Below are positions 1 to 64,000 of a stretch of DNA of 64,000 nucleotides, piece after piece. Numbering within the stretch: position 1 is the first letter of the stretch; each line of letters begins with the position of its first letter. Both the position numbers and the translations under genes were made by a program. The stretch is from Aminobacter aminovorans (GTDB lineage: Bacteria > Pseudomonadota > Alphaproteobacteria > Rhizobiales > Rhizobiaceae): the NCBI RefSeq assembly GCF_900445235.1, contig NZ_UFSM01000004.1:137449-201448 (forward strand), read 5' to 3'. The notes beneath the pieces were generated by a model that saw only the letters and a list, made by a program, of their open reading frames with translations, was not told where the DNA came from and ran no database searches.

Positions 1-131
1 CCCTTGGCGCGCGCCTGCTCGATGATGCGGGCGGCGTTTTCAGTTGCCTGCTCGATGCCGACGAGCGGCATGCGGCCGCCGGGGAAATATTCGTTCTGGA
101 TGTCGATGGCGATCACTGCGCGTTTGCTCAT
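1..131 (-). CDS. Isochorismatase-like cysteine hydrolase, N-terminal part (runs off the window)
   Basis: The reverse strand reads from an ATG at 131 to the window edge as about 43 residues beginning MSKRAVIAIDIQNEYFPGG. The AIDIQNEYFPGG stretch contains the catalytic Asp (D10) of the isochorismatase/nicotinamidase cysteine hydrolase fold. The Lys and Cys of the triad would lie beyond the edge. The gene is divergent from the GlxA-type regulator that starts about 105 bp away, a common pairing in which the regulator controls the hydrolase. The substrate cannot be told from this fragment. Confidence 0.8.
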   Translation of the reverse strand, partial: MSKRAVIAIDIQNEYFPGGRMPLVGIEQATENAARIIEQARAK

Positions 132-236
132 GTCCCTGATGCCTTTGCTGTTGGGAAGAATGTTGCCTGCAGGATGCAATGGATTATGGTGCCGGCCCAT
201 TGGCGATATCGACATAACAAGGGGTGATTTCGACAA

Positions 237-1211
237 ATGGCAAAAGCTGGCGTCATCGAGATCGGGCTGGTGTTGTACCCCGGCGCGCAGATGTCGGCGG
301 TGCTTGGCATGACCGACCTGTTCGAGCTCGCCAACCGCACCGCCGCACGCAAGAGCCGCGGTGCAGCGCCGAACCAGCTGCGCGTCAGCCACTGGCGTGC
401 CGACCAGCCGGGAGTCGCTCCTGCGCGGGTATTCGACAGCCATCCGGGTGTTTCAGGCGTAGCCGAGGTCTACGTGGTGCCGCCGGCGCTTGGCGATCCT
501 ATTTCGCGGGAGACCGTCAGTCCCCTGGCAAGCTGGCTGCGTGAGCGTCACGGCGCCGGCAGCGTGCTGGCGTCCGTCTGTGCCGGCGCCTTCGTGCTCG
601 GCGAGACCGGGTTGCTGGCCGGGCGGGCGGTGACGACGAACTGGGTCTATGACGAGGCGTTCCGGTCGCGTTTCCCCGAGGCTAGGCTCGACACCGACAG
701 GCTGCTCATCGATGACGGTGACATCATCACTGCCGGCAGCCTGATGGCCTGGACCGACCTGGGTCTTCGGCTGGTCGACCGCTTCCTTGGGCCGACCGTG
801 ATGATCGAGACCGCCCGGATACTGGCGCTCGATCCTCCCGGACGCGAGCAGCGCTACTATAGCGCCTTCGCGCCGCGGCTCAGCCATGGCGACGCGGCCA
901 TCCTCAAGGTCCAGCATTGGTTGCAGGCGGGCGAGGGCAAGGAGCTGAACCTGGCCGTGCTGGCATCGTTGGCTGGATTGGAGGAGCGCACGTTCCTGCG
1001 CCGCTTCCAGAAGGCGACCGGACTCACGACGACCGAATATGGCCAGCGCCTGCGCGTCGGCAAGGCGCGCGAGCTGCTGCAATTCACCACGCAGACGGTC
1101 GACAAGGTGGCCTGGGCGGTTGGCTATGGCGACCCGGGCGCGTTCCGCAAGGTCTTTGCTCGCATCGTCGGGCTGACGCCGAGCGATTATCGCGCGCGGT
1201 TTCGGGCCTAG
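237..1211 (+). CDS. GlxA-family transcriptional regulator (DJ-1/PfpI-like domain plus AraC HTH)
   Basis: 324 residues. The N-terminal half (about 8-190) is a DJ-1/PfpI class I glutamine amidotransferase-like fold, with the nucleophile-elbow-like segment [18 protein letters not shown]. In this regulator family that domain senses a ligand. The C-terminal 100 residues hold the two helix-turn-helix motifs of AraC proteins ([21 protein letters not shown] and [22 protein letters not shown]). It is transcribed divergently from the cysteine hydrolase gene at the left edge, its likely target. The ATG at 237 is used because the amidase domain begins immediately after it. The effector is unknown. Confidence 0.9.
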
Positions 1212-1257
1212 AGCACTTCAGCAACGCGGTTTTCCGTCAGGAACTGCGTCAAGAAAC

Positions 1258-1782
1258 CTAGCTGCTCTTGGCCAGCGACGCGACGATCGAGCGTTTCAGC
1301 TTGCCGAGTTCGTCGAGCAGGATGCCGCCGTCCTTGGCCGACAAGCTGCCGAACAGGTCGCCGATCCAGTCGGCATGGGCTGCGGCCATCTTCTCGAATT
1401 CGGCGCGGCCGAAGGGCGTCAGCGCGATGATCTGGACGCGGCGGTCGGTGGGCGAGGTGGTGCGGCTGATGTGGCCGCTCTCGGCCAGACGCTCGACCAG
1501 GACGGTGATGTTGCCGGGTGATACCATCATGCGCTTGGACACTTCGCCCAGCACCATGCCGTCCTGGGCTCGTTCGAGCTGTGCCATCAGGTCGAAGCGG
1601 GGCAGGGTGGAATCGAACTCTTCGCGCAGGCGGCGGCGCACTTCTGTTTCAACCAGCGTCGAGCAGGTCAAAAGGCGCAGCCAAAGGCGAAGCTCGGTGC
1701 CGTGATCCGCAGGCGCTTCAAGCACCTTGGTCTCGCCGTCCACCCAGCCTTCGGCGCCGGCTGTATCCTTGCGCTCTTCCAT
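1258..1782 (-). CDS. MarR family transcriptional regulator
   Basis: 174 residues, slightly longer than typical MarR proteins because of about 25 extra N-terminal residues. The winged-helix part is clear: the recognition helix lies in MVSPGNITVLVERLAESGHI and is followed by the wing TSPTDRRVQIIALT. MarR proteins act as ligand-released dimeric repressors, and several control aromatic acid or aryl-CoA catabolism. The aryl-CoA ligase in the neighbouring kynurenine cluster makes a role in that pathway plausible, but this is inference from location. It converges with the glxA-like gene (47-bp gap). Confidence 0.88.
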   Translation of the reverse strand: MEERKDTAGAEGWVDGETKVLEAPADHGTELRLWLRLLTCSTLVETEVRRRLREEFDSTLPRFDLMAQLERAQDGMVLGEVSKRMMVSPGNITVLVERLAESGHISRTTSPTDRRVQIIALTPFGRAEFEKMAAAHADWIGDLFGSLSAKDGGILLDELGKLKRSIVASLAKSS

Positions 1783-1877
1783 CTGTGTCAGGGTCTTTCC
1801 TCGCCGCGGCCGGTGCGCCGGCTATCCTCTCGGGCAGTTGTAGTGCCGTTTCGCGCGATGGTACAAGCTTGAAAGGT

Positions 1878-2846
1878 TCAAGGGGCAGGAATGTCGCCGG
1901 CAAGCACCGCCGAATAAGCGGCGGCGTCGACGTTGCCGCCAGAGATCACGCAGACGATGTTGCCCCTGGCATGTTGGCTCGTCAGCGCCGCAGCCAGCGA
2001 AGCTGCCCCCGCGCCCTCGGCGACGACCTTGGATTTGGCGAACAGCATCCGCATAGCCTCGGTGACCTGCATCAGGCTGACTGACACCGCGCCGTCGATC
2101 AGCTCGCGCGCGATGGGCCACAGTTGCGGCACAAGCGACGGGCCGCCGATGCTCTTGATGAAGGAAGGGCGCGTCTCGATGTCGACGATGCGGCCGGCCG
2201 CAAGCGCCGCCGTCACAGGGGCGGCGTTCTCGTCCTCGACGGCGAAGACTTTTGCCTCGGGTCGCAAGGCCTTGACGGCGCTCGCCACGCCCGTGGTCAT
2301 CGAGCCGCCGCCATAAGGCGTCAGCACGACGTCGACCTCGGGCAGGTCCTCGACAATTTCCATGCCGATGGAGCCGTTGCCCGACAGCACCGCCTGGTCC
2401 GTCACCGGGTTGATCAGGAGCTCGGGGAAATCGGGTCGGTCGGCGCCGATGATGTATTGCCACCATGTTTCCATGGAGATGAACCGGACCTCGCCGCCGA
2501 GGCGGCGCACGCCATCGATCTTGGTCTGTGGTGCCCCCGAATACATGTAGGCGGCCATCGGCACGCCAAGCCGGTTGGCAGCCCAGGCCATGCCATAGGC
2601 CATGTTGCCGGAGCTCGTGGTGGCGACACCCCGGGCGAGCGTCGCGCGGTCGCGTGACAGAAGGGCGTTCAGCGCTGGCCGCAGCTTGAACGCGCCAATC
2701 GGAGAAAGCGTTTCGAGCTTGAGGAAGATCTGCCGGTCGGGCAGGTCGAGATCGAGTCGGACCAGCGGCGTTCTCGGAACATGAGATGAGATCCGGGCGC
2801 GGGCGGCGCTGATTTCGTCAAGCGACGGGCGATAGGGGGCGGTCAT
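1878..2846 (-). CDS. Threonine/serine dehydratase-like PLP-dependent enzyme
   Basis: 322 residues of fold-type II PLP enzyme. The PLP lysine is expected in PIGAFKLRPALNALL (about residues 50-64), where the usual S-F-K-x-R-G motif reads A-F-K-L-R-P. The asparagine loop TSSGNMAYG and a glycine-rich phosphate-binding loop TPYGGGSMTTG follow. Such enzymes deaminate serine, threonine or hydroxy-amino acids to 2-oxo acids. The start overlaps the end of the upstream gntR gene by 4 bp (ATGA), so the two are co-transcribed. The exact substrate is not evident. EutB-like hydroxyectoine dehydratases are a related possibility. Confidence 0.85.
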   Translation of the reverse strand: MTAPYRPSLDEISAARARISSHVPRTPLVRLDLDLPDRQIFLKLETLSPIGAFKLRPALNALLSRDRATLARGVATTSSGNMAYGMAWAANRLGVPMAAYMYSGAPQTKIDGVRRLGGEVRFISMETWWQYIIGADRPDFPELLINPVTDQAVLSGNGSIGMEIVEDLPEVDVVLTPYGGGSMTTGVASAVKALRPEAKVFAVEDENAAPVTAALAAGRIVDIETRPSFIKSIGGPSLVPQLWPIARELIDGAVSVSLMQVTEAMRMLFAKSKVVAEGAGAASLAAALTSQHARGNIVCVISGGNVDAAAYSAVLAGDIPAP

Positions 2847-3622
2847 TCGGCTGCCGACGGCGTTCTGAGGCTGCCGGCGCGGGCGGCGTGTCTGCTGCCG
2901 CTGTAGTCCTCGGTGTGGACATAGACGTGGAGCGTGTAGCCGATGTGGTCGATCATCAGCGCCTTGGCCTTTTCGAGGTCGCGATCGAGCGCTGCCTCCA
3001 TGAGGGCGGTGTGCGGTCCGATCGACTGCGCCTCGCCAAGTGCTGCCATTGCCTCTTCATAGCCCTGCTTCTGGCCGGCGGCCGCCCGCAGGGTCGGTGC
3101 GAGTCCGAGGAACCTGTGATGGCGCCGGAGCTGGTCGGAGATCGTCGAACGGAATCGCAACAGCCAGTTCGAGGTTGCGGCGCTCAACAGCGCCGAGTGG
3201 AACGCTTCGTGCTTTTCGTCCCAATCATCGACGGAGGCGTCGGAAGGATCCTCGACTGCGGTCTTGCAGCGCGACAGGCGGTAATGCGCGGTAACGACAG
3301 CCGCTTCCCAGTCGCTGCCTCCCTTCTCGATCGATTCCAATAGAAGCGGCAGCTCGACCACCATCCTGGCTCGCGCCAGATCTTCCAGCTCCTGGCGCGA
3401 AACGGAAGCCACAGTGAAGCCGCGATTGGATATCGCCGTCACCAGCCGCTCGGCCTCGAGCCGCGACAGTGCCTCGCGCAGCGGCGTCCAGCCGACGCCG
3501 TAGGACGTGCGCAGCGCGCTCAGCTTGAGGGGCGCGCCCGGCATCAGCCGGGTCGTCAGGATGTCGCGGCGCAGCAGCCGGTAGGCTGCTTCCGTCTTGG
3601 TCGAGTGTTCGTCATCCTGCAT
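2843..3622 (-). CDS. GntR family transcriptional regulator (FadR/FCD type)
   Basis: 259 residues. The N-terminal winged helix (about 8-75) includes LKLSALRTSYGVGWTPLREA and LSRLEAERLVTAISNRGFTV, the GntR signature. The remainder is an all-helical FCD ligand-binding domain, with metal-ligand-like residues near HEAFHSALLSA and the C-terminal MIDHI segment. It is the first gene of a leftward pair with the PLP dehydratase and is divergent from the substrate-binding protein gene at 3776. Repeated AT-rich palindromes in the shared 150-bp spacer are likely its operators. Confidence 0.9.
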   Translation of the reverse strand: MQDDEHSTKTEAAYRLLRRDILTTRLMPGAPLKLSALRTSYGVGWTPLREALSRLEAERLVTAISNRGFTVASVSRQELEDLARARMVVELPLLLESIEKGGSDWEAAVVTAHYRLSRCKTAVEDPSDASVDDWDEKHEAFHSALLSAATSNWLLRFRSTISDQLRRHHRFLGLAPTLRAAAGQKQGYEEAMAALGEAQSIGPHTALMEAALDRDLEKAKALMIDHIGYTLHVYVHTEDYSGSRHAARAGSLRTPSAAE

Positions 3623-3649
3623 CGCTATCCGTCCCCGTCTCTGTGAAAA

Positions 3650-3691
3650 AATTATATATCATGGGGGCTCATGGCAAGAATTATATATAAT
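3650..3691. promoter_or_regulatory. Twin AT-rich operator-like sites between gntR and the ABC transporter
   Basis: ATTATATAT occurs at 3651-3659, and a perfect 12-bp palindrome ATTATATATAAT at 3680-3691, about 29 bp (close to three helical turns) apart. Both lie in a GC-rich spacer between divergent genes, directly upstream of a TTGACA element. This is the layout expected for an FCD-type GntR protein controlling both directions. The assignment to the adjacent GntR is inference. Confidence 0.5.
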
Positions 3692-3693
3692 GT

Positions 3694-3722
3694 TTGACAG
3701 ACCTCTCCGGACTGCTCATGAT
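3694..3722 (+). promoter_or_regulatory. Candidate sigma-70 promoter for the TrpX-like ABC operon
   Basis: TTGACA at 3694-3699 is a perfect -35 hexamer. After 17 bp, CATGAT at 3717-3722 matches four of six -10 positions. The palindromic operator ends only 2 bp upstream of the -35, so a bound repressor would occlude it. Confidence 0.45.
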
Positions 3723-3775
3723 TGTCCCATGCTGCCGTTCAGGGGAGCGGTGCTTGTCAAATCTGGGAGGAATAG

Positions 3776-4762
3776 ATGAGAAATTTGAAGTCCGGTCTGA
3801 TGTCGGGCCTGATTTTGGCCGGCGCGCTCGCCGCCAGCCTGGGTGCCGCTGTTGCCGACCCGATCAAGATCGGCATCGCCAATTTCGGCGAGCACCCGCA
3901 GCTCAACGCCGCCGTCGCCGGTTTCAAGAAGGCGCTGGCTGACAATGGCTATGTCGATGGCAAGGACGTCGTCTTCACTGAAAGCCACACCAATTTCGAC
4001 GCGTCGCTGGTTCCCCAGATGATCGCCAAGCTTCAGGCTGAACAGCCGAAGCTGATGTACACCGTCACCACCCCGGTCTCGCAGATCGCCAAGAAGGCGC
4101 TCGCCGGCTCGGGCATCAACATCGTCTTTTCGGCCGTGACCGACCCGGTCGCCGCCAAGCTGGTCCCGTCGTGGGAAGCCGGCGACGAAGGCATGACGGG
4201 TGCTACCGACCTGCAGGACGTTAAGGCGGTGATGGAATTCACCAAGAAGCTCTTGCCAAACGCCAAGCGTTTCGGCGTGCCCTACAATCCGGGTGAAGCC
4301 AACGACGTCGCTTTGGTCGAGAAGATCAAGGAAGCAGCACCTGCCGCCGGCTTCGAAGTGGTCGAAGTGGGTATCGACAACGTCAACGACATCCAGCAGC
4401 GCATCGCTTCGCTCGCCGGCAAGGTCGACGTGATCTACGGCCCGACCTCGAACCTGATCCAGCCGGCCATCCCGGCCGTTGCCGCCGCCGCCCGCCAGGC
4501 TGGCATTCCGGTCGTCAATGCCGACGACAATGCAGTCCGCGACGGTGTCGTGCCCGCCAGCTTCGCCGTGAACTACGAGCAGGTCGGCATCAATGCCGGC
4601 AAGATCGCCGCCGAAATCCTGAAGGGCAAGGACCCCAAGACCATTGCGCCTTCGCGCCCGGCCTATGAGGACCATGCCGCGACGATCTCGAAGAAGGCCA
4701 TGGCCGCCTTCGGCATCGAGATCCCGGCGTCGCTCGCTGATTGCGGCTGCATCGTCGACTAA
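3776..4762 (+). CDS. ABC transporter substrate-binding protein, TrpX-like family
   Basis: 328 residues with a signal peptide (MRNLKSGL, then a hydrophobic stretch to about residue 26, VADP cleavage region). The mature part, starting IKIGIANFGEHPQLNAAVAG, matches the ABC substrate-binding family (PF04392) that includes TrpX-type tryptophan/tyrosine binding proteins. The typical inner segments TVTTPVSQIAKKAL and VIYGPTSNLIQPA are present. It is followed by an ATPase and a one-gene permease, the usual composition of this system. Position beside kynurenine-pathway genes suggests tryptophan, kynurenine or a related aromatic amino acid as ligand. That ligand is inferred, not shown. Confidence 0.85.
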   Translation: MRNLKSGLMSGLILAGALAASLGAAVADPIKIGIANFGEHPQLNAAVAGFKKALADNGYVDGKDVVFTESHTNFDASLVPQMIAKLQAEQPKLMYTVTTPVSQIAKKALAGSGINIVFSAVTDPVAAKLVPSWEAGDEGMTGATDLQDVKAVMEFTKKLLPNAKRFGVPYNPGEANDVALVEKIKEAAPAAGFEVVEVGIDNVNDIQQRIASLAGKVDVIYGPTSNLIQPAIPAVAAAARQAGIPVVNADDNAVRDGVVPASFAVNYEQVGINAGKIAAEILKGKDPKTIAPSRPAYEDHAATISKKAMAAFGIEIPASLADCGCIVD

Positions 4763-4887
4763 TATTCGACTTCGTCAAAACTGGTAGCGGCGTTTGGCGC
4801 ATCGGCCCAAGAGGTACGATGCGCAGGTTCAGAAACCTGGAGCGCTCTGGCGCTCCAGGGCGCCGTTGCCTTTTCCTGGAGGGACGG

Positions 4888-5667
4888 ATGCTCGAAATCC
4901 GATCTGCACGTAAAGTTTTCTATAAGGGTCAGGCCGACGAAAAAGTCGCGCTGGACGGCCTCAGCCTCAAGCTCGCCACCGGCGAATTCGGCGTCGTCAT
5001 CGGCTCCAACGGTGCCGGCAAGAGCAGCATGCTCAATGCCATTTCGGGCGCGCTGGTGCTCGATTCCGGCCAGATCCTGATCAATGGTGACGACGTCACC
5101 GGCATGCCCGTTCACAAGCGCGCCATCCGCTTGGCTCGCGTTTTCCAGGATCCGATGAAAGGCACCGCCGCCTCGATGACGGTCGCCGAAAACATGCTGC
5201 TCGCAGATCTGCGCAGCAAGAAGCGCACCTTGCGCCAGGGGCTCAATGCCACTCGCCTGGCGGCCTACAAGGAACGTCTGGCACTTCTCGGCCTCGGTCT
5301 CGAAAATCGCCTGGACACCCGCGTCGAACTGCTTTCGGGTGGCCAGCGCCAGTCGCTGTCGCTGATCATGGCGGTCGGCGGCTCTCCGGATCTCCTATTG
5401 CTCGATGAGCATACGGCGGCACTCGATCCGCGCACCGCCGACATCGTCATGCAGGCGACCGTGCGTGCCGTCGATGCCCTGAAGCTCACCACTCTGATGG
5501 TGACGCACAACATGCAGCATGCCGTCGATTTCGGTCACAGCGTCATCATGCTGGATGCCGGCAAGCTTCGGCTCGAAATCTCCGGCGAGGAAAAGGCCAA
5601 GGTGACGGTTGTCGACCTGATCGGCCATTTCTCCGTGAAAACCGACCGCATGTTGCTGGCGAGCTGA
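4888..5667 (+). CDS. ABC transporter ATP-binding protein (TrpX-like system)
   Basis: 259 residues from the ATG at 4888, which has GGAGGGAC just upstream. The open frame extends further 5', but without ABC homology. Walker A is GSNGAGKSS, the signature is LSGGQRQSLS, and Walker B is LLLLDEHTAALDP, where the usual D-E-P is D-E-H. The switch histidine is in MVTHNMQHA. It energises the importer with the preceding binding protein and the following permease. The next gene starts 5 bp after its stop. Confidence 0.9.
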   Translation: MLEIRSARKVFYKGQADEKVALDGLSLKLATGEFGVVIGSNGAGKSSMLNAISGALVLDSGQILINGDDVTGMPVHKRAIRLARVFQDPMKGTAASMTVAENMLLADLRSKKRTLRQGLNATRLAAYKERLALLGLGLENRLDTRVELLSGGQRQSLSLIMAVGGSPDLLLLDEHTAALDPRTADIVMQATVRAVDALKLTTLMVTHNMQHAVDFGHSVIMLDAGKLRLEISGEEKAKVTVVDLIGHFSVKTDRMLLAS

Positions 5668-5672
5668 TCATC

Positions 5673-6596
5673 ATGGACTTTATCCAGACCGTTTTCACGA
5701 GCTTCGTCTCGCTCATTCCCGTCACCCTGGCGCAGAGCCTGATCCTGGCATTCGTCGTGCTCGGCATCATGATCCCGTTCCGCACCCTCAACTTCCCCGA
5801 CCTCACCAGCGAAGGCGCATTCCCGCTCGGCGGCTGTGTCTGTGGTGTGCTTCTGGCAAGCGGTGCCTCGCCGCTGACAGCGCTTGCCGTCGCGCTCATC
5901 GCCGGGTTCCTCGCCGGCTGCTGCACCGCCTTCATCCACCTGCGGTTCCGCATCCACACGCTGCTCGCCGGCATCCTGATGATGACGATGCTGTACAGCA
6001 TCAACCTGCGCATCATGGGCAAGTCGAACCTCTCGGTGTTCGGTGCGCCGACGGTGTTCGACTGGGCTCCATTCGTCCAGCCAGGTTTCCCGTTCGCCAA
6101 GATCATCGTCGCGGGACTGATCGGTGCGGTCATCTTCATCCTGCTCAACATGTTCTTCAAGACCGAGAAGGGCACCGCGATCCGTGCCGTCGGCGCCAAT
6201 CCCGACATGGCCGAGGCGCAAGGCATCAATGTCTGGGTCGCCACCATCGGCGGCGTCGGCCTTGCCAGCGCATTCTCGGCCATCAGCGGTGCGCTTATGG
6301 TGCAGAGCCAGGGCTTTGCCGACGTCAACATGGGCCTCGGCATCCTGATCAACGGCCTTGCGGCGCTGATGATCGGTGAAGCCATCGTCGGCAAGCAGAC
6401 GGTGCTGCGCCAGCTCGCCGCCCCGTTCGTCGGCGCGGTTGTCTACTACCAGCTGGTGTCGTTCTGTCTGGCCGCCGGCATGCCGCCCCCCGACCTGAAG
6501 CTCGCCACCGGCCTGTTCGTGCTCGCCATGCTGGCGCTGCCGAGCCTGCGTCGCAGCCGGGGACCGGCACAAGCACGCGAAACCATCCGCGAATAA
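5673..6596 (+). CDS. ABC transporter permease (BPD_transp_2 type)
   Basis: 307 residues, almost entirely hydrophobic, with about eight predicted membrane segments. The conserved cytoplasmic loop EKGTAIRAVGANPDMAEAQGINV is the typical EAA-like motif of the branched-chain/ribose permease family (PF02653). It is the third gene of the TrpX-like transporter and overlaps nothing. kynU starts 18 bp downstream, so permease and kynureninase are probably on one transcript, which ties the transporter to kynurenine metabolism. Confidence 0.88.
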   Translation: MDFIQTVFTSFVSLIPVTLAQSLILAFVVLGIMIPFRTLNFPDLTSEGAFPLGGCVCGVLLASGASPLTALAVALIAGFLAGCCTAFIHLRFRIHTLLAGILMMTMLYSINLRIMGKSNLSVFGAPTVFDWAPFVQPGFPFAKIIVAGLIGAVIFILLNMFFKTEKGTAIRAVGANPDMAEAQGINVWVATIGGVGLASAFSAISGALMVQSQGFADVNMGLGILINGLAALMIGEAIVGKQTVLRQLAAPFVGAVVYYQLVSFCLAAGMPPPDLKLATGLFVLAMLALPSLRRSRGPAQARETIRE

Positions 6597-6614
6597 GCAA
6601 GGATAGCCCACATC

Positions 6615-7863
6615 ATGACTGCAATTCCCGATCTCGCCGTTGTCGAGGCGATGGACGCTGCCGATCCGCTGCGCTCGATGCGTGATCGCTTCATTCTGCC
6701 GGAAGGAGTGATCTATCTTGACGGCAATTCGCTGGGGGCTGCGTCGCATGCCGTCTTCAGCGAGCTCCAGGCGGCCGCGTCCAAGGAGTGGGCGCAGGAC
6801 CTGATCCGCGCCTGGAACACCGCCGGCTGGTTCGACATGCCGACCGAACTGGGCGACCGAATTGGCCGCCTGATCGGTGCTGCACCCGGCCAGACGGTCG
6901 TCTGCGACACCACCTCGACCAATATCTACAAGGTGCTGCATGCTGCCCTTGCGATGCGGCCGGACCGTTCGGTCATTGTTGCCGAGGGCAACAGTTTCCC
7001 GACCGATCTCTACATGGCGGAGGGTGTCGCCTCGACGCGTGCCGGTGCCGTGCTCAGGCTCGAAGGCGTCGATGCGCAAAGCATCGAGGAACTGATCGAC
7101 GACAAGGTTGCGGTGGTTCTCGTCAACCACGTCAACTACAAGTCGGGCGAGCTGCGCGACATGGCGGCATTGACCCAGAAAGCCCAGGCGGCAGGCGCCC
7201 TGATCGTCTGGGATCTCTGCCACACGGCAGGTGCCCTGCCGGTTGATCTTGACGGTGCCAATGTCGATTTCGCCGTTGGCTGCACCTACAAGTACATCAA
7301 TGGCGGTCCCGGTGCCCCGGCCTTCATCTACGCCGCGACGCGTCATCTCGCCGACGTCCAGCAACCGCTGAGCGGCTGGTGGGGACATGCCAGGCCCTTC
7401 GCCTTCGAGCAGGGTTATGCGGCGGACGGCGGCCATCCGCCGGTTCCTGTGTGGCACCCAGCCGATCCTGACCATGCGGGCGCTCAAGGGCGCGCTCGAT
7501 GACTGGGACGGCGTCGACATGGCAGCGCTGCGCAAGAAGAGCATCGCCCTGACCGACCTGTTCATCCAACTGGTCGAAGCCAGGTGCGGCGCCTACGGCC
7601 TCAAGCTGGAAAGCCCGCGCGACGGCACGAAGCGCGGCAGCCAGGTCTCGTTCGAGCACGACAACGCCTATGCCATCATGCAGGCGCTGATCGCGCGCGG
7701 TGTCATCGGCGACTTCCGTGCACCGGCTACGCTGCGCTTCGGCTTCACGCCGCTCTATGTCGGCTTCAAGGACGTCTGGCAGGCGGCCGAGATCCTCGAA
7801 GACATCATGCGGACCGGCGCCTGGAAGGAAGCCCGTTTTGCCGTCAAGTCGGCAGTGACCTGA
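6615..7863 (+). pseudogene. kynU: Kynureninase, interrupted by a +1 frameshift
   Basis: Kynureninase (PLP, fold type I) cleaves kynurenine to anthranilate and alanine. The first frame (6615-7433) covers the N-terminal three quarters, with YLDGNSLGA, the phosphate region CDTTSTNIYK, WDLCHTAGALPVDL and the PLP-lysine region GCTYKYINGGPGAPAF. After SGWWGHARPFAF...AADGG the homology continues as IRRFLCGTQPILTMRAL only in the +1 frame. One extra C at 7433/7434 accounts for this. Removing it restores a single frame of about 415 residues, the normal length. No other lesion is visible, so this is either a very recent mutation or a sequencing error. Confidence 0.88.
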
Positions 7864-7877
7864 TCTCAGGTCGAATG

Positions 7878-7904
7878 AAAAAGGCGGCATCTGCCGCCCT
7901 TTTT
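7878..7904. terminator. Bidirectional intrinsic terminator between kynU and livF
   Basis: AAAAAGGCGGCA, two bases, then TGCCGCCCTTTTT: a GC-rich stem flanked by an A-run and a T-run. It lies between the stop of kynU (+) and the stop of livF (-), so it can serve both convergent operons. Confidence 0.8.
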
Positions 7905-8590
7905 CATACACCGAGATAGCGGTCCTGGATGTCAGGCGTCAGCCGGTCCGGCGTGCCTTCGAACACGGTCACGCCCTTCTCCAGCACGAAGCAGCGGTCG
8001 GCAACCGGCAGCAGTTCCGACAGCGTCTTGTCGACCACCAGGATCGACTGACCCGCATCCTTGAGCTTGCGGATCGCCGCCCAGATGTCCTGACGGATGA
8101 CCGGTGCAAGTCCCTCGGTCGCCTCGTCCAGAATGAGCAGGCTGGGATTGGTCATCAGCGCGCGGCCAATCGCCAGCATCTGCTGTTCGCCGCCCGAGAG
8201 CGTGTTGGCATACTGGTCGCGTCGTTCGCCGAGGCGTGGAAACAGGTCGACGACTTTTTCCAGCGTCCACTCGCTGCCACGCGCTGCGGCAAGCAGGTTT
8301 TCCAGAACGGTCAGGTTGGGAAAGCAGCGCCGTCCCTCGGGCACCAGACCCAGGCCGAGGCGGGCGATGCGATGCGGGCGCATGCCGGCTACCTGGCGGC
8401 CGGCGAAGCTGATTGCACCGGAGCGCGGCTTCGCCAGGCCAAGAATGGAATTGATCGTCGTCGTCTTGCCCATGCCGTTGCGACCCATGAGCGCCACGAC
8501 TTCGCCCTCCTTGACGTCGAGCGAGACGCCGAACAGCGCCTGCGATGCGCCGTAGAAGGTTTGGACGCCTTTGAGTTCGAGCAGGCTCAC
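7904..8590 (-). CDS. livF: Branched-chain-type amino acid ABC transporter ATP-binding protein LivF
   Basis: 228 residues, the short LivF type. Walker A is GRNGMGKTT, the signature LSGGEQQMLAIGRAL, and Walker B LLILDEATEGLAP. The start overlaps the livG stop by 4 bp (ATGA). It is the last gene of a leftward operon that begins with the aryl-CoA ligase and kynA and contains livK, livH, livM and livG, so this importer probably brings in an aromatic substrate of the kynurenine pathway rather than leucine. The substrate is inferred from context only. Confidence 0.9.
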   Translation of the reverse strand: MSLLELKGVQTFYGASQALFGVSLDVKEGEVVALMGRNGMGKTTTINSILGLAKPRSGAISFAGRQVAGMRPHRIARLGLGLVPEGRRCFPNLTVLENLLAAARGSEWTLEKVVDLFPRLGERRDQYANTLSGGEQQMLAIGRALMTNPSLLILDEATEGLAPVIRQDIWAAIRKLKDAGQSILVVDKTLSELLPVADRCFVLEKGVTVFEGTPDRLTPDIQDRYLGV

Positions 8591-9336
8591 GCGGCTTCTC
8601 CGAGATAGGCCCGGCGGACTTCGGGGTCGTTGCGGATCTGGTCGACAGTGCCGGTGGCAATGACGCGGCCATAGACAAGCACGGAGATTCGGTCGGCGAG
8701 GGCGAAGACGGCATCCATGTCGTGCTCGACCAGCAGGATCGGCGCTTCATGGCGCAGGCCGTCGAGGAACTTGGTCAGCGCCTTCGAGCCCTCGGGACCC
8801 ATGCCGGCCATCGGTTCGTCGAACAGGAAGGCCTTGGAGCCGAGCGCCAGCGCAATTGCGATCTCGAGCTGACGGCGTTCGCCATGCGACAGCTCGGCAG
8901 CGGGCACGTGGGCGCGTCCGGCGAGACCGACGCGCTCCAGCATCTTCATTGCCGGTTCGGTCAGGCTCTTGTCGCTCATGACAGGGCGGAAGAAGCGGAA
9001 GCTCGTGCCCTGGCGTGCCTGCACCGCCAGCATGACGTTGCGCAGGGCGGAAAACTCCTGCGCCAGCGACGAGATCTGAAAGCTGCGGCCGAGGCCGAGA
9101 CGGGCGCGCGCGGCCATGTCGAGCCCGGCCATGTCCTGGCCGAGAAAGCGGATGCTGCCGCTGTCCGGCCGGAACGAGCCGGAGATCTGGTGGATCAGCG
9201 TGCTCTTGCCGGCGCCGTTGGGCCCGATCAGCGCGTGGATCTCGCCGGGCCTAAGTTCAAGGCTGACGCCATCTGTCGCCTTCAGGGCGCCGAAGGTCTT
9301 GCGGAGGTCGCGGATTTCGAGGATCGGCTCAGCCAT
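8587..9336 (-). CDS. livG: Branched-chain-type amino acid ABC transporter ATP-binding protein LivG
   Basis: 249 residues from the ATG at 9336 (MAEPILEIRDLRKTFG). The frame stays open upstream, but that part overlaps livM and has no homology. Walker A is GPNGAGKST, the signature LSHGERRQLEIAIAL, Walker B AFLFDEPMAGMGPEG. The LivG-specific C-terminal extension (VRRAYLGEAA) is present. The start lies 8 bp inside the end of livM, giving translational coupling. Confidence 0.9.
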   Translation of the reverse strand: MAEPILEIRDLRKTFGALKATDGVSLELRPGEIHALIGPNGAGKSTLIHQISGSFRPDSGSIRFLGQDMAGLDMAARARLGLGRSFQISSLAQEFSALRNVMLAVQARQGTSFRFFRPVMSDKSLTEPAMKMLERVGLAGRAHVPAAELSHGERRQLEIAIALALGSKAFLFDEPMAGMGPEGSKALTKFLDGLRHEAPILLVEHDMDAVFALADRISVLVYGRVIATGTVDQIRNDPEVRRAYLGEAA

Positions 9337-10318
9337 GACGCGCCTTTCCGGCCAGCAGACCGAGCAGCCCGCCGCGGGCAAACAGAACGACACCGAGCAG
9401 GATCAACCCAAGGAAGAACTGCCAGCGTTCGGTGATGCCGCCAAGGGCGAATTCGAACAGGACATAGAGCATGGCCCCGGCGACGGGTCCGAACAACCGG
9501 CCCTTGCCACCCAGGATGATCAGCACGATCAACTCGCCCGACATATGCCAGGACAGCATGGAGGGGCTGACGAATTTGTTGAGGTCGGCAAACAGCGCGC
9601 CGGCGAGGCCGGTGACCATTGCCGAGATACCAAAGGCAACCAGCCTGATGTTGAATGGAGCGATGCCGACAGCGGACAGCCGCGTTGCGTTCTGCCGGGC
9701 CGCCTGCAACGCCGCGCCGAAGCGCGAGCCGCGCAGCAGCCAGAACAGACCGAGCGCCAGCATCAGAACTGCATAGCAGATCAGGAAATAGGACAGCGGC
9801 TGGGCGGTGTTCAGACCGGGGAATTCGTTGCGCACATAGATCGAAAGCCCGTCCTCGCCACCATAGGACGGCCAGGACACGGCGAAATAGTAGATCATCT
9901 GCGCGAAGGCGAGCGTGATCATGATGAAGTAGACGCCGGTGGTGCGCAGGCTGATGGCGCCGATCGGCAAGGCGATCAGGCCGCAGACGGCAGTCGCGAC
10001 AAGCCAGATGACGGGCATCGACGCGGTGCCGGGGATGCCGGCGAACAGCGGCACGCCGTCAAAGGCATGGGTGGCGAGGATGCCGGCTGCATAGCCGCCC
10101 AGGCCGAAGAAGGCAGCGTGGCCAAACGACACCAGCCCGCCAAGGCCAAGTGCGATGTTGAGGCCGACGGCGGCGAGCGCCAGGATGGCGATGCGCGTTG
10201 CGAGCGTGATGTAGAACGGCTCACCCATCGTCTGCGCTACCAGCGGCAAGCCGAGCAAAAGCAGTGCGAGGCTGACGTTGACGATGGTTTCGCGGTTCAT
10301 GAAGGGGGCGTTGGTCAT
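9329..10318 (-). CDS. livM: Branched-chain-type amino acid ABC transporter permease LivM
   Basis: About 329 residues from the ATG at 10318. Roughly nine to ten hydrophobic segments are visible. The LivM hallmarks NIALGLGGLVSFGHAAFFGLG and the cytoplasmic loop GSRFGAALQAARQNATRLSAVG are clear, as is the C-terminal VLILGGKGRLFGPVAGA-like segment (here LIILGGKGRLFGPVAGAML). It starts 8 bp after the livH stop. It forms the heterodimeric channel with LivH. Confidence 0.9.
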   Translation of the reverse strand: MTNAPFMNRETIVNVSLALLLLGLPLVAQTMGEPFYITLATRIAILALAAVGLNIALGLGGLVSFGHAAFFGLGGYAAGILATHAFDGVPLFAGIPGTASMPVIWLVATAVCGLIALPIGAISLRTTGVYFIMITLAFAQMIYYFAVSWPSYGGEDGLSIYVRNEFPGLNTAQPLSYFLICYAVLMLALGLFWLLRGSRFGAALQAARQNATRLSAVGIAPFNIRLVAFGISAMVTGLAGALFADLNKFVSPSMLSWHMSGELIVLIILGGKGRLFGPVAGAMLYVLFEFALGGITERWQFFLGLILLGVVLFARGGLLGLLAGKARHG

Positions 10319-10325
10319 GACACCC

Positions 10326-11246
10326 TCACGACTGCGTCGCAAACAGGCCGCTCGGCCTGAAGGCAAGGATGAGTGCCATGACGATGTAGATCAGCATCGA
10401 GGCAAGTGCTGCACCTATCGGGCCGGCCTGGGCGGCGGGGATTATCAGGGCCAGAGCCTTGGGCAGCAGGAAACGCCCCATCGTGTCGACGACGCCGACG
10501 AGGATGGCGCCGAACAAGGCGCCCTTGATCGAGCCGATGCCACCGATGACGATGACCACGAAAGCAAGGATCAGCGCCGGCTCGCCCATGCCGACCTGCA
10601 CCGACTGCAATGCACCGACGAGCGCGCCGGCAAGGCCGGCCAGCGCAGCGCCAAGTGCGAAGACGACGGTGTAAAGGGTGCGGATATCGACGCCGAGTGC
10701 GGCGATCATCTCGCGGTCGGACTCGCCGGCGCGGATACGCATGCCGAGCCGCGTCCGCGAGATCAGCACATACAGGCCCAGTGCTACCACGACGCCGACG
10801 CCGATGATGGCGAGACGGTAGAGCTGGTACTGGCCGCCGCCGGGCAGGGGGACTGCGCCCTGAAGCAGCGGCGGAATGTCGAGATAGAGGGGGAACGAGC
10901 CGAACAGCCAGCGCGTACCTTCGGAGAAGATCAGGATCAGCGCGAATGTCGCCAGCACCTGGTCGAGATGGTCGCGGTCGTAGAGGCGGCGTATGACTGT
11001 CACTTCGATGATCGCGCCAGCCGCCGCAGCGGCAACGAGGCTTGCCGCCAGGCCGATCCAGAACGAGCCGGTGGCAGCCGCAACCGCAGCACATGCGAAG
11101 GCGCCGATCATGTAGAGCGATCCATGGGCGAGGTTGATCAGGCCCATGACGCCAAAGATCAGCGTCAGGCCGGCGGCCATGAGGAACAGCATCACCCCGA
11201 GCTGCAGCCCGTTGAGAAGTTGCTCGAGGAGCAGTGCTATGGACAA
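10326..11246 (-). CDS. livH: Branched-chain-type amino acid ABC transporter permease LivH (probable TTG start)
   Basis: Homology to LivH starts at SIALLLEQLLNGLQLGVMLF. A TTG at 11246 in exactly the right place would give MSIALLLEQLLNG, the usual N-terminus of the family, for about 306 residues. The frame is open to an ATG at 11336, but the 30 residues in between do not resemble LivH. The motifs GLINLAHGSLYMIGA and the EAA-type loop RTRLGMRIRAGESDREMIAALG are present. A 134-bp palindromic repeat separates it from livK. An odd point is that no strong ribosome-binding site precedes the TTG. Confidence 0.8.
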   Translation of the reverse strand: MSIALLLEQLLNGLQLGVMLFLMAAGLTLIFGVMGLINLAHGSLYMIGAFACAAVAAATGSFWIGLAASLVAAAAAGAIIEVTVIRRLYDRDHLDQVLATFALILIFSEGTRWLFGSFPLYLDIPPLLQGAVPLPGGGQYQLYRLAIIGVGVVVALGLYVLISRTRLGMRIRAGESDREMIAALGVDIRTLYTVVFALGAALAGLAGALVGALQSVQVGMGEPALILAFVVIVIGGIGSIKGALFGAILVGVVDTMGRFLLPKALALIIPAAQAGPIGAALASMLIYIVMALILAFRPSGLFATQS

Positions 11247-11327
11247 GGGGACGCTTTCGCTGGGCTGGGTGTCTGTTTGGTGGGATAGGGCAAACGCGCC
11301 CGCGACTATGTCATCGCTGGCGATGTC

Positions 11328-11461
11328 GACCCCCACTCCGGGGCCTTCGGGCCACCTCTCCCCCGTTCGACGGGGAAGAGGAAGTCCGGCGGCGTTCTGG
11401 CTCTTTTCCTCCCCCTTTTGAGGGGGAGAGGTGCCGAGCGCAGCGAGGCGGAGTGGGGGTC
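11328..11461. repeat. Composite palindromic intergenic repeat (134 bp)
   Basis: The outer ends are a perfect 13-bp inverted repeat: GACCCCCACTCCG at 11328-11340 and CGGAGTGGGGGTC at 11449-11461. Inside are two smaller palindromes: CTCTCCCCCGTTCGACGGGG around 11363-11382 and CTCCCCCTTTTGAGGGGGAG around 11409-11428. Such mosaic GC-rich elements are typical dispersed intergenic repeats of Mesorhizobium-like genomes. It lies inside the operon, between livK and livH, so the transcript would carry a long foldback, possibly stabilising the upstream livK message. Confidence 0.8.
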
Positions 11462-11510
11462 GGGCGCTCCGTACAAGGCCGGTCTGCTACGACTAACCCC
11501 CTTGTCCATC

Positions 11511-12647
11511 CTACATCTTGCACTGGTCGGAGTAGGCGTCCTTGTGGTGCTCGAAGGCGGTGGCGACGATCTTGTTGGTCAGCACGTCGCCTTCCTTGAT
11601 CACTTCACGCACGTAGATGTTCTGCACCGGGTGGTTGTTGGTGTTGAAGGTGAATTCGCCACGCACCGACTTGAAATCGGCGGCCTTGAGTGCTGCGCGG
11701 AAGGCATCCTTGTCCTTGACGCTGGCCTTGCCGAGCGCTGACAGGATCAGGTTTGCCGTATCCCAGCTCTGGGCGGCATAGACCGAGGGCAAGCGCTTGT
11801 ATTCGGCCTGGAAGGCCTCGACGAACTGCTTGTTGGCCTCGTTGTCGAGATCCTTGGACCAGCTCGCCGAGTTCTTGACGCCGAGGGCTGCGTCTCCAAC
11901 CGCCGGCAGGATGTCCTGGTCGAAGGAGAAGCCCGGGCCCATGACCGGAATGTTCACGCCCGACTGGGCGTACTGCTTCATGAACGAGATGCCCATGCCG
12001 CCGGGCAGGAAGAAGAACACAGAGTCGGCGCCGGAATCGCGGATCTGGGCGATCTCGGCGGCGTAGTCGGTCTGGCCGACCTGGGTGTAGACTTCGCCGG
12101 CCAACTCGCCCTTGTAATAGCGCTTGAAGCCGGTCAGCGAATCCTTGCCGGCGGGATAGTTGGGCGCGAGGATGAAGGTCTTCTTGTAGTCCTTGTTGGC
12201 GTACTGGCCCATCGCCTCGTGGAAATTGTCGTTCTGGTAGGCGACATTGAAATAGTTCTTGTTGCACTTGGCGCCGGCGAGCGCCGACGGGCCGGCATTG
12301 GGCGACAGGTAGATGACGTCCTGCGCCACGGCGTTCGGCACTACGGCCATTGCAAGGTTCGACCAGATGATGCCGGTCAAAAGGTCGACCTTGTCGCTCT
12401 GGATCATCTTCTCGGCGAGCTGAACGGCGATCTCGGGCTTCTGGGCATCGTCCTCGACGACGAGCTCGACATCCTTGTTGCCGGACTGCTTCATGGCCAG
12501 CACGAACGCGTCGCGCATGTCGACGCCGAGGCCCGCACCGCCGCCCGAAAGCGTTGTGATGACGCCGATCTTCACCGGTTCGGCATAGGCCAGGCCGGAT
12601 GCTGCCAACGAAAGGCCGAAAACTCCGGCTGCAATGATTTTCTTCAT
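11511..12647 (-). CDS. livK: ABC transporter substrate-binding protein (LivK-like)
   Basis: 378 residues. The signal peptide MKKIIAAGVFGLSLAASGLAYA is followed by EPVKIGVITTLSGGGAGLG, the start of a type I periplasmic binding domain (Peripla_BP_6). Further family features are the segment VIYLSPNAGPSALAGAKCNKNYF and a C-terminal Cys that could pair with an internal Cys. It is placed directly downstream of kynA (44-bp gap) in the aryl-CoA ligase-kynA-liv operon. The ligand is probably tryptophan, kynurenine or anthranilate, inferred from context. Confidence 0.88.
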   Translation of the reverse strand: MKKIIAAGVFGLSLAASGLAYAEPVKIGVITTLSGGGAGLGVDMRDAFVLAMKQSGNKDVELVVEDDAQKPEIAVQLAEKMIQSDKVDLLTGIIWSNLAMAVVPNAVAQDVIYLSPNAGPSALAGAKCNKNYFNVAYQNDNFHEAMGQYANKDYKKTFILAPNYPAGKDSLTGFKRYYKGELAGEVYTQVGQTDYAAEIAQIRDSGADSVFFFLPGGMGISFMKQYAQSGVNIPVMGPGFSFDQDILPAVGDAALGVKNSASWSKDLDNEANKQFVEAFQAEYKRLPSVYAAQSWDTANLILSALGKASVKDKDAFRAALKAADFKSVRGEFTFNTNNHPVQNIYVREVIKEGDVLTNKIVATAFEHHKDAYSDQCKM

Positions 12648-12691
12648 TAGGTTACTCCTCCCAAGTGTTCCCGATTATTTGATTTGAAGTC

Positions 12692-13528
12692 CTAGAGCCG
12701 GGTGCGAACTTTCCAGAGTTCGGGAAACAGTTCAACCTCCAGCATCTTCTTCAGATACGAGGCGCCAGACGTGCCGCCGGTGCCGCGTTTCATACCGATG
12801 ATACGCTCGACCGTGGTGACATGGTTGAAGCGCCAGCGCCGGAAGTAATCCTCGAAATCGACAAGCTTCTCGGCCAGCTCGTAGAACATCCAGTAGCGTT
12901 GCGGATCGCGATATATCGCCTGCCAGGCGACGAGCACTTCTTCGCTTTCGCTGCGCGTTTCGCGCCAGTCGGTGCGCTTGCCGTCGGCGCCGATATCAAA
13001 GCCGTTGCGGCCAAGCAGCAGGATTGCCTCGTCATAGAGCGAAGGCTGGGCGAGAACCGCCTCGAGCTTTTCGCTGAGTTCGGGCTGGTGGGCGTGCGGG
13101 CGCAACATGGCTGTGTTGCGGTTGCCGGCCATGAACTCGATGGCTCGATACTGCCAGGACTGGAAACCCGAGGACTGGCCGAGCGAGTCGCGAAATTCGG
13201 TGTATTCGCTCGGCGTCATCGTCCTGAGCACATCCCAGGCGCTGTTGAGCTGCTCGAAGATGCGCGACACGCGGGTCAGCATCTTGAACGAGGGCTCAAG
13301 CTTGTCGGCACGGATCGAGCGGATCGCCGAGCCGATCTCGTGCAAAGCGAGCTTCATCCACAGCTCCGACGTCTGATGCTGGATGATGAACAGCATCTCG
13401 TCATGGGCGGTCGACAGCGGCGCCTGAGCGTCGAGGATCTTTTCGAGATGCAGATAATCGCTGTAGGACATGCGGTCCTTGAACGACATCTGCGCGCCCT
13501 CGACGGAGGGATCGTAAGGCTTGCTCAA
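12692..13528 (-). CDS. kynA: Tryptophan 2,3-dioxygenase (TTG start)
   Basis: Haem enzyme that opens the indole ring of tryptophan to N-formylkynurenine, the first step of the kynurenine pathway. 278 residues from a TTG at 13528, which fits the family (about 280). The motifs [14 protein letters not shown] (substrate and distal haem side), SGFQSWQYR, the region around the proximal haem His ([16 protein letters not shown]), and [15 protein letters not shown] are present. The TTG overlaps the stop of the upstream ligase gene (TTGA), so translation is coupled. The frame is open upstream to 13759, but that part lies inside the ligase gene. A later ATG at 13489 would remove 13 residues. Confidence 0.93.
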
Positions 13529-15150
13529 TTCATCTTCTCCGCACGCAACCGGAAGCGCTGGATCTTGCCGGTCTGGGTCTTGGGCAGGGCGTCGATGAAT
13601 TTCACCGAGCGCGGGTATTTGTAAGGCGCGATCGTCGCCTTGACGTGATCCTGAAGGCGTTTGACGGTCGCGGCGTCGGCTGCCACGCCGGCAACCAGCA
13701 CGACATAGGCCTCGACGATCTGGCCGCGTTCGCCGTCGGCCGCGCCGATGACGGCGCATTCGGCGACTTCGGGGTGCGAGAACAGGGCGGCTTCAACCTC
13801 GGGACCGGCGATGTTGTAGCCGGCGCTGACGATCATGTCGTCGGAACGCGCGGCGAAGTGGAAGAAGCCGTCGGTGTCCTGGATGAAGGCATCGCCGGTC
13901 AGGTTCCAGCCGTCGCGGACATATTCGAGCTGCCTGTCATCGGACATGTAGCGGCAGCCGGTCGGGCCGCGGACGGCGAGCTTGCCGACCGTGCCGCGCG
14001 ACACCTCGTTCATGTCGCCGTCGACGACCCGCGCTTCATAGCCGCCGACCGGCTTGCCGGTGGAGGCGGGTTTCATGTCCTCGAAGCGGTTGGAGATGAA
14101 GATATGCAGCATCTCTGTGGCGCCGATGCCGTCGAGGATCGGCTTGCCCGTCTTGGCCAGCCATTCCTCGAACACCGGTCCGGGCAAGGTCTCGCCGGCA
14201 GAGACCGCGACGCGCAGCGACGACAGGTCGGCACCTTCGTCCATGGCCTTCAGCATGGCGCGATAAGCGGTCGGCGCGGTGAACGAGATCGTCGCCTTGT
14301 AGGTCTCGATGATGTGGATCATGTTCGGCGGCGTCGCCTGCTCGAGCAGGGTCGCGGCCGCACCGAAGCGCAATGGGAAAATGGCCAGGCCGCCAAGACC
14401 GAAGGTGAATGCCAGAGGCGGCGAGCCGACGAAGACGTCGTCGGAGGTGACAGAAAGCACCTCCTTGGCATAGGCGTCGGCGATAATCAGCAGGTCGCGA
14501 TGGAAATGCATCGTCGCCTTCGGCACGCCCGTGGTGCCCGAGGTGAAGCCGAGCAGGGCGACGTCGTCGCGGCCGGTCTTGACCGCTTCGAAGATGACGG
14601 ATTTGTCGAGCGCGACCCGGTCGAGTTCGGCGTCATGGTTGGCGGTGCCGTCGAAGCCGATCACCTTGGTCAGGAAGGCGCTATCCTTTGCGCAGGCGAT
14701 CATCTCGTCCATCAGGCGCGTGTCGCAAAGCGCTAAGGTAATCTCTGCCTTGTCGACGATCTTGGCGAGCTCACCGGCGCGCAGCATCGGCATGGTGTTG
14801 ACGACGACAGCACCTGCCTTGGTCGCGGCCAGCCAGCAGGCGACCATGGCCGGGTTGTTGGCCGAGCGGATCAGCACCCGGTTGCCGGGCTTGACGCCGT
14901 AGTTCTCGACCAGCGCATGCGCCAGCCGGTTGGTCCAGTCGGACAGCTCCTTGTAGGTGCGGCGGCGGCCATTGCCAATCAGGGCGGTGTGGTCGCCGAG
15001 GCCTTTTTCGACCAGGCGATCGGTCAACTCTACACCGGCATTGAGGTATTCGGGGTAGTCGAAGCCGTCGAGCAGGAAGTCCGGCCACTGCTCCTGTGGC
15101 GGCAGGTTGTCGCGCGTGAAGGTGTCGATATGCGCTGACGGTCCAAGCAT
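13525..15150 (-). CDS. Acyl/aryl-CoA synthetase, probably 2-aminobenzoate-CoA ligase
   Basis: 541 residues of ANL-superfamily AMP-forming ligase. The P-loop is [18 protein letters not shown]5-type motif [14 protein letters not shown], hinge region [17 protein letters not shown], and the catalytic lysine is in [14 protein letters not shown]. The N-terminus ([14 protein letters not shown]) is of the benzoate/2-aminobenzoate-CoA ligase type. It is the first gene of the leftward operon containing kynA, so the likely substrate is anthranilate from kynureninase, giving anthraniloyl-CoA for a CoA-dependent ring-degradation route. No 2-aminobenzoyl-CoA monooxygenase is in the window. Confidence 0.82.
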
Positions 15151-15326
15151 TCTGCGGCTGTCCCCTACCTGCTCATCGGCATGACGGAAGCGCCATGCGT
15201 GCGTTGGAATGCGGTACTTCGGGGAAGGCGCCGCGCCGCAAAGGGGCAGCCATTCGGCACAAGCCGCGGCACCCTTTCTGCGCGATCGTCATGCGATCGG
15301 CGTCTGGCACAGCGAGACCTCCCACG

Positions 15327-15347
15327 TTCTCGGCTGATAGCTGAGAA
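15327..15347. promoter_or_regulatory. Operator-like imperfect palindrome between the aryl-CoA ligase and hydrolase genes
   Basis: TTCTCGGCT at 15327-15335 and AGCTGAGAA at 15339-15347 form 9-bp arms with one mismatch around a 3-bp centre. It lies in the 315-bp spacer between the two divergent kynurenine-pathway units. The MarR, the GntR or an unlinked regulator could bind here. The rest of the spacer (15151-15465) shows no gene. Confidence 0.4.
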
Positions 15348-15465
15348 TTGCACCGGACCAAAATTATTTCAAGCATAAAGTTTCTTACGCTGGCCCATTG
15401 ACGTGATCCGGCACGCTGGCCATTGCTATGCACCTGAATTGCTGCCGCCTTGGAGGGATGCCCGC

Positions 15466-16293
15466 ATGCTCGAACGCCGTATCGCCGATTGGGACAACGC
15501 CTACACCAATGGCGCCAACATCGCCGGCGGCGATCGTTGGCCGGCTGCCTGGGTGGAACCGTCGCAGTCGTTTCGCGACACCCTGTCGGCAGCTGAAAGG
15601 GCGCAGCTCGACATCGTCTATGGCGACAGGCCGCGTAACCGGCTCGACCTGTTCCTGCCTGAAGGCAAGCCGAAAGGCTTGGTCGTGTTCGTGCACGGCG
15701 GTTACTGGATGGCGCTCGACAAGAGCTATTGGTCGCATCTCGCCAAGGGCTCCATCGACAGCGGTTACGCGGTGGCGATGCCGTCCTACACCTTGTGCCC
15801 CGAAGTCAGGATTGGCGACATCGTGCGTGAAGTCGGCGCAGCGATCGACAAGGCAGCCGCGTTGGTCGAAGGCCCGATCATGCTGACCGGCCATTCCGCG
15901 GGCGGACACCTGGTGTCGCGCATGGTCGCGGCAGCTTCCCCGCTTGCGCCCGAAGTCCAGCATCGTATCCGTCATGTCGTCTCGCTCTCGGGCGTGCATG
16001 ACCTCCGGCCGCTGATCAACACCGGCATGAACAAGACGCTCCACATCGACGAGGCCGAGGCGCTGGCCGAAAGCCCGGCGCTGCTGCGGCCGGTGGACAA
16101 CGTCCGGATCACCTGCTGGGTCGGCGGTGGCGAGCGCGCCGAGTTCCTGCGCCAGAACGCATTGCTCGCCAATATCTGGACCGGTCTTGGTGCGGCGACG
16201 GCGACCGTGGTCGAGCCCGACCGGCATCATTTCAGTGTCATCGACGGACTTGCCGACAAGGACCATGCGCTGACAAGGACCTTGCTCGGCTGA
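15466..16293 (+). CDS. Alpha/beta hydrolase, arylformamidase-like (N-formylkynurenine hydrolysis)
   Basis: 275 residues from the ATG at 15466, with GGAGGG 8 bp upstream. The family hallmarks are the oxyanion motif HGGYW (in FVHGGYWMALDKSYWSHLAK) and the nucleophile elbow TGHSAGGH. The acid region is near VSLSGVHDLRPL and the catalytic His is in EPDRHHFSVIDGL. Eukaryotic-type kynurenine formamidases have the same HGGYW and GHSAGG signature. Divergent placement beside the ligase-kynA operon supplies the missing second step of the pathway. A kynB-type cyclase-like formamidase is not present in the window. Confidence 0.82.
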   Translation: MLERRIADWDNAYTNGANIAGGDRWPAAWVEPSQSFRDTLSAAERAQLDIVYGDRPRNRLDLFLPEGKPKGLVVFVHGGYWMALDKSYWSHLAKGSIDSGYAVAMPSYTLCPEVRIGDIVREVGAAIDKAAALVEGPIMLTGHSAGGHLVSRMVAAASPLAPEVQHRIRHVVSLSGVHDLRPLINTGMNKTLHIDEAEALAESPALLRPVDNVRITCWVGGGERAEFLRQNALLANIWTGLGAATATVVEPDRHHFSVIDGLADKDHALTRTLLG

Positions 16294-16735
16294 ACATACG
16301 CGGAGTGTGAGATCGTGGCGGCGATCAAAGCGCGCATCGGCGCGGTCTTTGTACCGGTACGGGAAGGCCGGCAGGGGTCTCGATCCCTTTGACGCGCCTG
16401 CCGGGCGCCACGCCCGGGCTGCCTTGCGCGTCGCCCTGCGGCAGAAGGCACGCCTGGCCGAGCATATCGGCGACGAAGCGCGCGTCTGAAGGATCGCAGC
16501 CTGGCAAGCAGGCTTCGAGCAGGCGGAGCCTGAGGTCGAGGACGATGATGGCCGGGTCACGCGGCCTGAGCTTTTGCTGCGCCCGGTGACTTTCAGTGGA
16601 CGTTCCGGGCCTCGCCGAAAGAGCAACAAATCTCGGCCAAACTAAACTTGATATTTACAGTCATGTTTTATATGTTGCCATTGTGTCCGAGAAGGAAGGC
16701 CGCGACGGCCACCGTCGGCACGATGGGACTAGGTC
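16294..16735. other. Gene-poor spacer
   Basis: No convincing coding sequence. The left part (16310-16600) is GC-rich and open on both strands but resembles nothing recognisable. It may be eroded coding DNA, because the minus-strand reading from 16560 to 16325 has coding-like composition but no start context. The last 110 bp turn distinctly AT-rich. Confidence 0.5.
16648..16676 (+). promoter_or_regulatory. Candidate promoter for the three-gene hypothetical cluster
   Basis: TTGATA (16648-16653), a 17-bp spacer and TATGTT (16671-16676) lie in a short AT-rich patch about 60 bp upstream of the first gene of the cluster. Confidence 0.4.
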
Positions 16736-17104
16736 GTGGCAACAGCTCTTTCGGCGATGAATGTCGGAACGCATGGGATCAGCAGGCTGGGCTTGCGCGC
16801 GACCAGTGCTGCGGTCGAGCTGACGCGGGCCGAACTTCATCAATTGGTCTGGTCGCGACCGATGACCGAGATCGCCGTCCAGCTTGGCGTGCGCGACCAG
16901 CAGATAGCGCAGGCCTGCGATCGCCACGACATCGCCCGCCCGCAGCCGGGGCATTGGCAGAAACTGCAATACGGCAAGGGCGTTGAGATCCGGCCGCTGT
17001 CGACCGAATCCTATGCTGCGGAAGAGCCGGTCGTCATCGCCGGCCGGGAGCCTTTTTCGCGGCCGGGCGATAACGAGCTTGCACCGGAGACCAGCAGGCC
17101 ATGA
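16736..17104 (+). CDS. Small putative HTH protein of unknown function
   Basis: 122 residues from a GTG at 16736 (an ATG at 16757 is an alternative). Residues about 29-75 (LTRAELHQLVWSRPMTEIAV, then a short helix DQQIAQACDRHDIARPQPGHW) match a recurring motif in larger proteobacterial proteins: a helix-turn-helix-like block followed by a P-x-x-G-x-W segment. Here only that block and a proline-rich tail remain, so this may be a truncated or minimal version. The end overlaps the next gene by 4 bp (ATGA). The function is unknown. Confidence 0.6.
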   Translation: MATALSAMNVGTHGISRLGLRATSAAVELTRAELHQLVWSRPMTEIAVQLGVRDQQIAQACDRHDIARPQPGHWQKLQYGKGVEIRPLSTESYAAEEPVVIAGREPFSRPGDNELAPETSRP

Positions 17105-17445
17105 TGCATTTCAATCCCCTTAAGGATGCCGGCGAGCCGCAGGGCGACAACATACGACGCTATCGCGAGACGTTCGCCGAGGTCGAAGCGTTGGGCGCCC
17201 GGGTTCGTCGGGCAAGGCGGCAGGCTGATCTGAGCCTGAAGCGGGTTAACTCCGCGCCCGAACCCCACAGCGCCGGCAATGCCGTTTTCGCAGTTGAGCT
17301 CGAACGCCATCGTGCCGACCGCGAGACGATGTTCGAGGCGATGCGCAAGCTAGATGCCGCGCGTCAGGCGCTGCGGGCAATCGCATCGGATTTCGCCATG
17401 GATCAGGACAAGGCTGCCGCGGCAAATCTACGCCGCCCTGCCTGA
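17101..17445 (+). CDS. Hypothetical protein, charged and helical
   Basis: 114 residues, not recognised. It is rich in Arg, Glu and Ala, with two long predicted helices (RYRETFAEVEALGARVRRAR and FAVELERHRADRETMFEAMR) that could form a coiled coil or a small adaptor. There is no signal peptide or membrane segment. The start overlaps the preceding HTH-like gene by ATGA, strong support that both are real and co-translated. The next gene follows after 48 bp. Confidence 0.55.
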   Translation: MMHFNPLKDAGEPQGDNIRRYRETFAEVEALGARVRRARRQADLSLKRVNSAPEPHSAGNAVFAVELERHRADRETMFEAMRKLDAARQALRAIASDFAMDQDKAAAANLRRPA

Positions 17446-17493
17446 GGCAGGGCCGGACCGTCCCGGGACAACATATCAGCTGGAGACTATCGA

Positions 17494-17814
17494 GTGTCAA
17501 AGATGGCCGAGATCGAGCGCCGCAGTGAAGAGGCGTCGGCGCATATCCGCGCAACGATCATGAACGAGTTTTGCGAAGTCATGCACAAGACGGGCCTGTC
17601 ACCGATTGCGGTGATGCGCCTTGCCGCACAGGCGGTAGGCTCGATTTACCGCGAAGTGGCCGACGTTCATGCCTGCCCCGATGGTTGCCCATGCGGCTGG
17701 CGTCCACATGAAGCTTCCGACATCGAGGTGCTTGAAGCAGCACTGGCGGCTGCGTGCCGGCAACACCGCCGCAGCCACGATCTGCGTTTGATGCGGGTCA
17801 TCGGCAGCGCCTGA
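17494..17814 (+). CDS. Hypothetical protein with a CPDGCPCGW cysteine cluster
   Basis: 106 residues, start probably the GTG at 17494 (an ATG at 17503 follows). The middle carries a compact CPDGCPCGW motif around residues 61-69, preceded by a His (DVHAC). This suggests a small metal site, but the family is not recognised. It is mainly helical otherwise and has no secretion signal. It is the third gene of a rightward cluster of unknowns, converging on the LysR gene (34-bp gap). Confidence 0.6.
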   Translation: MSKMAEIERRSEEASAHIRATIMNEFCEVMHKTGLSPIAVMRLAAQAVGSIYREVADVHACPDGCPCGWRPHEASDIEVLEAALAAACRQHRRSHDLRLMRVIGSA

Positions 17815-17848
17815 TCGGACAGCGGACAGTCTGCGTGGCGTTGCGCCT

Positions 17849-18691
17849 TTACCGGACTGTCTGCCTGAGGCCTGCCAGCGCCTCCTGCACGTCGACCCGT
17901 GCTTCGCTGGCTTCGGGCCAGACGGCATACACCGGATAGGTAAACTCTGGTGCGCCTTCGACGGTTTCCAGCTCGCCCGCAGCGATCAAGGGGGCAACCA
18001 CGCCCTTGCGGAAATAGCCCATGCCGCCGGCGCGCAGGATATAGCTCAGGCCGAGTGGACCGAGGCCGACAACTAGGCCTGGCTCGCCGAACGCCGTCGA
18101 ACTGGCATCGTGCTGGGCGGCAAACAATGGCCCCCACTCGACATAGACATAGGTGTCGGCCTCCGGTCTGCCGTTGCCGGGCAAGGTCCTGACCAGGACG
18201 AGTTGCTCTTCCTGAAGTATCTCGACCTTGAAGCCGGGCAGCAATTTCGGCGCATAGAGTACCGCGATATCGAGCACGCCGTTCCTGAGCTGATCGAGCA
18301 ACTGGTCCGGCACACCGACATGGGCGTGAACGGCGATCTCCGGCCTGGTCTTCTTCATCCACACCAGCCAATCGAGCAGCAGCGGGTTCCACAAGCTGAG
18401 CTCGCCGCCCAGCGCAACCACGCTTGTCCGCCCGGATGGGATGGCCAACTGGTAGCGGGCGCGTTCCCAGATCTGGACGAAGGACTGGGCGAAGCGCTCG
18501 AACTCGCGGCCGGCCGGGGTCAGTTGTGCCCCGTTGCGGTTGCGCACGAACAGCTGACGGCCCAGTTCATCCTCCAGCGTGCGGATCCGGGCGCTGACGG
18601 TCGTCTGGGTGACATGAAGGCGATCGGCCGCCCTGAGGAAGCTGCCGCAATGAACGATCTCGAGAAATGTGCGCGCGCGGTCGATATCCAT
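17849..18691 (-). CDS. LysR family transcriptional regulator
   Basis: 280 residues from the ATG at 18691 (MDIDRARTFLEIVHCGSFLR). The frame is open further upstream into the divergent gene, but the LysR HTH begins precisely at this Met. The HTH (AADRLHVTQTTVSARIRTLE, then LGRQLFVR) is canonical. The remainder is the periplasmic-binding-like effector domain. It is divergent from the 5-formyl-THF cyclo-ligase gene, and a TGCAT-CA-ATGCA palindrome sits in the 120-bp spacer. The effector is unknown. Confidence 0.9.
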   Translation of the reverse strand: MDIDRARTFLEIVHCGSFLRAADRLHVTQTTVSARIRTLEDELGRQLFVRNRNGAQLTPAGREFERFAQSFVQIWERARYQLAIPSGRTSVVALGGELSLWNPLLLDWLVWMKKTRPEIAVHAHVGVPDQLLDQLRNGVLDIAVLYAPKLLPGFKVEILQEEQLVLVRTLPGNGRPEADTYVYVEWGPLFAAQHDASSTAFGEPGLVVGLGPLGLSYILRAGGMGYFRKGVVAPLIAAGELETVEGAPEFTYPVYAVWPEASEARVDVQEALAGLRQTVR

Positions 18692-18713
18692 GGGCGCATT
18701 AGTGCAAAATAAT

Positions 18714-18725
18714 TGCATCAATGCA
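18714..18725. promoter_or_regulatory. LysR-box-like palindrome
   Basis: TGCATCAATGCA is a perfect 5-bp dyad with a 2-bp centre, 23 bp upstream of the lysR start codon, with a further TGCA at 18703-18706. The position suits autoregulation and control of the divergent cyclo-ligase gene. Confidence 0.35.
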
Positions 18726-18812
18726 GCATTTAATTCCGTTTGCCTTCTGGATTGATGGAGCGCACCTTTTCCGCATCGATGATTGATCTCGCCGCCAAAA
18801 CGGGACACGAAG

Positions 18813-19478
18813 ATGATGTCTGACGAAAAAAGCATTCCTGCCGATACACGGGAATACGCCTCGCCACCTTGCTTCATGCATGAACTCGAACCGGGCTACC
18901 GGGGCGAAAAGGCTCCCATGGACGCGTGGGCCGATGTCGCGCGGTGGCGCAAGGCGGAGCGCGCGCGCCTGATAGACGAGCGGCTGCTTGCCGATCCCGA
19001 GGAGCGCAAGGCTCGCTCCGAGCGCATCGCCGCCGAACTCGACCTGGCAATCGGCAAGGTCAGCGGACGCATTGTGAGTGTCTACTGGCCCTTCCGTGGC
19101 GAGCCGGATCTGCGCAACTGGGCTGTCCGCGTGATTGGGCGCGGCGGCCGGATCGCCTTGCCCGTCGTCATCAAGAAGGCCTGGCCGCTCGAATTCCGCG
19201 CCTGGTCGCCGGGCGATCCGCTGGAGCGGGGCGTCTGGAACATCCTCGTCCCCGCCAATGGGCCGGCGATCCTGCCCGATGTCGTCATCGCGCCCGTCGT
19301 CGGCTTCGACGATGCGAACTATCGGCTCGGCTATGGCGGCGGCTTCTTCGACCGCACGCTCGCCGCCATGCCCAAGCGTCCACTCGTCGTCGGCGTCGGC
19401 TACACCCGTAGCCGCATCGCCACGATCTATCCGCAGCCGCACGACATCCCGATGGACGTCATCGTCACTGACGAATGA
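18813..19478 (+). CDS. 5-formyltetrahydrofolate cyclo-ligase family protein
   Basis: 221 residues from the ATG at 18813 (a second ATG follows at once; an in-frame ATG at 18783 is less likely). The family signature VVGFDDANYRLGYGGGFFDRTL is intact, as are VYWPFRGEPDLR and GRIALPVV. The enzyme converts 5-formyl-THF to 5,10-methenyl-THF with ATP, keeping C1-folate available, which is relevant in a serine-cycle organism. The N-terminal 40 residues (CFMHELEPGY) are an extension seen in rhizobial homologues. It is divergent from lysR. Confidence 0.87.
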   Translation: MMSDEKSIPADTREYASPPCFMHELEPGYRGEKAPMDAWADVARWRKAERARLIDERLLADPEERKARSERIAAELDLAIGKVSGRIVSVYWPFRGEPDLRNWAVRVIGRGGRIALPVVIKKAWPLEFRAWSPGDPLERGVWNILVPANGPAILPDVVIAPVVGFDDANYRLGYGGGFFDRTLAAMPKRPLVVGVGYTRSRIATIYPQPHDIPMDVIVTDE

Positions 19479-19599
19479 GCGCTGGCTAATAGGTCGCAGC
19501 ATGCCACTCTTGTCGTCAGGGGGCCTGCTGCTAGGCTTTGACCATGCGATGCCGGACAGCAGTGCGACACGCATCGCAATCGGGAGGAGGTCGCTTGTC

Positions 19600-20007
19600 G
19601 TGAACGAAGCTGTGCAGCCAAAGGGGCGTTCGCTCTATCTCGAGCTGGGAGGCGAAGAAGCCGTCCGCCGGCTGGTCGAGATCTTCTACGATATCGTCGA
19701 GCAGGACGAGGCCGCGGCCGAACTGCACCTCTTGCACCGCAGGGGCCATGGCGTCGCCCATTCGCGCGAGGAACAGTTCAACTATCTCTCAGGCTTTTTC
19801 GGCGGTCCGAGCTATTACGTTCAGAAGCACGGGCATTCGCGGCTGAAGGAAATCCACGCGCATGTGGCGATCGGCCCGGAACTGCGCGATCTCTGGCTGA
19901 CATGCATGCGACAGGCGGTGGAGAAGGCCGGCCTGTCCGAGCACCTGCAGGCCTTGGTGATGCGCCACTTTACCTTTGCCGCCGAGATGACAAGAAACAG
20001 GGATTGA
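19600..20007 (+). CDS. Group II truncated haemoglobin-like protein (GTG start)
   Basis: 135 residues from a GTG at 19600 with an excellent ribosome-binding site (GGGAGGAGG at 19582-19590). The frame is open upstream inside the cyclo-ligase gene, but without globin homology. Globin features are the helix after LGGEEAVRRLVEIFYDIV, the SGFFGGPSYYVQKHG loop and the HAHVAIGPELRDLWL segment containing the expected proximal His. Such globins bind O2 or NO and are used in NO detoxification or redox roles. It follows the cyclo-ligase gene by about 120 bp and converges on the ftsZ-like gene. Confidence 0.85.
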   Translation: MNEAVQPKGRSLYLELGGEEAVRRLVEIFYDIVEQDEAAAELHLLHRRGHGVAHSREEQFNYLSGFFGGPSYYVQKHGHSRLKEIHAHVAIGPELRDLWLTCMRQAVEKAGLSEHLQALVMRHFTFAAEMTRNRD

Positions 20008-20015
20008 TCGGCCCA

Positions 20016-20051
20016 GCCTGTCTCCAGCCGCAGCAGCGGCGAGAGACAGGC
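20016..20051. terminator. Hairpin between globin and ftsZ-like genes
   Basis: GCCTGTCTC (20016-20024) pairs with GAGACAGGC (20043-20051), and an inner GCCGC/GCGGC stem extends it. It fills the 53-bp gap between two convergent genes, so it probably terminates both transcripts, although no long T-run follows. Confidence 0.5.
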
Positions 20052-20060
20052 GTTTCGGCC

Positions 20061-21095
20061 TTAGTGGTAGGGCTGCATCGAGCCCGGCGCAGGCTCGCCG
20101 CGCATGTTGACGACCGGCTCGCCTTGCGACGTCGGGGCCGCCAGGCCGGTAGCCACGACAGATACCTTGAACTGGCCCTGGAGCGAGTTGTCGAAGATCG
20201 CGCCGACGATGATGTCGGCTTCGTCGCCGACCTCCTCGCGGATGCGGGTGGCGGCTTCGTCGACCTCGAACAGCGTCATGTCCATGCCGCCCGATATCGA
20301 GATCAGCACGCCCCTGGCGCCCTTGATCGAATTTTCGTCGATGAGTGGGTTGGCAATCGATGCTTCGGCCGCCTTGCTGGCGCGGTTTTCGCCGCTGCCG
20401 ACGCCCGTACCCATCATGGCGCGACCCATGTCACGCATCACCGTCTTCACGTCGGCGAAGTCGAGATTGATCAGGCCTTCCTTGACGATCAGGTTGGTGA
20501 TGCAGCTGACGCCGGAATAAAGCACCTTATCGGCGATACCAAACGCATCCTCGAAGGTGGTCTTGGCGTTGGCGATGCGAAACAGGTTCTGGTTCGGAAT
20601 GACGATGACCGTGTCGGCAGCCTGGCGCAAAAGCTCGATGCCTTGCTCGGCCATCTGCATGCGCCGCTTGCCTTCGAAGGTGAAGGGCTTGGTGACGATC
20701 GCAACGGTCAGGATGCCGGCCGCGCGCGCTGCCCGTGCGATCACAGGTGCGGCGCCCGTTCCAGTGCCGCCGCCCATGCCGGCGGTCACGAAGCACATAT
20801 GCGTGCCGGAGAGCTGATCCATGATCTCGTGGATTGATTCCTCGGCGGCGGCCTGACCGACCTCCGGCAGGGAGCCGGCACCGAGGCCTTCAGTCACTAC
20901 GGCACCGAGCTGAACCAGCTTCGAGGCCTTGGACATGGTCAGCGCCTGGGCGTCGGTGTTGGCAACGATGAACTCAGTGCCCTCGAGACCTTCGGCAATC
21001 ATGTTGTTGACGGCATTGCCGCCGCCGCCGCCGACACCGATAACGGTCAGCTTCGGCCTCATTTCCGAGATCTCAGGTTTCTTGGAAGTGTTCAT
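20061..21095 (-). CDS. FtsZ-like GTPase lacking the C-terminal linker and tail (second FtsZ)
   Basis: 344 residues. The tubulin/FtsZ GTPase core is complete: [18 protein letters not shown], the T4 signature [14 protein letters not shown], and the synergy loop [13 protein letters not shown] with its catalytic Asp residues. After the core the protein ends at about residue 344 ([12 protein letters not shown]). The long linker and the conserved C-terminal peptide that binds FtsA and ZipA are missing. Alphaproteobacterial division FtsZ is usually 500-600 residues and sits by ftsA-ftsQ, so this is most likely the short FtsZ paralogue known in rhizobia. Its ability to polymerise is plausible. A role in division is not shown. 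Confidence 0.9.
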
Positions 21096-21296
21096 GGTTC
21101 CGTTTCCTGCGCAGCGCCCCTGCCCGAATCGGACCGGCTCAGGGAATCAGATTGATCGGGAGGCTGCAAGGAATAGCCTGCCGATTGCGGTTTTTAACCG
21201 GCAAGTTCAGGCTTTTGCACGTGTAAGTGACGGGCTGGGCGTTCGATCCGATCTACGGCCGCGACTGGCGCGGCCGGACAGGCTCGGCTGTCTTGG

Positions 21297-21866
21297 TCAG
21301 AATGATCTTGCCGCCTCTTCGATCAGGGCGACGATCTCATGGGGATACGAAGCCAGCGAGGCGTGGCTGGCGTCGAGCGTGAGGGTCTTGCGCGTCTTGA
21401 TGCGGTCGGCCATCCACTGCTCTGTTTCAGGCGGGATCATGTTGTCGCGGCTCGAGACCTGATACCAGCTCGGCTTGCTATGCCAGGCAGCGGGCCGGCC
21501 TTGTCCTAGAAGCAACGCGCAGCGATCGGCTTTTGCGTCACCGCCATCACCAGGGACTCGCTTTCATCCAGGTCCTGGCTGAAGCTCTGGCGGAACGTGT
21601 CCTGAGCGAGCCAGAGGAAGCCTTCCTTGTCGGGGCGGATGCTGGCGCCGCCGGAAGGCGGCCCACGGCGGGCAAAGATGCTGCCGAGGCTGTTGCCTTC
21701 CTCGGGCGCGAAGGCGGCGATGTAGACCAGTCCGACGACGTTCATGGCCGGCACCTGATATGACCGCACCGCCATAGCAGTGGCCGACCAGCAGCGTCGG
21801 TCCGTCCTGGACGGCGGCAAGTTTCGAGGTGCGATCGATACCGTCGGCAAGCGAAGTTAGCTTAAT
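21297..21866 (-). pseudogene. Decayed alpha/beta hydrolase
   Basis: Three pieces of one alpha/beta hydrolase lie in different minus-strand frames. About 21866-21760 reads SLADGIDRTSKLAAVQDGPT and LLVGHCYGGAVISG, with the nucleophile Ser replaced by Cys. Next, 21750-21506 reads NVVGLVYIAAFAPEEG through AVTQKPIAARCF. Last, 21500-21297 reads KPSWYQVSSRDNMIPPETEQ and LDASHASLASYPHEIVALIE. At least two frameshifts and loss of the first 60-70 codons make it a true pseudogene, unlike the single-indel genes elsewhere in the window. Confidence 0.8.
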
Positions 21867-22006
21867 GCACTCTGCCTGTTCCTTCTCGGCAGCCTAGTGG
21901 AAGCTTGGAGCTTTGTGCACGCTTTTGATCGGGCTGATGGCAAGCGGAATAGGTACCGCCATTAGCCCGATACTGGTTGAGGAACCCTGGAACGTGGACA
22001 CCGGCG

Positions 22007-22042
22007 CCGCGCAACCCACATTTGCATTCGCGGGTTGCGCGG
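22007..22042 (-). terminator. Strong hairpin downstream of the tartrate/malate dehydrogenase gene
   Basis: CCGCGCAACCC (22007-22017) and GGGTTGCGCGG (22032-22042) form a perfect 11-bp stem with a 14-nt loop, about 40 bp after the stop of the leftward eight-gene operon. There is no T-run, so it may be a Rho-assisted or 3'-stabilising structure. Confidence 0.5.
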
Positions 22043-22080
22043 TGGTCTCCTTGGTAGTCGTCGCTAACCTTGTCCCACAC

Positions 22081-23157
22081 CTACGTCGACAAGGCATCTG
22101 CGATGGCCTTGCCGCAGGTGACCGTATCGGCTTGGCCGCCAAGATCGCGGGTACGTAGCGTCTCGTTCGACAGCACTTCCTCGATAGCCCTGACGATGGC
22201 GCTGGACGCCTGGTGGTGGCCGAGATGTTCGAGCATCATCGCGCCGGTCCAGATCTGGCCGACCGGATTGGCAATGCCTTTGCCGGCGATGTCCGGTGCC
22301 GAGCCATGCACGGGCTCGAACAGCGACGGAAATTTCCGCTCCGGGTTGATGTTGCCTGACGGGGCGATACCGATCGTCCCGGTGCAGGCGGGGCCGAGGT
22401 CCGACAGTATGTCGCCGAACAGGTTCGAAGCAACGACCACATCGAAGCGATCAGGATTGAGCACGAACTGCGCGGCGAGAATATCGATGTGATACTTGTC
22501 CCAGCGCACCTCGGGATAGCGCTTCGCCATCTCTTCGACGCGTTCGTCCCAATAGGGCATGGTGATCGAGATGCCATTCGACTTGGTCGCGGAGGTCAGG
22601 TGGCGAGCGCCGCGCCGATTGGCCAGTTCGAAAGCGTAGCGCAATATCCGGTCGACGCCGACGCGGCTCATCACCGTCTCCTGAATCACGACCTCGCGCT
22701 CGGTGCCGGGATACATTCGGCCGCCGATCGACGAATACTCGCCCTCTGTATTCTCGCGCACGATGTAAAAATCTATGTCGCCAGGCTTCCGGCCCGCCAA
22801 CGGCGATCGCACGCCAGGCATCAGTCTCACTGGACGCAGGTTCACGTACTGGTCGAACTCGCGCCTGAACTGCAGCAGCGATCCCCAAAGCGAGACGTGG
22901 TCCGGCACCGTGTCCGGCCAGCCGACGGCGCCGAAGAAAATGGCGTCGTGGCCACCGACCTGCGCCTTCCAGTCCTCTGGCAACATCGTTCCGTGCCTGA
23001 GGTAGTAGTCGCAGGAGGCGAAGTCGAAGACGTCGAAACCGATATCAATCTTGAACTTGGCTGCTGTCGCCTCGAGTACGCGCAGGCCCTCAGGCACGAC
23101 CTCCTTGCCGATGCCGTCGCCGGCGATCACTGCGATTCTCAGGGTTTTGTTGCTCAT
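22081..23157 (-). CDS. Tartrate/D-malate dehydrogenase family (isopropylmalate dehydrogenase-like)
   Basis: 358 residues of the beta-decarboxylating dehydrogenase family. AVIAGDGIGKEVVPEGLRVL starts the fold. The substrate Arg loop LRPVRLMPGV, YIVRENTEGEYSSIGGR and the NAD site region GPACTGTIGIAPSGNINPE through FEPVHGSAPDIAGKG are the type found in TtuC and DmlA enzymes, which decarboxylate tartrate or malate analogues. It is the last gene of the operon with the aminotransferase and semialdehyde dehydrogenase and starts 11 bp after aapP. It may use a hydroxy-diacid derived from the amino acid imported here. Confidence 0.85.
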   Translation of the reverse strand: MSNKTLRIAVIAGDGIGKEVVPEGLRVLEATAAKFKIDIGFDVFDFASCDYYLRHGTMLPEDWKAQVGGHDAIFFGAVGWPDTVPDHVSLWGSLLQFRREFDQYVNLRPVRLMPGVRSPLAGRKPGDIDFYIVRENTEGEYSSIGGRMYPGTEREVVIQETVMSRVGVDRILRYAFELANRRGARHLTSATKSNGISITMPYWDERVEEMAKRYPEVRWDKYHIDILAAQFVLNPDRFDVVVASNLFGDILSDLGPACTGTIGIAPSGNINPERKFPSLFEPVHGSAPDIAGKGIANPVGQIWTGAMMLEHLGHHQASSAIVRAIEEVLSNETLRTRDLGGQADTVTCGKAIADALST

Positions 23158-23168
23158 GGACGTCGCTC

Positions 23169-23972
23169 CTAGTGGAGGATCTGGCTGAGGAACAGCTTGG
23201 TGCGCTCGTGGCGCGGATGGTCGAAGAACTCGCCCGGCGTGTTCTCCTCGACGATCTGGCCCTGATCCATGAAGATGACGCGGTTGGCGACCTTGCGGGC
23301 GAAGCCCATCTCATGGGTCACGCACAGCATGGTCATGCCCTCTTCGGCGAGGCCGACCATGGTCTCCAGCACTTCCTTGATCATTTCCGGATCGAGCGCC
23401 GAGGTCGGCTCGTCGAACAGCATGATGCGCGGGTTCATGCACAGCGAACGGGCGATCGCCACGCGCTGCTGCTGGCCGCCCGACAGCTGGCCCGGATATT
23501 TGTTGGCCTGCTCGGGGATCTTGACGCGACGCAGGAAATGCATCGCCTGCTCCTCGGCCTGCTTCTTCGGCGTCTTGCGCACCCAGATCGGCGCCAGCGT
23601 GCAGTTCTCCAGGATCGTCAGATGCGGGAACAGGTTGAAGTGCTGGAACACCATGCCGACTTCGCGGCGGACCTCGTCGATCTTCTTGAGATCGTTGGTC
23701 AGTTCCTTGCCGTCGACGATGATCTTGCCCTTCTGGTGCTCTTCCAGCCGGTTGATGCAGCGGATCATTGTCGACTTGCCCGAACCGGACGGACCGCAGA
23801 TGACGATGCGCTCGCCGCGCATGACCCTGAGATTGATGTCCTTGAGCACGTTGAACTCGCCATACCACTTGTGCATGCCGACAATGTCGATCGCCACGTC
23901 GGTATCGGAGATGTGCATCTTCGCCCGATCGACCTTGAGATCGTCGGCTCTCACCCTATTTTCCGCAGCCAT
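23169..23972 (-). CDS. aapP: General amino acid ABC transporter ATP-binding protein
   Basis: 267 residues from the ATG at 23972, preceded by GAGGAGG. The frame is open to 24104 without homology. Walker A is GPSGSGKST, the signature [15 protein letters not shown], Walker [16 protein letters not shown], and the switch His is in [26 protein letters not shown] identifies a polar-amino-acid transporter ATPase (GlnQ/AapP type). Its permeases and binding protein lie upstream in the same operon, separated by gntR and the aminotransferase. Confidence 0.9.
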
Positions 23973-24060
23973 TTGAACCTCCTCGATATTCTCTTGGCCC
24001 ACTCCAGCGCAGCACGGCTGCACCGGAGTGGACGGCTTTTGCGAACAACAGTCCCTGCTG

Positions 24061-25443
24061 CTAGTAGGGTGGCTGTCCGGCAGCGATCCAATCGATGGCG
24101 TCATTCAGAGTGCGCTCGAAGGCCTCCACCATGTCTTCGATCTGACTTTCGGTGATGATCAGCGGCGGGCAGAAGGCGAGCGTGTCCAGGATGTTGCGGA
24201 CGATCAGGCCATGATGATGGGCTCTAGCGAAGACATAGGCGCCGATCTTGCCTGGCACGTCAAAGCGAGCCTTGGTAGCCTTGTCGGCTACCAGTTCGAC
24301 GCCAGCGATCAAGCCAGCGCCCCGCACCTCCCCGACCAGCGGATGCGAGGCAAGCTTGGCCAGGCGCGCCTGCAGAATCTTGCCCATGGCGGCGGCATTA
24401 TCGACAAGCTTGCGCTCCTCGATGATGGCGAGATTTTCGAGCGCGACGGCCGTCGCGACAGGATGCCCGGTAGCGGTATAGCCATGGCCAAAGGTGCCAA
24501 TCTTGCCGCTGTTGTCGGCCACCGCCTTGAAGATGGCGTCCGAGATCATGACGGCGGCCAGAGGTTGGTAGGACGAGGTGATCTGCTTGGATAGGCTCAT
24601 CAGGTCGGGTTTGATGCCGTAATAGTCGGAGCCGAAGGTCGTGCCGAGGCGGCCGAAACCAGTGATCACTTCGTCGGCGACGACGAGGATGTCGTTGCGA
24701 CGGCAAATCTCCTGCACCATCTGCCAGTAGCCCTCGGGTGCCGGGATGACGCCGCCCGCCGACATCAGCGGCTCACCGATGAAGGCGGCGATGGTGTCGG
24801 CACCTTCTTCGGCAATCACAGCTTCCAGTTCGGCGGCTAGGCGGTCGACGAATTGCGCTTCGGTCTCGCCCGGTTTTCCGAAGCGCCAGAAATGCGGGCA
24901 GGTTAGGTGACGGACCGGGATTGCCGGCAGGTCGAAATCACGATGGTTGTTGGGCAGGCCGGTTAGGCTGGCGGCGGCAACGGTGACGCCATGATAGCCT
25001 TGGGTGCGCGCCAGGAACTTCTTCTTCGCGGGGCGGCCGAGCGCGTTGTTATAGTACCAGACCAGTTTGACGACGGTGTCGTTGGCTTCCGAGCCCGAAT
25101 TGGTAAAGAAGACGTGCGATAGGCCTTCGGGTGCCATTTCGGCCAACTTTTCGGCGAGCGCGATCGAGGGCAAGTGCGACTTGTGGGCGAAGGTGTGGTA
25201 GTAGGGCAGTTTGTCCATCTGCTTCGTGGCCGCCTCCACCAGGCGCTTTTCGCCGAAGCCGACCGCAACGCTCCATAGGCCGGCAAGGCCCTCGATATAG
25301 CGATTGCCCTGATCGTCGAAGACATAGATGCCCTCGCCGCGATCGATCACGATCGGGCCGATCTCGGCATGGCGGACGGCGTTGGTGTAGGGGTGGAGCT
25401 GGTGGGCGATATCGCGGGTGGCGGTGGAATTCGGTCTAGACAT
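24061..25443 (-). CDS. Class III omega-aminotransferase
   Basis: 460 residues from the ATG at 25443, preceded by GGAGG. Fold type I PLP enzyme of class [18 protein letters not shown], the acidic motif [14 protein letters not shown], the PLP lysine in [20 protein letters not shown], and [12 protein letters not shown]. The sequence is of the omega-amino acid:pyruvate or polyamine type. The resulting semialdehyde would be oxidised by the aldehyde dehydrogenase at the head of the same operon. Beta-alanine, GABA, taurine or a diamine are possible donors. The sequence alone does not decide. Confidence 0.88.
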
Positions 25444-25584
25444 GAAGTTGCCTCCGGTTGTTTTCGGCCCTGGGCGACTTGCCGAAGGGCGCACGCTTAG
25501 GTCGCCGCACTTCGTGCCGAAGGGCGGTCGGGTTGTTGAACTTTTATGGATTGCCCCGGTGGGGCAGTCAGGCGAGCGGCGTTC

Positions 25585-26256
25585 TCAGGGTTCGTCGCCT
25601 GTGTTTGCCAGAATGCCGAAGCAGCCGACGATGTCCTTCAGGACTGCCGCCCTAGCGGTCGCGCCGTCATGCGCGGCAATCGCATGAAGTGCTTCTTCGT
25701 GTGGCGGGATCGCCTCCTTGAGGCGGCCCGGCTGCGCCTTGGCCATGCGAACCGACGGACCCATGCGCAGCCAAAGCGGCTCGATCATGTCGAACAGGAT
25801 CGGAGAGTTCGCCATCCGTGCGATCTCGAGATGGAACCGCGCATTTGCACGCAGGAACAGGCTTGCGTCGTTGTTGTTCGCTGCCTTGGCCAGGGCGTTG
25901 AAGTGGTTGGTCAGCGGCGTCATCGTTTCGGGCGTGGAATGCTGAGCGGCGCGCTCGGCGGATAGCCCTTCGAGCGCCACGCGTATGTCACGAATCTCCG
26001 CCAGCTCGCCGGGAGTCAGGTTGGGCACATAGAAGGTGCGCTCCAGTCTTAGCGCCCCGATGCTCTCCAGCTTCTGCAGCGCGTCGCGCACCGGCACCGG
26101 GCTGGTGCCCAGCGTGGCCGACAGCTTGCGCAGGACCAGCCTGTCACCAGGGCGGAACTCGCCGGTGATCAATTTCTCCTTGAGCTGCCTGTAGATCTGC
26201 TCGTTCAGCGTATCCTGAACGAGAGACTTGTAGACCTGCCTGCGTTCATCGAGCAT
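25585..26256 (-). CDS. GntR family transcriptional regulator (FCD type)
   Basis: 223 residues. The winged-helix domain (YRQLKEKLITGEFRPGDRLV, LRKLSATLGTSPVPVRDALQ) is followed by an FCD domain with conserved His and Asp residues (NARFHLEIARMANS, HEEALHAIAAHD). It is embedded in the amino acid uptake and oxidation operon between the permease and aminotransferase genes. The palindrome at 31152-31167, upstream of the first gene of the operon, is a good candidate binding site. Confidence 0.9.
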   Translation of the reverse strand: MLDERRQVYKSLVQDTLNEQIYRQLKEKLITGEFRPGDRLVLRKLSATLGTSPVPVRDALQKLESIGALRLERTFYVPNLTPGELAEIRDIRVALEGLSAERAAQHSTPETMTPLTNHFNALAKAANNNDASLFLRANARFHLEIARMANSPILFDMIEPLWLRMGPSVRMAKAQPGRLKEAIPPHEEALHAIAAHDGATARAAVLKDIVGCFGILANTGDEP

Positions 26257-26285
26257 TGGGCGTTCCTGCTGAAGACATGAGCCGG

Positions 26286-27365
26286 TTACCTGCGTTCATT
26301 GGCGAATTCCTGCTCGAGCCGTCGAGAATGGAGCGACAGGATATAGCAGAACACGAAGAAGGCGAGACCGACGGCTATATATGCTTCACGGTAAAAGCCC
26401 ATCCAGGTGCCGTCTGCAATAGCTCCGCGCGCACCACCCAGAACATCTATCAGGCCGATGACGCTGATCAGCGTGGTGTCCTTGATGGACTCGATGAAGG
26501 TGTTGATGATCGCCGGCAGGGCAATGCGGAACGCCTGGGGCAGCACCACCAGCCGCGACACGAGCCCATCCGGCAGGCCGAGACTCTGGGCGGCTTCGGT
26601 CTGTCCCCTCGGCACGGCCTCGAGCCCGGAGCGGATCGCTTCTGCCAGATAGGCCGCCTGGAACAGGATCAGGGCGATCTGTGCGCGCAGGATCGTATCG
26701 ATCATGCTGCCGCCCGGCAGGAGCAGGGGCAGCATGGTAGAAGCGACGAACAGGACCGCCAGCAACGGCAGCCCGCGCATGACCTCGACATAGGCATCGC
26801 AGAAGCGTTTCACGACCTTGCTCTTCGAGCGTCGCCCGAGGGCGAGCAGCACCGAAAGTGGCAGTGCCAGCACGATGCCGAAGGCCGAGAGGCCGACCGT
26901 CAGTGGCAAACCGCCCCATCGGCTGCTTGAGACCGGGGTCAGGCCGAACGCGCCGCCTGCCATCAGCACCAAACTCACTATCATGACCGCGATCCAGGCC
27001 AACAACAGCGCCGGTTTCCACAGTTGCCGGAAGCCACTGGCAATCAGCACCGCAAGAACAAGGGCAACGGCGAGCGCTGGCCGCCAGTACTCGCCGGCCG
27101 GATAGCTGCCGAATAGGATGATGTGGTAGCGCTCGGTTAGCATCGCCCAGCAGGCGCCGCCGGCAGCGCGGCATTCGTCGGGCGTCGCTGTGCCGAAGGT
27201 GGCGTCCAGAACTGCCCAGCGCAACAGGGCAAGCAGCACATAGCCGAGCAGCAGCGCCCCGAGCACGGTGACGACCGCGTGCGGCCATGGCTTGAAGTAG
27301 GGGCTTAGACGGCTCTTGATGGTCAGGCGATCACGGGTAACCGTGGCGACGGCGATATCACTCAT
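26286..27365 (-). CDS. aapM: General amino acid ABC transporter permease AapM-like
   Basis: 359 residues with about eight hydrophobic segments. The binding-protein-dependent permease motif is SLGLPDGLVSRLVVLPQAFRI, preceded by EAIRSGLEAVPRGQTEAAQ. Like AapM it has an extended N-terminal half with a periplasmic loop (CRAAGGACWAMLTERYHI). Its start overlaps aapQ's stop by ATGA. It pairs with AapQ to form the membrane channel. Confidence 0.9.
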   Translation of the reverse strand: MSDIAVATVTRDRLTIKSRLSPYFKPWPHAVVTVLGALLLGYVLLALLRWAVLDATFGTATPDECRAAGGACWAMLTERYHIILFGSYPAGEYWRPALAVALVLAVLIASGFRQLWKPALLLAWIAVMIVSLVLMAGGAFGLTPVSSSRWGGLPLTVGLSAFGIVLALPLSVLLALGRRSKSKVVKRFCDAYVEVMRGLPLLAVLFVASTMLPLLLPGGSMIDTILRAQIALILFQAAYLAEAIRSGLEAVPRGQTEAAQSLGLPDGLVSRLVVLPQAFRIALPAIINTFIESIKDTTLISVIGLIDVLGGARGAIADGTWMGFYREAYIAVGLAFFVFCYILSLHSRRLEQEFANERR

Positions 27366-28486
27366 AGCTTCACCAGTTGGGCGCGCCGTTCCAGCCGGCG
27401 TATGACGACCGAGGTCACTAGGCTGAGCGACAGGTAGATCAGGAGATAGATAGACACTGTCTCGATGGCCCGACCGGTTTGGTTGAGGGCGGTGTTGCCG
27501 ACAGACACCAGATCGGGATAACCGATCAGTACCGCCAGTGTCGTGTTCTTGATCAGGTTGAGATACTGGTTGGCCAGCGGCGGCAGCATCAGCCGCAGCG
27601 CCTGCGGCGCCAGCACCAGCCAGAGCGTCAGGAAGGACCCCAACCCCAGCGAAGCCGCTGCCTCAGACTGCCCTTTTGGCAGAGCGGCAAGACTGCCGCG
27701 GACGATCTCGGCGATGAAGCCGGAGGTATAGAAAGCTAGGCCGAAGAGCATCGCCAGATATTCGGGCGTCACGCTCCATCCACCGCGGAAGTTGAAGCCG
27801 ACGAGCGCGGGGCGGTCCAGCGTTGTCATCGCGATGGCCCAGAAACACAGGGCGATGAAGGCCGCGCCGCAGCCGGCCAAGCCGAGCTTGCCGAGGGCGG
27901 GGAAGACGCCAGTCTCGTTCCTGTTGCGCAGTGCGAGATGCCAAACGGCCCACGAGGCAACGACGAGCGTCAGGGCTGCAGCAGCCAGAGCCGTTCCGTC
28001 GGCGAAGACGGGCAGCGGTATGTAGAGGCCGCGACTTGAGAGCATGACGCCATCCAGCGGCGCCCAGGCCTGGCGCGGTCCCGGCAGGGCGCGAACGGCG
28101 GTCGCACAGACCACAAGGATCAGCAACAGCGGCACGTTGCGGGTGAATTCGACATAGGCCTTTGCAAGGCGCGTAAGCAAGGGGTGGCCGACCCGGGCCG
28201 TCAGGCCGATGAGCACGCCGAATACGGTTGCCAGAACGATGCTGGCGAGCGCCAGTCTGATGGTGTTGAGCAGTCCGGCCGTCAGCGCGCGCAGATAGGT
28301 GTCGCCGGAGCTGTAGGCGATGATCGACTCGCCGATTGGGAACGACGTCGCTTCGCGCAGGAAGCCGAAGTCGATCACGATGCCCTTGGTGGCCAGATTG
28401 GCAGAGAAGTTGTAGGACAGCCACGCCGCGATGGCGGTGGCTGCCACAACAAACGTCACACCATGGAGACGTTCCCGGCTGATCAT
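27362..28486 (-). CDS. aapQ: General amino acid ABC transporter permease AapQ-like
   Basis: 374 residues from the ATG at 28486, which overlaps the stop of the binding-protein gene (ATGA). Features are the AapQ-type N-terminus (ERLHGVTFVVAATAIAAWLSY), the central large insertion between membrane segments, and the EAA motif EIVRGSLAALPKGQSEAAAS with SLGLGSFLTLWLVLAPQALR. It forms the channel with AapM. Confidence 0.9.
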   Translation of the reverse strand: MISRERLHGVTFVVAATAIAAWLSYNFSANLATKGIVIDFGFLREATSFPIGESIIAYSSGDTYLRALTAGLLNTIRLALASIVLATVFGVLIGLTARVGHPLLTRLAKAYVEFTRNVPLLLILVVCATAVRALPGPRQAWAPLDGVMLSSRGLYIPLPVFADGTALAAAALTLVVASWAVWHLALRNRNETGVFPALGKLGLAGCGAAFIALCFWAIAMTTLDRPALVGFNFRGGWSVTPEYLAMLFGLAFYTSGFIAEIVRGSLAALPKGQSEAAASLGLGSFLTLWLVLAPQALRLMLPPLANQYLNLIKNTTLAVLIGYPDLVSVGNTALNQTGRAIETVSIYLLIYLSLSLVTSVVIRRLERRAQLVKL

Positions 28487-29531
28487 CTCAGCGGCGCCGC
28501 AAACATGAGGCCGCCCTTGGTCCACAGGTCGTTTAGACCCCGGTCGAGCTTCATCGGCGATGCCTTGCCGAGATTGCGCTCGAAGCTTTCACCGTAGTTG
28601 CCGACCGCCGAGACGATCTTGACCACCCAGTCTTCCGACAGGCCGAGGTCCTTACCGTTGCCCGGCTTGGCGCCCAGCAACTGCTGGATTTCCGGATCCG
28701 TCGACTTGGCGGCCATTTCAGCGACATTCGCCTGGGTGACGCCGAGGCGCTCGGTCTCAATCAGCGCGGCCATCACCCAACGGGCGACCACGAAGAGTTC
28801 CTCGTCATCGCCATAGACGGACGGCGCATAGGGTTCGAGCGTCAGGAAGTTCGGGAAGATGACGTAGTCGTCGACATTGCCATGGGCGACGCGCGAGCCG
28901 GCGAGATTGCCATAGTTGCCGCCGAAGGCGTCGCACCGACCGCCGAAGAAGGCGGCGTCGAGCTGCTCCCAGGTACCGAGCACCAGCGGGGTGTATTTGA
29001 GGCCGCGCGACTTGAAGAAGTTCTCAGTGTTCACCTCGAAGGTGGAGCCCTGCAGGATGCAGACAGTGCGTCGGCCAGTTGATCGGGGCTTTCTATGCCG
29101 AGCGACTTGGGTACCATGAAGGTGTAGCCGTCGAAGTAATTCGGGAAGGTGAAGCGGGCCTTTTGTGCGCCCTCGCGATTGAGCGTGGTCGTCGTGTCAT
29201 GGGCCAGCACGTCGATCTCTCCCGAAGCCAGCAGCACGAAACGCTCGGAATAGGAGGTCTGGCGGTAGGTGACCTTGCTGGCATCGCCGAGGATCGCGGC
29301 AGCCATAGCCTTGCAGTAGTCGACATCGATGCCGGCGAGCTCACCATTCGCGGCAGGTGCCGAGAAACCCGGGACGGCCTGGCCGACGCCGCAGGTCAGG
29401 TTGCCCTTCTGCTTGATATTGTCGAGAACCTTGCCGGCCTGCGCCTCGATTGGTGCAAACACGGCACCAGCCATGGCGAGCGCCGTCAGGCACCCCAGGG
29501 CATGGCCCTGAACCCTCCTGGAAAACGTCAT
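28483..29531 (-). pseudogene. aapJ: General amino acid ABC transporter substrate-binding protein, one-base deletion
   Basis: A signal peptide (MTFSRRVQGHALGCLTALAM to AQAG) is followed by KVLDNIKQKGNLTCGVGQAV, the start of an AapJ-type periplasmic binding protein. The frame runs to SPDQLADA and then leaves the family. Homology resumes one frame over as CILQGSTFEVNTENFFKSRG through to the normal C-terminus (LWTKGGLMFAAPLR). Adding one base near 29067-29069 (TGTCTGCATC context on the minus strand) gives one frame of about 349 residues. Everything else is intact and the downstream ATGA overlap with aapQ is preserved, so a sequencing error or a very recent mutation are both possible. Confidence 0.88.
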
Positions 29532-29604
29532 TTCATTCCCTCTCTTGTGTTGTATGACGATGGTGGTTTCTTGCAGCCAGCCGTGCCTTCGGCTGGCCAA
29601 AAGC

Positions 29605-31110
29605 CTAGGAGGCCGTCCGACGCGGGTTCTGCGTCAGGCAGACATATTTGAGGTTCAGGAATTCATCGATTCCGTAACTGGAGCCCTCGCGACCGACGCC
29701 GGATTCCTTGATGCCGCCGAATGGTGCCACCTCGTTCGAGATCAGGCCCTCATTGACGCCGACCATGCCAGTTTCCAGCGCCTCGGTGACGCGCCACATG
29801 CGATCCAGGTCGCGGGTGAAGATATAGGCCGCGAGGCCCGCCGAGGTGGCGTTGGCGGCCGCAACCACCTCGTCCTCGTCGGTGAACCGGAACACCGGCG
29901 CCACTGGCCCAAACGTCTCTTCCTGCGTGAACAGCATGGTGTCGTTCACCTCGGTCAGGATCGTCGGTTCGAAGAAGGTGCCGCCGAGCCCGTGGGGCTT
30001 GCCGCCAGTGGCAACCTTGCCGCCCTTGGCGACTGCATCGGCGATATGGCTCTCGACCTTCGTCAGCGCCGCCGGATTGATGAGCGGTCCCTGCTCGACA
30101 CCATCTTCGAAACCGTTGCCGACCTTGAGCGCCTCGACCGCGGCCTTGAAGCGCGCCACGAAGGCACCATGGATTGCGTCCTCGACGTAAATCCGGTTGG
30201 CGCAGATGCAGGTCTGGCCGGTGTTCCGGAACTTCGAGGCCATGACGTTCTGAACGGCGACGTCGAGGTCCGCATCGGCGAAGACGATGACCGGCGCATT
30301 GCCGCCGAGTTCCATCGAGACCTTCTTCACCGTGCTGGCCGACTGCTGCATCAGAAGCTTGCCGACGCGCGTCGAGCCAGTGAAGCTCACCTTGCGCACA
30401 GTTGGATTGCCGGTCATCTCACCGCCGATCGTTTGAGCGTCGCCGGTGATGATATTGAGCACGCCGGCGGGAACCCCCGCGCGGTCCGCAAGCTCGGCCA
30501 GCGCCAGCGCGGAATAGGGCGTGAACTCGGACGGCTTGACCACAACAGTACAGCCAGCGGCTAGAGCCGGTGCGCATTTACGCGTGATCATCGCGCTCGG
30601 GAAATTCCAAGGGGTTACCGCGGCAACTACACCCACGGGCTGCTTTAGCACCATGATGCGCGACTGTGCCTTTGGTGCCGGGATGAGGTCGCCATAGACG
30701 CGCTTGGCCTCCTCGGCATACCACTCGACGAAGGATGCCGAATAGCGCACCTCGCCACGGCTTTCTGCAAGCGGTTTGCCCTGCTCCGCAGTCATGATGC
30801 GAGCCAGGTCCTCTGCATTATCGAGAATCAGCCCGAACCATCGGCGCAGCACTGCCGAACGTTCGCCCGCAGCCAGCGCCGCCCAGGCCTTGCGGGCACG
30901 GTCGGCGGCCTCGATGGCCCGACGGGTCTCTGCTGCTCCCATGTCGGGAATTGTTCCAAGAAGAGAACCGGTCGCCGGATCGGTCACTTTCTGCGTCGCC
31001 TTGCCGTCTGCATCGACCCATTGGCCGTCGACATAGGCCTGCTGCCGCAGCAGGGACGCGTCCGCCAAACGTCCAAGGAGGGAATGGATTGAATCTTGAT
31101 GCAAGGTCAT
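29605..31110 (-). CDS. gabD: NAD(P)-dependent succinate-semialdehyde dehydrogenase family protein
   Basis: 501 residues from the ATG at 31110. Aldehyde dehydrogenase signatures: VTPWNFPSAMITRKCAPALA, VSFTGSTRVGKLL, the catalytic Glu in SMELGGNAPVIVF, and the catalytic Cys in RNTGQTCICANRI, whose second Cys three residues from the first resembles GabD. It is the first gene of the leftward operon with the Aap transporter and an omega-aminotransferase, so it probably oxidises the semialdehyde formed by that enzyme. Succinate semialdehyde is the default assignment. Another omega-semialdehyde is possible. Confidence 0.87.
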   Translation of the reverse strand: MTLHQDSIHSLLGRLADASLLRQQAYVDGQWVDADGKATQKVTDPATGSLLGTIPDMGAAETRRAIEAADRARKAWAALAAGERSAVLRRWFGLILDNAEDLARIMTAEQGKPLAESRGEVRYSASFVEWYAEEAKRVYGDLIPAPKAQSRIMVLKQPVGVVAAVTPWNFPSAMITRKCAPALAAGCTVVVKPSEFTPYSALALAELADRAGVPAGVLNIITGDAQTIGGEMTGNPTVRKVSFTGSTRVGKLLMQQSASTVKKVSMELGGNAPVIVFADADLDVAVQNVMASKFRNTGQTCICANRIYVEDAIHGAFVARFKAAVEALKVGNGFEDGVEQGPLINPAALTKVESHIADAVAKGGKVATGGKPHGLGGTFFEPTILTEVNDTMLFTQEETFGPVAPVFRFTDEDEVVAAANATSAGLAAYIFTRDLDRMWRVTEALETGMVGVNEGLISNEVAPFGGIKESGVGREGSSYGIDEFLNLKYVCLTQNPRRTAS

Positions 31111-31151
31111 GCGCGAACCAGTCCTGAATTCCACAATATCTGAAAGCTGAT

Positions 31152-31167
31152 GTTTGATATATCAAAC
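31152..31167. promoter_or_regulatory. Perfect 16-bp palindrome upstream of the gabD-aap operon
   Basis: GTTTGATATATCAAAC is a perfect dyad 42 bp upstream of the gabD-like start codon. The position and symmetry suit the FCD-type GntR regulator encoded within the operon. Regulator assignment is inference. Confidence 0.55.
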
Positions 31168-31501
31168 GTCAAATTACAAAGAGTCAAGGGCAGTTCAAGC
31201 TGGATCAGTGGAATGGCCGCGGATTTGGGCCAGCCCGCAGGTGCCGGGCAAGCGTTCCGCCGCCCCCGGGGGCGCGCGGCGCTCTTCCGCAATCGCCTAA
31301 ATGTCCGGCAACTGCGGCACGTCACTTAAGTGCGCAACACTTATGAAGGTTGCGGAGGCGCTCGCAGACTGCGAGCGTGCCCTCGACTGGTCCAGCCGTG
31401 AGGACCCAGCTTAACGAGCCCAAGGACTCGATAGGGGGTCCTACGGACCATGCTTAAGTTCCACTTGCGCTGGGCAGCCCGTCACAGGCATTGCTGGTGA
31501 C
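31168..31501. other. Non-coding spacer between divergent operons
   Basis: About 330 bp without a plausible gene. It holds a perfect CACTTAAGTG palindrome at 31323-31332 and, right after, CGCAAC-N10-GTTGCG at about 31333-31354. Neither can be assigned. Confidence 0.4.
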
Positions 31502-31524
31502 TATAGGCATACATTATGCCTATA
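31502..31524 (+). promoter_or_regulatory. Operator-like inverted repeat upstream of the MocR gene
   Basis: TATAGGCAT, 5 bp, ATGCCTATA: perfect 9-bp arms. It ends about 30 bp before the preferred ATG (31556) and covers the most AT-rich, promoter-like part of the spacer. MocR proteins commonly autoregulate through such sites. Confidence 0.55.
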
Positions 31525-31555
31525 TATGGAAATCAATGATGGATCCTGCGGCGTC

Positions 31556-32944
31556 ATGACAGTCAACATCTGGTCACCCTCGATCTCGAAGGCCGACGGG
31601 CCGCTCTATCTGGCGATTGCCGATGCCCTCTCGGTTGACATTGCATCGGGCCGGCTGCCCGGGGGCTTTCGGCTGCCGCCGCAGCGGACGCTTGCCGCTC
31701 AGCTTGGCATCGACTTCACCACGGTGAGCCGTGCCTATGCCGAGGCGCGCAAGCGCGGCCTGGTCGAAGGTCGGGTCGGGCAGGGCACCTATGTCAGGAT
31801 GCGTCGTCCGTCCGGTTCGTCGACCACGGTGACAGGCGTCGTCGACATGAGCATGAACCTGCCGCCACGCTTCGACGATCCCGAGTTGGCCGCGAGAATG
31901 TGGGACAGCATCGCCGAACTGCAGACCGGCGACGGCCTTGGCCTGTTGATGCGCTACCAGGAAGCAGGAGGTACATTGCGAGATCGCGCTGCCGGGGCCA
32001 TGTGGCTGGCACCGCGGCTGGGCGATGTTGGGCCCGGCCGTTTGATGGTGTGTCCTGGGGCGCAAGGAGCCTTACTGGCGCTGCTGGGGGCGTTGGCTGC
32101 GCCGGGCGAGACGATCTGCGCCGAGGCGCTGACCTATCCCGGCTTGCTTGCCGTTGCCGAGCATCTGCGTATTGGCGTCACCGGGGTCGCGATGGATGGA
32201 GAAGGGCTGATCGCCGAAGCGTTCGAAGATGTCTGCCGCAAGCGCGCGCCGAAGCTGCTCTACTGCACGCCGACGCTGCACAATCCGACGACGACAACGC
32301 TGTCGCAGGCAAGGCGCGAGCGGATCGTGGCGATCGCGCGCCGGCACGATGTGCTGATCGTCGAAGACGATGCCTATGGCGCCTTGCCGGTCAATCCGGT
32401 GGCCACGTTTGCGACACTCGCGCCTGAAATCACCTACCACATTGCCGGGCTGGCAAAGTGCGTGGCGCCGGCCCTGCGCGTGGCCTATGTGGTGGTGCCG
32501 CAGGAGCGTACGGTTGTCCAGTTGGCGGGCGCTATCCGGGCGACGGCGGGCATGGCCTCGCCGCTCACTGCCGCTCTTGCAACGCGGTGGATCGAAACAG
32601 GGGTCGCCCAGTCCGTGCTTGCGGCAATCCGCGCCGAAACCAGGCAGCGGCAAGCGATCGCGTCGCAACTGCTGCCGCCCACCCTTGCGCAGGCAAATGC
32701 CGAAGGTTTCCACGTCTGGCTGAAGCTTTCTGAGGATTGGAACCGGAGCGACTTTGCCGCACGCCTGCGATCGGTCGGCATTGGCGTCGTCACCAGCGAC
32801 GCGTTCTCGGTTTCCGGTCCTGCTCCCGAGGCGGTGCGCCTCGGTCTGGGTGCCGCGTCCAATCAGGCTTCGCTCGCTGCGAGTCTTAAGACGGTCGCCG
32901 ACCTGCTTGTGCAGCAGTCGGCGATGTCGGCGATGGTGGTGTAG
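31556..32944 (+). CDS. MocR-like transcriptional regulator (GntR HTH fused to aminotransferase domain)
   Basis: 462 residues from the ATG at 31556. An ATG at 31526 also exists but lies just after the operator-like repeat, with no ribosome-binding site. Residues about 10-75 are a GntR winged helix (FRLPPQRTLAAQLGIDFTTV, EGRVGQGTYV). The rest is a class I aminotransferase fold with VCPGAQGALLALLGAL, a DDAYGAL-type Asp (VEDDAYGALPV) and the PLP Lys region HIAGLAKCVAPALRVAYV, where the lysine is retained. It is probably a PLP-responsive regulator. The target is unknown. It is convergent with the PhyH-like gene (4-bp gap). Confidence 0.9.
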   Translation: MTVNIWSPSISKADGPLYLAIADALSVDIASGRLPGGFRLPPQRTLAAQLGIDFTTVSRAYAEARKRGLVEGRVGQGTYVRMRRPSGSSTTVTGVVDMSMNLPPRFDDPELAARMWDSIAELQTGDGLGLLMRYQEAGGTLRDRAAGAMWLAPRLGDVGPGRLMVCPGAQGALLALLGALAAPGETICAEALTYPGLLAVAEHLRIGVTGVAMDGEGLIAEAFEDVCRKRAPKLLYCTPTLHNPTTTTLSQARRERIVAIARRHDVLIVEDDAYGALPVNPVATFATLAPEITYHIAGLAKCVAPALRVAYVVVPQERTVVQLAGAIRATAGMASPLTAALATRWIETGVAQSVLAAIRAETRQRQAIASQLLPPTLAQANAEGFHVWLKLSEDWNRSDFAARLRSVGIGVVTSDAFSVSGPAPEAVRLGLGAASNQASLAASLKTVADLLVQQSAMSAMVV

Positions 32945-32948
32945 CTTC

Positions 32949-33872
32949 TCAGGGAGCGGTGACCGGGCGCGCCGGAATCGGGCCGGCAAAACGCTCGATC
33001 CGGTTCATGCCGAGGATTTCATGCAGCGGGGTCTCATCGCTCACCCGGCGAAACATGCCGGGCGACATCCAGCGCGCAAAGCCGTCGACATTGGGCGCGC
33101 CGCGACCTGAACGAACGTCGTCGATCCATAGCGTGCGCGTTTCGAGCGAGATGCGGGTCAAGCCGGTTGAGTTTGGCACGCCGGCATGGGCGTGCGCACT
33201 GGAAAACGCGATGATCTCACCCGGTGCTATGACCACTGGCGTTGCGTCGGCGACCTCAAGCTCCTCGGTCAGATGAGGTATCGCCGCGTCGGCATCGACA
33301 GCGTTGCGTCCGCCGGCCTTCGATCGCTCCAGCAGCGCGCCAAGGTCGAAGTCGGCGCTGGTGTTTGCGACTGGGCGATCCCAAAGCGAGGGGTAGATCG
33401 CAAATGTACGCCCCGCATCGATGTCGTAGACCGGCGCCCACCAGTTGGTCTGGGCATAGAGGTTTGAGCCCCAGGTGTCGCGGTGGAAGGCGATGGTGGC
33501 AGTGGTGCGGGCACGCGGCACGACGGCACCAGGGTCCTGGTGGGGCTGGAACCTGAGGTAGAGCGCGTCGCGGGCGAGCCCTTGCGCGTCCAGGCCGCAG
33601 GCCTCGAAAACATCGCGCCATAGCCGCCTGACCTCCGGCGACCGGGCGAAATCGCGCTGACGCTGGGCGAAACTCTCTGTCTGCTGGTCATGCGACAGGT
33701 GGCGATGGATCTCCACCGGCGCGAAGGGCGCGAACGCATCCTCCAGAAAGGCTTGGCTGTAGCTGACGAGATCGGTCATCGACGCAAGTGTGCCGAAACG
33801 AAGGATGTCGCCGGCATAGATCCGGTCATGAAGCACGCGCGGACCAAGCGCCTGGGTGACGTTGCTGTACAT
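32949..33872 (-). CDS. Phytanoyl-CoA dioxygenase-like Fe(II)/2-oxoglutarate oxygenase
   Basis: 307 residues from the ATG at 33872. The iron-binding H-x-D is visible in AFHRDTWGSNLY, and the distal His is in SSAHAHAGVPNSTG. The 2-oxoglutarate-binding Arg is probably in LTRISLETRTLW. It resembles the PhyH family, which hydroxylates small organic substrates. Next to it are the cyd genes on the same strand, but the 17-bp gap is the only link and the substrate is unknown. The alternative start at 33908 would overlap the DUF2474 gene. Confidence 0.75.
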   Translation of the reverse strand: MYSNVTQALGPRVLHDRIYAGDILRFGTLASMTDLVSYSQAFLEDAFAPFAPVEIHRHLSHDQQTESFAQRQRDFARSPEVRRLWRDVFEACGLDAQGLARDALYLRFQPHQDPGAVVPRARTTATIAFHRDTWGSNLYAQTNWWAPVYDIDAGRTFAIYPSLWDRPVANTSADFDLGALLERSKAGGRNAVDADAAIPHLTEELEVADATPVVIAPGEIIAFSSAHAHAGVPNSTGLTRISLETRTLWIDDVRSGRGAPNVDGFARWMSPGMFRRVSDETPLHEILGMNRIERFAGPIPARPVTAP

Positions 33873-33888
33873 CGGATCGTTCCGCAAT

Positions 33889-34032
33889 TCACACTGTGAG
33901 ACCGGCAAAATTCATCAGCAAGCGAAAGAGGTAGGCCACAGCGCCCAGCCCCAGAACGCTGACTGCCCAGATGAGGATCAGCCAGCCGATCCGCTTCGAC
34001 CACGATACCGGTGCCTGGGAGGGGGCCGCCAT
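33889..34032 (-). CDS. DUF2474 small membrane protein of cytochrome bd oxidase
   Basis: 47 residues with one membrane helix (KRIGWLILIWAVSVLGLGAV) and the conserved end LFRLLMNFAGLTV, the DUF2474 signature. The ATG at 34032 shares one base with the cydB stop (TGATG). These peptides follow CIO-type cydB genes and are thought to be the counterpart of CydX, stabilising the oxidase. It is too short for most gene finders but well supported by position and sequence. Confidence 0.85.
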   Translation of the reverse strand: MAAPSQAPVSWSKRIGWLILIWAVSVLGLGAVAYLFRLLMNFAGLTV

Positions 34033-35039
34033 CAGTGGTATCCCTCGCCGGCCTTCACCTTGCCGCGGAACACGTAATAGGACCATGCCGTGTAGCCGAG
34101 GATGAAGGGGATGATGAACAGCGCGCCGACAAGCGTGAAGCCCATGCTCTGCGGCGGGGAAGCCGCTTCGCGGATGGTGATGTCAGGCGGGATGATGTTT
34201 GGCCACAGGCTGATGCCGAGCCCGCTATAGCCGAGGAACAGCACAAACAGTGCCAGGATGAACGGCCCGGCATGCGGTGCGCCCTGCAGGCTGCGCAGGA
34301 TCAGCCATGTGGCGACCAGCACGAGAATGGGCACCGGGGAGAAGAACGCGATGTTGGGGAAGCTGAACCAGCGTTCGGCAATGTCGGGGTGGGCGAGCGG
34401 CGTCCACAGGCTGACAATGCCGATGACGGCCAGCAAGGCGAGCGTAATCGGGCGCGCCAGTGCGACCATGCGGTCATACAGCACGCCTTCGGTCTTGATG
34501 ATCAGCCATGTGCTGCCCAGCAGTGCATAAGCGACGATCAACCCGAAGCCGGTGAACAGGCTGAATGGGGTGATCCAGTCGAGCGCATCCCCGACATAGG
34601 CGTTATTTTCGACCTTGAAGCCGTCGAGGAAGGCACCGAGCGACACACCCTGGAAAAAGGTGGCGACGTAGGAGCCGCCGGCAAAGGCCTTGTCCCAGAA
34701 TGCCCTGTGATGCTGGTCGGCCTTGAAGCGGAACTCGAAGGCGACCCCGCGCCAGATCAGGCCAAGTAACATCAGTACCAGCGGCAGATAGAGCGCGCTG
34801 AGGATGACGGCATAGGCAAGCGGGAAGGCCGCCATCAGGGCAGCGCCGCCGAGCACAAGCCAGGTCTCGTTGCCGTCCCAGACCGGGGCGACGGTGTTGA
34901 CCATGGTGTCGCGCTGCTCGCGATCGCGCACAAAGGGGAACAGGATGCCGATGCCGAGATCGAACCCGTCCATGATGACGTACATCATCAGGCCAAAGGC
35001 GATGATGACGGCCCAGACAACCGGAAGATCGATGCCCAT
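34032..35039 (-). CDS. cydB: Cytochrome bd-type quinol oxidase subunit II
   Basis: 335 residues from the ATG at 35039 (MGIDLPVVWAVIIAFGLMMY). The conserved DGFDLGIGILFPF, PVWDGNETWLVLGG and LIWRGVAFEFRFK motifs are typical of CydB/CioB. About eight membrane segments. It starts 4 bp after the cydA stop. With CydA it forms the terminal oxidase that oxidises ubiquinol at low O2 or in the presence of cyanide. Confidence 0.95.
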   Translation of the reverse strand: MGIDLPVVWAVIIAFGLMMYVIMDGFDLGIGILFPFVRDREQRDTMVNTVAPVWDGNETWLVLGGAALMAAFPLAYAVILSALYLPLVLMLLGLIWRGVAFEFRFKADQHHRAFWDKAFAGGSYVATFFQGVSLGAFLDGFKVENNAYVGDALDWITPFSLFTGFGLIVAYALLGSTWLIIKTEGVLYDRMVALARPITLALLAVIGIVSLWTPLAHPDIAERWFSFPNIAFFSPVPILVLVATWLILRSLQGAPHAGPFILALFVLFLGYSGLGISLWPNIIPPDITIREAASPPQSMGFTLVGALFIIPFILGYTAWSYYVFRGKVKAGEGYH

Positions 35040-35043
35040 CGGT

Positions 35044-36474
35044 TCAGCCTTTCCTGTCGGCGTGGGTCGGCGCGAACATGTCGACCTGTTCGTGGGCGGC
35101 CGATAGCGGACGCGCCGGTCGACCGCTGATGTCGTCCTCGCCCGGATCATGCTCGTCGACTTCGGGGCCCTTGCCGACCAGCTTGAGCATGTAGCTGGTG
35201 CCGATGCCGAAGACGATGAAATAGACCACGACGAAGACAATGAGGGTGGTGCTCATCGCCAGCACGGAATGGTTCGAGACGGCGTCCTTGGTGCGCATGA
35301 CGCCGTAGACGATCCATGGCTGGCGGCCGATCTCGGTGGTGTACCAGCCGGCGAGGATGGCGATCACGCCGGCCGGCCCCATCAAGGTGGCGAAGCGTAG
35401 GAACAGCCTCTTTTCATAGAGTTGCTTGCGCCAGCGTAGCCAAAGACCCCAGGCGCCGAGCAGCAGCATCAGCATGCCTAGCCCGACCATGACCCGGAAG
35501 CTCCAGAACACGACGGTCGAGTTCGGACGGTCTTCCTTCGCGTATTCCTTGAGGCCGGGGAACTGGCCGTCCCAGCTGTGGGTCAGGATCAGGCTGCCAA
35601 GATTGGGAACCTTGATCGCGTAGAGCGTCTCTTCCTTCTCCATGTCGGGCCAGCCGAACAGGGTCAGCGGCACGGCCTCGCCAGGCTTGTTTTCCCAATG
35701 GCCTTCGAGTGCCGCGATCTTGGCGGGCTGGTGCTTCAGCGTGTTGAGACCGTGGAGGTCGCCGATCAGGATCTGTACCGGTGCGGAAATCAGAACCATC
35801 CACATCGCCATCGACATCATGGTGCGGACATGGCTGTTGTCGTTGCCGCGCAGCAGATGCCAGGCGCCCGACGCGCCAACGAACAAAGCGGTCGCCAGAT
35901 AGGCAGCAACCGTCATGTGCGCCAGCCGGTAGGGGAATGACGGGTTGAAGATGATCTCGAACCAGTTCACCGGGATGACGACGCCATTGACGATCTCGAA
36001 GCCTTGCGGGGTCTGCATCCAGCTGTTGGAAGCGAGGATCCACGTCGCTGAAATCAGCGTGCCGACCGCAACCATGATGGTGGAGAAGAAATGCAAACCA
36101 GGGCCGACGCGGTTCCAGCCGAACAGCATGACGCCCAGGAAACCGGCCTCGAGGAAGAAGGCGGTGAGCACTTCATAGGCGAGCAGCGGCCCGGTGACCG
36201 AGCCAGCGAAAGAGGAGAAGTAACTCCAGTTGGTGCCGAACTGGTAGGCCATGACGAGGCCGGAGACGACGCCCATGGCGAAGTTGACGGCGAAGATCTT
36301 CGACCAGAAATGATAAAGATCGCGGTAGACGGTATCGCGCTTCCATAACCAGAGGCCTTCCAGCACCGCGAGGTAACTTGCGAGGCCGATGGTGATGGCG
36401 GGAAAGATGATGTGGAAGGAGATGGTAAAGCCGAACTGTATGCGGGCCAGTTCGAGTGCGGTTAGACCGAACAT
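35044..36474 (-). CDS. cydA: Cytochrome bd-type quinol oxidase subunit I (short Q-loop, CIO type)
   Basis: 476 residues from the ATG at 36474, with GAGAGG upstream. Haem ligands are apparent in ARIQFGFTISFHIIFPAITI (His) and the Met/Glu region of FFLEAGFLGVMLFGWNRVG. The signature GWYTTEIGRQPWIVYGVMRT is present. The length and short Q-loop (HQPAKIAALEGHWENKPGEA) indicate the cyanide-insensitive (CioA) type. The C-terminal 40 residues are a charged cytoplasmic tail. It is the first gene of the cydA-cydB-DUF2474 operon, divergent from the DUF983 gene. Confidence 0.95.
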   Translation of the reverse strand: MFGLTALELARIQFGFTISFHIIFPAITIGLASYLAVLEGLWLWKRDTVYRDLYHFWSKIFAVNFAMGVVSGLVMAYQFGTNWSYFSSFAGSVTGPLLAYEVLTAFFLEAGFLGVMLFGWNRVGPGLHFFSTIMVAVGTLISATWILASNSWMQTPQGFEIVNGVVIPVNWFEIIFNPSFPYRLAHMTVAAYLATALFVGASGAWHLLRGNDNSHVRTMMSMAMWMVLISAPVQILIGDLHGLNTLKHQPAKIAALEGHWENKPGEAVPLTLFGWPDMEKEETLYAIKVPNLGSLILTHSWDGQFPGLKEYAKEDRPNSTVVFWSFRVMVGLGMLMLLLGAWGLWLRWRKQLYEKRLFLRFATLMGPAGVIAILAGWYTTEIGRQPWIVYGVMRTKDAVSNHSVLAMSTTLIVFVVVYFIVFGIGTSYMLKLVGKGPEVDEHDPGEDDISGRPARPLSAAHEQVDMFAPTHADRKG

Positions 36475-36704
36475 CAAGGACCTCTCTTGCATGTACAATC
36501 GGCTTGGGCGCGATTGCTGGTCGAAGCGTAATACTCGTCGATTGTCGTCAGGTATTGCTCACGCCTTGCAATAGACCCCCATCTTGATCTGCGCAGCGCG
36601 GAAAGTCGACGCACCCCGGGGGACATTTTGCCCCATGTGGCGGACCCGCGCAGGCGTCTTGTGGCGCGCCCATTATCCATACAATAAGTCCATACATCCA
36701 TAGA

Positions 36705-36733
36705 TTGACCGGAATGTATGTGAATTATATGTA
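36705..36733 (+). promoter_or_regulatory. AT-rich promoter region with CATACAT/ATGTATG repeat, between cydA and the DUF983 gene
   Basis: TTGACC (36705-36710) and TATGTA (36728-36733) with 17-bp spacing make a weak promoter toward the DUF983 gene. CATACAT (36691-36697) and ATGTATG (36714-36720) are inverted repeats around its -35. The 357-bp spacer 36475-36831 holds no gene. I looked for an FNR box for cydA but saw only half-sites (TTGAT at 36573). Confidence 0.35.
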
Positions 36734-36831
36734 TATTGCGCCTTGCCGGCAAGGGTGAAGCGCCCTATGTGGGGCGTAGGGCACGCTGTGGCGTTGCCCG
36801 CGTGTTTGCGACCCGCAAAGAGGAGACGCGC

Positions 36832-37278
36832 ATGTCGCGGTCCAGATATACGGCGGAGGGATTTACCCCCACCGACAACCCGATGAAGACGGGCATCCAG
36901 GGGCTCTGCCCGCGCTGCCAGATGGGGCACCTGTTTCAGGGCTTCCTGAAGCTGGCGCCGCGTTGCGAGGTTTGTGGGCTCGACTATTCCTTCGCCGATC
37001 CCGCTGACGGCCCCGCCTTCTTCGCCATGACCATTGCCGCAGTGCCGGCGCTCGCCTTCGGCGCCTGGTTCCAGACGGCCTTCGGCTTGCCGCTATGGGT
37101 GCACCTGTTCATCACCTTGCCGCTGACCGTACTCAGCTGCATGGCGCTGTTGCGGCCGCTCAAGGGCTGGCTGGTGTGTTCGCAGTTTTTCCACAAGGCG
37201 GAGGAAGGCTCGATCGATTTCGATTGGCACGCCAAGGCCAAGGGACAGCAGCAGAACGGCAAGACGCCAGCCGCCTGA
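36832..37278 (+). CDS. DUF983 zinc-ribbon membrane protein
   Basis: 148 residues from the ATG at 36832 (AAAGAGGAGA upstream). A CPRC...CEVC zinc ribbon (GLCPRCQMGHLF, APRCEVCGLDY) is followed by two membrane helices (about residues 63-105), the DUF983 architecture. Members often occur near respiratory oxidase genes in alphaproteobacteria. Here it is divergent from cydAB, which agrees, but its molecular role is not established. Confidence 0.85.
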   Translation: MSRSRYTAEGFTPTDNPMKTGIQGLCPRCQMGHLFQGFLKLAPRCEVCGLDYSFADPADGPAFFAMTIAAVPALAFGAWFQTAFGLPLWVHLFITLPLTVLSCMALLRPLKGWLVCSQFFHKAEEGSIDFDWHAKAKGQQQNGKTPAA

Positions 37279-37323
37279 TCGACGCGCATTGTTTCCTGCG
37301 ATCAAGTCGCGCATGGAAACAGC

Positions 37324-37357
37324 AAAAAAGCCATGGGCAGGGGCGGCCCATGGCTTT
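37324..37357. terminator. Bidirectional intrinsic terminator
   Basis: Perfect 12-bp stem AAAGCCATGGGC / GCCCATGGCTTT with a 7-nt loop. AAAAAA precedes the stem on the plus strand, so the minus-strand transcript (DUF1344 gene) ends in a U-run. It lies between two convergent genes. Confidence 0.8.
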
Positions 37358-37399
37358 GCGGCAGCTTCAGGCTGCCCTGTGGCGGTGGGGAGGTATCGA

Positions 37400-37636
37400 T
37401 CAGCGCAGGACGCTGGTGACCTTGTCTCCTTCGTCATTGAGCTCGATCGAGACCTTTTCGCCGATCTGGACGTTCGGAAGACCGACGTCACGCGGCACGG
37501 TGAAGCTGTGGCCGTTCTCGAGGGTGATGACGCGAGATGCCGGGCTGAACTTCATGACCACGCCGTTGTTCGACGAGGCGAGCGCTGCGCCCGACATGAA
37601 GGCGAGGGATGCGGCAGCCAGGATGATCTTCTTCAT
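37400..37636 (-). CDS. DUF1344 small exported protein
   Basis: 78 residues from the ATG at 37636. The signal peptide MKKIILAAASLAFMSGAALA is followed by a small beta-rich domain (VVMKFSPASRVITLENGHSF, VGLPNVQIGEKVSIELNDEG), matching DUF1344. The function is unknown. Its upstream region carries copy A of the GAAAC promoter element shared with other genes in this window. Confidence 0.85.
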   Translation of the reverse strand: MKKIILAAASLAFMSGAALASSNNGVVMKFSPASRVITLENGHSFTVPRDVGLPNVQIGEKVSIELNDEGDKVTSVLR

Positions 37637-37698
37637 TTGATAGTTTCCTTTCTTGGGAGGTGACGCCAACATCGGCGACGCCCTATTTCTAGCGGCGT

Positions 37699-37750
37699 CC
37701 CGTTTCGAGCTGTTTTCAGAATATGGCGATAAGTGTTTCGTTTGTTTCAT
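37699..37750 (-). promoter_or_regulatory. GAAAC-array promoter element, copy A (DUF1344 gene)
   Basis: On the minus strand the 52-bp element has GAAAC at positions 3 and 12, GAAAAC at 34 and CGAAAC at 44-49. TAGAAA follows exactly 10 nt after the last GAAAC. It lies about 63 bp upstream of the DUF1344 start. Copies B, C and D have the same layout. Confidence 0.75.
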
Positions 37751-38406
37751 TCCTTGGCGGAAAGCGAAACATGGCGCTGCTTGCTAGCATGACGGTGCCA
37801 CTTGCGGCCTGAAGACTCGAGTTTCCAACCGTTGCCTGCATGACAGCAGGCCCTCGAGGTCCCCCCAGGGACGCGGTCCGATGATTGTGGTCCGGACTGT
37901 TGCTGATTCCACATCGAGCACGCCAATGAGATGGGCACATCGGAATTGCATTGATCCAGCATCATGTTGGCAGCCCCGCGCTGACCACGGACCGAAGAAT
38001 GTACCCGGGGTGATCTCAGACGACGGCGGCAATTACTAGAGGACGGATCAGAAAGAGCAGGTGTTCATCACCGCACTTGGCGGCCGACCTCCCATGCGCA
38101 AAGCCGCTTGACTGGGACGGCCTCGTTACCGAAGTCCTGACCCTAGGAGCAGCTACCGGTTCCCGGGTGTTCTTCGTACCGAGGATGCCTGTCGCCGTGG
38201 AGTTGATAGCGACGCTTGCCGTGTTGGCCGATCGCTGCCGATGCCATGTCGGGAGCAGCGCCTTTTTACAATGTCTACTTGGCCGGAGCGGATGCGCTGG
38301 ATATATACCCGTTAGTCGATGTTAGCGGATAGGTTTTCGACTCGCCTTCGGATAGCTGATTGGTCGGAGGTGCGCATGCAAGGGATTTCAAAAGAGTAGC
38401 TGCTGA
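37751..38406. other. Intergenic region without a convincing gene
   Basis: About 650 bp. Short frames exist, the longest 38077-38325 (+), but they lack ribosome-binding sites and recognisable motifs. Composition becomes more AT-rich towards the glycosyltransferase gene, consistent with a boundary of acquired DNA. Confidence 0.45.
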
Positions 38407-41400
38407 ATGAATGCGACCACGGGGACAACAGAGTTCTCCACGCGATATGGGCCTGTGCTCATCAAGACACACGACCGTCCAATTGCAGATTCGTTATCCA
38501 AGTACGGCGAATGGGCGCAGATCGAGATCGACTTCCTTGCACAGTTCATTTCGCCGGGCAGCCTGGTCCTTGATGTTGGCGGCCATGTCGGACTTCACGC
38601 TCGTGCATTTGCCAGCCTTAGCAATGATGTGAAGGTCCATTCCTTTGAAGCGCAGCCGCAATTGGCGAGCCTGTTGTCGCGCAATGCTGAACAATTCGAT
38701 GGGAAGATCAGTGTTCACGCGGTAGCCATCGGCGAGAAAGCCGGGCGAGCATTTATCGGCAGATTGCCTGACGATCGAAACGTGAATGCAGGGGCGCAAT
38801 CGGTCAGAACTGTTGCCGGCTCAAATGACATCGCCGTGGAAGTCAGAACGATTGACGACTATCAGTTCGACCAGGTTGCCTTCATCAAGATGGATGTCGA
38901 AGGCTATGAGTCGCTGGCGCTGAAAGGCGCCTTCAAGACGATAAGTCGCGACAAACCGGCAATCTTCTGCGAAGTGAACTCGATTGGGCATGCTTTCAGC
39001 TTGTTTGATGTGATGTCCGCGCACGACTACGTCTCGTACTTTGTATCAACGTCCGCCTACAATACGCAAAACCGCAATGGTGATCCGGAGAACATATTCG
39101 GCGTTGCACACGAGACTGCGCTGTTGTTTCTGCCGGCAGATCATCAAGTCCCGTCGCAATGTCGCGCCAGCGTGTGCAAGAGGGTGGATGGCATCGATGA
39201 GCTGGTGCCGCACTTCGTTGCTGCTCCGCGCTATGGCGACGATACGGACCACGATCGGAACTGGGTTGCCCTCAATGAAGAACTGGCCGTTGTAAAGCGT
39301 GCGCTTGCCGAAGCCAGGGCCGACGCAAAGTCCCGGCATGCCGATGATGCTGACCGTGACCGCAAGTTGGTCGCTCTGAATGAAGAGCAGGCGGTTGCAA
39401 AGCGGGCGCTGACCGAAGCCAAAGCTGCGGCCGCACTCCGTTATGCGGATGATGCGGACCCAGACCGGCCCCTTATTGAACAGCTGGCGCTTGTACAGCG
39501 CGCGCTGGCCGAGGCCGAGGCCACTGCATCCAGGTTTCAGGCGGAAGCTGCTAAACACCGAAGCGAAATCGCGCGGCTCAATGAGGCAGCCAGCCTGTAT
39601 CGCATTCGCCTTGACCGCCTCTCTGAATATATTTCGGACGGACAGCTGGCCGCACGTCGGCGAAGTGCACTAGGAACTCTGGCGCGCAAGTTCGGACGTT
39701 CGGAACTGGCGCAGATCTGTCGAACTCTGGTCAAGTCAGGGCTGTTTGACCGAGAGTGGTACAAGGACAGCTATCCTGACGTCGGGGCCTCCCGGCACGA
39801 GCCGGTGGTCCACTACGTGCTCTTTGGCGCCTATGAAGGGCGCGATCCATGCAAGGGCTTTGATACCTCCTACTACCTTGAAAACAATGCGGACATCCGC
39901 AATTGGGGCGGAAACCCGCTGCTGCATTACATCGAGCGTGGCGAGAAGGAGGGCAGGTGGCCGAACGAAAACTTCGATCCAGCATCCTATCTCAATGCAA
40001 ATCCGAATGCGGACAGGAGGAAGATGCTGCTAAGCCAGCATCTTCAGGGCGCCGGTCGCGACGACCATTTCAAGCCGTCATTTCGCCCGGCAGCTCCAGA
40101 CTGGGGTGATTTCGAGGCGTTGGCCGCTCATATCGCTGCTCCCGTCGCGTCGCCTGCCACGGTTGATGTGATTGTTCCTGTCTATCGCGGCTACGCCGAC
40201 ACGCTGGCTTGCATCATGTCGGTGCTGACGAGCACGAACAGGACCGATCTCGAGCTGATCGTTGTCGATGATGCCTCGCCGGAGCCCGAGCTGTCGCGCG
40301 CGCTCGATCGGCTTGCCGGGATGGGCCTCATCACGCTGCTGCGAAACGAGAAGAACCTGGGTTTTGTCGCGACAGTGAACCGCGGCATCGCACTGCACCC
40401 CGATCGTGACGTGCTGTTGTTGAACAGCGATACCCAGGTCTTCAACGACTGGCTCGACCGGCTTAAAGATCACGTCACGGGTGGCGAGGTGGCGACTGTG
40501 ACGCCGTTCACCAACAACGGCACGATCTGCAGCTATCCGAAATTCTGCAAGGACAATCCGGGCGAACTGGATGTTCCCTTTGCCAAGATCGACGAGTATG
40601 CGACTGCGGCAAACCGGGGCACTGCAGTCGAGGTGCCGACGGGTGTCGGCTTCTGCATGTATGTGACGCGCGCAACATTCAGGAAGATCGGCGATTTCGA
40701 CGTCAAGACATTTGGCCGCGGCTATGGCGAGGAGAATGATTTCTGCGTTCGGGCCGAGGCGCAGAACATGCGCAACTTGCACGCGCTCGATGTCTTTGTC
40801 TTTCATTCAGGCGAGACGTCATTCAGCTCGGGGGCTGCACAGGCCAAGAAGGACGGCTACCGCGCGCTGGTCAAGAAGCACCCTCAATACCCCGGCGCTG
40901 TCGCGCGTTACCTCTCTGCCGATCCCGCCAAAGCTGCGCGTGCACGGCTGGACATCGCCCGTCTCGTCGAGGGTCGACTCGCTCGTGTCGTGCTTTGCTT
41001 TACCCACGGCTGGGGTGGCGGCATCGATCGCTACCTTGCTGACCGCGCGGCTGCCGGCATGTCGAGCGGAGGGAAACGCTGCTTTGTGCCGTGCCCGTGC
41101 GGGATGGTACAGCGTTCAGAATCACCAATGTCGCATCGCAGGGCGATTTCGCAAATCTCGAACCCTTTGCGGTGGAAGGCAGCCTTTCGACGCTTACCGA
41201 GCAACTCCGGGGCATCGTTTCGCATATCGAGGTCCACAGCACGGTTCGCTGGTCGAGCAAGATCCTCGACCTGATCCCGGATCTGGCCCGCGAATTGGGA
41301 TCGACCTATGACGTCATGTTGCACGACTATGTGCCCGTTTGCCCGCAGGTAACCCTTATCGACAGCTCGGGGCACTATTGCGGTGAAGCGGGCGTCGAGC

Positions 41401-42116
41401 AGTGCAACCGGTGCATCGGCGAAAATCCCAAATCTGCCAACACCATTCACCCCGACTGGCAATCTACTGATATGACGGACATTGATGGCTGGCGGCGGCG
41501 ATACAGTGATTTTGTCGCAGGCGCAAATGAAGTGGTCGCGCCAAGCCGGGACGTCATTCTGAGAATGGGCCGCTACCATCCCGGTCGCCAAATCGTCCTG
41601 CGCCCGCACGCCGAACTGGACAGGCCTTTTGCACGCAGGGTCGCGCTTCCCTACGAGGGCGGAGTGCTGAAAGTCGTGACCATCGGTGCCATCGGTGATC
41701 ACAAGGGAGCCCGCATCCTGGAAGCCTGCATCGACGATGCTCGAAGCCGCCAGCTTCCTATCGCGTTTTCGATCGTCGGTTTCACGAGTAGCCCCAAGCT
41801 TAATGGCTCCTCGGAGATCCAGATCACGGGCGGCTACAAAGAGGATGAGGTATTCGACGCGCTAGACGATGTGAAGGCTCATGTCGCCCTGCTGCCCTCC
41901 GTTTGGCCGGAGACCTATTCCTATACGCTGTCCATAGCGCTCGAGGCAGGTTATCCGGTCTGCACGTTCGACATGGGAGCCCCTGCCGAGCGCCTGCGCG
42001 CCTTGGGCACGGGATTGCTGCTGCCGCTAGAGACGATGTCGGACCCGGCGAGTATTAATGACATGCTTCTGGATCAGTTTAATCAGACCAAAAACGGGTT
42101 CCTGCGAGCGTCGTGA
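38407..42116 (+). pseudogene. Giant FkbM methyltransferase/glycosyltransferase protein, one-base deletion
   Basis: The first frame (to about 41087) has an FkbM methyltransferase domain (residues 50-215: LVLDVGGHVGLHA, FIKMDVEGYE), three coiled-coil repeats (278-379) and two rhizobial-type modules (FDREWYKDSYPDVGASRH, FDTSYYLENNADIRNWGG). A GT2 domain follows from about 586 (VDVIVPVYRGY, VVDDASPEPE, LLNSDTQVF). At CFTHGWGGGIDRYLAD, a GT4-like start, the frame breaks near 41085-41090 and resumes as VPVRDGTAFRITNVASQGDF, with a GT-B tail (VAPSRDVILRMGRYHPG, LLPSVWPETYSYTLSIALE) ending at 42116. Adding one base restores about 1236 residues. GC is lower than in neighbouring genes. Probably makes a surface polysaccharide. 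Confidence 0.82.
39238..39543 (+). repeat. Three tandem about 35-codon coiled-coil repeats in the glycosyltransferase
   Basis: Residues 278-312, 313-347 and 348-379 align as D-D-x-D-x-D-R, then x-x-E-x-x-x-V-x-R-A-L-x-E-A. The third is three codons shorter. DNA copies have diverged but are clearly related. They link the FkbM and glycosyltransferase parts. Confidence 0.75.
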
Positions 42117-43015
42117 CTTGGCCCATTCGGCACTGTTGTACCCGAAGCGATGCCAACATTTTTATGGGTTCGGACCCTAGAACGCCGCGGCTTTCGGACG
42201 GAGCGTACGCGGTCGGCGGTTCGCAAATGTGCTGAAATCATCGGATTGACGATGTGGGGGTCGGTCAGCAGCGCCATATGCCCGGCATCGGCAACCATGG
42301 CGAGCCGTGCATCGGGAACGGCTTCGGCCACCATTTCGGTGACACGCAAGCTGGCGACAGGGCTGTCCAATGCCATTATCGCAAGTGTCGGGCAATCGAG
42401 CCTGCGGCAGCGTCTTGCCGGCCAGGCTGCTGCAAGTGCTGCGGCAAGATCCCGACCCACTTGATCCGCATGATGCTCAAGCTCTTGCCGGAGGCTTTCG
42501 CTGGTCCTGCGCCAGGCCCCTGCGCCGTGCCAGAAATCGATATAGGCACGCATGCCGGCTGTCGGGTTGGGGCTACTTGCTGTTGTCGTCAGTTTTGCAG
42601 CCATGCTGGCAAGCTCGGCGAACAACGCCAGGTCGGTCGGAGCCCCGTCACGCAGCAGATGGAACAGTGCGGGCTCGATCAGCGTCAGGCTTTTGACCAG
42701 TTCGGGCCGCAACAGCGCGATTTCCAACGCCACCGCCGCACCATGCCCATGTCCGACAAGGTGCATCGGCTCCGCCATCGCGCCAATAACGACGCCGGCA
42801 ACATCGGGGATGTTGCCGGCCGTCCGATTGCTGCCGTAACGGGACAGATCAGGTGCGATCAGCCGGTGGCGGCCGCGCAGGTAGTCCGCGGTGCCTTGCC
42901 ACAGCCTGCCTGTACTCGCAGAGCCGTGCAGCGCGAGTACGGTGTTGCTGAGTACAGGCTGGCAGATTGGGCCCGGGTCGGACTGCCAGCTAGCGCTATT
43001 CCACATCGTGTTCAT
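42083..43015 (-). CDS. Alpha/beta hydrolase-like protein lacking the nucleophile serine
   Basis: 310 residues from the ATG at 43015. The alpha/beta hydrolase fold is clear (VLALHGSASTGRLWQGTADY, LIAPDLSRYG, a final His in ADAGHMALLTDPHIV). The nucleophile elbow reads LVGHGHGAA: the usual G-x-S-x-G is G-H-G-H-G, so the catalytic Ser is missing. About 45 extra C-terminal residues follow the normal end, and the gene overlaps the 3' end of the convergent glycosyltransferase by 34 bp. Its start overlaps the DUF1127 gene by 20 bp. It may be a pseudo-enzyme or a decaying gene. Confidence 0.7.
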   Translation of the reverse strand: MNTMWNSASWQSDPGPICQPVLSNTVLALHGSASTGRLWQGTADYLRGRHRLIAPDLSRYGSNRTAGNIPDVAGVVIGAMAEPMHLVGHGHGAAVALEIALLRPELVKSLTLIEPALFHLLRDGAPTDLALFAELASMAAKLTTTASSPNPTAGMRAYIDFWHGAGAWRRTSESLRQELEHHADQVGRDLAAALAAAWPARRCRRLDCPTLAIMALDSPVASLRVTEMVAEAVPDARLAMVADAGHMALLTDPHIVNPMISAHLRTADRVRSVRKPRRSRVRTHKNVGIASGTTVPNGPSHDARRNPFLV

Positions 43016-43235
43016 GGCCGCGCTTCCGGTCACCGGATGGATCGCTGACAAGCGACTGGATTTCAGAGCGGGCCACGCCGATGTCCTTGAGCAGGTAGTC
43101 GTCAAGTTCCCCAAGGTTCCACACCGCGCGGCGATGGGCGCGACGCAGCCAGAATGCCCGATGGGCGGCCGCGATCCGCGAAGCCAGCGACGAAACGAGG
43201 CCGGCGGCGGGTGATCGGATGGTCAGGGTAGTCAT
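42996..43235 (-). CDS. DUF1127 small protein
   Basis: 79 residues. The C-terminal part (LGELDDYLLKDIGVARSEIQSLV) is the DUF1127 (YjiS-like) signature. Rhizobia have many such Arg-rich small proteins, some of which affect phosphate, stress or RNA-related phenotypes. Its stop lies within the start region of the following hydrolase gene. Copy B of the GAAAC promoter element is 54 bp upstream. Confidence 0.87.
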   Translation of the reverse strand: MTTLTIRSPAAGLVSSLASRIAAAHRAFWLRRAHRRAVWNLGELDDYLLKDIGVARSEIQSLVSDPSGDRKRGHEHDVE

Positions 43236-43288
43236 GTCCTGGAACTCCTTTGAGCTGTGCCAAGTCGGCTATGCTGGTCTAGACCTCT

Positions 43289-43340
43289 CCTGTTTCGGGC
43301 ATGTTCCCGGCATCAGGGAGAAGTGTTTCGTTTGTTTCAG
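43289..43340 (-). promoter_or_regulatory. GAAAC-array promoter element, copy B (DUF1127 gene)
   Basis: On the minus strand the element has GAAAC at positions 3 and 12, GGAAC at 34 and CGAAAC at 44-49, the same spacing as copy A. TAGACC follows 10 nt later. The first 18 nt are identical to copy A except the first base pair or two. Confidence 0.75.
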
Positions 43341-43349
43341 TGGCGATGA

Positions 43350-43730
43350 TCAGTCGATCTGCGGGTTGCCGCAGGGCACATGACGGCTGCCCGGGCGAGC
43401 AGGGCCGCCAACCGCCATCGAAGCGGCCGACGAAAGCCCGATCGAGCCGTGCCCCGAGATCGAGCCGTTCCCATTGTCGGCGGTTGCAGACAGTGGCAGG
43501 ACACTGAACAGGCGGCGCGAGGTGAGCCGCCCTGGTGTCGCGCCCAGCGACACGCGTGAATAGACGTCGGTTCGCTTCTTCACGATCCGCGAGGACGGGG
43601 CGGTGAAAGGCTCGTGCAGTGACGACATCATCCCGGCGGGCGGGAACTGAAAGGTGGAAGCGATGTCGAAAGCATGCGCCATGTCGAAGGTCGGCAGAAC
43701 AGCACAAAAGGCTAGAATGGTCGATCGCAT
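43350..43730 (-). CDS. Exported hypothetical protein
   Basis: 126 residues from the ATG at 43730 with AAGGAG upstream. A signal peptide (MRSTILAFCAVLPTFDMAHA) is followed by a Ser/Gly/Pro-rich region with no recognised domain (VSLGATPGRLTSRRLF, NGNGSISGHGSIGLSSAAS). The product is not recognised. Its upstream region has copy C of the GAAAC element, which supports it being a real, regulated gene. Confidence 0.6.
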   Translation of the reverse strand: MRSTILAFCAVLPTFDMAHAFDIASTFQFPPAGMMSSLHEPFTAPSSRIVKKRTDVYSRVSLGATPGRLTSRRLFSVLPLSATADNGNGSISGHGSIGLSSAASMAVGGPARPGSRHVPCGNPQID

Positions 43731-43887
43731 CTCATGTCTCCTTGGGGACGTTCGCGTTCTCGACTTTGCCGGGCGCCTCGCCTGCTGAAGGGCCGCCTAT
43801 CAACATCCCGTGGGTTTTTGATAGACTGGCTGCTTCCGCATGCCGGGAGCCGACCCAACGAAGTCGACATGGCGGAAGTTAGCTCAG

Positions 43888-43939
43888 GCCTGTTTCGGCG
43901 CTTTTTCTGAGCCTGGGAAAAAGGTTTCGTTTGTTCGCG
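43888..43939 (-). promoter_or_regulatory. GAAAC-array promoter element, copy C (exported hypothetical gene)
   Basis: On the minus strand: GAAC at position 4, GAAAC at 12, GAAAAA at 33 and CGAAAC at 43-48, then TAACTT exactly 10 nt after the last GAAAC. It lies 158 bp upstream of the exported-protein gene. A TTCGCGC-GATT-GCGCGAA hairpin (43934-43951) abuts it. Confidence 0.7.
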
Positions 43940-43973
43940 CGATTGCGCGAAAATGGCCATCAGACCGAAGCAA

Positions 43974-44022
43974 TTGAAACAAAGTGAGGGAGATTCGACC
44001 TCATACCGAAACAGAAGGCTTG
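43974..44022 (+). promoter_or_regulatory. GAAAC-type promoter, copy D (hybrid kinase gene)
   Basis: On the plus strand TTGAAACAAA at 43974-43983 and CCGAAACAG at 44006-44014 are 32 bp apart, matching the 33-bp interval in copies A and B. TAATCA begins exactly 10 nt after the second GAAAC. It lies about 65 bp upstream of the kinase start and is divergent from copy C. Confidence 0.65.
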
Positions 44023-44083
44023 TAATCATCCGCCGCGCTCACGCCGCCGTGAAGTGGCCGCGCTCAGGATTGAGGAGACGATC

Positions 44084-47038
44084 ATGCGAGCTGGTGATCC
44101 GGCCGTGAATCTTCGGACGGGCTACGCGCTTTTCGACAGCGACGACATGCTTGTCGACGCCAACGCCGAGATTTTTGGCGGCATTGTCCAGCCCCGCGAT
44201 GAGCAGCCGCCGATGAATGTCATCGCAGCCATTGCCCGGGTTCTTCGTCAGTTCTCCAGCTTCGATGGTCTCGCAGTTGAACAGAGCGACGATTTCGTGC
44301 GGCGCGCGGTGCTGCGCTGGCGGCAGCCGAATGTGTCGCCGATCGAGGCGCAAACCGTCGACGGCGCCTGGAAACTGCTGACAAGCCACCCCCGCCTTGG
44401 CGCCGGCATCGCACTGATCAGCACCGACATCACCGAAATGAAGCTGGCCCAGATCGCGCATCTCAGCAGCGCCGAGATCTTCCGCTGCATCACCGACAGC
44501 CACCCGCTGCCGGTCTGGGTCGTCGACGAACAAAGCAGGCAGATCCTTTATGAGAGCCTCGATGGGTCGCACCTGCTTGGCCGCAAATGGCAGCCGCAAC
44601 AGCAACAGCTCCTCACCGACCATTTCGTGAACCCGGACGAATTCGATCAGGCGTGTCGCCGCGTCCACGGCAACGACATCCTGCGCGACTGCGAGATCCA
44701 GATGCAGCGCGAGGATGGGTCACACGTCTGGTGCTCGACAAACTGGCGGCGAAGCGTCTTTCGCGCGCGTCCGTCGCTGGTCATCGGCGTGCTCGACATC
44801 ACCGAGCGCAAGAAGGCCGAGGCTGCGGAGCGCGAGGCGACGTCGCTGATGCAACGGGTGCTTGACGCATGCCCCTCGCCGACCCGCATGTCGACGATCG
44901 AGGGCGAAACGCTGTACTGCAACCCCGCCAGCCGCGAACTCTATGGCGATCGTCCTCACATCGCAGACTACTATGTCGACCCCGGCGACAGGGAGACATT
45001 GGTGCGTACTCTGCTGGACAAGGGCAGCATCGACGACTTTCGCGTGCGGCAGTACTGTTCCGACGACACCATCTTCTGGGGATCGCTCTCTGCACGGCTG
45101 ATCGACTTCCAGGGCAAGAAGGTGATCGTCTCCAACGCAACGAACATCAACGGCATGATCATGGCGCAGCAACAGACGCGCCAGGCAAACAACCGTCTGA
45201 CAGACGCGATCGAGTCGCTGGCCGAAGGCTTCGCCCTTTACGACAAGGACGATTGTCTGGTGCTGGCCAACTGCCAGTACCGGAAAATGCATGCCATTTG
45301 CGCAGATGTGCTGGTCCCGGGGGTGAACTGGTTCGACTTCCTTCGCGTGACCGCAGAACGCAGCCAGTTCCGCGTTCCCGGCGACAAGATCGACGAGTGG
45401 CTGGCCGAGCGGGCCCGGGATCGGCGCGAATACCGGCAGCAGGAGTTCCAGCATGCAGACGGTGGCTGGTTCTTCGTTTCGAACAGTCCGACGCGAGAGG
45501 GCGGCTTCGTCGTCACCCGGCTTGACATCACCGAGCGCAAGCGGGCTGAACTGGCGGCCAAGGAAGCCGACGACCTGGTGCGCCGGGTCCTGGAGGCCAG
45601 CCCCGTCAGCATCCAGATGACGCGCGCCCATGACGGCAAGCAGCTATACAGCAGCCCGGCGACGACGAGGCTGCTTGGCGACGTCGCCGGCGCGCTGGAT
45701 CACTTCGCCACTGCGGGTTACCGCGACGAATATGTCGAACGGCTGCTGCGCGATGGCGCCGTCGACGAATTCGAAACCCAGCTCAGGCGCAGCGACGGCC
45801 AGACATTCTGGTGCTCGATTTCGTCTCGCCTGATCGATTTCCACGGCGAGCAGGTCATCGTTTCCCACACATATGACCTGAGCGACCGCATCGAGCTGCA
45901 GAAGCAACTGGAACATCAGCGTGAGAAGCTGCACCAGAACGAGAAGCTGTCGGCGCTCGGCGGGTTGCTCGCCGGTGTTGCCCATGAGCTGAACAATCCA
46001 CTGTCGGTGGTGCTCGGCATGTCGCTGACGCTGAAAGAGACATCGGTCGATCCCAAGACGATCGAGCGGGCGGACAAGATCAGCAAGGCGGCGGAGCGCT
46101 GCGCCCGTATCGTCAAGACTTTCCTGGCGATGGCCAGGCAACAGCCGACGCGCGCCATGAATGTGTCGATAGACGAGGTTGTTTCCGCGGCACTCGAAGT
46201 GGTCAACTATTCGATCCGCTCTTCCGATATCAAGCTCATGCTCGATCTCGAACCGGATCTGCCGGCGATCTGGGGCGATCCCGATCAGCTCAGTCAGGTG
46301 CTGATCAATCTGCTGGTCAACGCCGAGCACGCGCTTCACCATTGGGAGGGGCCAAGAAAGATACTGGTTGCCACGGGGCGGCACCCGGAATGCGGCAATA
46401 TCACCCTCAGCGTCACCGACACCGGCCCCGGGATTTCCGAAGAAATCCTGCCCCGCATCTTCGAGCCGTTCTTCACGACCAAGGAGGTCGGCGCCGGCAC
46501 GGGCATCGGCCTGTCCTTCTGCCATCGCATCATTCAATCGCACCAGGGAACGATCGAGGTCGAGACCGTGCCTGGCGGAGGTTCAACCTTCGTCGTCTCG
46601 CTGCCGGCTTCCGATCGACTCGTCGAAACATCGGGGCCGTCCGACGAAGAGCCATCGAGCTCGGCGGGCCTGTCGTGCCTGGTGGTGGATGACGAAAGGG
46701 AGGTTGCCGACCTGATCGCCGAAGTCCTGATGCGCGACGGCTTCACTGTCGTCGTCGCGCGGTCGGGCGAAGAGGCGTTGACGCAGCTGAGGAAACGGAC
46801 ATTTGCCGTCATTCTGAGCGACTTGAAAATGCCGAGCATGGATGGCCGGCGCCTGTACAACTACATCGCCGACTACCATCCGGCCGAGGTCGATAGGCTC
46901 GCTTTCCTGACCGGCGACACGATCAGCCCGGATGCGCAGATCTTCCTGCGCGCCACAAAGCGGCCCTATCTGGAAAAGCCGGTGAAGCCGATCGAATTGC
47001 GCCGGTTTGTTTCAGGGCTGGTCGTCAGGCAGGCGTGA
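44084..47038 (+). CDS. Soluble multi-PAS hybrid sensor histidine kinase
   Basis: 984 residues from the ATG at 44084 (GAGGAG upstream). About five PAS-like domains (residues about 10-110, 130-250, 255-370, 375-490, 500-610) precede the HisKA domain with H634 in [16 protein letters not shown]. The HATPase has [32 protein letters not shown] and [11 protein letters not shown]-terminal receiver has the phospho-Asp D913 in [12 protein letters not shown]. No membrane segment, so it senses a cytoplasmic signal such as redox state or a small ligand. The OmpR-type regulator follows 65 bp later and is its likely partner. Confidence 0.92.
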
Positions 47039-47103
47039 ACGATGCCGATTGATTTGCCGCCCTCGCCGAAGAGGGGTACTTTCCCAGTTGAGGTGAGGAC
47101 CCG

Positions 47104-47808
47104 GTGACTGCCAATTCGCAGATCGTCGTTTGCGATGACGAGCCAGATGTCCGCGACATGGTCGCGGAGTATCTGGAGCGCCACGGCTATGCCGTGACGA
47201 CTGCCGATGCCGGGCCGGCCTTGCGCCAGATCGTCGAGAGCCAACCCGTCGATGTCGTGATCCTCGACATCCGCATGCCCGGCGAAGACGGCCTCTCTCT
47301 CGCGCGCTACCTGCGTGAGCATTCCGAGGTCGCGATCATCATGCTGACGGGCTCGGCGGAGATCATCGACCGGGTCGTCGGCCTCGAGATCGGTGCCGAC
47401 GACTACATCGGTAAGCCGGTCGATTTGCGCGAACTGCTGGCACGGGTGAAGGCGGTTCTGCGCAGGACAACGGGCCGGGACCGTGTTTCAGAAAATGCTC
47501 TCGGGCCCCAGAGCGCCCAGTTTGGGAGCTGTCGGCTGGACCTGGATTCGCGCAAGCTGTTCGACGCCGACGGCGGGGACATAGCGATCACCCCGATGGA
47601 GTTCCGGCTGCTCAAGGTGTTCGCCGAGAACCGGGGACGGATACTCAACCGTGACCAGTTGCTCGAACTTGCGCATGACCGCGGCTGGGACCCGTTCGAC
47701 CGCAGCATCGACATCCGGATTTCGCGATTGCGCAAGAAAATCGAGGCTGATCCTTCCAAGCCTGAGGTGATCAAGACCATTCGAGGGGTCGGATATCTCT
47801 ATGCCTAG
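47104..47808 (+). CDS. OmpR family response regulator (GTG start)
   Basis: 234 residues. The receiver domain has D10/D11/D12-type acidic residues (VVCDDEPDVRDMV), phospho-Asp D55 in VVILDIRMPGEDG and the Lys of YIGKPVDLRELLARV. The C-terminal winged helix (ITPMEFRLLKVFAENRGRIL, ISRLRKKIEADPSKPEVIKT) is OmpR/PhoB type. It follows the multi-PAS kinase and probably receives phosphate from it. OmpR-type proteins bind direct repeats spaced about 10-11 bp, like the GAAAC arrays upstream of nearby genes. That link is inference. Confidence 0.92.
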   Translation: MTANSQIVVCDDEPDVRDMVAEYLERHGYAVTTADAGPALRQIVESQPVDVVILDIRMPGEDGLSLARYLREHSEVAIIMLTGSAEIIDRVVGLEIGADDYIGKPVDLRELLARVKAVLRRTTGRDRVSENALGPQSAQFGSCRLDLDSRKLFDADGGDIAITPMEFRLLKVFAENRGRILNRDQLLELAHDRGWDPFDRSIDIRISRLRKKIEADPSKPEVIKTIRGVGYLYA

Positions 47809-47946
47809 CCTGGTACCCGGCGTTGCGCTTGCATCGACGGCCGCTGCGTAAGCGACGAGACTTGCTTGGCGTATCCATCAAAATGCCTTACTGGGAGGCT
47901 CCTTGGGCAAATCAGCCCCAGAGACCACGGACCGCGCCACCGCCTG

Positions 47947-48336
47947 ATGCAGCAGACCAAGGCATATAGATCGCTTGCGACCGGCATGTTGCCGGCCATG
48001 CTGCTATGCTTGGCGGTGATTCTGGCCATGGTCGGCGGATCGCTGGTCGACAGCATGCCTGTGGCATCCGCTGCCACCGAACCCGTTCCAGGCCAGATGG
48101 ACGTTCGCGGACGGCACACCGGTCCCGCCATTCCCGAGCGGACATTCGTCGTCGTCGATTGGCGAAGCGCCAAGGCGCTGCCGCAGCATGATGACGGCAA
48201 GTCGGCGTTGATCCCGTCCAGGGTAGACACGCCCGAAGCGGCCATTTCCAGGCCACGCTCCGAGCTGGTCCTGCATGCGGATATTCAATCTTCGACGCTG
48301 ATCTACAGCGCGCGCGCGCCACCGGCATTCTCCTGA
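47947..48336 (+). CDS. Hypothetical protein with one N-terminal membrane helix
   Basis: 129 residues from the ATG at 47947 (MQQTKAYRSLATGMLPAMLL). A strong hydrophobic helix or signal anchor occupies residues 14-38. The remainder (RHTGPAIPERTFVVVDWRSA, RPRSELVLHADIQSSTLIYS) is not recognised. The frame is open from 47866, but the region before 47947 has no coding features. It sits between the response regulator and secDF on the same strand. Confidence 0.5.
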   Translation: MQQTKAYRSLATGMLPAMLLCLAVILAMVGGSLVDSMPVASAATEPVPGQMDVRGRHTGPAIPERTFVVVDWRSAKALPQHDDGKSALIPSRVDTPEAAISRPRSELVLHADIQSSTLIYSARAPPAFS

Positions 48337-48442
48337 AAATCCATGAATGATGCGGGCTCAATGGGGCATCGCATCACCAGGACTAACAACCATCTTTCGC
48401 GCGCCATGACGCCGCGGCGATGGTTTTGCAGGATCAGATCAT

Positions 48443-50977
48443 ATGCGGACCTCCCGATGGGTGGTGGTGACATACACCATCATCATTTTGGCCGGCATCA
48501 TTGCCGCGCTTCCCAACGCCCTCACCGCCAAGCAACTGGCAGCATTGCCAAGCTGGTTCCCGAAACAGCAGGTCACGCTCGGCCTCGACCTCCAGGGCGG
48601 CTCGCACCTGGTGCTGGAAGTCGATGCGGCGGCACTCAAGACCGACCGCCTGCGCTCGCTGCTCGATGATGTGCGCGGCGCCTTGCGCAAGGAGCGCATC
48701 AACGCTTCGTCGGCGCGTCTTGCCGGCGATGCCATTGTCGTCAACATTGCCGACGACGCGCAGCGCGCGACAGCCTTGGCAACGCTGCAGTCACTGGCCG
48801 TTCCGGTCAGCGGCGGCCTCGGACTTGGCGGCGGCAAGCCGGACATCGAGGTCACCACTGCCGACAAGCAGATCAAGGTCGTGCTGACCGATGCTGGCCA
48901 GCGCGACAAGCTCGACGCTGCACTCCAGCAGAGTCTCGAGATCGTGCGCCAGCGCGTCGACCAGGTCGGCGTCGCCGAGCCGACGATCCAGCGCGTCGGC
49001 AGCGACCGGATGCTGGTTCAGCTGCCGGGCCTGCAGGATCCGACCCGTTTGCGCGAACTGCTCGGCAGCACTGCCAAGATGACATTCCACATGGTGGCCA
49101 ACGTCGCCAATGGCGAGCCGCTTCCGCGCGGCGTCACCATGCTGCCGGACGCCAAGTCCGGCGCACAATATCCGGTCGAGGACCGCGTCGCGCTCGATGG
49201 CGCACGCCTCACCGATGCGCGCGCCGGCTTCGACCAGCGTACTCAGGAACCGCTTGTTTCCTTCCGCTTCGACAGCGTCGGCGCACGTCAGTTCGCCGAG
49301 ATCACCGCCGCCAATGTCGGCAAACCTTTCGCCATCGTGCTCGACGGCAAGGTGCTGTCGGCGCCAAACATCCGCGAGCCGATCACCGGCGGTTCCGGCC
49401 AGATCAGCGGCAGCTTCAGCGTTGAAGAGACGGTGACGCTGTCGGCCCTTCTGCGCGCCGGCGCGCTGCCGGCACCGCTGACCGTCATCGAGGAGCGCAC
49501 CGTCGGTCCCGACCTTGGTGGCGACGTCATCAAGATGGGCATCTACACCGGCGTTGCCGGCTTCGTTGCGGTCGTCCTGTTCATGGTCGCGCTTTATGGC
49601 ACCTGGGGCATGATCGCGAATTTCGCGCTGTTGCTGCATCTGATCCTGACCTTCGGCGTCCTGACCCTGATCGGCGGCACTCTGACCCTGCCCGGCATCG
49701 CCGGCATCATCCTGGGCATCGGCTTCGGCGTCGACGCCAACATCCTGATCAACGAACGCATCAGGGAAGAATCGAAGAAGGGGCTCAGCGCCTTTGCCGC
49801 CTTGGACAATGGCTTCAAGCGCGCCTATTCGACAATTGTCGATGCCAACGTGACGTCGCTCATCGCCACCGGCCTGCTGTTCATGTTCGGCTCCGGCCCG
49901 GTGCGCGGCTTCGCCATCACCATGTTCCTGGGCACCTGCCTGTCGATGTTCACCGCCGTTTCGGTGACGCGCATCCTGATGGCCGCGGTTGTGCGCCGCA
50001 AGCGGCTGAAGACGATCACGATCGAACCGCTGATCCGCTTCTTCCCGGAAAAGACCTCGATCTCGTTCATGAAGGCCCGCTACCTCGGCATCGGCATGTC
50101 GATCTTCCTGTCGCTGGCCTCCATCGGCCTGTTCTTCAAGCCGGGCCTCAACTACGGAATCGACTTCAAGGGCGGCATCCAGGTCGAGATCGCGACGTCG
50201 ACGCCGGCCGATCTGGCACAGCTGCGCAGCACGCTGGGCGGCTTGAACATTGGCGAGGTGGCGCTGCAGCAGATCGGCAGCGACGGCAATGTGCTCATCC
50301 GGGTCCAGCGCCAGGAGGGTGGCGAAGCGGCACAGACCGCTGCCGTCGACACCATCAAGGCCGCCGTGCAGAAGCTCGATCCAAGCGTGAAGTTCGAACG
50401 CACCGAAGTGGTGGGTCCGAAGGTCAGCGGCGAGTTGGCGCAGTCCGGTATCCTGGCCGTGGTGCTGGCCGCTCTTGCCATGCTCGTCTACATCTGGTGG
50501 CGCTTCGAGTGGAATTTCGCCATCGGCGCCATCGCCACGCTTGTGCTGGATACCACCAAGATGGTGGGCTTCTTTGCGCTGTTCGGGCTGGACTTCAACC
50601 TGACGGCGATTGCTGCGCTGTTGACCATCATCGGCTATTCGGTGAACGACAAGGTGGTCGTCTACGACCGCATGCGTGAGAACCTGCGCCTGTACAAGAA
50701 GATGCCGCTGCGCGAGATCATCGACATGAGCATCAACCAGGTGTTCGCGCGCTGTATCTACACCTCCGTCGCCATCCTGCTGTCGATGCTGCCGATGGCG
50801 ATCTGGGGTGGCAGTGCCGTCGAGAACTTCGCCATTCCGATGGTGTTCGGCGTGTTCATCGCGACGACCTCGTCGATCTTCATCGCGGCGCCGATCCTGT
50901 TGCTGCTCGGTGATTGGTGGCAGCACCGCAGTGCAGGCCGCGAGCCTTCGACTGGAGCGGTAACGACCAAGGCCTGA
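48443..50977 (+). CDS. secDF: Protein translocase SecDF (fused SecD-SecF)
   Basis: 844 residues. The SecD half has LGLDLQGGSHLVLEVD, the periplasmic P1 domain, EERTVGPDLGGDVIKMGIYTG and the TM4 segment GFGVDANILINERIREE. The SecF half starts at about residue 535 with GLNYGIDFKGGIQVEIATST and has YSVNDKVVVYDRMRENL. Twelve membrane segments in total. With SecYEG it uses the proton gradient to help pull proteins across the membrane. The fusion is common in Rhizobiales. yajC is not adjacent. Confidence 0.93.
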   Translation: MRTSRWVVVTYTIIILAGIIAALPNALTAKQLAALPSWFPKQQVTLGLDLQGGSHLVLEVDAAALKTDRLRSLLDDVRGALRKERINASSARLAGDAIVVNIADDAQRATALATLQSLAVPVSGGLGLGGGKPDIEVTTADKQIKVVLTDAGQRDKLDAALQQSLEIVRQRVDQVGVAEPTIQRVGSDRMLVQLPGLQDPTRLRELLGSTAKMTFHMVANVANGEPLPRGVTMLPDAKSGAQYPVEDRVALDGARLTDARAGFDQRTQEPLVSFRFDSVGARQFAEITAANVGKPFAIVLDGKVLSAPNIREPITGGSGQISGSFSVEETVTLSALLRAGALPAPLTVIEERTVGPDLGGDVIKMGIYTGVAGFVAVVLFMVALYGTWGMIANFALLLHLILTFGVLTLIGGTLTLPGIAGIILGIGFGVDANILINERIREESKKGLSAFAALDNGFKRAYSTIVDANVTSLIATGLLFMFGSGPVRGFAITMFLGTCLSMFTAVSVTRILMAAVVRRKRLKTITIEPLIRFFPEKTSISFMKARYLGIGMSIFLSLASIGLFFKPGLNYGIDFKGGIQVEIATSTPADLAQLRSTLGGLNIGEVALQQIGSDGNVLIRVQRQEGGEAAQTAAVDTIKAAVQKLDPSVKFERTEVVGPKVSGELAQSGILAVVLAALAMLVYIWWRFEWNFAIGAIATLVLDTTKMVGFFALFGLDFNLTAIAALLTIIGYSVNDKVVVYDRMRENLRLYKKMPLREIIDMSINQVFARCIYTSVAILLSMLPMAIWGGSAVENFAIPMVFGVFIATTSSIFIAAPILLLLGDWWQHRSAGREPSTGAVTTKA

Positions 50978-50985
50978 CTGTCCCT

Positions 50986-51014
50986 GTCGGAGCCGTCCTG
51001 GCGGCGGCTCCGAC
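50986..51014. terminator. Hairpin between secDF and the DUF1488 gene
   Basis: GTCGGAGCCG (50986-50995) and CGGCTCCGAC (51005-51014) form a perfect 10-bp stem with a 9-nt loop in the 70-bp gap between convergent genes. The flanking T-run is weak. Confidence 0.6.
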
Positions 51015-51047
51015 AAAGGCCGACCTCAGGCCGGCCGGCGCGACGCG

Positions 51048-51311
51048 TCACCTGAAGTCGTGTGCGGTCAGCACATACAAACGCTTGCGCCCGTGGGAAT
51101 AGACTTCACGAGCGACGTCCTGGATCGAAATGCGCGCCGCATCGAATGCGGCAAGATATCGTGTTTCACTGTCGACCGCCGGTTGGCTGGCTTTGAGCGC
51201 CTGAACCTCGACGAAGAACGGAACTTCGAACGTGCCATCGTAGCCCAGGAAACGTATGGCTTTTCTCGCGGCGTCATAGCTGCGGCTTCTGTTTGGAAAG
51301 GCGAGTGTCAT
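51048..51311 (-). CDS. DUF1488 family protein
   Basis: 87 residues from the ATG at 51311. The compact fold motifs MTLAFPNRSRSYDAARKAIR, FLGYDGTFEVPFFVEVQAL and YSHGRKRLYVLTAHDF match DUF1488. The function is unknown. The frame is open to 51377, but the added residues are not conserved-looking. It converges on secDF. Confidence 0.8.
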   Translation of the reverse strand: MTLAFPNRSRSYDAARKAIRFLGYDGTFEVPFFVEVQALKASQPAVDSETRYLAAFDAARISIQDVAREVYSHGRKRLYVLTAHDFR

Positions 51312-51432
51312 CGTTTGCTCCAGTGCAGGACAGTCGGGAAGATGAGGTTGCCGAAGTTCGGCGATCCACTTAGGCACTCAGTGCCAGGTTTGCCGCATAA
51401 CTTGCGCTCGCTGCGATGATGCGCACCCAAGG

Positions 51433-51612
51433 TCACTCTGCCTCATCGTGCAGTCGCGAGGTCGGCATGTCCCGCGTCAGCAGACCGCTGAGAATCCGGG
51501 CTGCTTCGCGCAGAAGGGCTTGCATGTCCTGCTGGGTGACCGCGTGCGGGTCGTCCGCCACATCGAGAAGCTGGCGCACGAGTTCGACGCCGCGCTGATG
51601 CAGTTCAGCCAT
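51433..51612 (-). CDS. Small hypothetical protein (59 residues)
   Basis: The minus strand from ATG at 51612 to TGA at 51433 reads MAELHQRGVELVRQLLDVAD, then DDPHAVTQQDMQALLREAAR, and ends RDMPTSRLHDEAE. It is an amphipathic helical protein with balanced codon use. The third codon positions are G/C-rich as expected for a real gene in this genome. It is about 120 bp upstream of the DUF1488 gene on the same strand. The family is not recognised. Confidence 0.6.
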   Translation of the reverse strand: MAELHQRGVELVRQLLDVADDPHAVTQQDMQALLREAARILSGLLTRDMPTSRLHDEAE

Positions 51613-51636
51613 CAGGGGCTCTTTTCGCTCGGAGCA

Positions 51637-51819
51637 TCAATGGCCGCCTGGATAGCTGAGGCGATTGCGTTGGTGGAAATCGCTTGCGCGCCGCCGCTTG
51701 CCGGCGGTGTCATTGACACGTCGACGATCAGCTTCCCCCTTTGGGGGCCTGTGAGGTTTGGGTGATGCCGTTGCGATCGCGCCGCCTTCGTCGCCCCACC
51801 GATCGACGGCCAAATCCAT
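51637..51819 (-). CDS. Possible very small protein
   Basis: The frame from ATG at 51819 starts MDLAVDRWGDEGGAIATASP and continues for 60 residues, becoming basic and low-complexity. The first 15 residues look protein-like (RWGDEGGA), but the rest could have left the true frame. An alternative frame over the same DNA gives RGKLIVDVSMTPPASGGAQA, which also looks coding. A frameshifted small gene is possible. Confidence 0.25.
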   Translation of the reverse strand: MDLAVDRWGDEGGAIATASPKPHRPPKGEADRRRVNDTAGKRRRASDFHQRNRLSYPGGH

Positions 51820-52250
51820 GGCCTTACACTGGCGTGCGTCGTTGGCGAAGCGCCTGCGAAAGCCATCGACGGTTCTCGCTCCACCTTGGCAGCTGTCAAC
51901 CGGAAATCGCGTTATGGTAGCAATCCTGTCTGATTCAGGCCGAGAGCCACGTTGCCGGATTTTGGCTAGCAAGCGCCCTCTCTGTCTGATGTCTTCGGAA
52001 GTCGGATGGTTGGAAGACACCGTGTCCTCCTTTCAATTGGGGCTAGGGCACGATGGCCGCCCTCGATCAGCCGCGCCCTGAGACAAGCGGCCGACAACCG
52101 ACCCTGCGCCTTTATCAAGATCGCGTCTACACCGACGTTCAATTATTCCCGTGCAGCAAATATTTCTGAAAATGGAGGAACGAACATCAGCGGCCAGCCG
52201 TTTTATTTATGGCGGCATTCGACCGCCCACCAATAATAAGGAATATAAAT
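51820..52250. other. Gene-poor region
   Basis: About 430 bp with only spurious frames. The last 110 bp are AT-rich and contain the promoter and ribosome-binding site (TAAGGA at 52237-52242) of the following secreted-repeat protein gene. Confidence 0.45.
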
Positions 52251-52627
52251 ATGAACGCATTGCATTTGGACTTGCAGCTGTACTTATGACCGCTGGAATG
52301 GGTTTTGCAGCTGAGCCGGCAATGATGGCGAAGACGCCCAAGGGCGAAATATACACTGATATGAAGGGCATGACGCTCTATACCTTCGACAAGGACAAGG
52401 CAGGCGCATCCAGCTGCTATGATGCTTGTGCTGCAGCTTGGCCAGCGCTCAAGGCCGATGCCAAGTCAAAAGCCGAGGGCGCATGGACTGTCGTTGACCG
52501 GACCGACGGCACCAAGATGTGGGCGTATGACGGAAAGCCGCTCTACACCTACGCCAAGGACAAGAAGGCAGGCGAGATGAACGGCGAAGGCGTTGGCGGC
52601 GTCTGGCATGTGGCCAAGGCCAGCTAA
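52251..52627 (+). CDS. Secreted-repeat protein (PF03640/COG4315 type) with an apparent frameshift at codon 2
   Basis: The mature part (EIYTDMKGMTLYTFDKDKAG, then MWAYDGKPLYTYAKDKKAGE and GGVWHVAKAS) has two of the repeats of this secreted lipoprotein-like family. Paired Cys residues are in SSCYDACAAAWPAL. The signal peptide (RIAFGLAAVLMTAGMGFAAE) is one base out of frame with the only well-placed start, ATG 52251 (AAGGA 8-13 bp upstream). ATGAACGC would need to be ATGAAACGC to read M-K-R-I-A-F. As written, translation must begin further upstream (ATG at 52151 or 52172). One missing A in a short A-run is the simplest explanation. Confidence 0.7.
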
Positions 52628-52717
52628 CCATCCAAGCTAAACTTCATTCGGGGCGGCGTCTCACGGCGCCGCCGCTATGCCGGCAGACGCCGGACTCGGG
52701 GAAGCAGGAGGCAGGCG

Positions 52718-53161
52718 ATGATCGTGCAGGAGATGACGCGAGACGAAAACATTGCCTTTGTGTCGGCGCATCGGCTCGGACGGCTGGCTTGTGTCAGAAA
52801 CAATCGGCCTTATCTTGTGCCCTTTCATTACGCATTTTCGGACAATCATCTGTATAGCTTTTCGATGCAGGGCCAGAAGATCGACTGGATGCGCGAGAAT
52901 GCTCAGGTGTGTGTTCAGGTCGACGAAGTGGGCGCCAATCGAGAATGGCGAAGCGTTATCGTCTTCGGCATGTTTGAGGAACTGCCAGAGACGCCACAGT
53001 GGCGACGCGATCGCGATCATGCCTGGTCTCTGCTTCAGCAACACGCCAACTGGTGGGAGCCAGGAAGTCTGAAACCCGGCGCTCCACCAATGTTGGTCGC
53101 CTCACCATCGGTATTTTACAGGATCAAGATCGAAAGCATGACCGGCAGGCATGGCTCGTAA
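52718..53161 (+). CDS. Pyridoxamine 5'-phosphate oxidase-like flavin-binding protein
   Basis: 147 residues from the ATG at 52718, with GGAGG upstream. The split-barrel flavin fold is suggested by FVSAHRLGRLACVRNNRPYL, VPFHYAFSDNHLYSFSMQG and VCVQVDEVGANREWRSVIVF, as in the NimA/PNPOx-like family. These bind FMN or F420-type cofactors. The substrate is unknown. It follows the secreted-repeat gene on the same strand. Confidence 0.8.
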   Translation: MIVQEMTRDENIAFVSAHRLGRLACVRNNRPYLVPFHYAFSDNHLYSFSMQGQKIDWMRENAQVCVQVDEVGANREWRSVIVFGMFEELPETPQWRRDRDHAWSLLQQHANWWEPGSLKPGAPPMLVASPSVFYRIKIESMTGRHGS

Positions 53162-53229
53162 GACGACGTCGTCTGACTGGGCTGTGCGAGCGGCCCCTTC
53201 AATGACGGATTTGGCTGCATACTAGAAGC

Positions 53230-54549
53230 ATGATTCTTGCCTCGCCTTCGATGATCGACCTTCCAGAAGATCCGTCCGAACTGCCCGATGACGCCCTGCT
53301 TGATATCGTGCAGCGTCAGACGATCTGCTATTTCTGGGAGAGTGCCAATCCGGTCAGCGGTCTTGCCCGGGACCGCCAGAAGACCGCCGGCGATGCGCCG
53401 AACGATCTCGTGGCGATCGGCGGCTCCGGCTTCGGGATCATGGCCATCATCGTTGCGGTGGAGCGCGGCTGGGTCGATCGCGCCGAAGCCCTTCATCGGT
53501 TGTATCGGATGCTCGATCTGCTAGAGGGCTCGCCGCGCTATCACGGCATGTTCCCACATTTCATCGATGGCAGCACGGGCGACACCATTCCGTTCAGACG
53601 AAAGGACGATGGCGCGGACATCGTCGAGACGACGTTCCTATTTCAGGGCCTGATTTGTGCCCGGCAATATCTCGACCAACCTGCAGGCGAAGAGCGGCGT
53701 TTTCGCGCTCGGGTGAACGCGCTGCTGGCTCAGGCCGAGTGGGATTGGTTTGCGCGGAAAGGCAAGCTCTACTGGCACTGGAGCCCCAGGCATGGCTGGG
53801 CCATGAACAGTCCCATCGAGGGCTGGAACGAGTGCCTGCTTGCATTCGTTCTGGCGGCGGGATCGCAACATCATGCCATTGATCCGGATTGCTACCACGA
53901 CGGTTTTGCTGGCGGACCAACCTTTCAAAACGGGCGTGACCACTACGGCATCGTCCTGCCGCTTGGAACTAACTTTGGCGGACCGCTCTTCTTCGCGCAC
54001 TACTCATTCTGCGGCCTCGATCCAAATGGTCTCAGTGATCGCTATGCCGACTATTGGGAGCAAAATACTCGCCACGCATTGATCAATCACCGGCACTGCG
54101 TGCTCAACCCGCATGGTCACAAAGGCTACGGCGCCGATTGCTGGGGGCTTACCGCATCCCACGGGCCGACGGCCTACATGGCGCATGCGCCCGACAGGGA
54201 TGTCGGCATCATCACGCCGAGCGCGGCCCTCTCAAGTTTCCCTTATGTGCCCGATCAGGCGATGGCCGCCCTGCGCGGTTTCCTGACCAAACCGAGAGGT
54301 CGTATCTGGGGTCGCTTCGGCTTTGTCGATGCGTTCTGCGAAAACCGCAACTGGTATGCCCGAACCTATCTGGCCATAAACCAGGGCCCCATCGTCGCAA
54401 TGATCGAAAACCACAGAACCGGGCTCTTGTGGAAGCTGTTCATGGCGGCAGATGAAGTCCGGCTTGGTCTGGCCAGGTTGGGTTTCACCAGAACTGGAGC
54501 CAGACAGCAGAAGGACCTCCTAGGCGTTCATGCTTCGCCCTCCACGTAA
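53230..54549 (+). CDS. Glycoamylase-like protein (PF10091)
   Basis: 439 residues. The (alpha/alpha)6 barrel features of this family are clear: LLDIVQRQTICYFWESANPV, GLARDRQ, VAIGGSGFGIMAIIVAVERG, HFIDGSTG, and the later HYSFCGLDPNGLSDRYADYW and YGADCWGLTASHGPTAYMAH with acidic catalytic candidates. Related enzymes act on beta-1,2-glucans (GH144), and a similar domain is part of cyclic glucan synthases, so a role in cyclic beta-1,2-glucan turnover is plausible. There is no evident signal peptide, so the location is uncertain. Confidence 0.85.
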   Translation: MILASPSMIDLPEDPSELPDDALLDIVQRQTICYFWESANPVSGLARDRQKTAGDAPNDLVAIGGSGFGIMAIIVAVERGWVDRAEALHRLYRMLDLLEGSPRYHGMFPHFIDGSTGDTIPFRRKDDGADIVETTFLFQGLICARQYLDQPAGEERRFRARVNALLAQAEWDWFARKGKLYWHWSPRHGWAMNSPIEGWNECLLAFVLAAGSQHHAIDPDCYHDGFAGGPTFQNGRDHYGIVLPLGTNFGGPLFFAHYSFCGLDPNGLSDRYADYWEQNTRHALINHRHCVLNPHGHKGYGADCWGLTASHGPTAYMAHAPDRDVGIITPSAALSSFPYVPDQAMAALRGFLTKPRGRIWGRFGFVDAFCENRNWYARTYLAINQGPIVAMIENHRTGLLWKLFMAADEVRLGLARLGFTRTGARQQKDLLGVHASPST

Positions 54550-54570
54550 AGCCGCTGGATTTGTTGCCAC

Positions 54571-55668
54571 CTAGCCGTTGGCGGCGCGGACCTCGACGTG
54601 CAAAAGAGTGAGCATTTCATCGAGATCGACCCGGTCGGCGATCGAGATGCGCAGCCATTCCGGCAGGCCGTAGTCTTCGTTCGAGCGGATGATGAAACCT
54701 TGTCTTGCGAGCCGCGCCACGGTCGCCTGGGCCCAGCCGGCATAGGCGCCGGGCAGGCGGACGAAGGCGAAGTTGGCGGCACTCGGCGAAATCTCGAAAC
54801 CGAGCTTGCGCAGTTCGCCTTCGAGATAGTCGCGTTCTTCGGCGGTGCGGGTCCGCACGTGCTGGACAAAGTCCTGCTCGCCGACCGCGACAGTAGCCGC
54901 CACCTGCGCCAGGCCGTTGACGTTACCGATGCCGCGCACATTGTTCAGTGCGGAAACCACCTCCGGATAGGCATAGGCCCAGCCGGCACGCGCGGAGGCC
55001 AGGCCGTAGGCCTTGGAGAACGTACGTGTGACGATGACGTTGGCGTGGCGATCGGCGATCTCGAAGGTCGCCACCGCTTCTGCCGGATCGATATATTCGG
55101 CATAGGCCGCGTCGAGCACCAGAACGACATGCGACGGCAGCTCACGCGCCAGCCGCGCGACCTCGTCCATCGGCACCACCGAGCCGGTGGGATTGTTGGG
55201 ATTGGCAAGGAAGACGACGCGCGTCTTGGGCGTGACGGCGGCCAGCAGCGCATCGACATCGACGGAGAAGTCGGGGCCAAGAGGTGCTTCGACCGCCTTG
55301 GCGCCGAGGCGGTAGGCAACGATGGCGAACTGCAGGAAGGAATAGGCCGGAAACAGGATCTCGTCGCCGGCGCGCGCATAGACGCGGCCAACGGCATCGA
55401 GCAGCTCTTCCGAGCCGTTGCCGCAGACGATGCGGGCCGGGTCGAGGTTGAACTGCTTGCCGATTGCCGCGCGCATGGTGCCGCAGTTCGGATCGGCATA
55501 ACGGTAGACGTTTGGTGCTGCGTCACGGATTGCCTCGACAACGCCCGGTGCAGAACCCAGCCAGCTCTCGTTGAGCCCGAGATTGACGATGCGTGCTGCG
55601 CCTGTCGTGTCGATCTTCTTGACGACGGTCAGCGTTCGGGCGGAGAGGTAAGGCACGGGCAGGGACAT
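54571..55668 (-). CDS. Histidinol-phosphate aminotransferase-like PLP enzyme
   Basis: 365 residues, fold type I class II aminotransferase. LGLNESWLGSAPGVVEAI, CGNGSEELLDAVGRVYA, VFLANPNNPTGSVVP, the PLP Lys in VIVTRTFSKAYGLASARAGW, and the C-terminal Arg in EWLRISIAD match HisC-type enzymes. It is not near other his genes and is the third gene of an operon with a nucleoside hydrolase and a TetR regulator, so it is probably a catabolic paralogue acting on another amino acid. Confidence 0.85.
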   Translation of the reverse strand: MSLPVPYLSARTLTVVKKIDTTGAARIVNLGLNESWLGSAPGVVEAIRDAAPNVYRYADPNCGTMRAAIGKQFNLDPARIVCGNGSEELLDAVGRVYARAGDEILFPAYSFLQFAIVAYRLGAKAVEAPLGPDFSVDVDALLAAVTPKTRVVFLANPNNPTGSVVPMDEVARLARELPSHVVLVLDAAYAEYIDPAEAVATFEIADRHANVIVTRTFSKAYGLASARAGWAYAYPEVVSALNNVRGIGNVNGLAQVAATVAVGEQDFVQHVRTRTAEERDYLEGELRKLGFEISPSAANFAFVRLPGAYAGWAQATVARLARQGFIIRSNEDYGLPEWLRISIADRVDLDEMLTLLHVEVRAANG

Positions 55669-55691
55669 TTCGTTTCCTCGAAGTAGCTGGT

Positions 55692-56303
55692 CTAGTCGGA
55701 GCCGATCAGGATCTTGGTGTAGAGCGAGCGGAAGCGCTTGCGGTCCGCCGGCGGCTCCTTGAAGTGGGTGGCGTAGTAGCCGATCTGCTGGAAGTAGGTG
55801 ATGCGGGCCCGGATCAGGCTTTCGTCCTCATCATAGCCCATCGTGGCAAACGCCCTGACCAGCAATGCCATACGAAAATCGTCCTGCGCCTGCACCTTGC
55901 GGTCAATCACCGCCGAGCTGCGCGCCCAGTCGCGGATGGCCAGGTCGAGCCGTGGGCTGAACGGGTCCTCCCTGATCCACACGCCTGTTATCGCGTCGAA
56001 GAACGCCGGACCGTCGATGACGTCCTGGTCGATGAGGGCCTCGAACGGCTTGCAATTGCGCTGGCGCCATTCCTCCAGAAGGCTGTCGAGCAGGTCCTTC
56101 AGGTTCCTGAAGTGGAAGTAGAAGCTGCCGCGCGTGACCTTCAGCTGTTTCGACAGGTGGTCGATCTTCACGTTGGCGATGCCCTTCTTTTCCAGCGCAG
56201 CGATGGCAGCGGCAATCCACGCCTCGCGCGACAGCGTTTTCCGCGTCTCGGACCTGGCCGATCGTTCGGGAGAAGTTGGGCTGCGCTTCATCTCGTCGTT
56301 CAT
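55692..56303 (-). CDS. TetR family transcriptional regulator
   Basis: 203 residues from the ATG at 56303, which overlaps the nucleoside hydrolase stop (TGATG). The HTH is LSKQLKVTRGSFYFHFRNLK at about residues 48-67. The C-terminal ligand domain (about 90-203) is typical in length. It lies in the middle of the nucleoside hydrolase-tetR-aminotransferase operon. The perfect 16-bp palindrome at 57309-57324 upstream of the operon is its likely operator. Confidence 0.88.
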   Translation of the reverse strand: MNDEMKRSPTSPERSARSETRKTLSREAWIAAAIAALEKKGIANVKIDHLSKQLKVTRGSFYFHFRNLKDLLDSLLEEWRQRNCKPFEALIDQDVIDGPAFFDAITGVWIREDPFSPRLDLAIRDWARSSAVIDRKVQAQDDFRMALLVRAFATMGYDEDESLIRARITYFQQIGYYATHFKEPPADRKRFRSLYTKILIGSD

Positions 56304-57244
56304 CAGGGGAGGTTGCCGAAGCGCTCCAGCATCAGCGCGAAGAAGCCGTCGGCGTCGATGCGGCGCAGCACGTTGCAGTTCTTGCGGCGGCCGGTGACGT
56401 GCCACCAATCGACCACGGTCATGCCGATGGTTTCGGGCGACATCAGCTCGATGGTGACGTTGCACTGCTTCTGCTCGTAGAGATGCGGTGCGAGCAGGTA
56501 GCCGGTGACGCAGGCGTCGTGGATGGGCCGGGCCTCGGTCGGGAATTTGTGCGAGCCATACTGGCGGTAGAAGTCGGCCATGTTGGCGGCTTCGATGGCC
56601 GAGCGGGTGCCGAGCGCACGCAGCTGTTGCAGCCATTCCGGCGTCATCTGGGCGGTGTAGGTGCAGTCGATGCCGGCCATTGTCACCGGTACGCCCGAGT
56701 CAAACACGACAGCGGCCGCATGTGGGTCGACCCAGATGTTGAACTCGGCGGCGGGCGTGGCATTGCCGCCCTCGAAGAAGCCGCCGCCCATCAGAACCAC
56801 TTCGCGGATGCGCGGGATGATGCGCGGCTCCATCACCATCGCCATGCCGAGATTGGTCATCGGCCCGAGCGTGCAGACGGTGATCTCGCCTTCGGGAGCG
56901 GCCATCAGCGTATCGACGAGGAAGTTGACGGCGTGCTGGTCCTGCAGCGGCTTGGTCGGCTCGGGCAGGACGCAGCCGTCGATGCCGGTCGGACCGTGGA
57001 CATATTCGGCGGTCTTGAGCGCCTTGACCATCGGGCGCGAGCAGCCGGCATAGACCGGCACGTCGGAGCGGCCGGCGAGCTCGGCGATCTGCAACGCGTT
57101 GCGCGAGGTCAACGCCAGCGGCACGTTGCCGCCGACGGTAGTCAGCGCCATCACCTCAAGCTCGGGCGAGCCAAGTGCAAACAGGATGGCAAAGGCGTCG
57201 TCCTGACCGGGGTCGGTATCGATGATGATCTTTCGCGGCGACAT
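56303..57244 (-). CDS. Nucleoside hydrolase
   Basis: 313 residues from the ATG at 57244 (MSPRKIIIDTDPGQDDAFAI). The family's Asp cluster IDTDPGQDDAFAIL binds Ca2+ and attacks the N-glycosidic bond. TVGGNVPLALTSRNALQIAE, LGPMTNLGMAM and MGGGFFEGGNATPAAEFNIW follow. The active-site His/Asp motif is in IHDACVTGYLL. It hydrolyses nucleosides to base and ribose. The exact preference (inosine-uridine or other) is not evident. First gene of the leftward operon with tetR. Confidence 0.9.
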   Translation of the reverse strand: MSPRKIIIDTDPGQDDAFAILFALGSPELEVMALTTVGGNVPLALTSRNALQIAELAGRSDVPVYAGCSRPMVKALKTAEYVHGPTGIDGCVLPEPTKPLQDQHAVNFLVDTLMAAPEGEITVCTLGPMTNLGMAMVMEPRIIPRIREVVLMGGGFFEGGNATPAAEFNIWVDPHAAAVVFDSGVPVTMAGIDCTYTAQMTPEWLQQLRALGTRSAIEAANMADFYRQYGSHKFPTEARPIHDACVTGYLLAPHLYEQKQCNVTIELMSPETIGMTVVDWWHVTGRRKNCNVLRRIDADGFFALMLERFGNLP

Positions 57245-57308
57245 GGCTCTTCCCCCCGGTTCGATCGCCGGATAGCTTCGGCGGCATTGCATGAATTAGA
57301 CGTCAATG

Positions 57309-57324
57309 CATACAGTACTGTATG
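57309..57324. promoter_or_regulatory. Perfect 16-bp palindrome, probable TetR operator
   Basis: CATACAGTACTGTATG is a perfect dyad in the 132-bp spacer between the nucleoside hydrolase operon (-) and the FAD oxidoreductase gene (+). Length and symmetry are typical of TetR operators. One site could control both directions. Confidence 0.6.
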
Positions 57325-57376
57325 TTATTTTCAAGACGGGTTGGGACGCCTCCCGTTGGCACATTGGGAGAAATGA

Positions 57377-58702
57377 ATGGGGCCTCCAGTCGATCCGGTT
57401 CCTGCTGGCGACATCCGGCCGAAGAGTGCCGATGTCGTCATCGTCGGTGGCGGCATCATCGGCGTCAGCGCGGCGCTGTTCCTGGCGAGGAAAGGCATCT
57501 CGGTCGTCGTCTGCGAGAAGGGGCATGTGGCCGGCGAACAGTCGAGCCGCAACTGGGGTTGGTGCCGGCGTATGGGCCGCGACCCCCGCGAGCTGCCATT
57601 GATCGTTGAAGCGTTGAAGATGTGGGGCGGCATCGAGGAGCTGGTCGGCGAGGACGTGGGCTTTCGCCGCACCGGCATCCTCTATCTCTGCCAGGACGAA
57701 AGCGACGTCGAACACCATGCCGAATGGGTGAAGCGCGCCGGTGACTATGCGCTCGACAGCAAGATGATCGAGGGCAGGGCGCTGGCCGAGCTGATGCCCG
57801 GAGGGCGAAAGACGTTCCGGGCTGCACTGCACACGCCGAGCGACGGCAGGGCCGAGCCGCAGAAGGCAGCGCCGGCGATCGCCCGTGCCGCCCAGCGCGC
57901 CGGCGCGCGCATCCTTTTGCGTTGTGCGGCACGCGAGATCGAGACCGAGGGTGGCCGTGTCTCGGGCGTGGTGACCGAGAACGGTCCGATCCGCGCCAGC
58001 ACCGTCGTCATCGCCGGCGGCGCATGGTCGAGCCAGCTCTGCCGGTCGGTCGGCATCCGCTTGCCGCAGCTTGCCGTACGCTCGTCGGTGATGCGGACCG
58101 GTCCTGTTCGGGGCGGTCCCGACGGTGCCGCCTGGACGGAAGGCTTTGCCTATCGCAAGCGCCTCGACGGCGGCTATACCATCGCCGACGGCACGATCAG
58201 CTATCATCATGTGAACCCCGACAGCTTCCGCTACGTCACCGATTTCCTGCCGATCCTGTCGCGGGAGTGGCGCTCTGTCGGCCTGCGCTTTGGCGATTTC
58301 CTCGGCGGCCCCTTCGGGCTTTCACCCAGGCTGGAAGGCGAGGGCAGTGCCTATGAGCGGCACCGCACGCTCGATCCGGCGCCGGCCGTTGCTCCGCTCG
58401 AAGCTGCCCGTGCCAATATGGAGAAGGTGTTTCCGGTGTTGAAGGGCGTGCCCACGCTGCAGCGCTGGGCTGGCTTCATCGATGCCACGCCGGATGCCGT
58501 GCCGGTCATTGCGCCTGTTGGATCGCTGCCCGGGCTGGTCATCGCCACCGGATTTTCCGGCCATGGTTTTGGGATTGGCCCGGCCGCTGGGAGGCTGACG
58601 GCCGACATCGTCACCGGTGACAAGCCTTTGGTGGACCCCACGGCTTTTCGCTACGAGCGCTTCATCGACGGCACCAGGCATCGTCCGACGACCGGGGTGT
58701 GA
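57377..58702 (+). CDS. FAD-dependent oxidoreductase (D-amino acid oxidase-like family)
   Basis: 441 residues from the ATG at 57377, with GGGAG upstream. The FAD dinucleotide fold is SADVVIVGGGIIGVSAALFL and the SSRNWGWCRRMGRDPRELPL region covers the DAO family's FAD loop. A second FAD contact is in VVIAGGAWSSQLCR. ATGFSGHGFGIGPAAGRL closes the fold. It is divergent from the nucleoside hydrolase-tetR-HisC-like operon and probably shares its operator. It may oxidise an amine or N-methylated amino acid. Confidence 0.85.
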   Translation: MGPPVDPVPAGDIRPKSADVVIVGGGIIGVSAALFLARKGISVVVCEKGHVAGEQSSRNWGWCRRMGRDPRELPLIVEALKMWGGIEELVGEDVGFRRTGILYLCQDESDVEHHAEWVKRAGDYALDSKMIEGRALAELMPGGRKTFRAALHTPSDGRAEPQKAAPAIARAAQRAGARILLRCAAREIETEGGRVSGVVTENGPIRASTVVIAGGAWSSQLCRSVGIRLPQLAVRSSVMRTGPVRGGPDGAAWTEGFAYRKRLDGGYTIADGTISYHHVNPDSFRYVTDFLPILSREWRSVGLRFGDFLGGPFGLSPRLEGEGSAYERHRTLDPAPAVAPLEAARANMEKVFPVLKGVPTLQRWAGFIDATPDAVPVIAPVGSLPGLVIATGFSGHGFGIGPAAGRLTADIVTGDKPLVDPTAFRYERFIDGTRHRPTTGV

Positions 58703-58708
58703 TGGAGC

Positions 58709-59959
58709 TCAGCGGCTGTCGAGGATGCGCTGCATCTCTTCCACGGCGGCATCGCGCTGCGGGTCCCGGCCCGCGGCGTAGGGCAGGCTGAAGGCCACCG
58801 GGATGTCGGGCGCAACACCGACACCCTCCAACCGCACGTCGTCACCGATGACGGCGTCGGAGACCGCAACTTCGAGAAGGCTGTCGTCGGACAGCAGATA
58901 GGCACGCCCGGCCAGCAACGCACCGGCGGTTCGGGCGCCGACGAGCGGGATGCCGTTGCTCTTCAGCGCATAAGCGAACAATTCGAGCCCGCTTCGCGCG
59001 CCTTCGTCGATGATGGCGACGACCGGTTTTTGCCAGCGCACATTGGCAAGCGTTGCCTTGCCGCCGCGCTGGATCAGCCGGAATGTCGGCGTGTCGCCGA
59101 CGAACAGCTCGGCGGCATCGGAAGGGCCGCCGCCCCATCGTCCGCGCAGGTCGACGACCATGCCGTCAACGTCCTTGAGGCGACCGTCGGCCATTTCGCG
59201 GGCAACGATGTCGAGACCGTCAGACGCCGAAAGGGTCCACAGCCTGACATAGCCTACGCGCCTTCCGCCCCGCTCGCTGATGCCGATGCTTGCCTCGATC
59301 GCTCGCTCGAAGGTCCTGAGCGGGCGCAGCCGCTCCACCCCAACCTTGATGGAGACAGGTTCAGCTCCGGCGTTCCGGCGCAGCCTGATCTCGACGGTGC
59401 GGCCGACCTTGTCGCGGAACGATGCGATCTCATGATAAGGGGCGCCGTCGACCGAAAGGATTTCGTCGCCGGTCAGGATTCCTGCCCCCGCCGCCGGCGA
59501 GCCGTCATAGACGTCGCTGACGAACAGGGATCCCGCGCGCGGTTCGGCAATCATGCCGATGCCGGGGTAGCTGACCTGGCCGTCGGGCGGAAACAGCCGC
59601 CGCATGTCATTGCGGATGGCAAAGCGGAAGATGTCGGCGAGTTCGAAATAGGCGATCGTGTCTGGTTCGAAACGGCCGGTGTGGGAGGCCTGAAGACTGG
59701 CAAGCACGGTGTCGATCGCCTTGTCGACCCGCGCGTCCGGGCTGTCCGCGTTCAGTGGCTCGCTGCCAATCTCCTGCCTGACCGCGGCGACGAACCGCGG
59801 CAACGCAGACGCGTCGTGGAAATTGTCGACGACGAGTTCGACGGCGCGGTCGAAAATGGAATTGCCCGATTTCGGCGGCGCATCGTCGGCCACGAGCGGC
59901 AAAGGCTGCAGCACATAGAGCGCTGTCGCCGCGAGGAAGCCGAGGGTCTTGATGTCCAT
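58709..59959 (-). CDS. S41 family peptidase with PDZ domain
   Basis: 416 residues. The signal peptide MDIKTLGFLAATALYVLQPL to VADDAP is followed by an N-terminal helical part. A PDZ domain occupies about residues 120-205 (YPGIGMIAEPRAGSLFVSDV, GSPAAGAGILTGDEILSVDG). The S41 protease domain starts near RVGYVRLWTLSASDGLD and has DLRGRWGGGPSDAAELFVGD. The catalytic Ser is probably in DEGARSGLELFAYAL. The Lys found in CtpA-type dyads is not obvious, since GARTAGALLAG replaces the usual K-containing loop. It is a predicted periplasmic processing protease or a relative with altered catalysis. Confidence 0.82.
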   Translation of the reverse strand: MDIKTLGFLAATALYVLQPLPLVADDAPPKSGNSIFDRAVELVVDNFHDASALPRFVAAVRQEIGSEPLNADSPDARVDKAIDTVLASLQASHTGRFEPDTIAYFELADIFRFAIRNDMRRLFPPDGQVSYPGIGMIAEPRAGSLFVSDVYDGSPAAGAGILTGDEILSVDGAPYHEIASFRDKVGRTVEIRLRRNAGAEPVSIKVGVERLRPLRTFERAIEASIGISERGGRRVGYVRLWTLSASDGLDIVAREMADGRLKDVDGMVVDLRGRWGGGPSDAAELFVGDTPTFRLIQRGGKATLANVRWQKPVVAIIDEGARSGLELFAYALKSNGIPLVGARTAGALLAGRAYLLSDDSLLEVAVSDAVIGDDVRLEGVGVAPDIPVAFSLPYAAGRDPQRDAAVEEMQRILDSR

Positions 59960-59994
59960 GGCCGTTCCTTCTTCGGCCTATTATCAACCTAAGT

Positions 59995-60033
59995 TCACGC
60001 AGAACGAGTCCCTTTGCTGACAAGTTTGCGTGA
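59995..60033. promoter_or_regulatory. Inverted repeat upstream of the serine-cycle operon
   Basis: TCACGCA (59995-60001) and TGCGTGA (60027-60033) are perfect 7-bp arms 25 bp apart, about 210 bp upstream of sgaA. Serine-cycle genes in methylotrophs are activated by the LysR-type QscR. This could be an activator site, but I cannot match it to a known consensus. Confidence 0.3.
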
Positions 60034-60167
60034 GCGGAACTGGCCCGTTGCGCGCGGTTGCCGGGTAGGCTTCGCCCTATCCGACAGGGGGTCGGCACAT
60101 CTGAAAGAGTAGGCTCGGTCCAACGCCCAAAGGTCCGCGAATCTATCCCGGCAGGTGTTGTGAGCCG

Positions 60168-60235
60168 GCAGTGCAAAACCGATCATCCTCCCGAAAGCCA
60201 CAGACAGGCACTGCGCCGCAACAGTTTTCGGGAGG
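60168..60235 (+). promoter_or_regulatory. Candidate structured RNA leader of sgaA (interleaved stems enclosing the SD)
   Basis: Stem A: GCAGTGC (60168-60174) with GCACTGC (60208-60214). Stem B: CCTCCCGAAA (60187-60196) with TTTCGGGAGG (60226-60235). The order A5'-B5'-A3'-B3' is that of an H-type pseudoknot. The right arm of stem B contains GGGAGG, the Shine-Dalgarno of sgaA (7 bp before ATG 60243), so stem B would block initiation. I do not recognise a known riboswitch class in it. Confidence 0.5.
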
Positions 60236-60242
60236 ACTTTTC

Positions 60243-61433
60243 ATGGCCGGCTTCAATCAGCTTTTCGTTCCAGGACCGACCAACGTTCCGGAGACCGTCC
60301 GGCAGGCGATGAACATGCCGATGGAGGACATGCGCGCTCCGGATTATCCTGCATTCACGCGTGGCCTGTTCGCCGACCTTATGAAGGTCTTTCGCAACGA
60401 GACCGGCCGCGCCTTCATCTTCCCATCCTCGGGCACCGGCGCCTGGGAATCGGCGATCACCAACACGCTGAGCCCCGGCGACCGCGTGCTGATGTCGCGT
60501 TTCGGCCAGTTCTCGCATCTGTGGGTCGATATGGCCGAGCGCTTCGGCCTTGACGTCGACGTCGTCGATGTGGAGTGGGGCACGGGCGTTCCGGTCGAGA
60601 TCTATGCCGAGCGTCTCGCAGCCGACAAGGAGCACCGCATCAAGGCGGTTTTCGTCACCCACAATGAAACCGCGACCGGCGTGACCAGCGATGTCGGCGC
60701 CGTGCGTGCCGCCCTCAACGCTGCCAAGCATCCGGCGCTTCTCTTCGTCGACGGCGTGTCGTCGGTCGGCTCGATCGACTTCCGCCAGGAGGAGTGGGGT
60801 GTCGACTGCGCCGTGTCAGGCTCGCAGAAGGGCTTCATGCTGCCGCCCGGCCTCGGCTTCCTGTCGGTCAGCCAGAAGGCTCTCAATGCTGCCAAGTCGG
60901 CGAAATTCAGCCGCTGCTACTTCTCGTTCGAGGACCAGATCCGCGCCAACGATACCGGCTACTTCCCCTATACGCCGGCGGTCCAGCTGCTGCGCGGCCT
61001 GCGCGCTGCCCTCGACCTGATCCAGGACGAAGGCCTCGACAACATTTTCGAACGCCACCACCGGCTGGCGACCGGCGTGCGCAAGGCGGTCGACGCCTGG
61101 GGTCTGCGCGTCTGCGCCAAGGAAGCGAAGTGGAATTCCGACACGGTCAGCGCGATCGTGGTTCCGGAGGGCATCGACAGCGCCGACATCGTCCGCCGCG
61201 CCTACAACGGCTACCAGACCTCGCTCGGCGTCGGCCTCAACAAGGTCGCCGGCAAGGTGTTCCGCATCGGCCATCTCGGCTGGGTCAATGAAGTGATGAT
61301 GTGCGGTGCGATTTCGGCGGCCGAAATGTCGCTGCGCGACTGCGGCGTCAAGGTTCAGCCGGGTTCCGGCGTCGGTGCCGCGCTCGAGCACTACCGCCTG
61401 TCGGCTCAGCCGGCCGTCGCCAAGGCAGCCTGA
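60243..61433 (+). CDS. sgaA: Serine-glyoxylate aminotransferase
   Basis: 396 residues from the ATG at 60243. Fold type I class V aminotransferase: FVPGPTNVPETVRQAMNMPM at the N-terminus, FPSSGTGAWESAITNTLSPG, VTHNETATGVTSDV, FVDGVSSVGSIDF, and the PLP Lys in VSGSQKGFMLPPGLGFLSVS. It transfers the amino group of serine to glyoxylate, giving hydroxypyruvate and glycine, a core step of the serine cycle. It is first of a tightly spaced operon (11-13 bp gaps) with mclA and mtkAB, the basis for inferring methylotrophy. Confidence 0.93.
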   Translation: MAGFNQLFVPGPTNVPETVRQAMNMPMEDMRAPDYPAFTRGLFADLMKVFRNETGRAFIFPSSGTGAWESAITNTLSPGDRVLMSRFGQFSHLWVDMAERFGLDVDVVDVEWGTGVPVEIYAERLAADKEHRIKAVFVTHNETATGVTSDVGAVRAALNAAKHPALLFVDGVSSVGSIDFRQEEWGVDCAVSGSQKGFMLPPGLGFLSVSQKALNAAKSAKFSRCYFSFEDQIRANDTGYFPYTPAVQLLRGLRAALDLIQDEGLDNIFERHHRLATGVRKAVDAWGLRVCAKEAKWNSDTVSAIVVPEGIDSADIVRRAYNGYQTSLGVGLNKVAGKVFRIGHLGWVNEVMMCGAISAAEMSLRDCGVKVQPGSGVGAALEHYRLSAQPAVAKAA

Positions 61434-61444
61434 GGGAGGATCGC

Positions 61445-62410
61445 ATGAGCCATACACTCCACCACCTCCGCAAGCTGCGCCTGCAGCGCTCGGAACTTGC
61501 CGTGCCGGGCTCCAACCCGGAGATGATCCGCAAAGCCGCCGATGGTGAAGCCGATTACATCTTCCTCGATATCGAGGATGCGGTGGCGCCGCCTGACAAG
61601 GAGCGGGCGCGCAGGAACATCATCCAGGCGCTGAACGAAATCGACTGGCGCGCCAAGGGCAAGACCATTTCGGTTCGCATAAACGGCCTCGACACCCATT
61701 ACATGTACCGCGACGTGGTCGATGTGATGGAACAGGCCGGCGACAAGCTCGACACCATCCTGGTGCCGAAAGTCGGCGTTCCCGCCGATCTCTATACGGT
61801 GGATGCCATGGTCAGCCAGATCGAGATGGCCAAGGGTTTCAAGACCCGTGTCGGCCTGGAAGCCCTGATCGAAACGGCACTTGGCATGGCCAATGTCGAA
61901 GCGATCGCTGCTTATGGCGGCCGGCTCGAGGCAATGCACTTCGGCGTTGCCGATTATGCTGCGAGCTGCAAGGCGCGTACCGTCAGCATCGGCGGTCTCA
62001 ACCCCGATTACCCTGGTGATCAGTGGCACGCCGCGTTGTCGCGCATGACGGTCGCCTGCCGCGCCTACGGCCTTCGCCCCATCGACGGACCGTTCGGCGA
62101 CTTCTCCGATCCGGAAGCCTACATCGCTGCCGCCAAGCGTGCCGCTGCACTCGGCATCGAAGGCAAGTGGGCGATCCACCCCTCGCAGATCGAACTGGCG
62201 AATGCCGTATTTTCGCCGCCGGAAAAGGAAGTCACCCGCGCCCGCCGCATCATCGAAGTGCTCAAGGAGGCCGAGGAGCAGGGCAAGGGTGCCGCAGCTC
62301 TCGACGGCAAGATGATCGACGCCGCATCCGAACGCATGGCCCGCAACGTCCTGGTCATGCACGACGCAATCGAGCAGTCGGCGCGGTCGCGCAACAGCCT
62401 GCCAAACTGA
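61445..62410 (+). CDS. mclA: Malyl-CoA lyase (L-malyl-CoA/beta-methylmalyl-CoA lyase)
   Basis: 321 residues from the ATG at 61445 (GGAGGATCGC upstream). CitE-like TIM barrel: [80 protein letters not shown] and [19 protein letters not shown]. It cleaves malyl-CoA into glyoxylate and acetyl-CoA, closing the serine cycle by regenerating glyoxylate for sgaA. In-frame sequence upstream belongs to sgaA. Confidence 0.93.
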
Positions 62411-62423
62411 GGAGGAGTTCGAC

Positions 62424-63608
62424 ATGGATATTCATGAATATCAGGCCAAGGAACTGCTCGCCCGCTACTCGGTGCAGATTCCGCGCGGTGGCCTGGCCTA
62501 CAGCCCGGAGCAGGCGACCTATCGCGCCAGCGAGATCGGCGGCGGCAAATGGGTGGTCAAGGCGCAGATCCACTCCGGCGCCCGCGGCAAGGCCGGCGGC
62601 ATCCGCATCTGCACCACCGATAATGAGGTCTCAGAGGCTGCCGAATCCATGCTCGGCCGCAAGCTGGTGACGCACCAGACCGGCCCCAAGGGCAAGCTGG
62701 TATCGCGCCTCTATGTCGAGGAGACCGTCGATATCCGCCAGGAGCTCTATCTCGGCATCGTGCTCGACCGCAAGTCGGAGCGAGTGATGATCGTGGCGTC
62801 CGCCTCAGGCGGCATGGAGATCGAGGAGATTGCCGAAAAGCAGCCCGACTCGATCATCCGCGCCATCGTCGATCCAGGTGCCGGCATGCAGCAGTTTCAG
62901 GCTCGTGAGATCGCCTTTGGTCTCGGCCTCGACAACAGCCTGATCGGCAAGGCCGTCGACACGCTGCTCGGTTGCTACCGCGTCTTCCGCGATTTCGACG
63001 CCTCGATGCTGGAGATCAACCCGCTCGTCATCACCAAGGACGGCAATTTGATCGCGCTCGATGCCAAGATGTCGTTCGACGAGAACGCTCTGTTCCGCCG
63101 CGCCGAGATTTCGGAACTGCGCGACAAGTCGCAGGAAGACCCGCGCGAAACATTCGCCAGCGACCGTGGCCTGTCTTATGTCGGCCTCGAAGGCAACATC
63201 GGCTGCATCATCAACGGTGCCGGCCTCGCCATGGCGACGATGGACATGATCAAGATCGCCGGCGGTGAGCCTGCGAACTTCCTCGACATCGGCGGCGGTG
63301 CGTCGCCCGAACGCGTGGCCAAGGCGTTCCGCGCCGTCCTCGCCGACAAGAACATCGAGACCATCCTCGTCAACATCTTCGCCGGCATCAACCGCTGTGA
63401 CTGGGTGGCCGAGGGCGTCATCAAGGCGATCCGCGAAGTTGGCGTCAACGTGCCGCTGGTCGTCCGGCTCGCTGGAACGAATGTCGAAGAGGGCCGGCGC
63501 ATTCTCGCCGAGTCGGGCGAAAAGGTGATCGTCGCCGATACGCTCGCCGAGGCGGCCGAGAAATCGGTCGAAGCGATGCGCGCCTACTCGAAATCAAAAA
63601 AGAACTAA
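62424..63608 (+). CDS. mtkA: Malate-CoA ligase (malate thiokinase) beta subunit
   Basis: 394 residues. SucC-like ATP-grasp protein: [80 protein letters not shown] and [18 protein letters not shown]. Context with mclA and sgaA indicates malate rather than succinate as substrate. The enzyme makes malyl-CoA from malate, CoA and ATP. It starts 13 bp after mclA, with GAGGAGG upstream. Confidence 0.92.
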
Positions 63609-63619
63609 GGGAGGTCGAA

Positions 63620-64000
63620 ATGGCAGTTCTCTTGAATCGCCGGACGCGTGTCATCGTCCAGGGTCTGACCGGCAAGATCGGCTCGTTCCATGCCGACGAT
63701 ATGAAGCGCTACGGCACCAACGTGGTCGGCGGCGTCACTCCGGGCAAGGGTGGGCAGGTCCACCAGGGCATTCCGGTGTTCAATACCGTCCGCGGTGCCG
63801 TGCGCGAGACCGGTGCCGAAGCCTCGATCGTCTTCGTGCCGCCGCCCTTTGCCGCCGACTCGATCATGGAAGCAGCGGAAGCCGGCCTGAAACTCTGCGT
63901 CTGCATCACCGACGGCATCCCCTCCCAGGACATGATGCGGGTCAAACGCTATATGCGTCGCTTCCGCTACGAAGACCGGATGCGCCTTGTCGGCCCGAAC
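63620..64000 (+). CDS. mtkB: Malate-CoA ligase (malate thiokinase) alpha subunit, 5' part
   Basis: The ATG at 63620 follows GGGAGG. The 127 visible residues read MAVLLNRRTRVIVQGLTGKI, then FHADDMKRYGTNVVGGVTPG, GGQVHQGIPVFNTVRGAVRE and ASIVFVPPPFAADSIMEAAE: the CoA-binding Rossmann domain of a SucD-type subunit. The frame runs off the window. The phospho-histidine domain lies beyond the edge. With mtkA it forms malate thiokinase of the serine cycle. Confidence 0.92.
   Translation, partial: MAVLLNRRTRVIVQGLTGKIGSFHADDMKRYGTNVVGGVTPGKGGQVHQGIPVFNTVRGAVRETGAEASIVFVPPPFAADSIMEAAEAGLKLCVCITDGIPSQDMMRVKRYMRRFRYEDRMRLVGPN

What the first reader, a model, noticed from the sequence alone, without database searches (positions are those of the whole stretch)
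37699..44022. A shared GAAAC-array promoter class controlling three small-protein genes and a hybrid kinase
Four upstream regions (37699-37750, 43289-43340, 43888-43939 on minus; 43974-44022 on plus) carry the same architecture. Copies A, B and C have GAAAC repeats near positions 3, 12, 33-34 and 44-45 of a 52-bp element. All four copies, D included, have exactly 10 nt between the last GAAAC and a TA-starting hexamer (TAGAAA, TAGACC, TAACTT, TAATCA). Spacing is conserved although the intervening DNA differs, so these are functional binding sites and not recent duplications. The genes downstream encode DUF1344, DUF1127, an exported protein and the multi-PAS kinase. Repeats about 11 or 22 bp apart are typical of OmpR-family regulators, and one is encoded next to the kinase. 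I know of no described regulon with this exact motif.
Basis: partly seen in the sequence, partly recalled or inferred. Interest (0 to 1): 0.82.

Follow-up and report, generated by a model that had tools for sequence, protein, structure and literature searches.

The report
Shared switch site of one regulator
Four neighbouring promoters in this soil bacterium carry the same rigid DNA docking site, which recurs in related bacteria beside one matching sensor-and-switch pair, so it very probably marks the control region of a gene set that I found no description of.

Summary
Refined form: GAAAC-N4-GAAAC-N16/17-GAAA-N7-GAAAC-N10-TA. It lies upstream of the kinase gene in 14 loci: the window, the 7 others whose regulator is at least 75% identical (L087 keeps only two half-sites) and 6 at 56-59%. 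In two genome samples every genome with the strict array also has the regulator: 14 of 14 (26 of 199 genomes have it) and 5 of 5 (20 of 385). Arrays go with Ile204 in the regulator's recognition helix: 16 of 17 Ile forms have one in the stretch, 2 of 13 others. In 23 of 35 kinase promoters the first start codon is exactly 12 nt after TA, as expected of a -10 box with a leaderless mRNA. So the arrays are most likely operator-promoters of the adjacent hybrid kinase / OmpR-type pair, which controls itself. Kinase promoters mostly have spacer 27, other classified targets 28. The closest described system in layout is hFixL-FxkR with its K-box. ChvI's reported motif does not match. Binding, phosphorylation, activation and signal are untested.

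The parts
37690..37748 (-). Array A, N28, predicted -10 TAGAAA, predicted transcription start about 37679, before the DUF1344-like gene
   Evidence: half-sites plus TA changed at 0 of 105 positions in five same-genus comparisons
37400..37636 (-). Small DUF1344-like protein with signal-like N-terminus, 78 aa
   Evidence: 19.1 bits, under the Pfam cut-off of 23.1; the A. aminovorans pAA01 counterpart is annotated DUF1344
43280..43338 (-). Array B, N28 (N27 in A. aminovorans and A. ciceronei), before DUF1127 and hydrolase
42996..43235 (-). DUF1127 protein, 79 aa
   Evidence: 36.1 bits, cut-off 23.3
42083..43015 (-). Alpha/beta hydrolase, overlapping the end of DUF1127, presumably same operon; GHGHG instead of GHSxG at the nucleophile (start codon not certain)
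43880..43937 (-). Array C, N27, first half-site degenerate, before a small exported-looking protein
43350..43730 (-). Small protein with signal-like N-terminus, 126 aa, no Pfam or NCBIfam family at E 0.01
   Evidence: partial matches at 33-45% identity in five fetched relatives (L081, L082, L085, L086) with arrays in four of the loci examined
43967..44024 (+). Array D, N27, predicted -10 TAATCA, predicted transcription start about 44035, before the kinase-regulator pair
44084..47038 (+). Multi-PAS hybrid histidine kinase (PAS_7, PAS_9, HisKA, HATPase_c, receiver), 984 aa from ATG
47104..47808 (+). OmpR-family response regulator, 234 aa, proposed binder; recognition helix DRSIDIRISRLRKK with Ile204

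Best explanation
The four arrays are composite operator-promoters of one autoregulated two-component system. The multi-PAS hybrid kinase (44084-47038) activates the OmpR-family regulator (47104-47808). Phosphorylated regulator binds four GAAAC-type half-sites on roughly one DNA face: an upstream pair 9 bp apart and, two turns further, a pair 11 bp apart ending 10 bp before the -10 box, where it replaces a -35 element (class II activation, as for PhoB and OmpR, recalled). It drives its own operon and target genes: DUF1344-like, DUF1127 plus hydrolase, an exported-looking protein, and probably a BBE-type FAD oxidase on another contig. Shown: array anatomy, conservation, co-occurrence with the regulator, Ile204 correlation, start codon 12 nt after TA in many relatives' kinase genes. 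Inferred: binding, phosphotransfer, activation rather than repression, and the signal.
For: Array directly upstream of the kinase in 14 of the 15 loci of the two array-bearing regulator clades (in the fifteenth, L255, the arrays were not assigned to a kinase). Co-occurrence 14 of 14 and 5 of 5 genomes. Regulator tree: clades of 8 and 7, all with arrays; a paralogue clade of six has none of its own. Ile204 in 36 of 38 regulators in loci found by DNA pattern alone. No array in reversed or shuffled DNA. Third half-site conserved although not in the search pattern. Half-sites plus TA changed at 11 of 320 positions, other bases at 179 of 1183 (my sums). First start codon exactly 12 nt after TA in 23 of 35 unique N27 kinase promoters. 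FAD oxidase, 84.9% identical over 445 aa, carries an array beside the regulator in G165 and unlinked to it in this genome.
Against: No binding, transcript or mutant data. 49 of 119 unique array sites have neither a kinase (E < 1e-40) nor a regulator (E < 1e-20) in the stretch held (8 kb at most); 16 of the 119 lie in classes other than Alphaproteobacteria or unassigned Pseudomonadota and look like chance. One Ile204 regulator (L258) has no array. Array D's first half-site varies within the genus (2 of 21 positions in two species), and L087's kinase array keeps only two half-sites. In some relatives an AGGA-like string sits in or after the TA hexamer, so a Shine-Dalgarno reading of that region is not excluded. 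No search for an Hpt protein was made. Genomes of one clade are not independent.
Confidence: 0.82

Rival explanations
1. The arrays are bound by another OmpR-family regulator (for example ChvI/BvrR, FxkR or a paralogue), and the neighbouring pair is merely one of its targets.
For: Kinase promoters carry the array, so the pair is a target in any case. OmpR-type half-sites resemble one another: the E. coli ompC C1 site holds GAAAC (PMC2586830, one passage) and the K-box is GTTACA-N4-GTTACA (PMC7888657, passages).
Against: Every strict-array genome has this regulator in both samples, and arrays go with its Ile204. The ChvI motif reported for S. meliloti, N-GCC-N8-GCC (cited in a passage of PMC9731502; the original not read), does not resemble the array. 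FxkR9 is 44% identical with Ala at the equivalent residue. Presence or absence of ChvI in the array genomes was not tested.
Confidence: 0.1
2. The GAAAC elements are promoter elements of an alternative sigma factor, for example the ECF general-stress factor (-35 GGAAC, -10 CGTT, recalled).
For: GAAAC is near GGAAC; targets in relatives include stress-like genes (OsmC, DUF1127).
Against: Four phased half-sites; 10 nt to TA is too short for a -35 element; no CGTT 16 or 17 nt after any exact GAAAC of A-D; kinase starts fit TA as -10.
Confidence: 0.03
3. The arrays are operators of this regulator but repress or only modulate, RNA polymerase using promoters elsewhere.
For: OmpR-family proteins can repress; no expression data here.
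Against: Rigid 10-nt spacing to a TA hexamer and first start codon exactly 12 nt after TA in 23 of 35 kinase promoters.
Confidence: 0.1
4. Chance or recent duplication of one promoter.
For: A and B share GAAACAAACGAAACACTT.
Against: Spacers differ while half-sites stay; arrays recur in many genera; reversed and shuffled controls are empty.
Confidence: 0.01

Closest known systems
hFixL-FxkR and its K-box (Rhizobium etli, R. leguminosarum)
   Same: Hybrid PAS kinase with an OmpR-family regulator (FxkR9 44% identical to the window regulator over its whole length; hFixL9 26% over 545 aa); tandem half-sites upstream of the target promoter, at -77 to -62 in the two fixK9 promoters as read with the starts of PMC7888657.
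   Different: Half-site GTTACA at 10 bp against GAAACA at 9 bp; here the upstream pair would span about -69 to -56 (inferred start); no array of the present kind in the fixK9-fxkR9 stretch and no downstream pair seen by eye; Ala instead of Ile in the recognition helix; different targets.
E. coli OmpR and its boxes
   Same: OmpR-family domains; the ompC C1 site holds TTTACATTTTGAAAC (PMC2586830, one passage); the window regulator scores best against NCBIfam's OmpR model, 224.8 bits, under its cut-off of 331.
   Different: Recognition helix with Val-Gln instead of Ile-Arg; other targets; the kinase here is a PAS-module hybrid with a receiver.
ChvG/ChvI (ExoS/ChvI, BvrS/BvrR)
   Same: OmpR-family regulator of Alphaproteobacteria; ChvI binding upstream of SMb21440 is reported (passage of PMC3687685 on earlier work). 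That SMb21440 is a DUF1344-type protein is recalled only.
   Different: Reported motif GCC-N8-GCC (passage of PMC9731502); the arrays' genome distribution follows another regulator.

Membership tests
OmpR/PhoB-family response regulator | Receiver plus Trans_reg_C winged helix | tested here: met
   PF00072 104.4 bits, PF00486 83.4 bits
OmpR/PhoB-family response regulator | Phospho-acceptor Asp, acidic pair and Lys | tested here: met
   D11, D12, D55, K104 invariant in 17 aligned regulators
OmpR/PhoB-type class II operator-promoter | Tandem direct half-sites ending about 10 nt before the -10 box | tested here: met
   Exactly 10 nt in A-D; the scans of relatives required the same distance, so they do not test it; -10 role supported by starts at TA+12
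OmpR/PhoB-type class II operator-promoter | Binding by the phosphorylated regulator | not testable with these tools
   needs protein
FxkR regulon | K-box GTTACA-N4-GTTACA | tested here: not met
   Arrays read GAAAC-N4-GAAAC
FxkR orthologue | Orthologous regulator with the FxkR recognition helix, linked to fixK | tested here: not met
   44% identity and another recognition helix; no fixK seen among the array-bearing genes looked at (part's output was cut)
ChvI regulon | GCC direct repeats, N-GCC-N8-GCC | tested here: not met
   The array's conserved bases are GAAAC-type; by comparison of motifs, no scan
ECF general-stress promoter | GGAAC-N16/17-CGTT (recalled) | tested here: not met
   No CGTT at 16 or 17 nt after any exact GAAAC of A-D

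The most novel reading that the evidence does not exclude
A widespread, undescribed alphaproteobacterial regulon reads a one-base code: arrays with a 27-bp spacer drive the system's own kinase, often as a leaderless mRNA, while a 28-bp spacer marks most target genes, turning the upstream half-site pair by about a tenth of a helical turn so that feedback and output respond differently to the same activated regulator.
Probability: 0.3. Interest if true: 0.72.

Novelty: new member of a known kind. Interest (0 to 1): 0.56.

Why it matters
It gives a precise, testable operator, a partner protein and a candidate specificity residue for a two-component system that I found no description of and that occurs across Alphaproteobacteria (Aminobacter, Mesorhizobium, Nitratireductor, Ruegeria, Shimia, Kiloniellaceae and others). 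The downstream genes (alpha/beta hydrolase, OsmC, a PALP-glutaredoxin fusion, homocysteine S-methyltransferase, BBE oxidase, DUF1127) suggest thiol or reactive-compound physiology, which is inference only. The 27/28 split offers a clean test of how spacing tunes autoregulation.

Tried and rejected
ChvI box: considered first because of DUF1344, rejected on the reported motif. The CenR inverted repeat does not match. BvrR boxes: passages gave no matching motif. Loci with GAAAC repeats of other layout (L075, L076, L077: G019:C8, G121:C1:5930000, G191:C25) gave nothing with the refined motif; L074, L078, L079, L080, L099 and L100 gave only weak forms lacking the first or third half-site and were not pursued.

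Literature: no description of this motif or pair came up in search listings (open PMC papers only). Papers read were seen as passages only. The names shown for the regulator's homologues are generic; one truncated UniRef label reads 'Regulatory protein Vir' (best 120 of 4411 listed).

Limits: Fisher values ignore relatedness. In one search three sites were moved by hand from kinase to other, because a small gene comes first (L222, L228, L229); before that the kinase count was 35: 6. 49 unclassified sites (18 N27, 31 N28) were left out. The Fisher test counted L089_16136 as having no array of its own; by stretch it is 2 of 13, not 1 of 13. Footprint sums drop L104 and L162 as near-copies of L206 and L081. 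The output was cut in the middle.
Full report
What is there. The window lies at the end of a 201-kb contig of a 5.89-Mb genome in 5 contigs. Its kinase is 94.5-94.7% identical to plasmid-borne copies in six Aminobacter records, so the host is very probably an Aminobacter. A. aminovorans pAA01 is annotated cydB, cydA-type subunit, DUF983, DUF1344, hydrolase, DUF1127, hypothetical, kinase, regulator, hypothetical, secD; the window is collinear with it from 36501 to 51356 except for about 4.4 kb. The four elements are confirmed. Refined, each reads GAAAC-N4-GAAAC-N27/28-GAAAC-N10-TA, with a GAAA-type half-site 11 bp before the last GAAAC in A-C and little of it in D.

Beyond chance. The three-half-site pattern with up to two mismatches finds A-D (D with one, C with two), one further site with one mismatch on contig C1 upstream of a BBE-type FAD oxidase, and one with two mismatches that I did not examine; the backward control gives one site and none. 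Among 394 family genomes the strict pattern hits 43 sites in 29 genomes, control one site. In 30 stretches covering the 30 regulator hits, a scan over spacers 22 to 33 gave 44 arrays: 27 at 28, 15 at 27, one at 26, and one at 33 that re-reads array A. Reversed and shuffled sequence gave none.

The partner. 26 of 199 family genomes carry a regulator at E <= 1e-70. All 14 of these 199 with a strict array are among them. Twelve regulator genomes lack a strict array: G064 and G147 have arrays with one mismatch near the regulator; in the other ten the regulator stretch has none, save one weak array of spacer 26 in G079. A second sample, 385 genomes of the class with the own one included, has 5 array genomes and 20 regulator genomes, and all 5 are among the 20; the control is 0. 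In G587, G680 and G728 array and regulator lie within about 5 kb; in G577 they are on different contigs. Tree: a clade of 8 (the window's) and a clade of 7, all with arrays in the stretch; a paralogue clade of six has no array of its own, although one member (L089_16136) shares its stretch with an array-bearing neighbour.

Specificity residue. Regulator position 204, in the recognition helix, is Ile in 17 of the 30 proteins, 16 with an array in the stretch (not L258; L262's array lacks the first half-site). The other 13 have Leu, Val or Thr, and two of these have an array in the stretch (L089_16136, shared; L256, the weak one). In loci found by DNA pattern alone, 36 of 38 regulators have Ile; the exceptions are Cypionkella L193 and a Streptococcus chance hit, L201. 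FxkR9 has Ala there, OmpR Val. That the equivalent Val of PhoB touches DNA is recalled, not checked.

Spread and targets. 70 unique sites have a kinase or regulator homologue in the stretch, one of them the Streptococcus hit. Downstream genes, some by Pfam and some by similarity to window genes: kinase, DUF1127, DUF1344-like, alpha/beta hydrolase, OsmC, BBE oxidase, PALP-glutaredoxin fusion, homocysteine S-methyltransferase, RTX-type calcium-binding proteins, a globin.

Promoter logic. The third half-site is conserved (1.8 and 2.0 bits at its G) though it was not in the search pattern (39 and 42 sites). In 23 of 35 unique N27 kinase promoters the first in-frame ATG or GTG of the long frame lies exactly 12 nt after TA; an ATG at that place occurs in 1 of 80 other sites. 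With TA at -12/-11 this puts the start codon at +1, a leaderless mRNA, which supports TA as the -10 box. Many of these 23 are Ruegeria-like and related, and in some an AGGA-like string near TA leaves a Shine-Dalgarno reading open. In the window the kinase's ATG is 61 nt after TA.

Spacer split. Kinase promoters 35 with N27 and 3 with N28, other classified genes 1 and 31 (after moving three sites by hand; 49 sites unclassified and left out). By genus-level label: 21 and 3 against 1 and 13. In the 14 loci with an array upstream of the kinase, that array is N27 each time. Against a strict code: the DUF1127 promoter is N28 in the window but N27 in A. aminovorans and A. ciceronei, and the exported-protein promoter is N27 in the window but N28 in G051, G143 and others.

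Conservation inside the genus: summed over L247, L206, L103, L081 and L082 where BLAST aligned them, half-sites plus TA differ at 11 of 320 positions and the rest at 179 of 1183.

Relation to known systems. The pair works like hFixL-FxkR: a hybrid PAS kinase, an OmpR-type regulator and a tandem operator upstream. It is not FxkR: 44% identity, another half-site, spacing and position, other targets (PMC7888657 and PMC4999443 seen as passages). GAAAC also occurs in the E. coli ompC C1 OmpR site (PMC2586830, one passage). It does not resemble the reported ChvI motif (PMC9731502, passage).

Verdict. A real, conserved regulon, undescribed as far as my searches reach, with a very likely partner. The mechanism is inferred, not measured.

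Noticed in passing
37785-42179: About 4.4 kb not aligned to A. aminovorans pAA01, sitting between the DUF1344-like gene and the hydrolase and changing the hydrolase's C-terminal end. It holds a large ORF (38407-41274) that reads like a methyltransferase-glycosyltransferase fusion (from reading, not searched) and an overlapping ORF in another frame (41091-42116).
   Followed up: partly
42083-43015: The hydrolase lacks the nucleophile serine (GHGHG). Of 33 homologues parsed (47 hits, 14 not parsed), 28 have Ser, 4 Gly (window, L247, L083, L211) and 1 Cys: a possible pseudo-enzyme branch.
   Followed up: partly
L247:11905-12001 (window about 43988-44084): The annotated start of the A. aminovorans kinase (WP_157097244.1) lies inside the array, upstream of the predicted -10 box, so the annotated start is probably too early.
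   Followed up: no
L088, L092, L094, L097, L098, L253: Paralogous regulator (Leu at the 204 equivalent) beside a related PAS kinase, with no GAAAC array in the stretch; its own operator is unknown.
   Followed up: partly
L109, L148, L185: Array upstream of a PALP-glutaredoxin fusion (Pfam on L109 only; the others by similarity); in G019, G121 and G191 of one genus this array lies over 500 kb from, or on another contig than, the regulator.
   Followed up: partly
L136, L143, L139, L184, L218: Arrays whose third half-site reads GACAT, before a homocysteine S-methyltransferase (L136, Pfam; L143 by reading), a DUF1127-like (L139, by reading), a GNAT (L184, Pfam) and an unidentified gene; possibly a sister operator type.
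   Followed up: no
L137, L140, L166, L203: Arrays before RTX-type calcium-binding proteins, in three Rhizobium or Pararhizobium records and one unassigned proteobacterium; L137, L140 and L203 also hold a 49-53% identical regulator.
   Followed up: no
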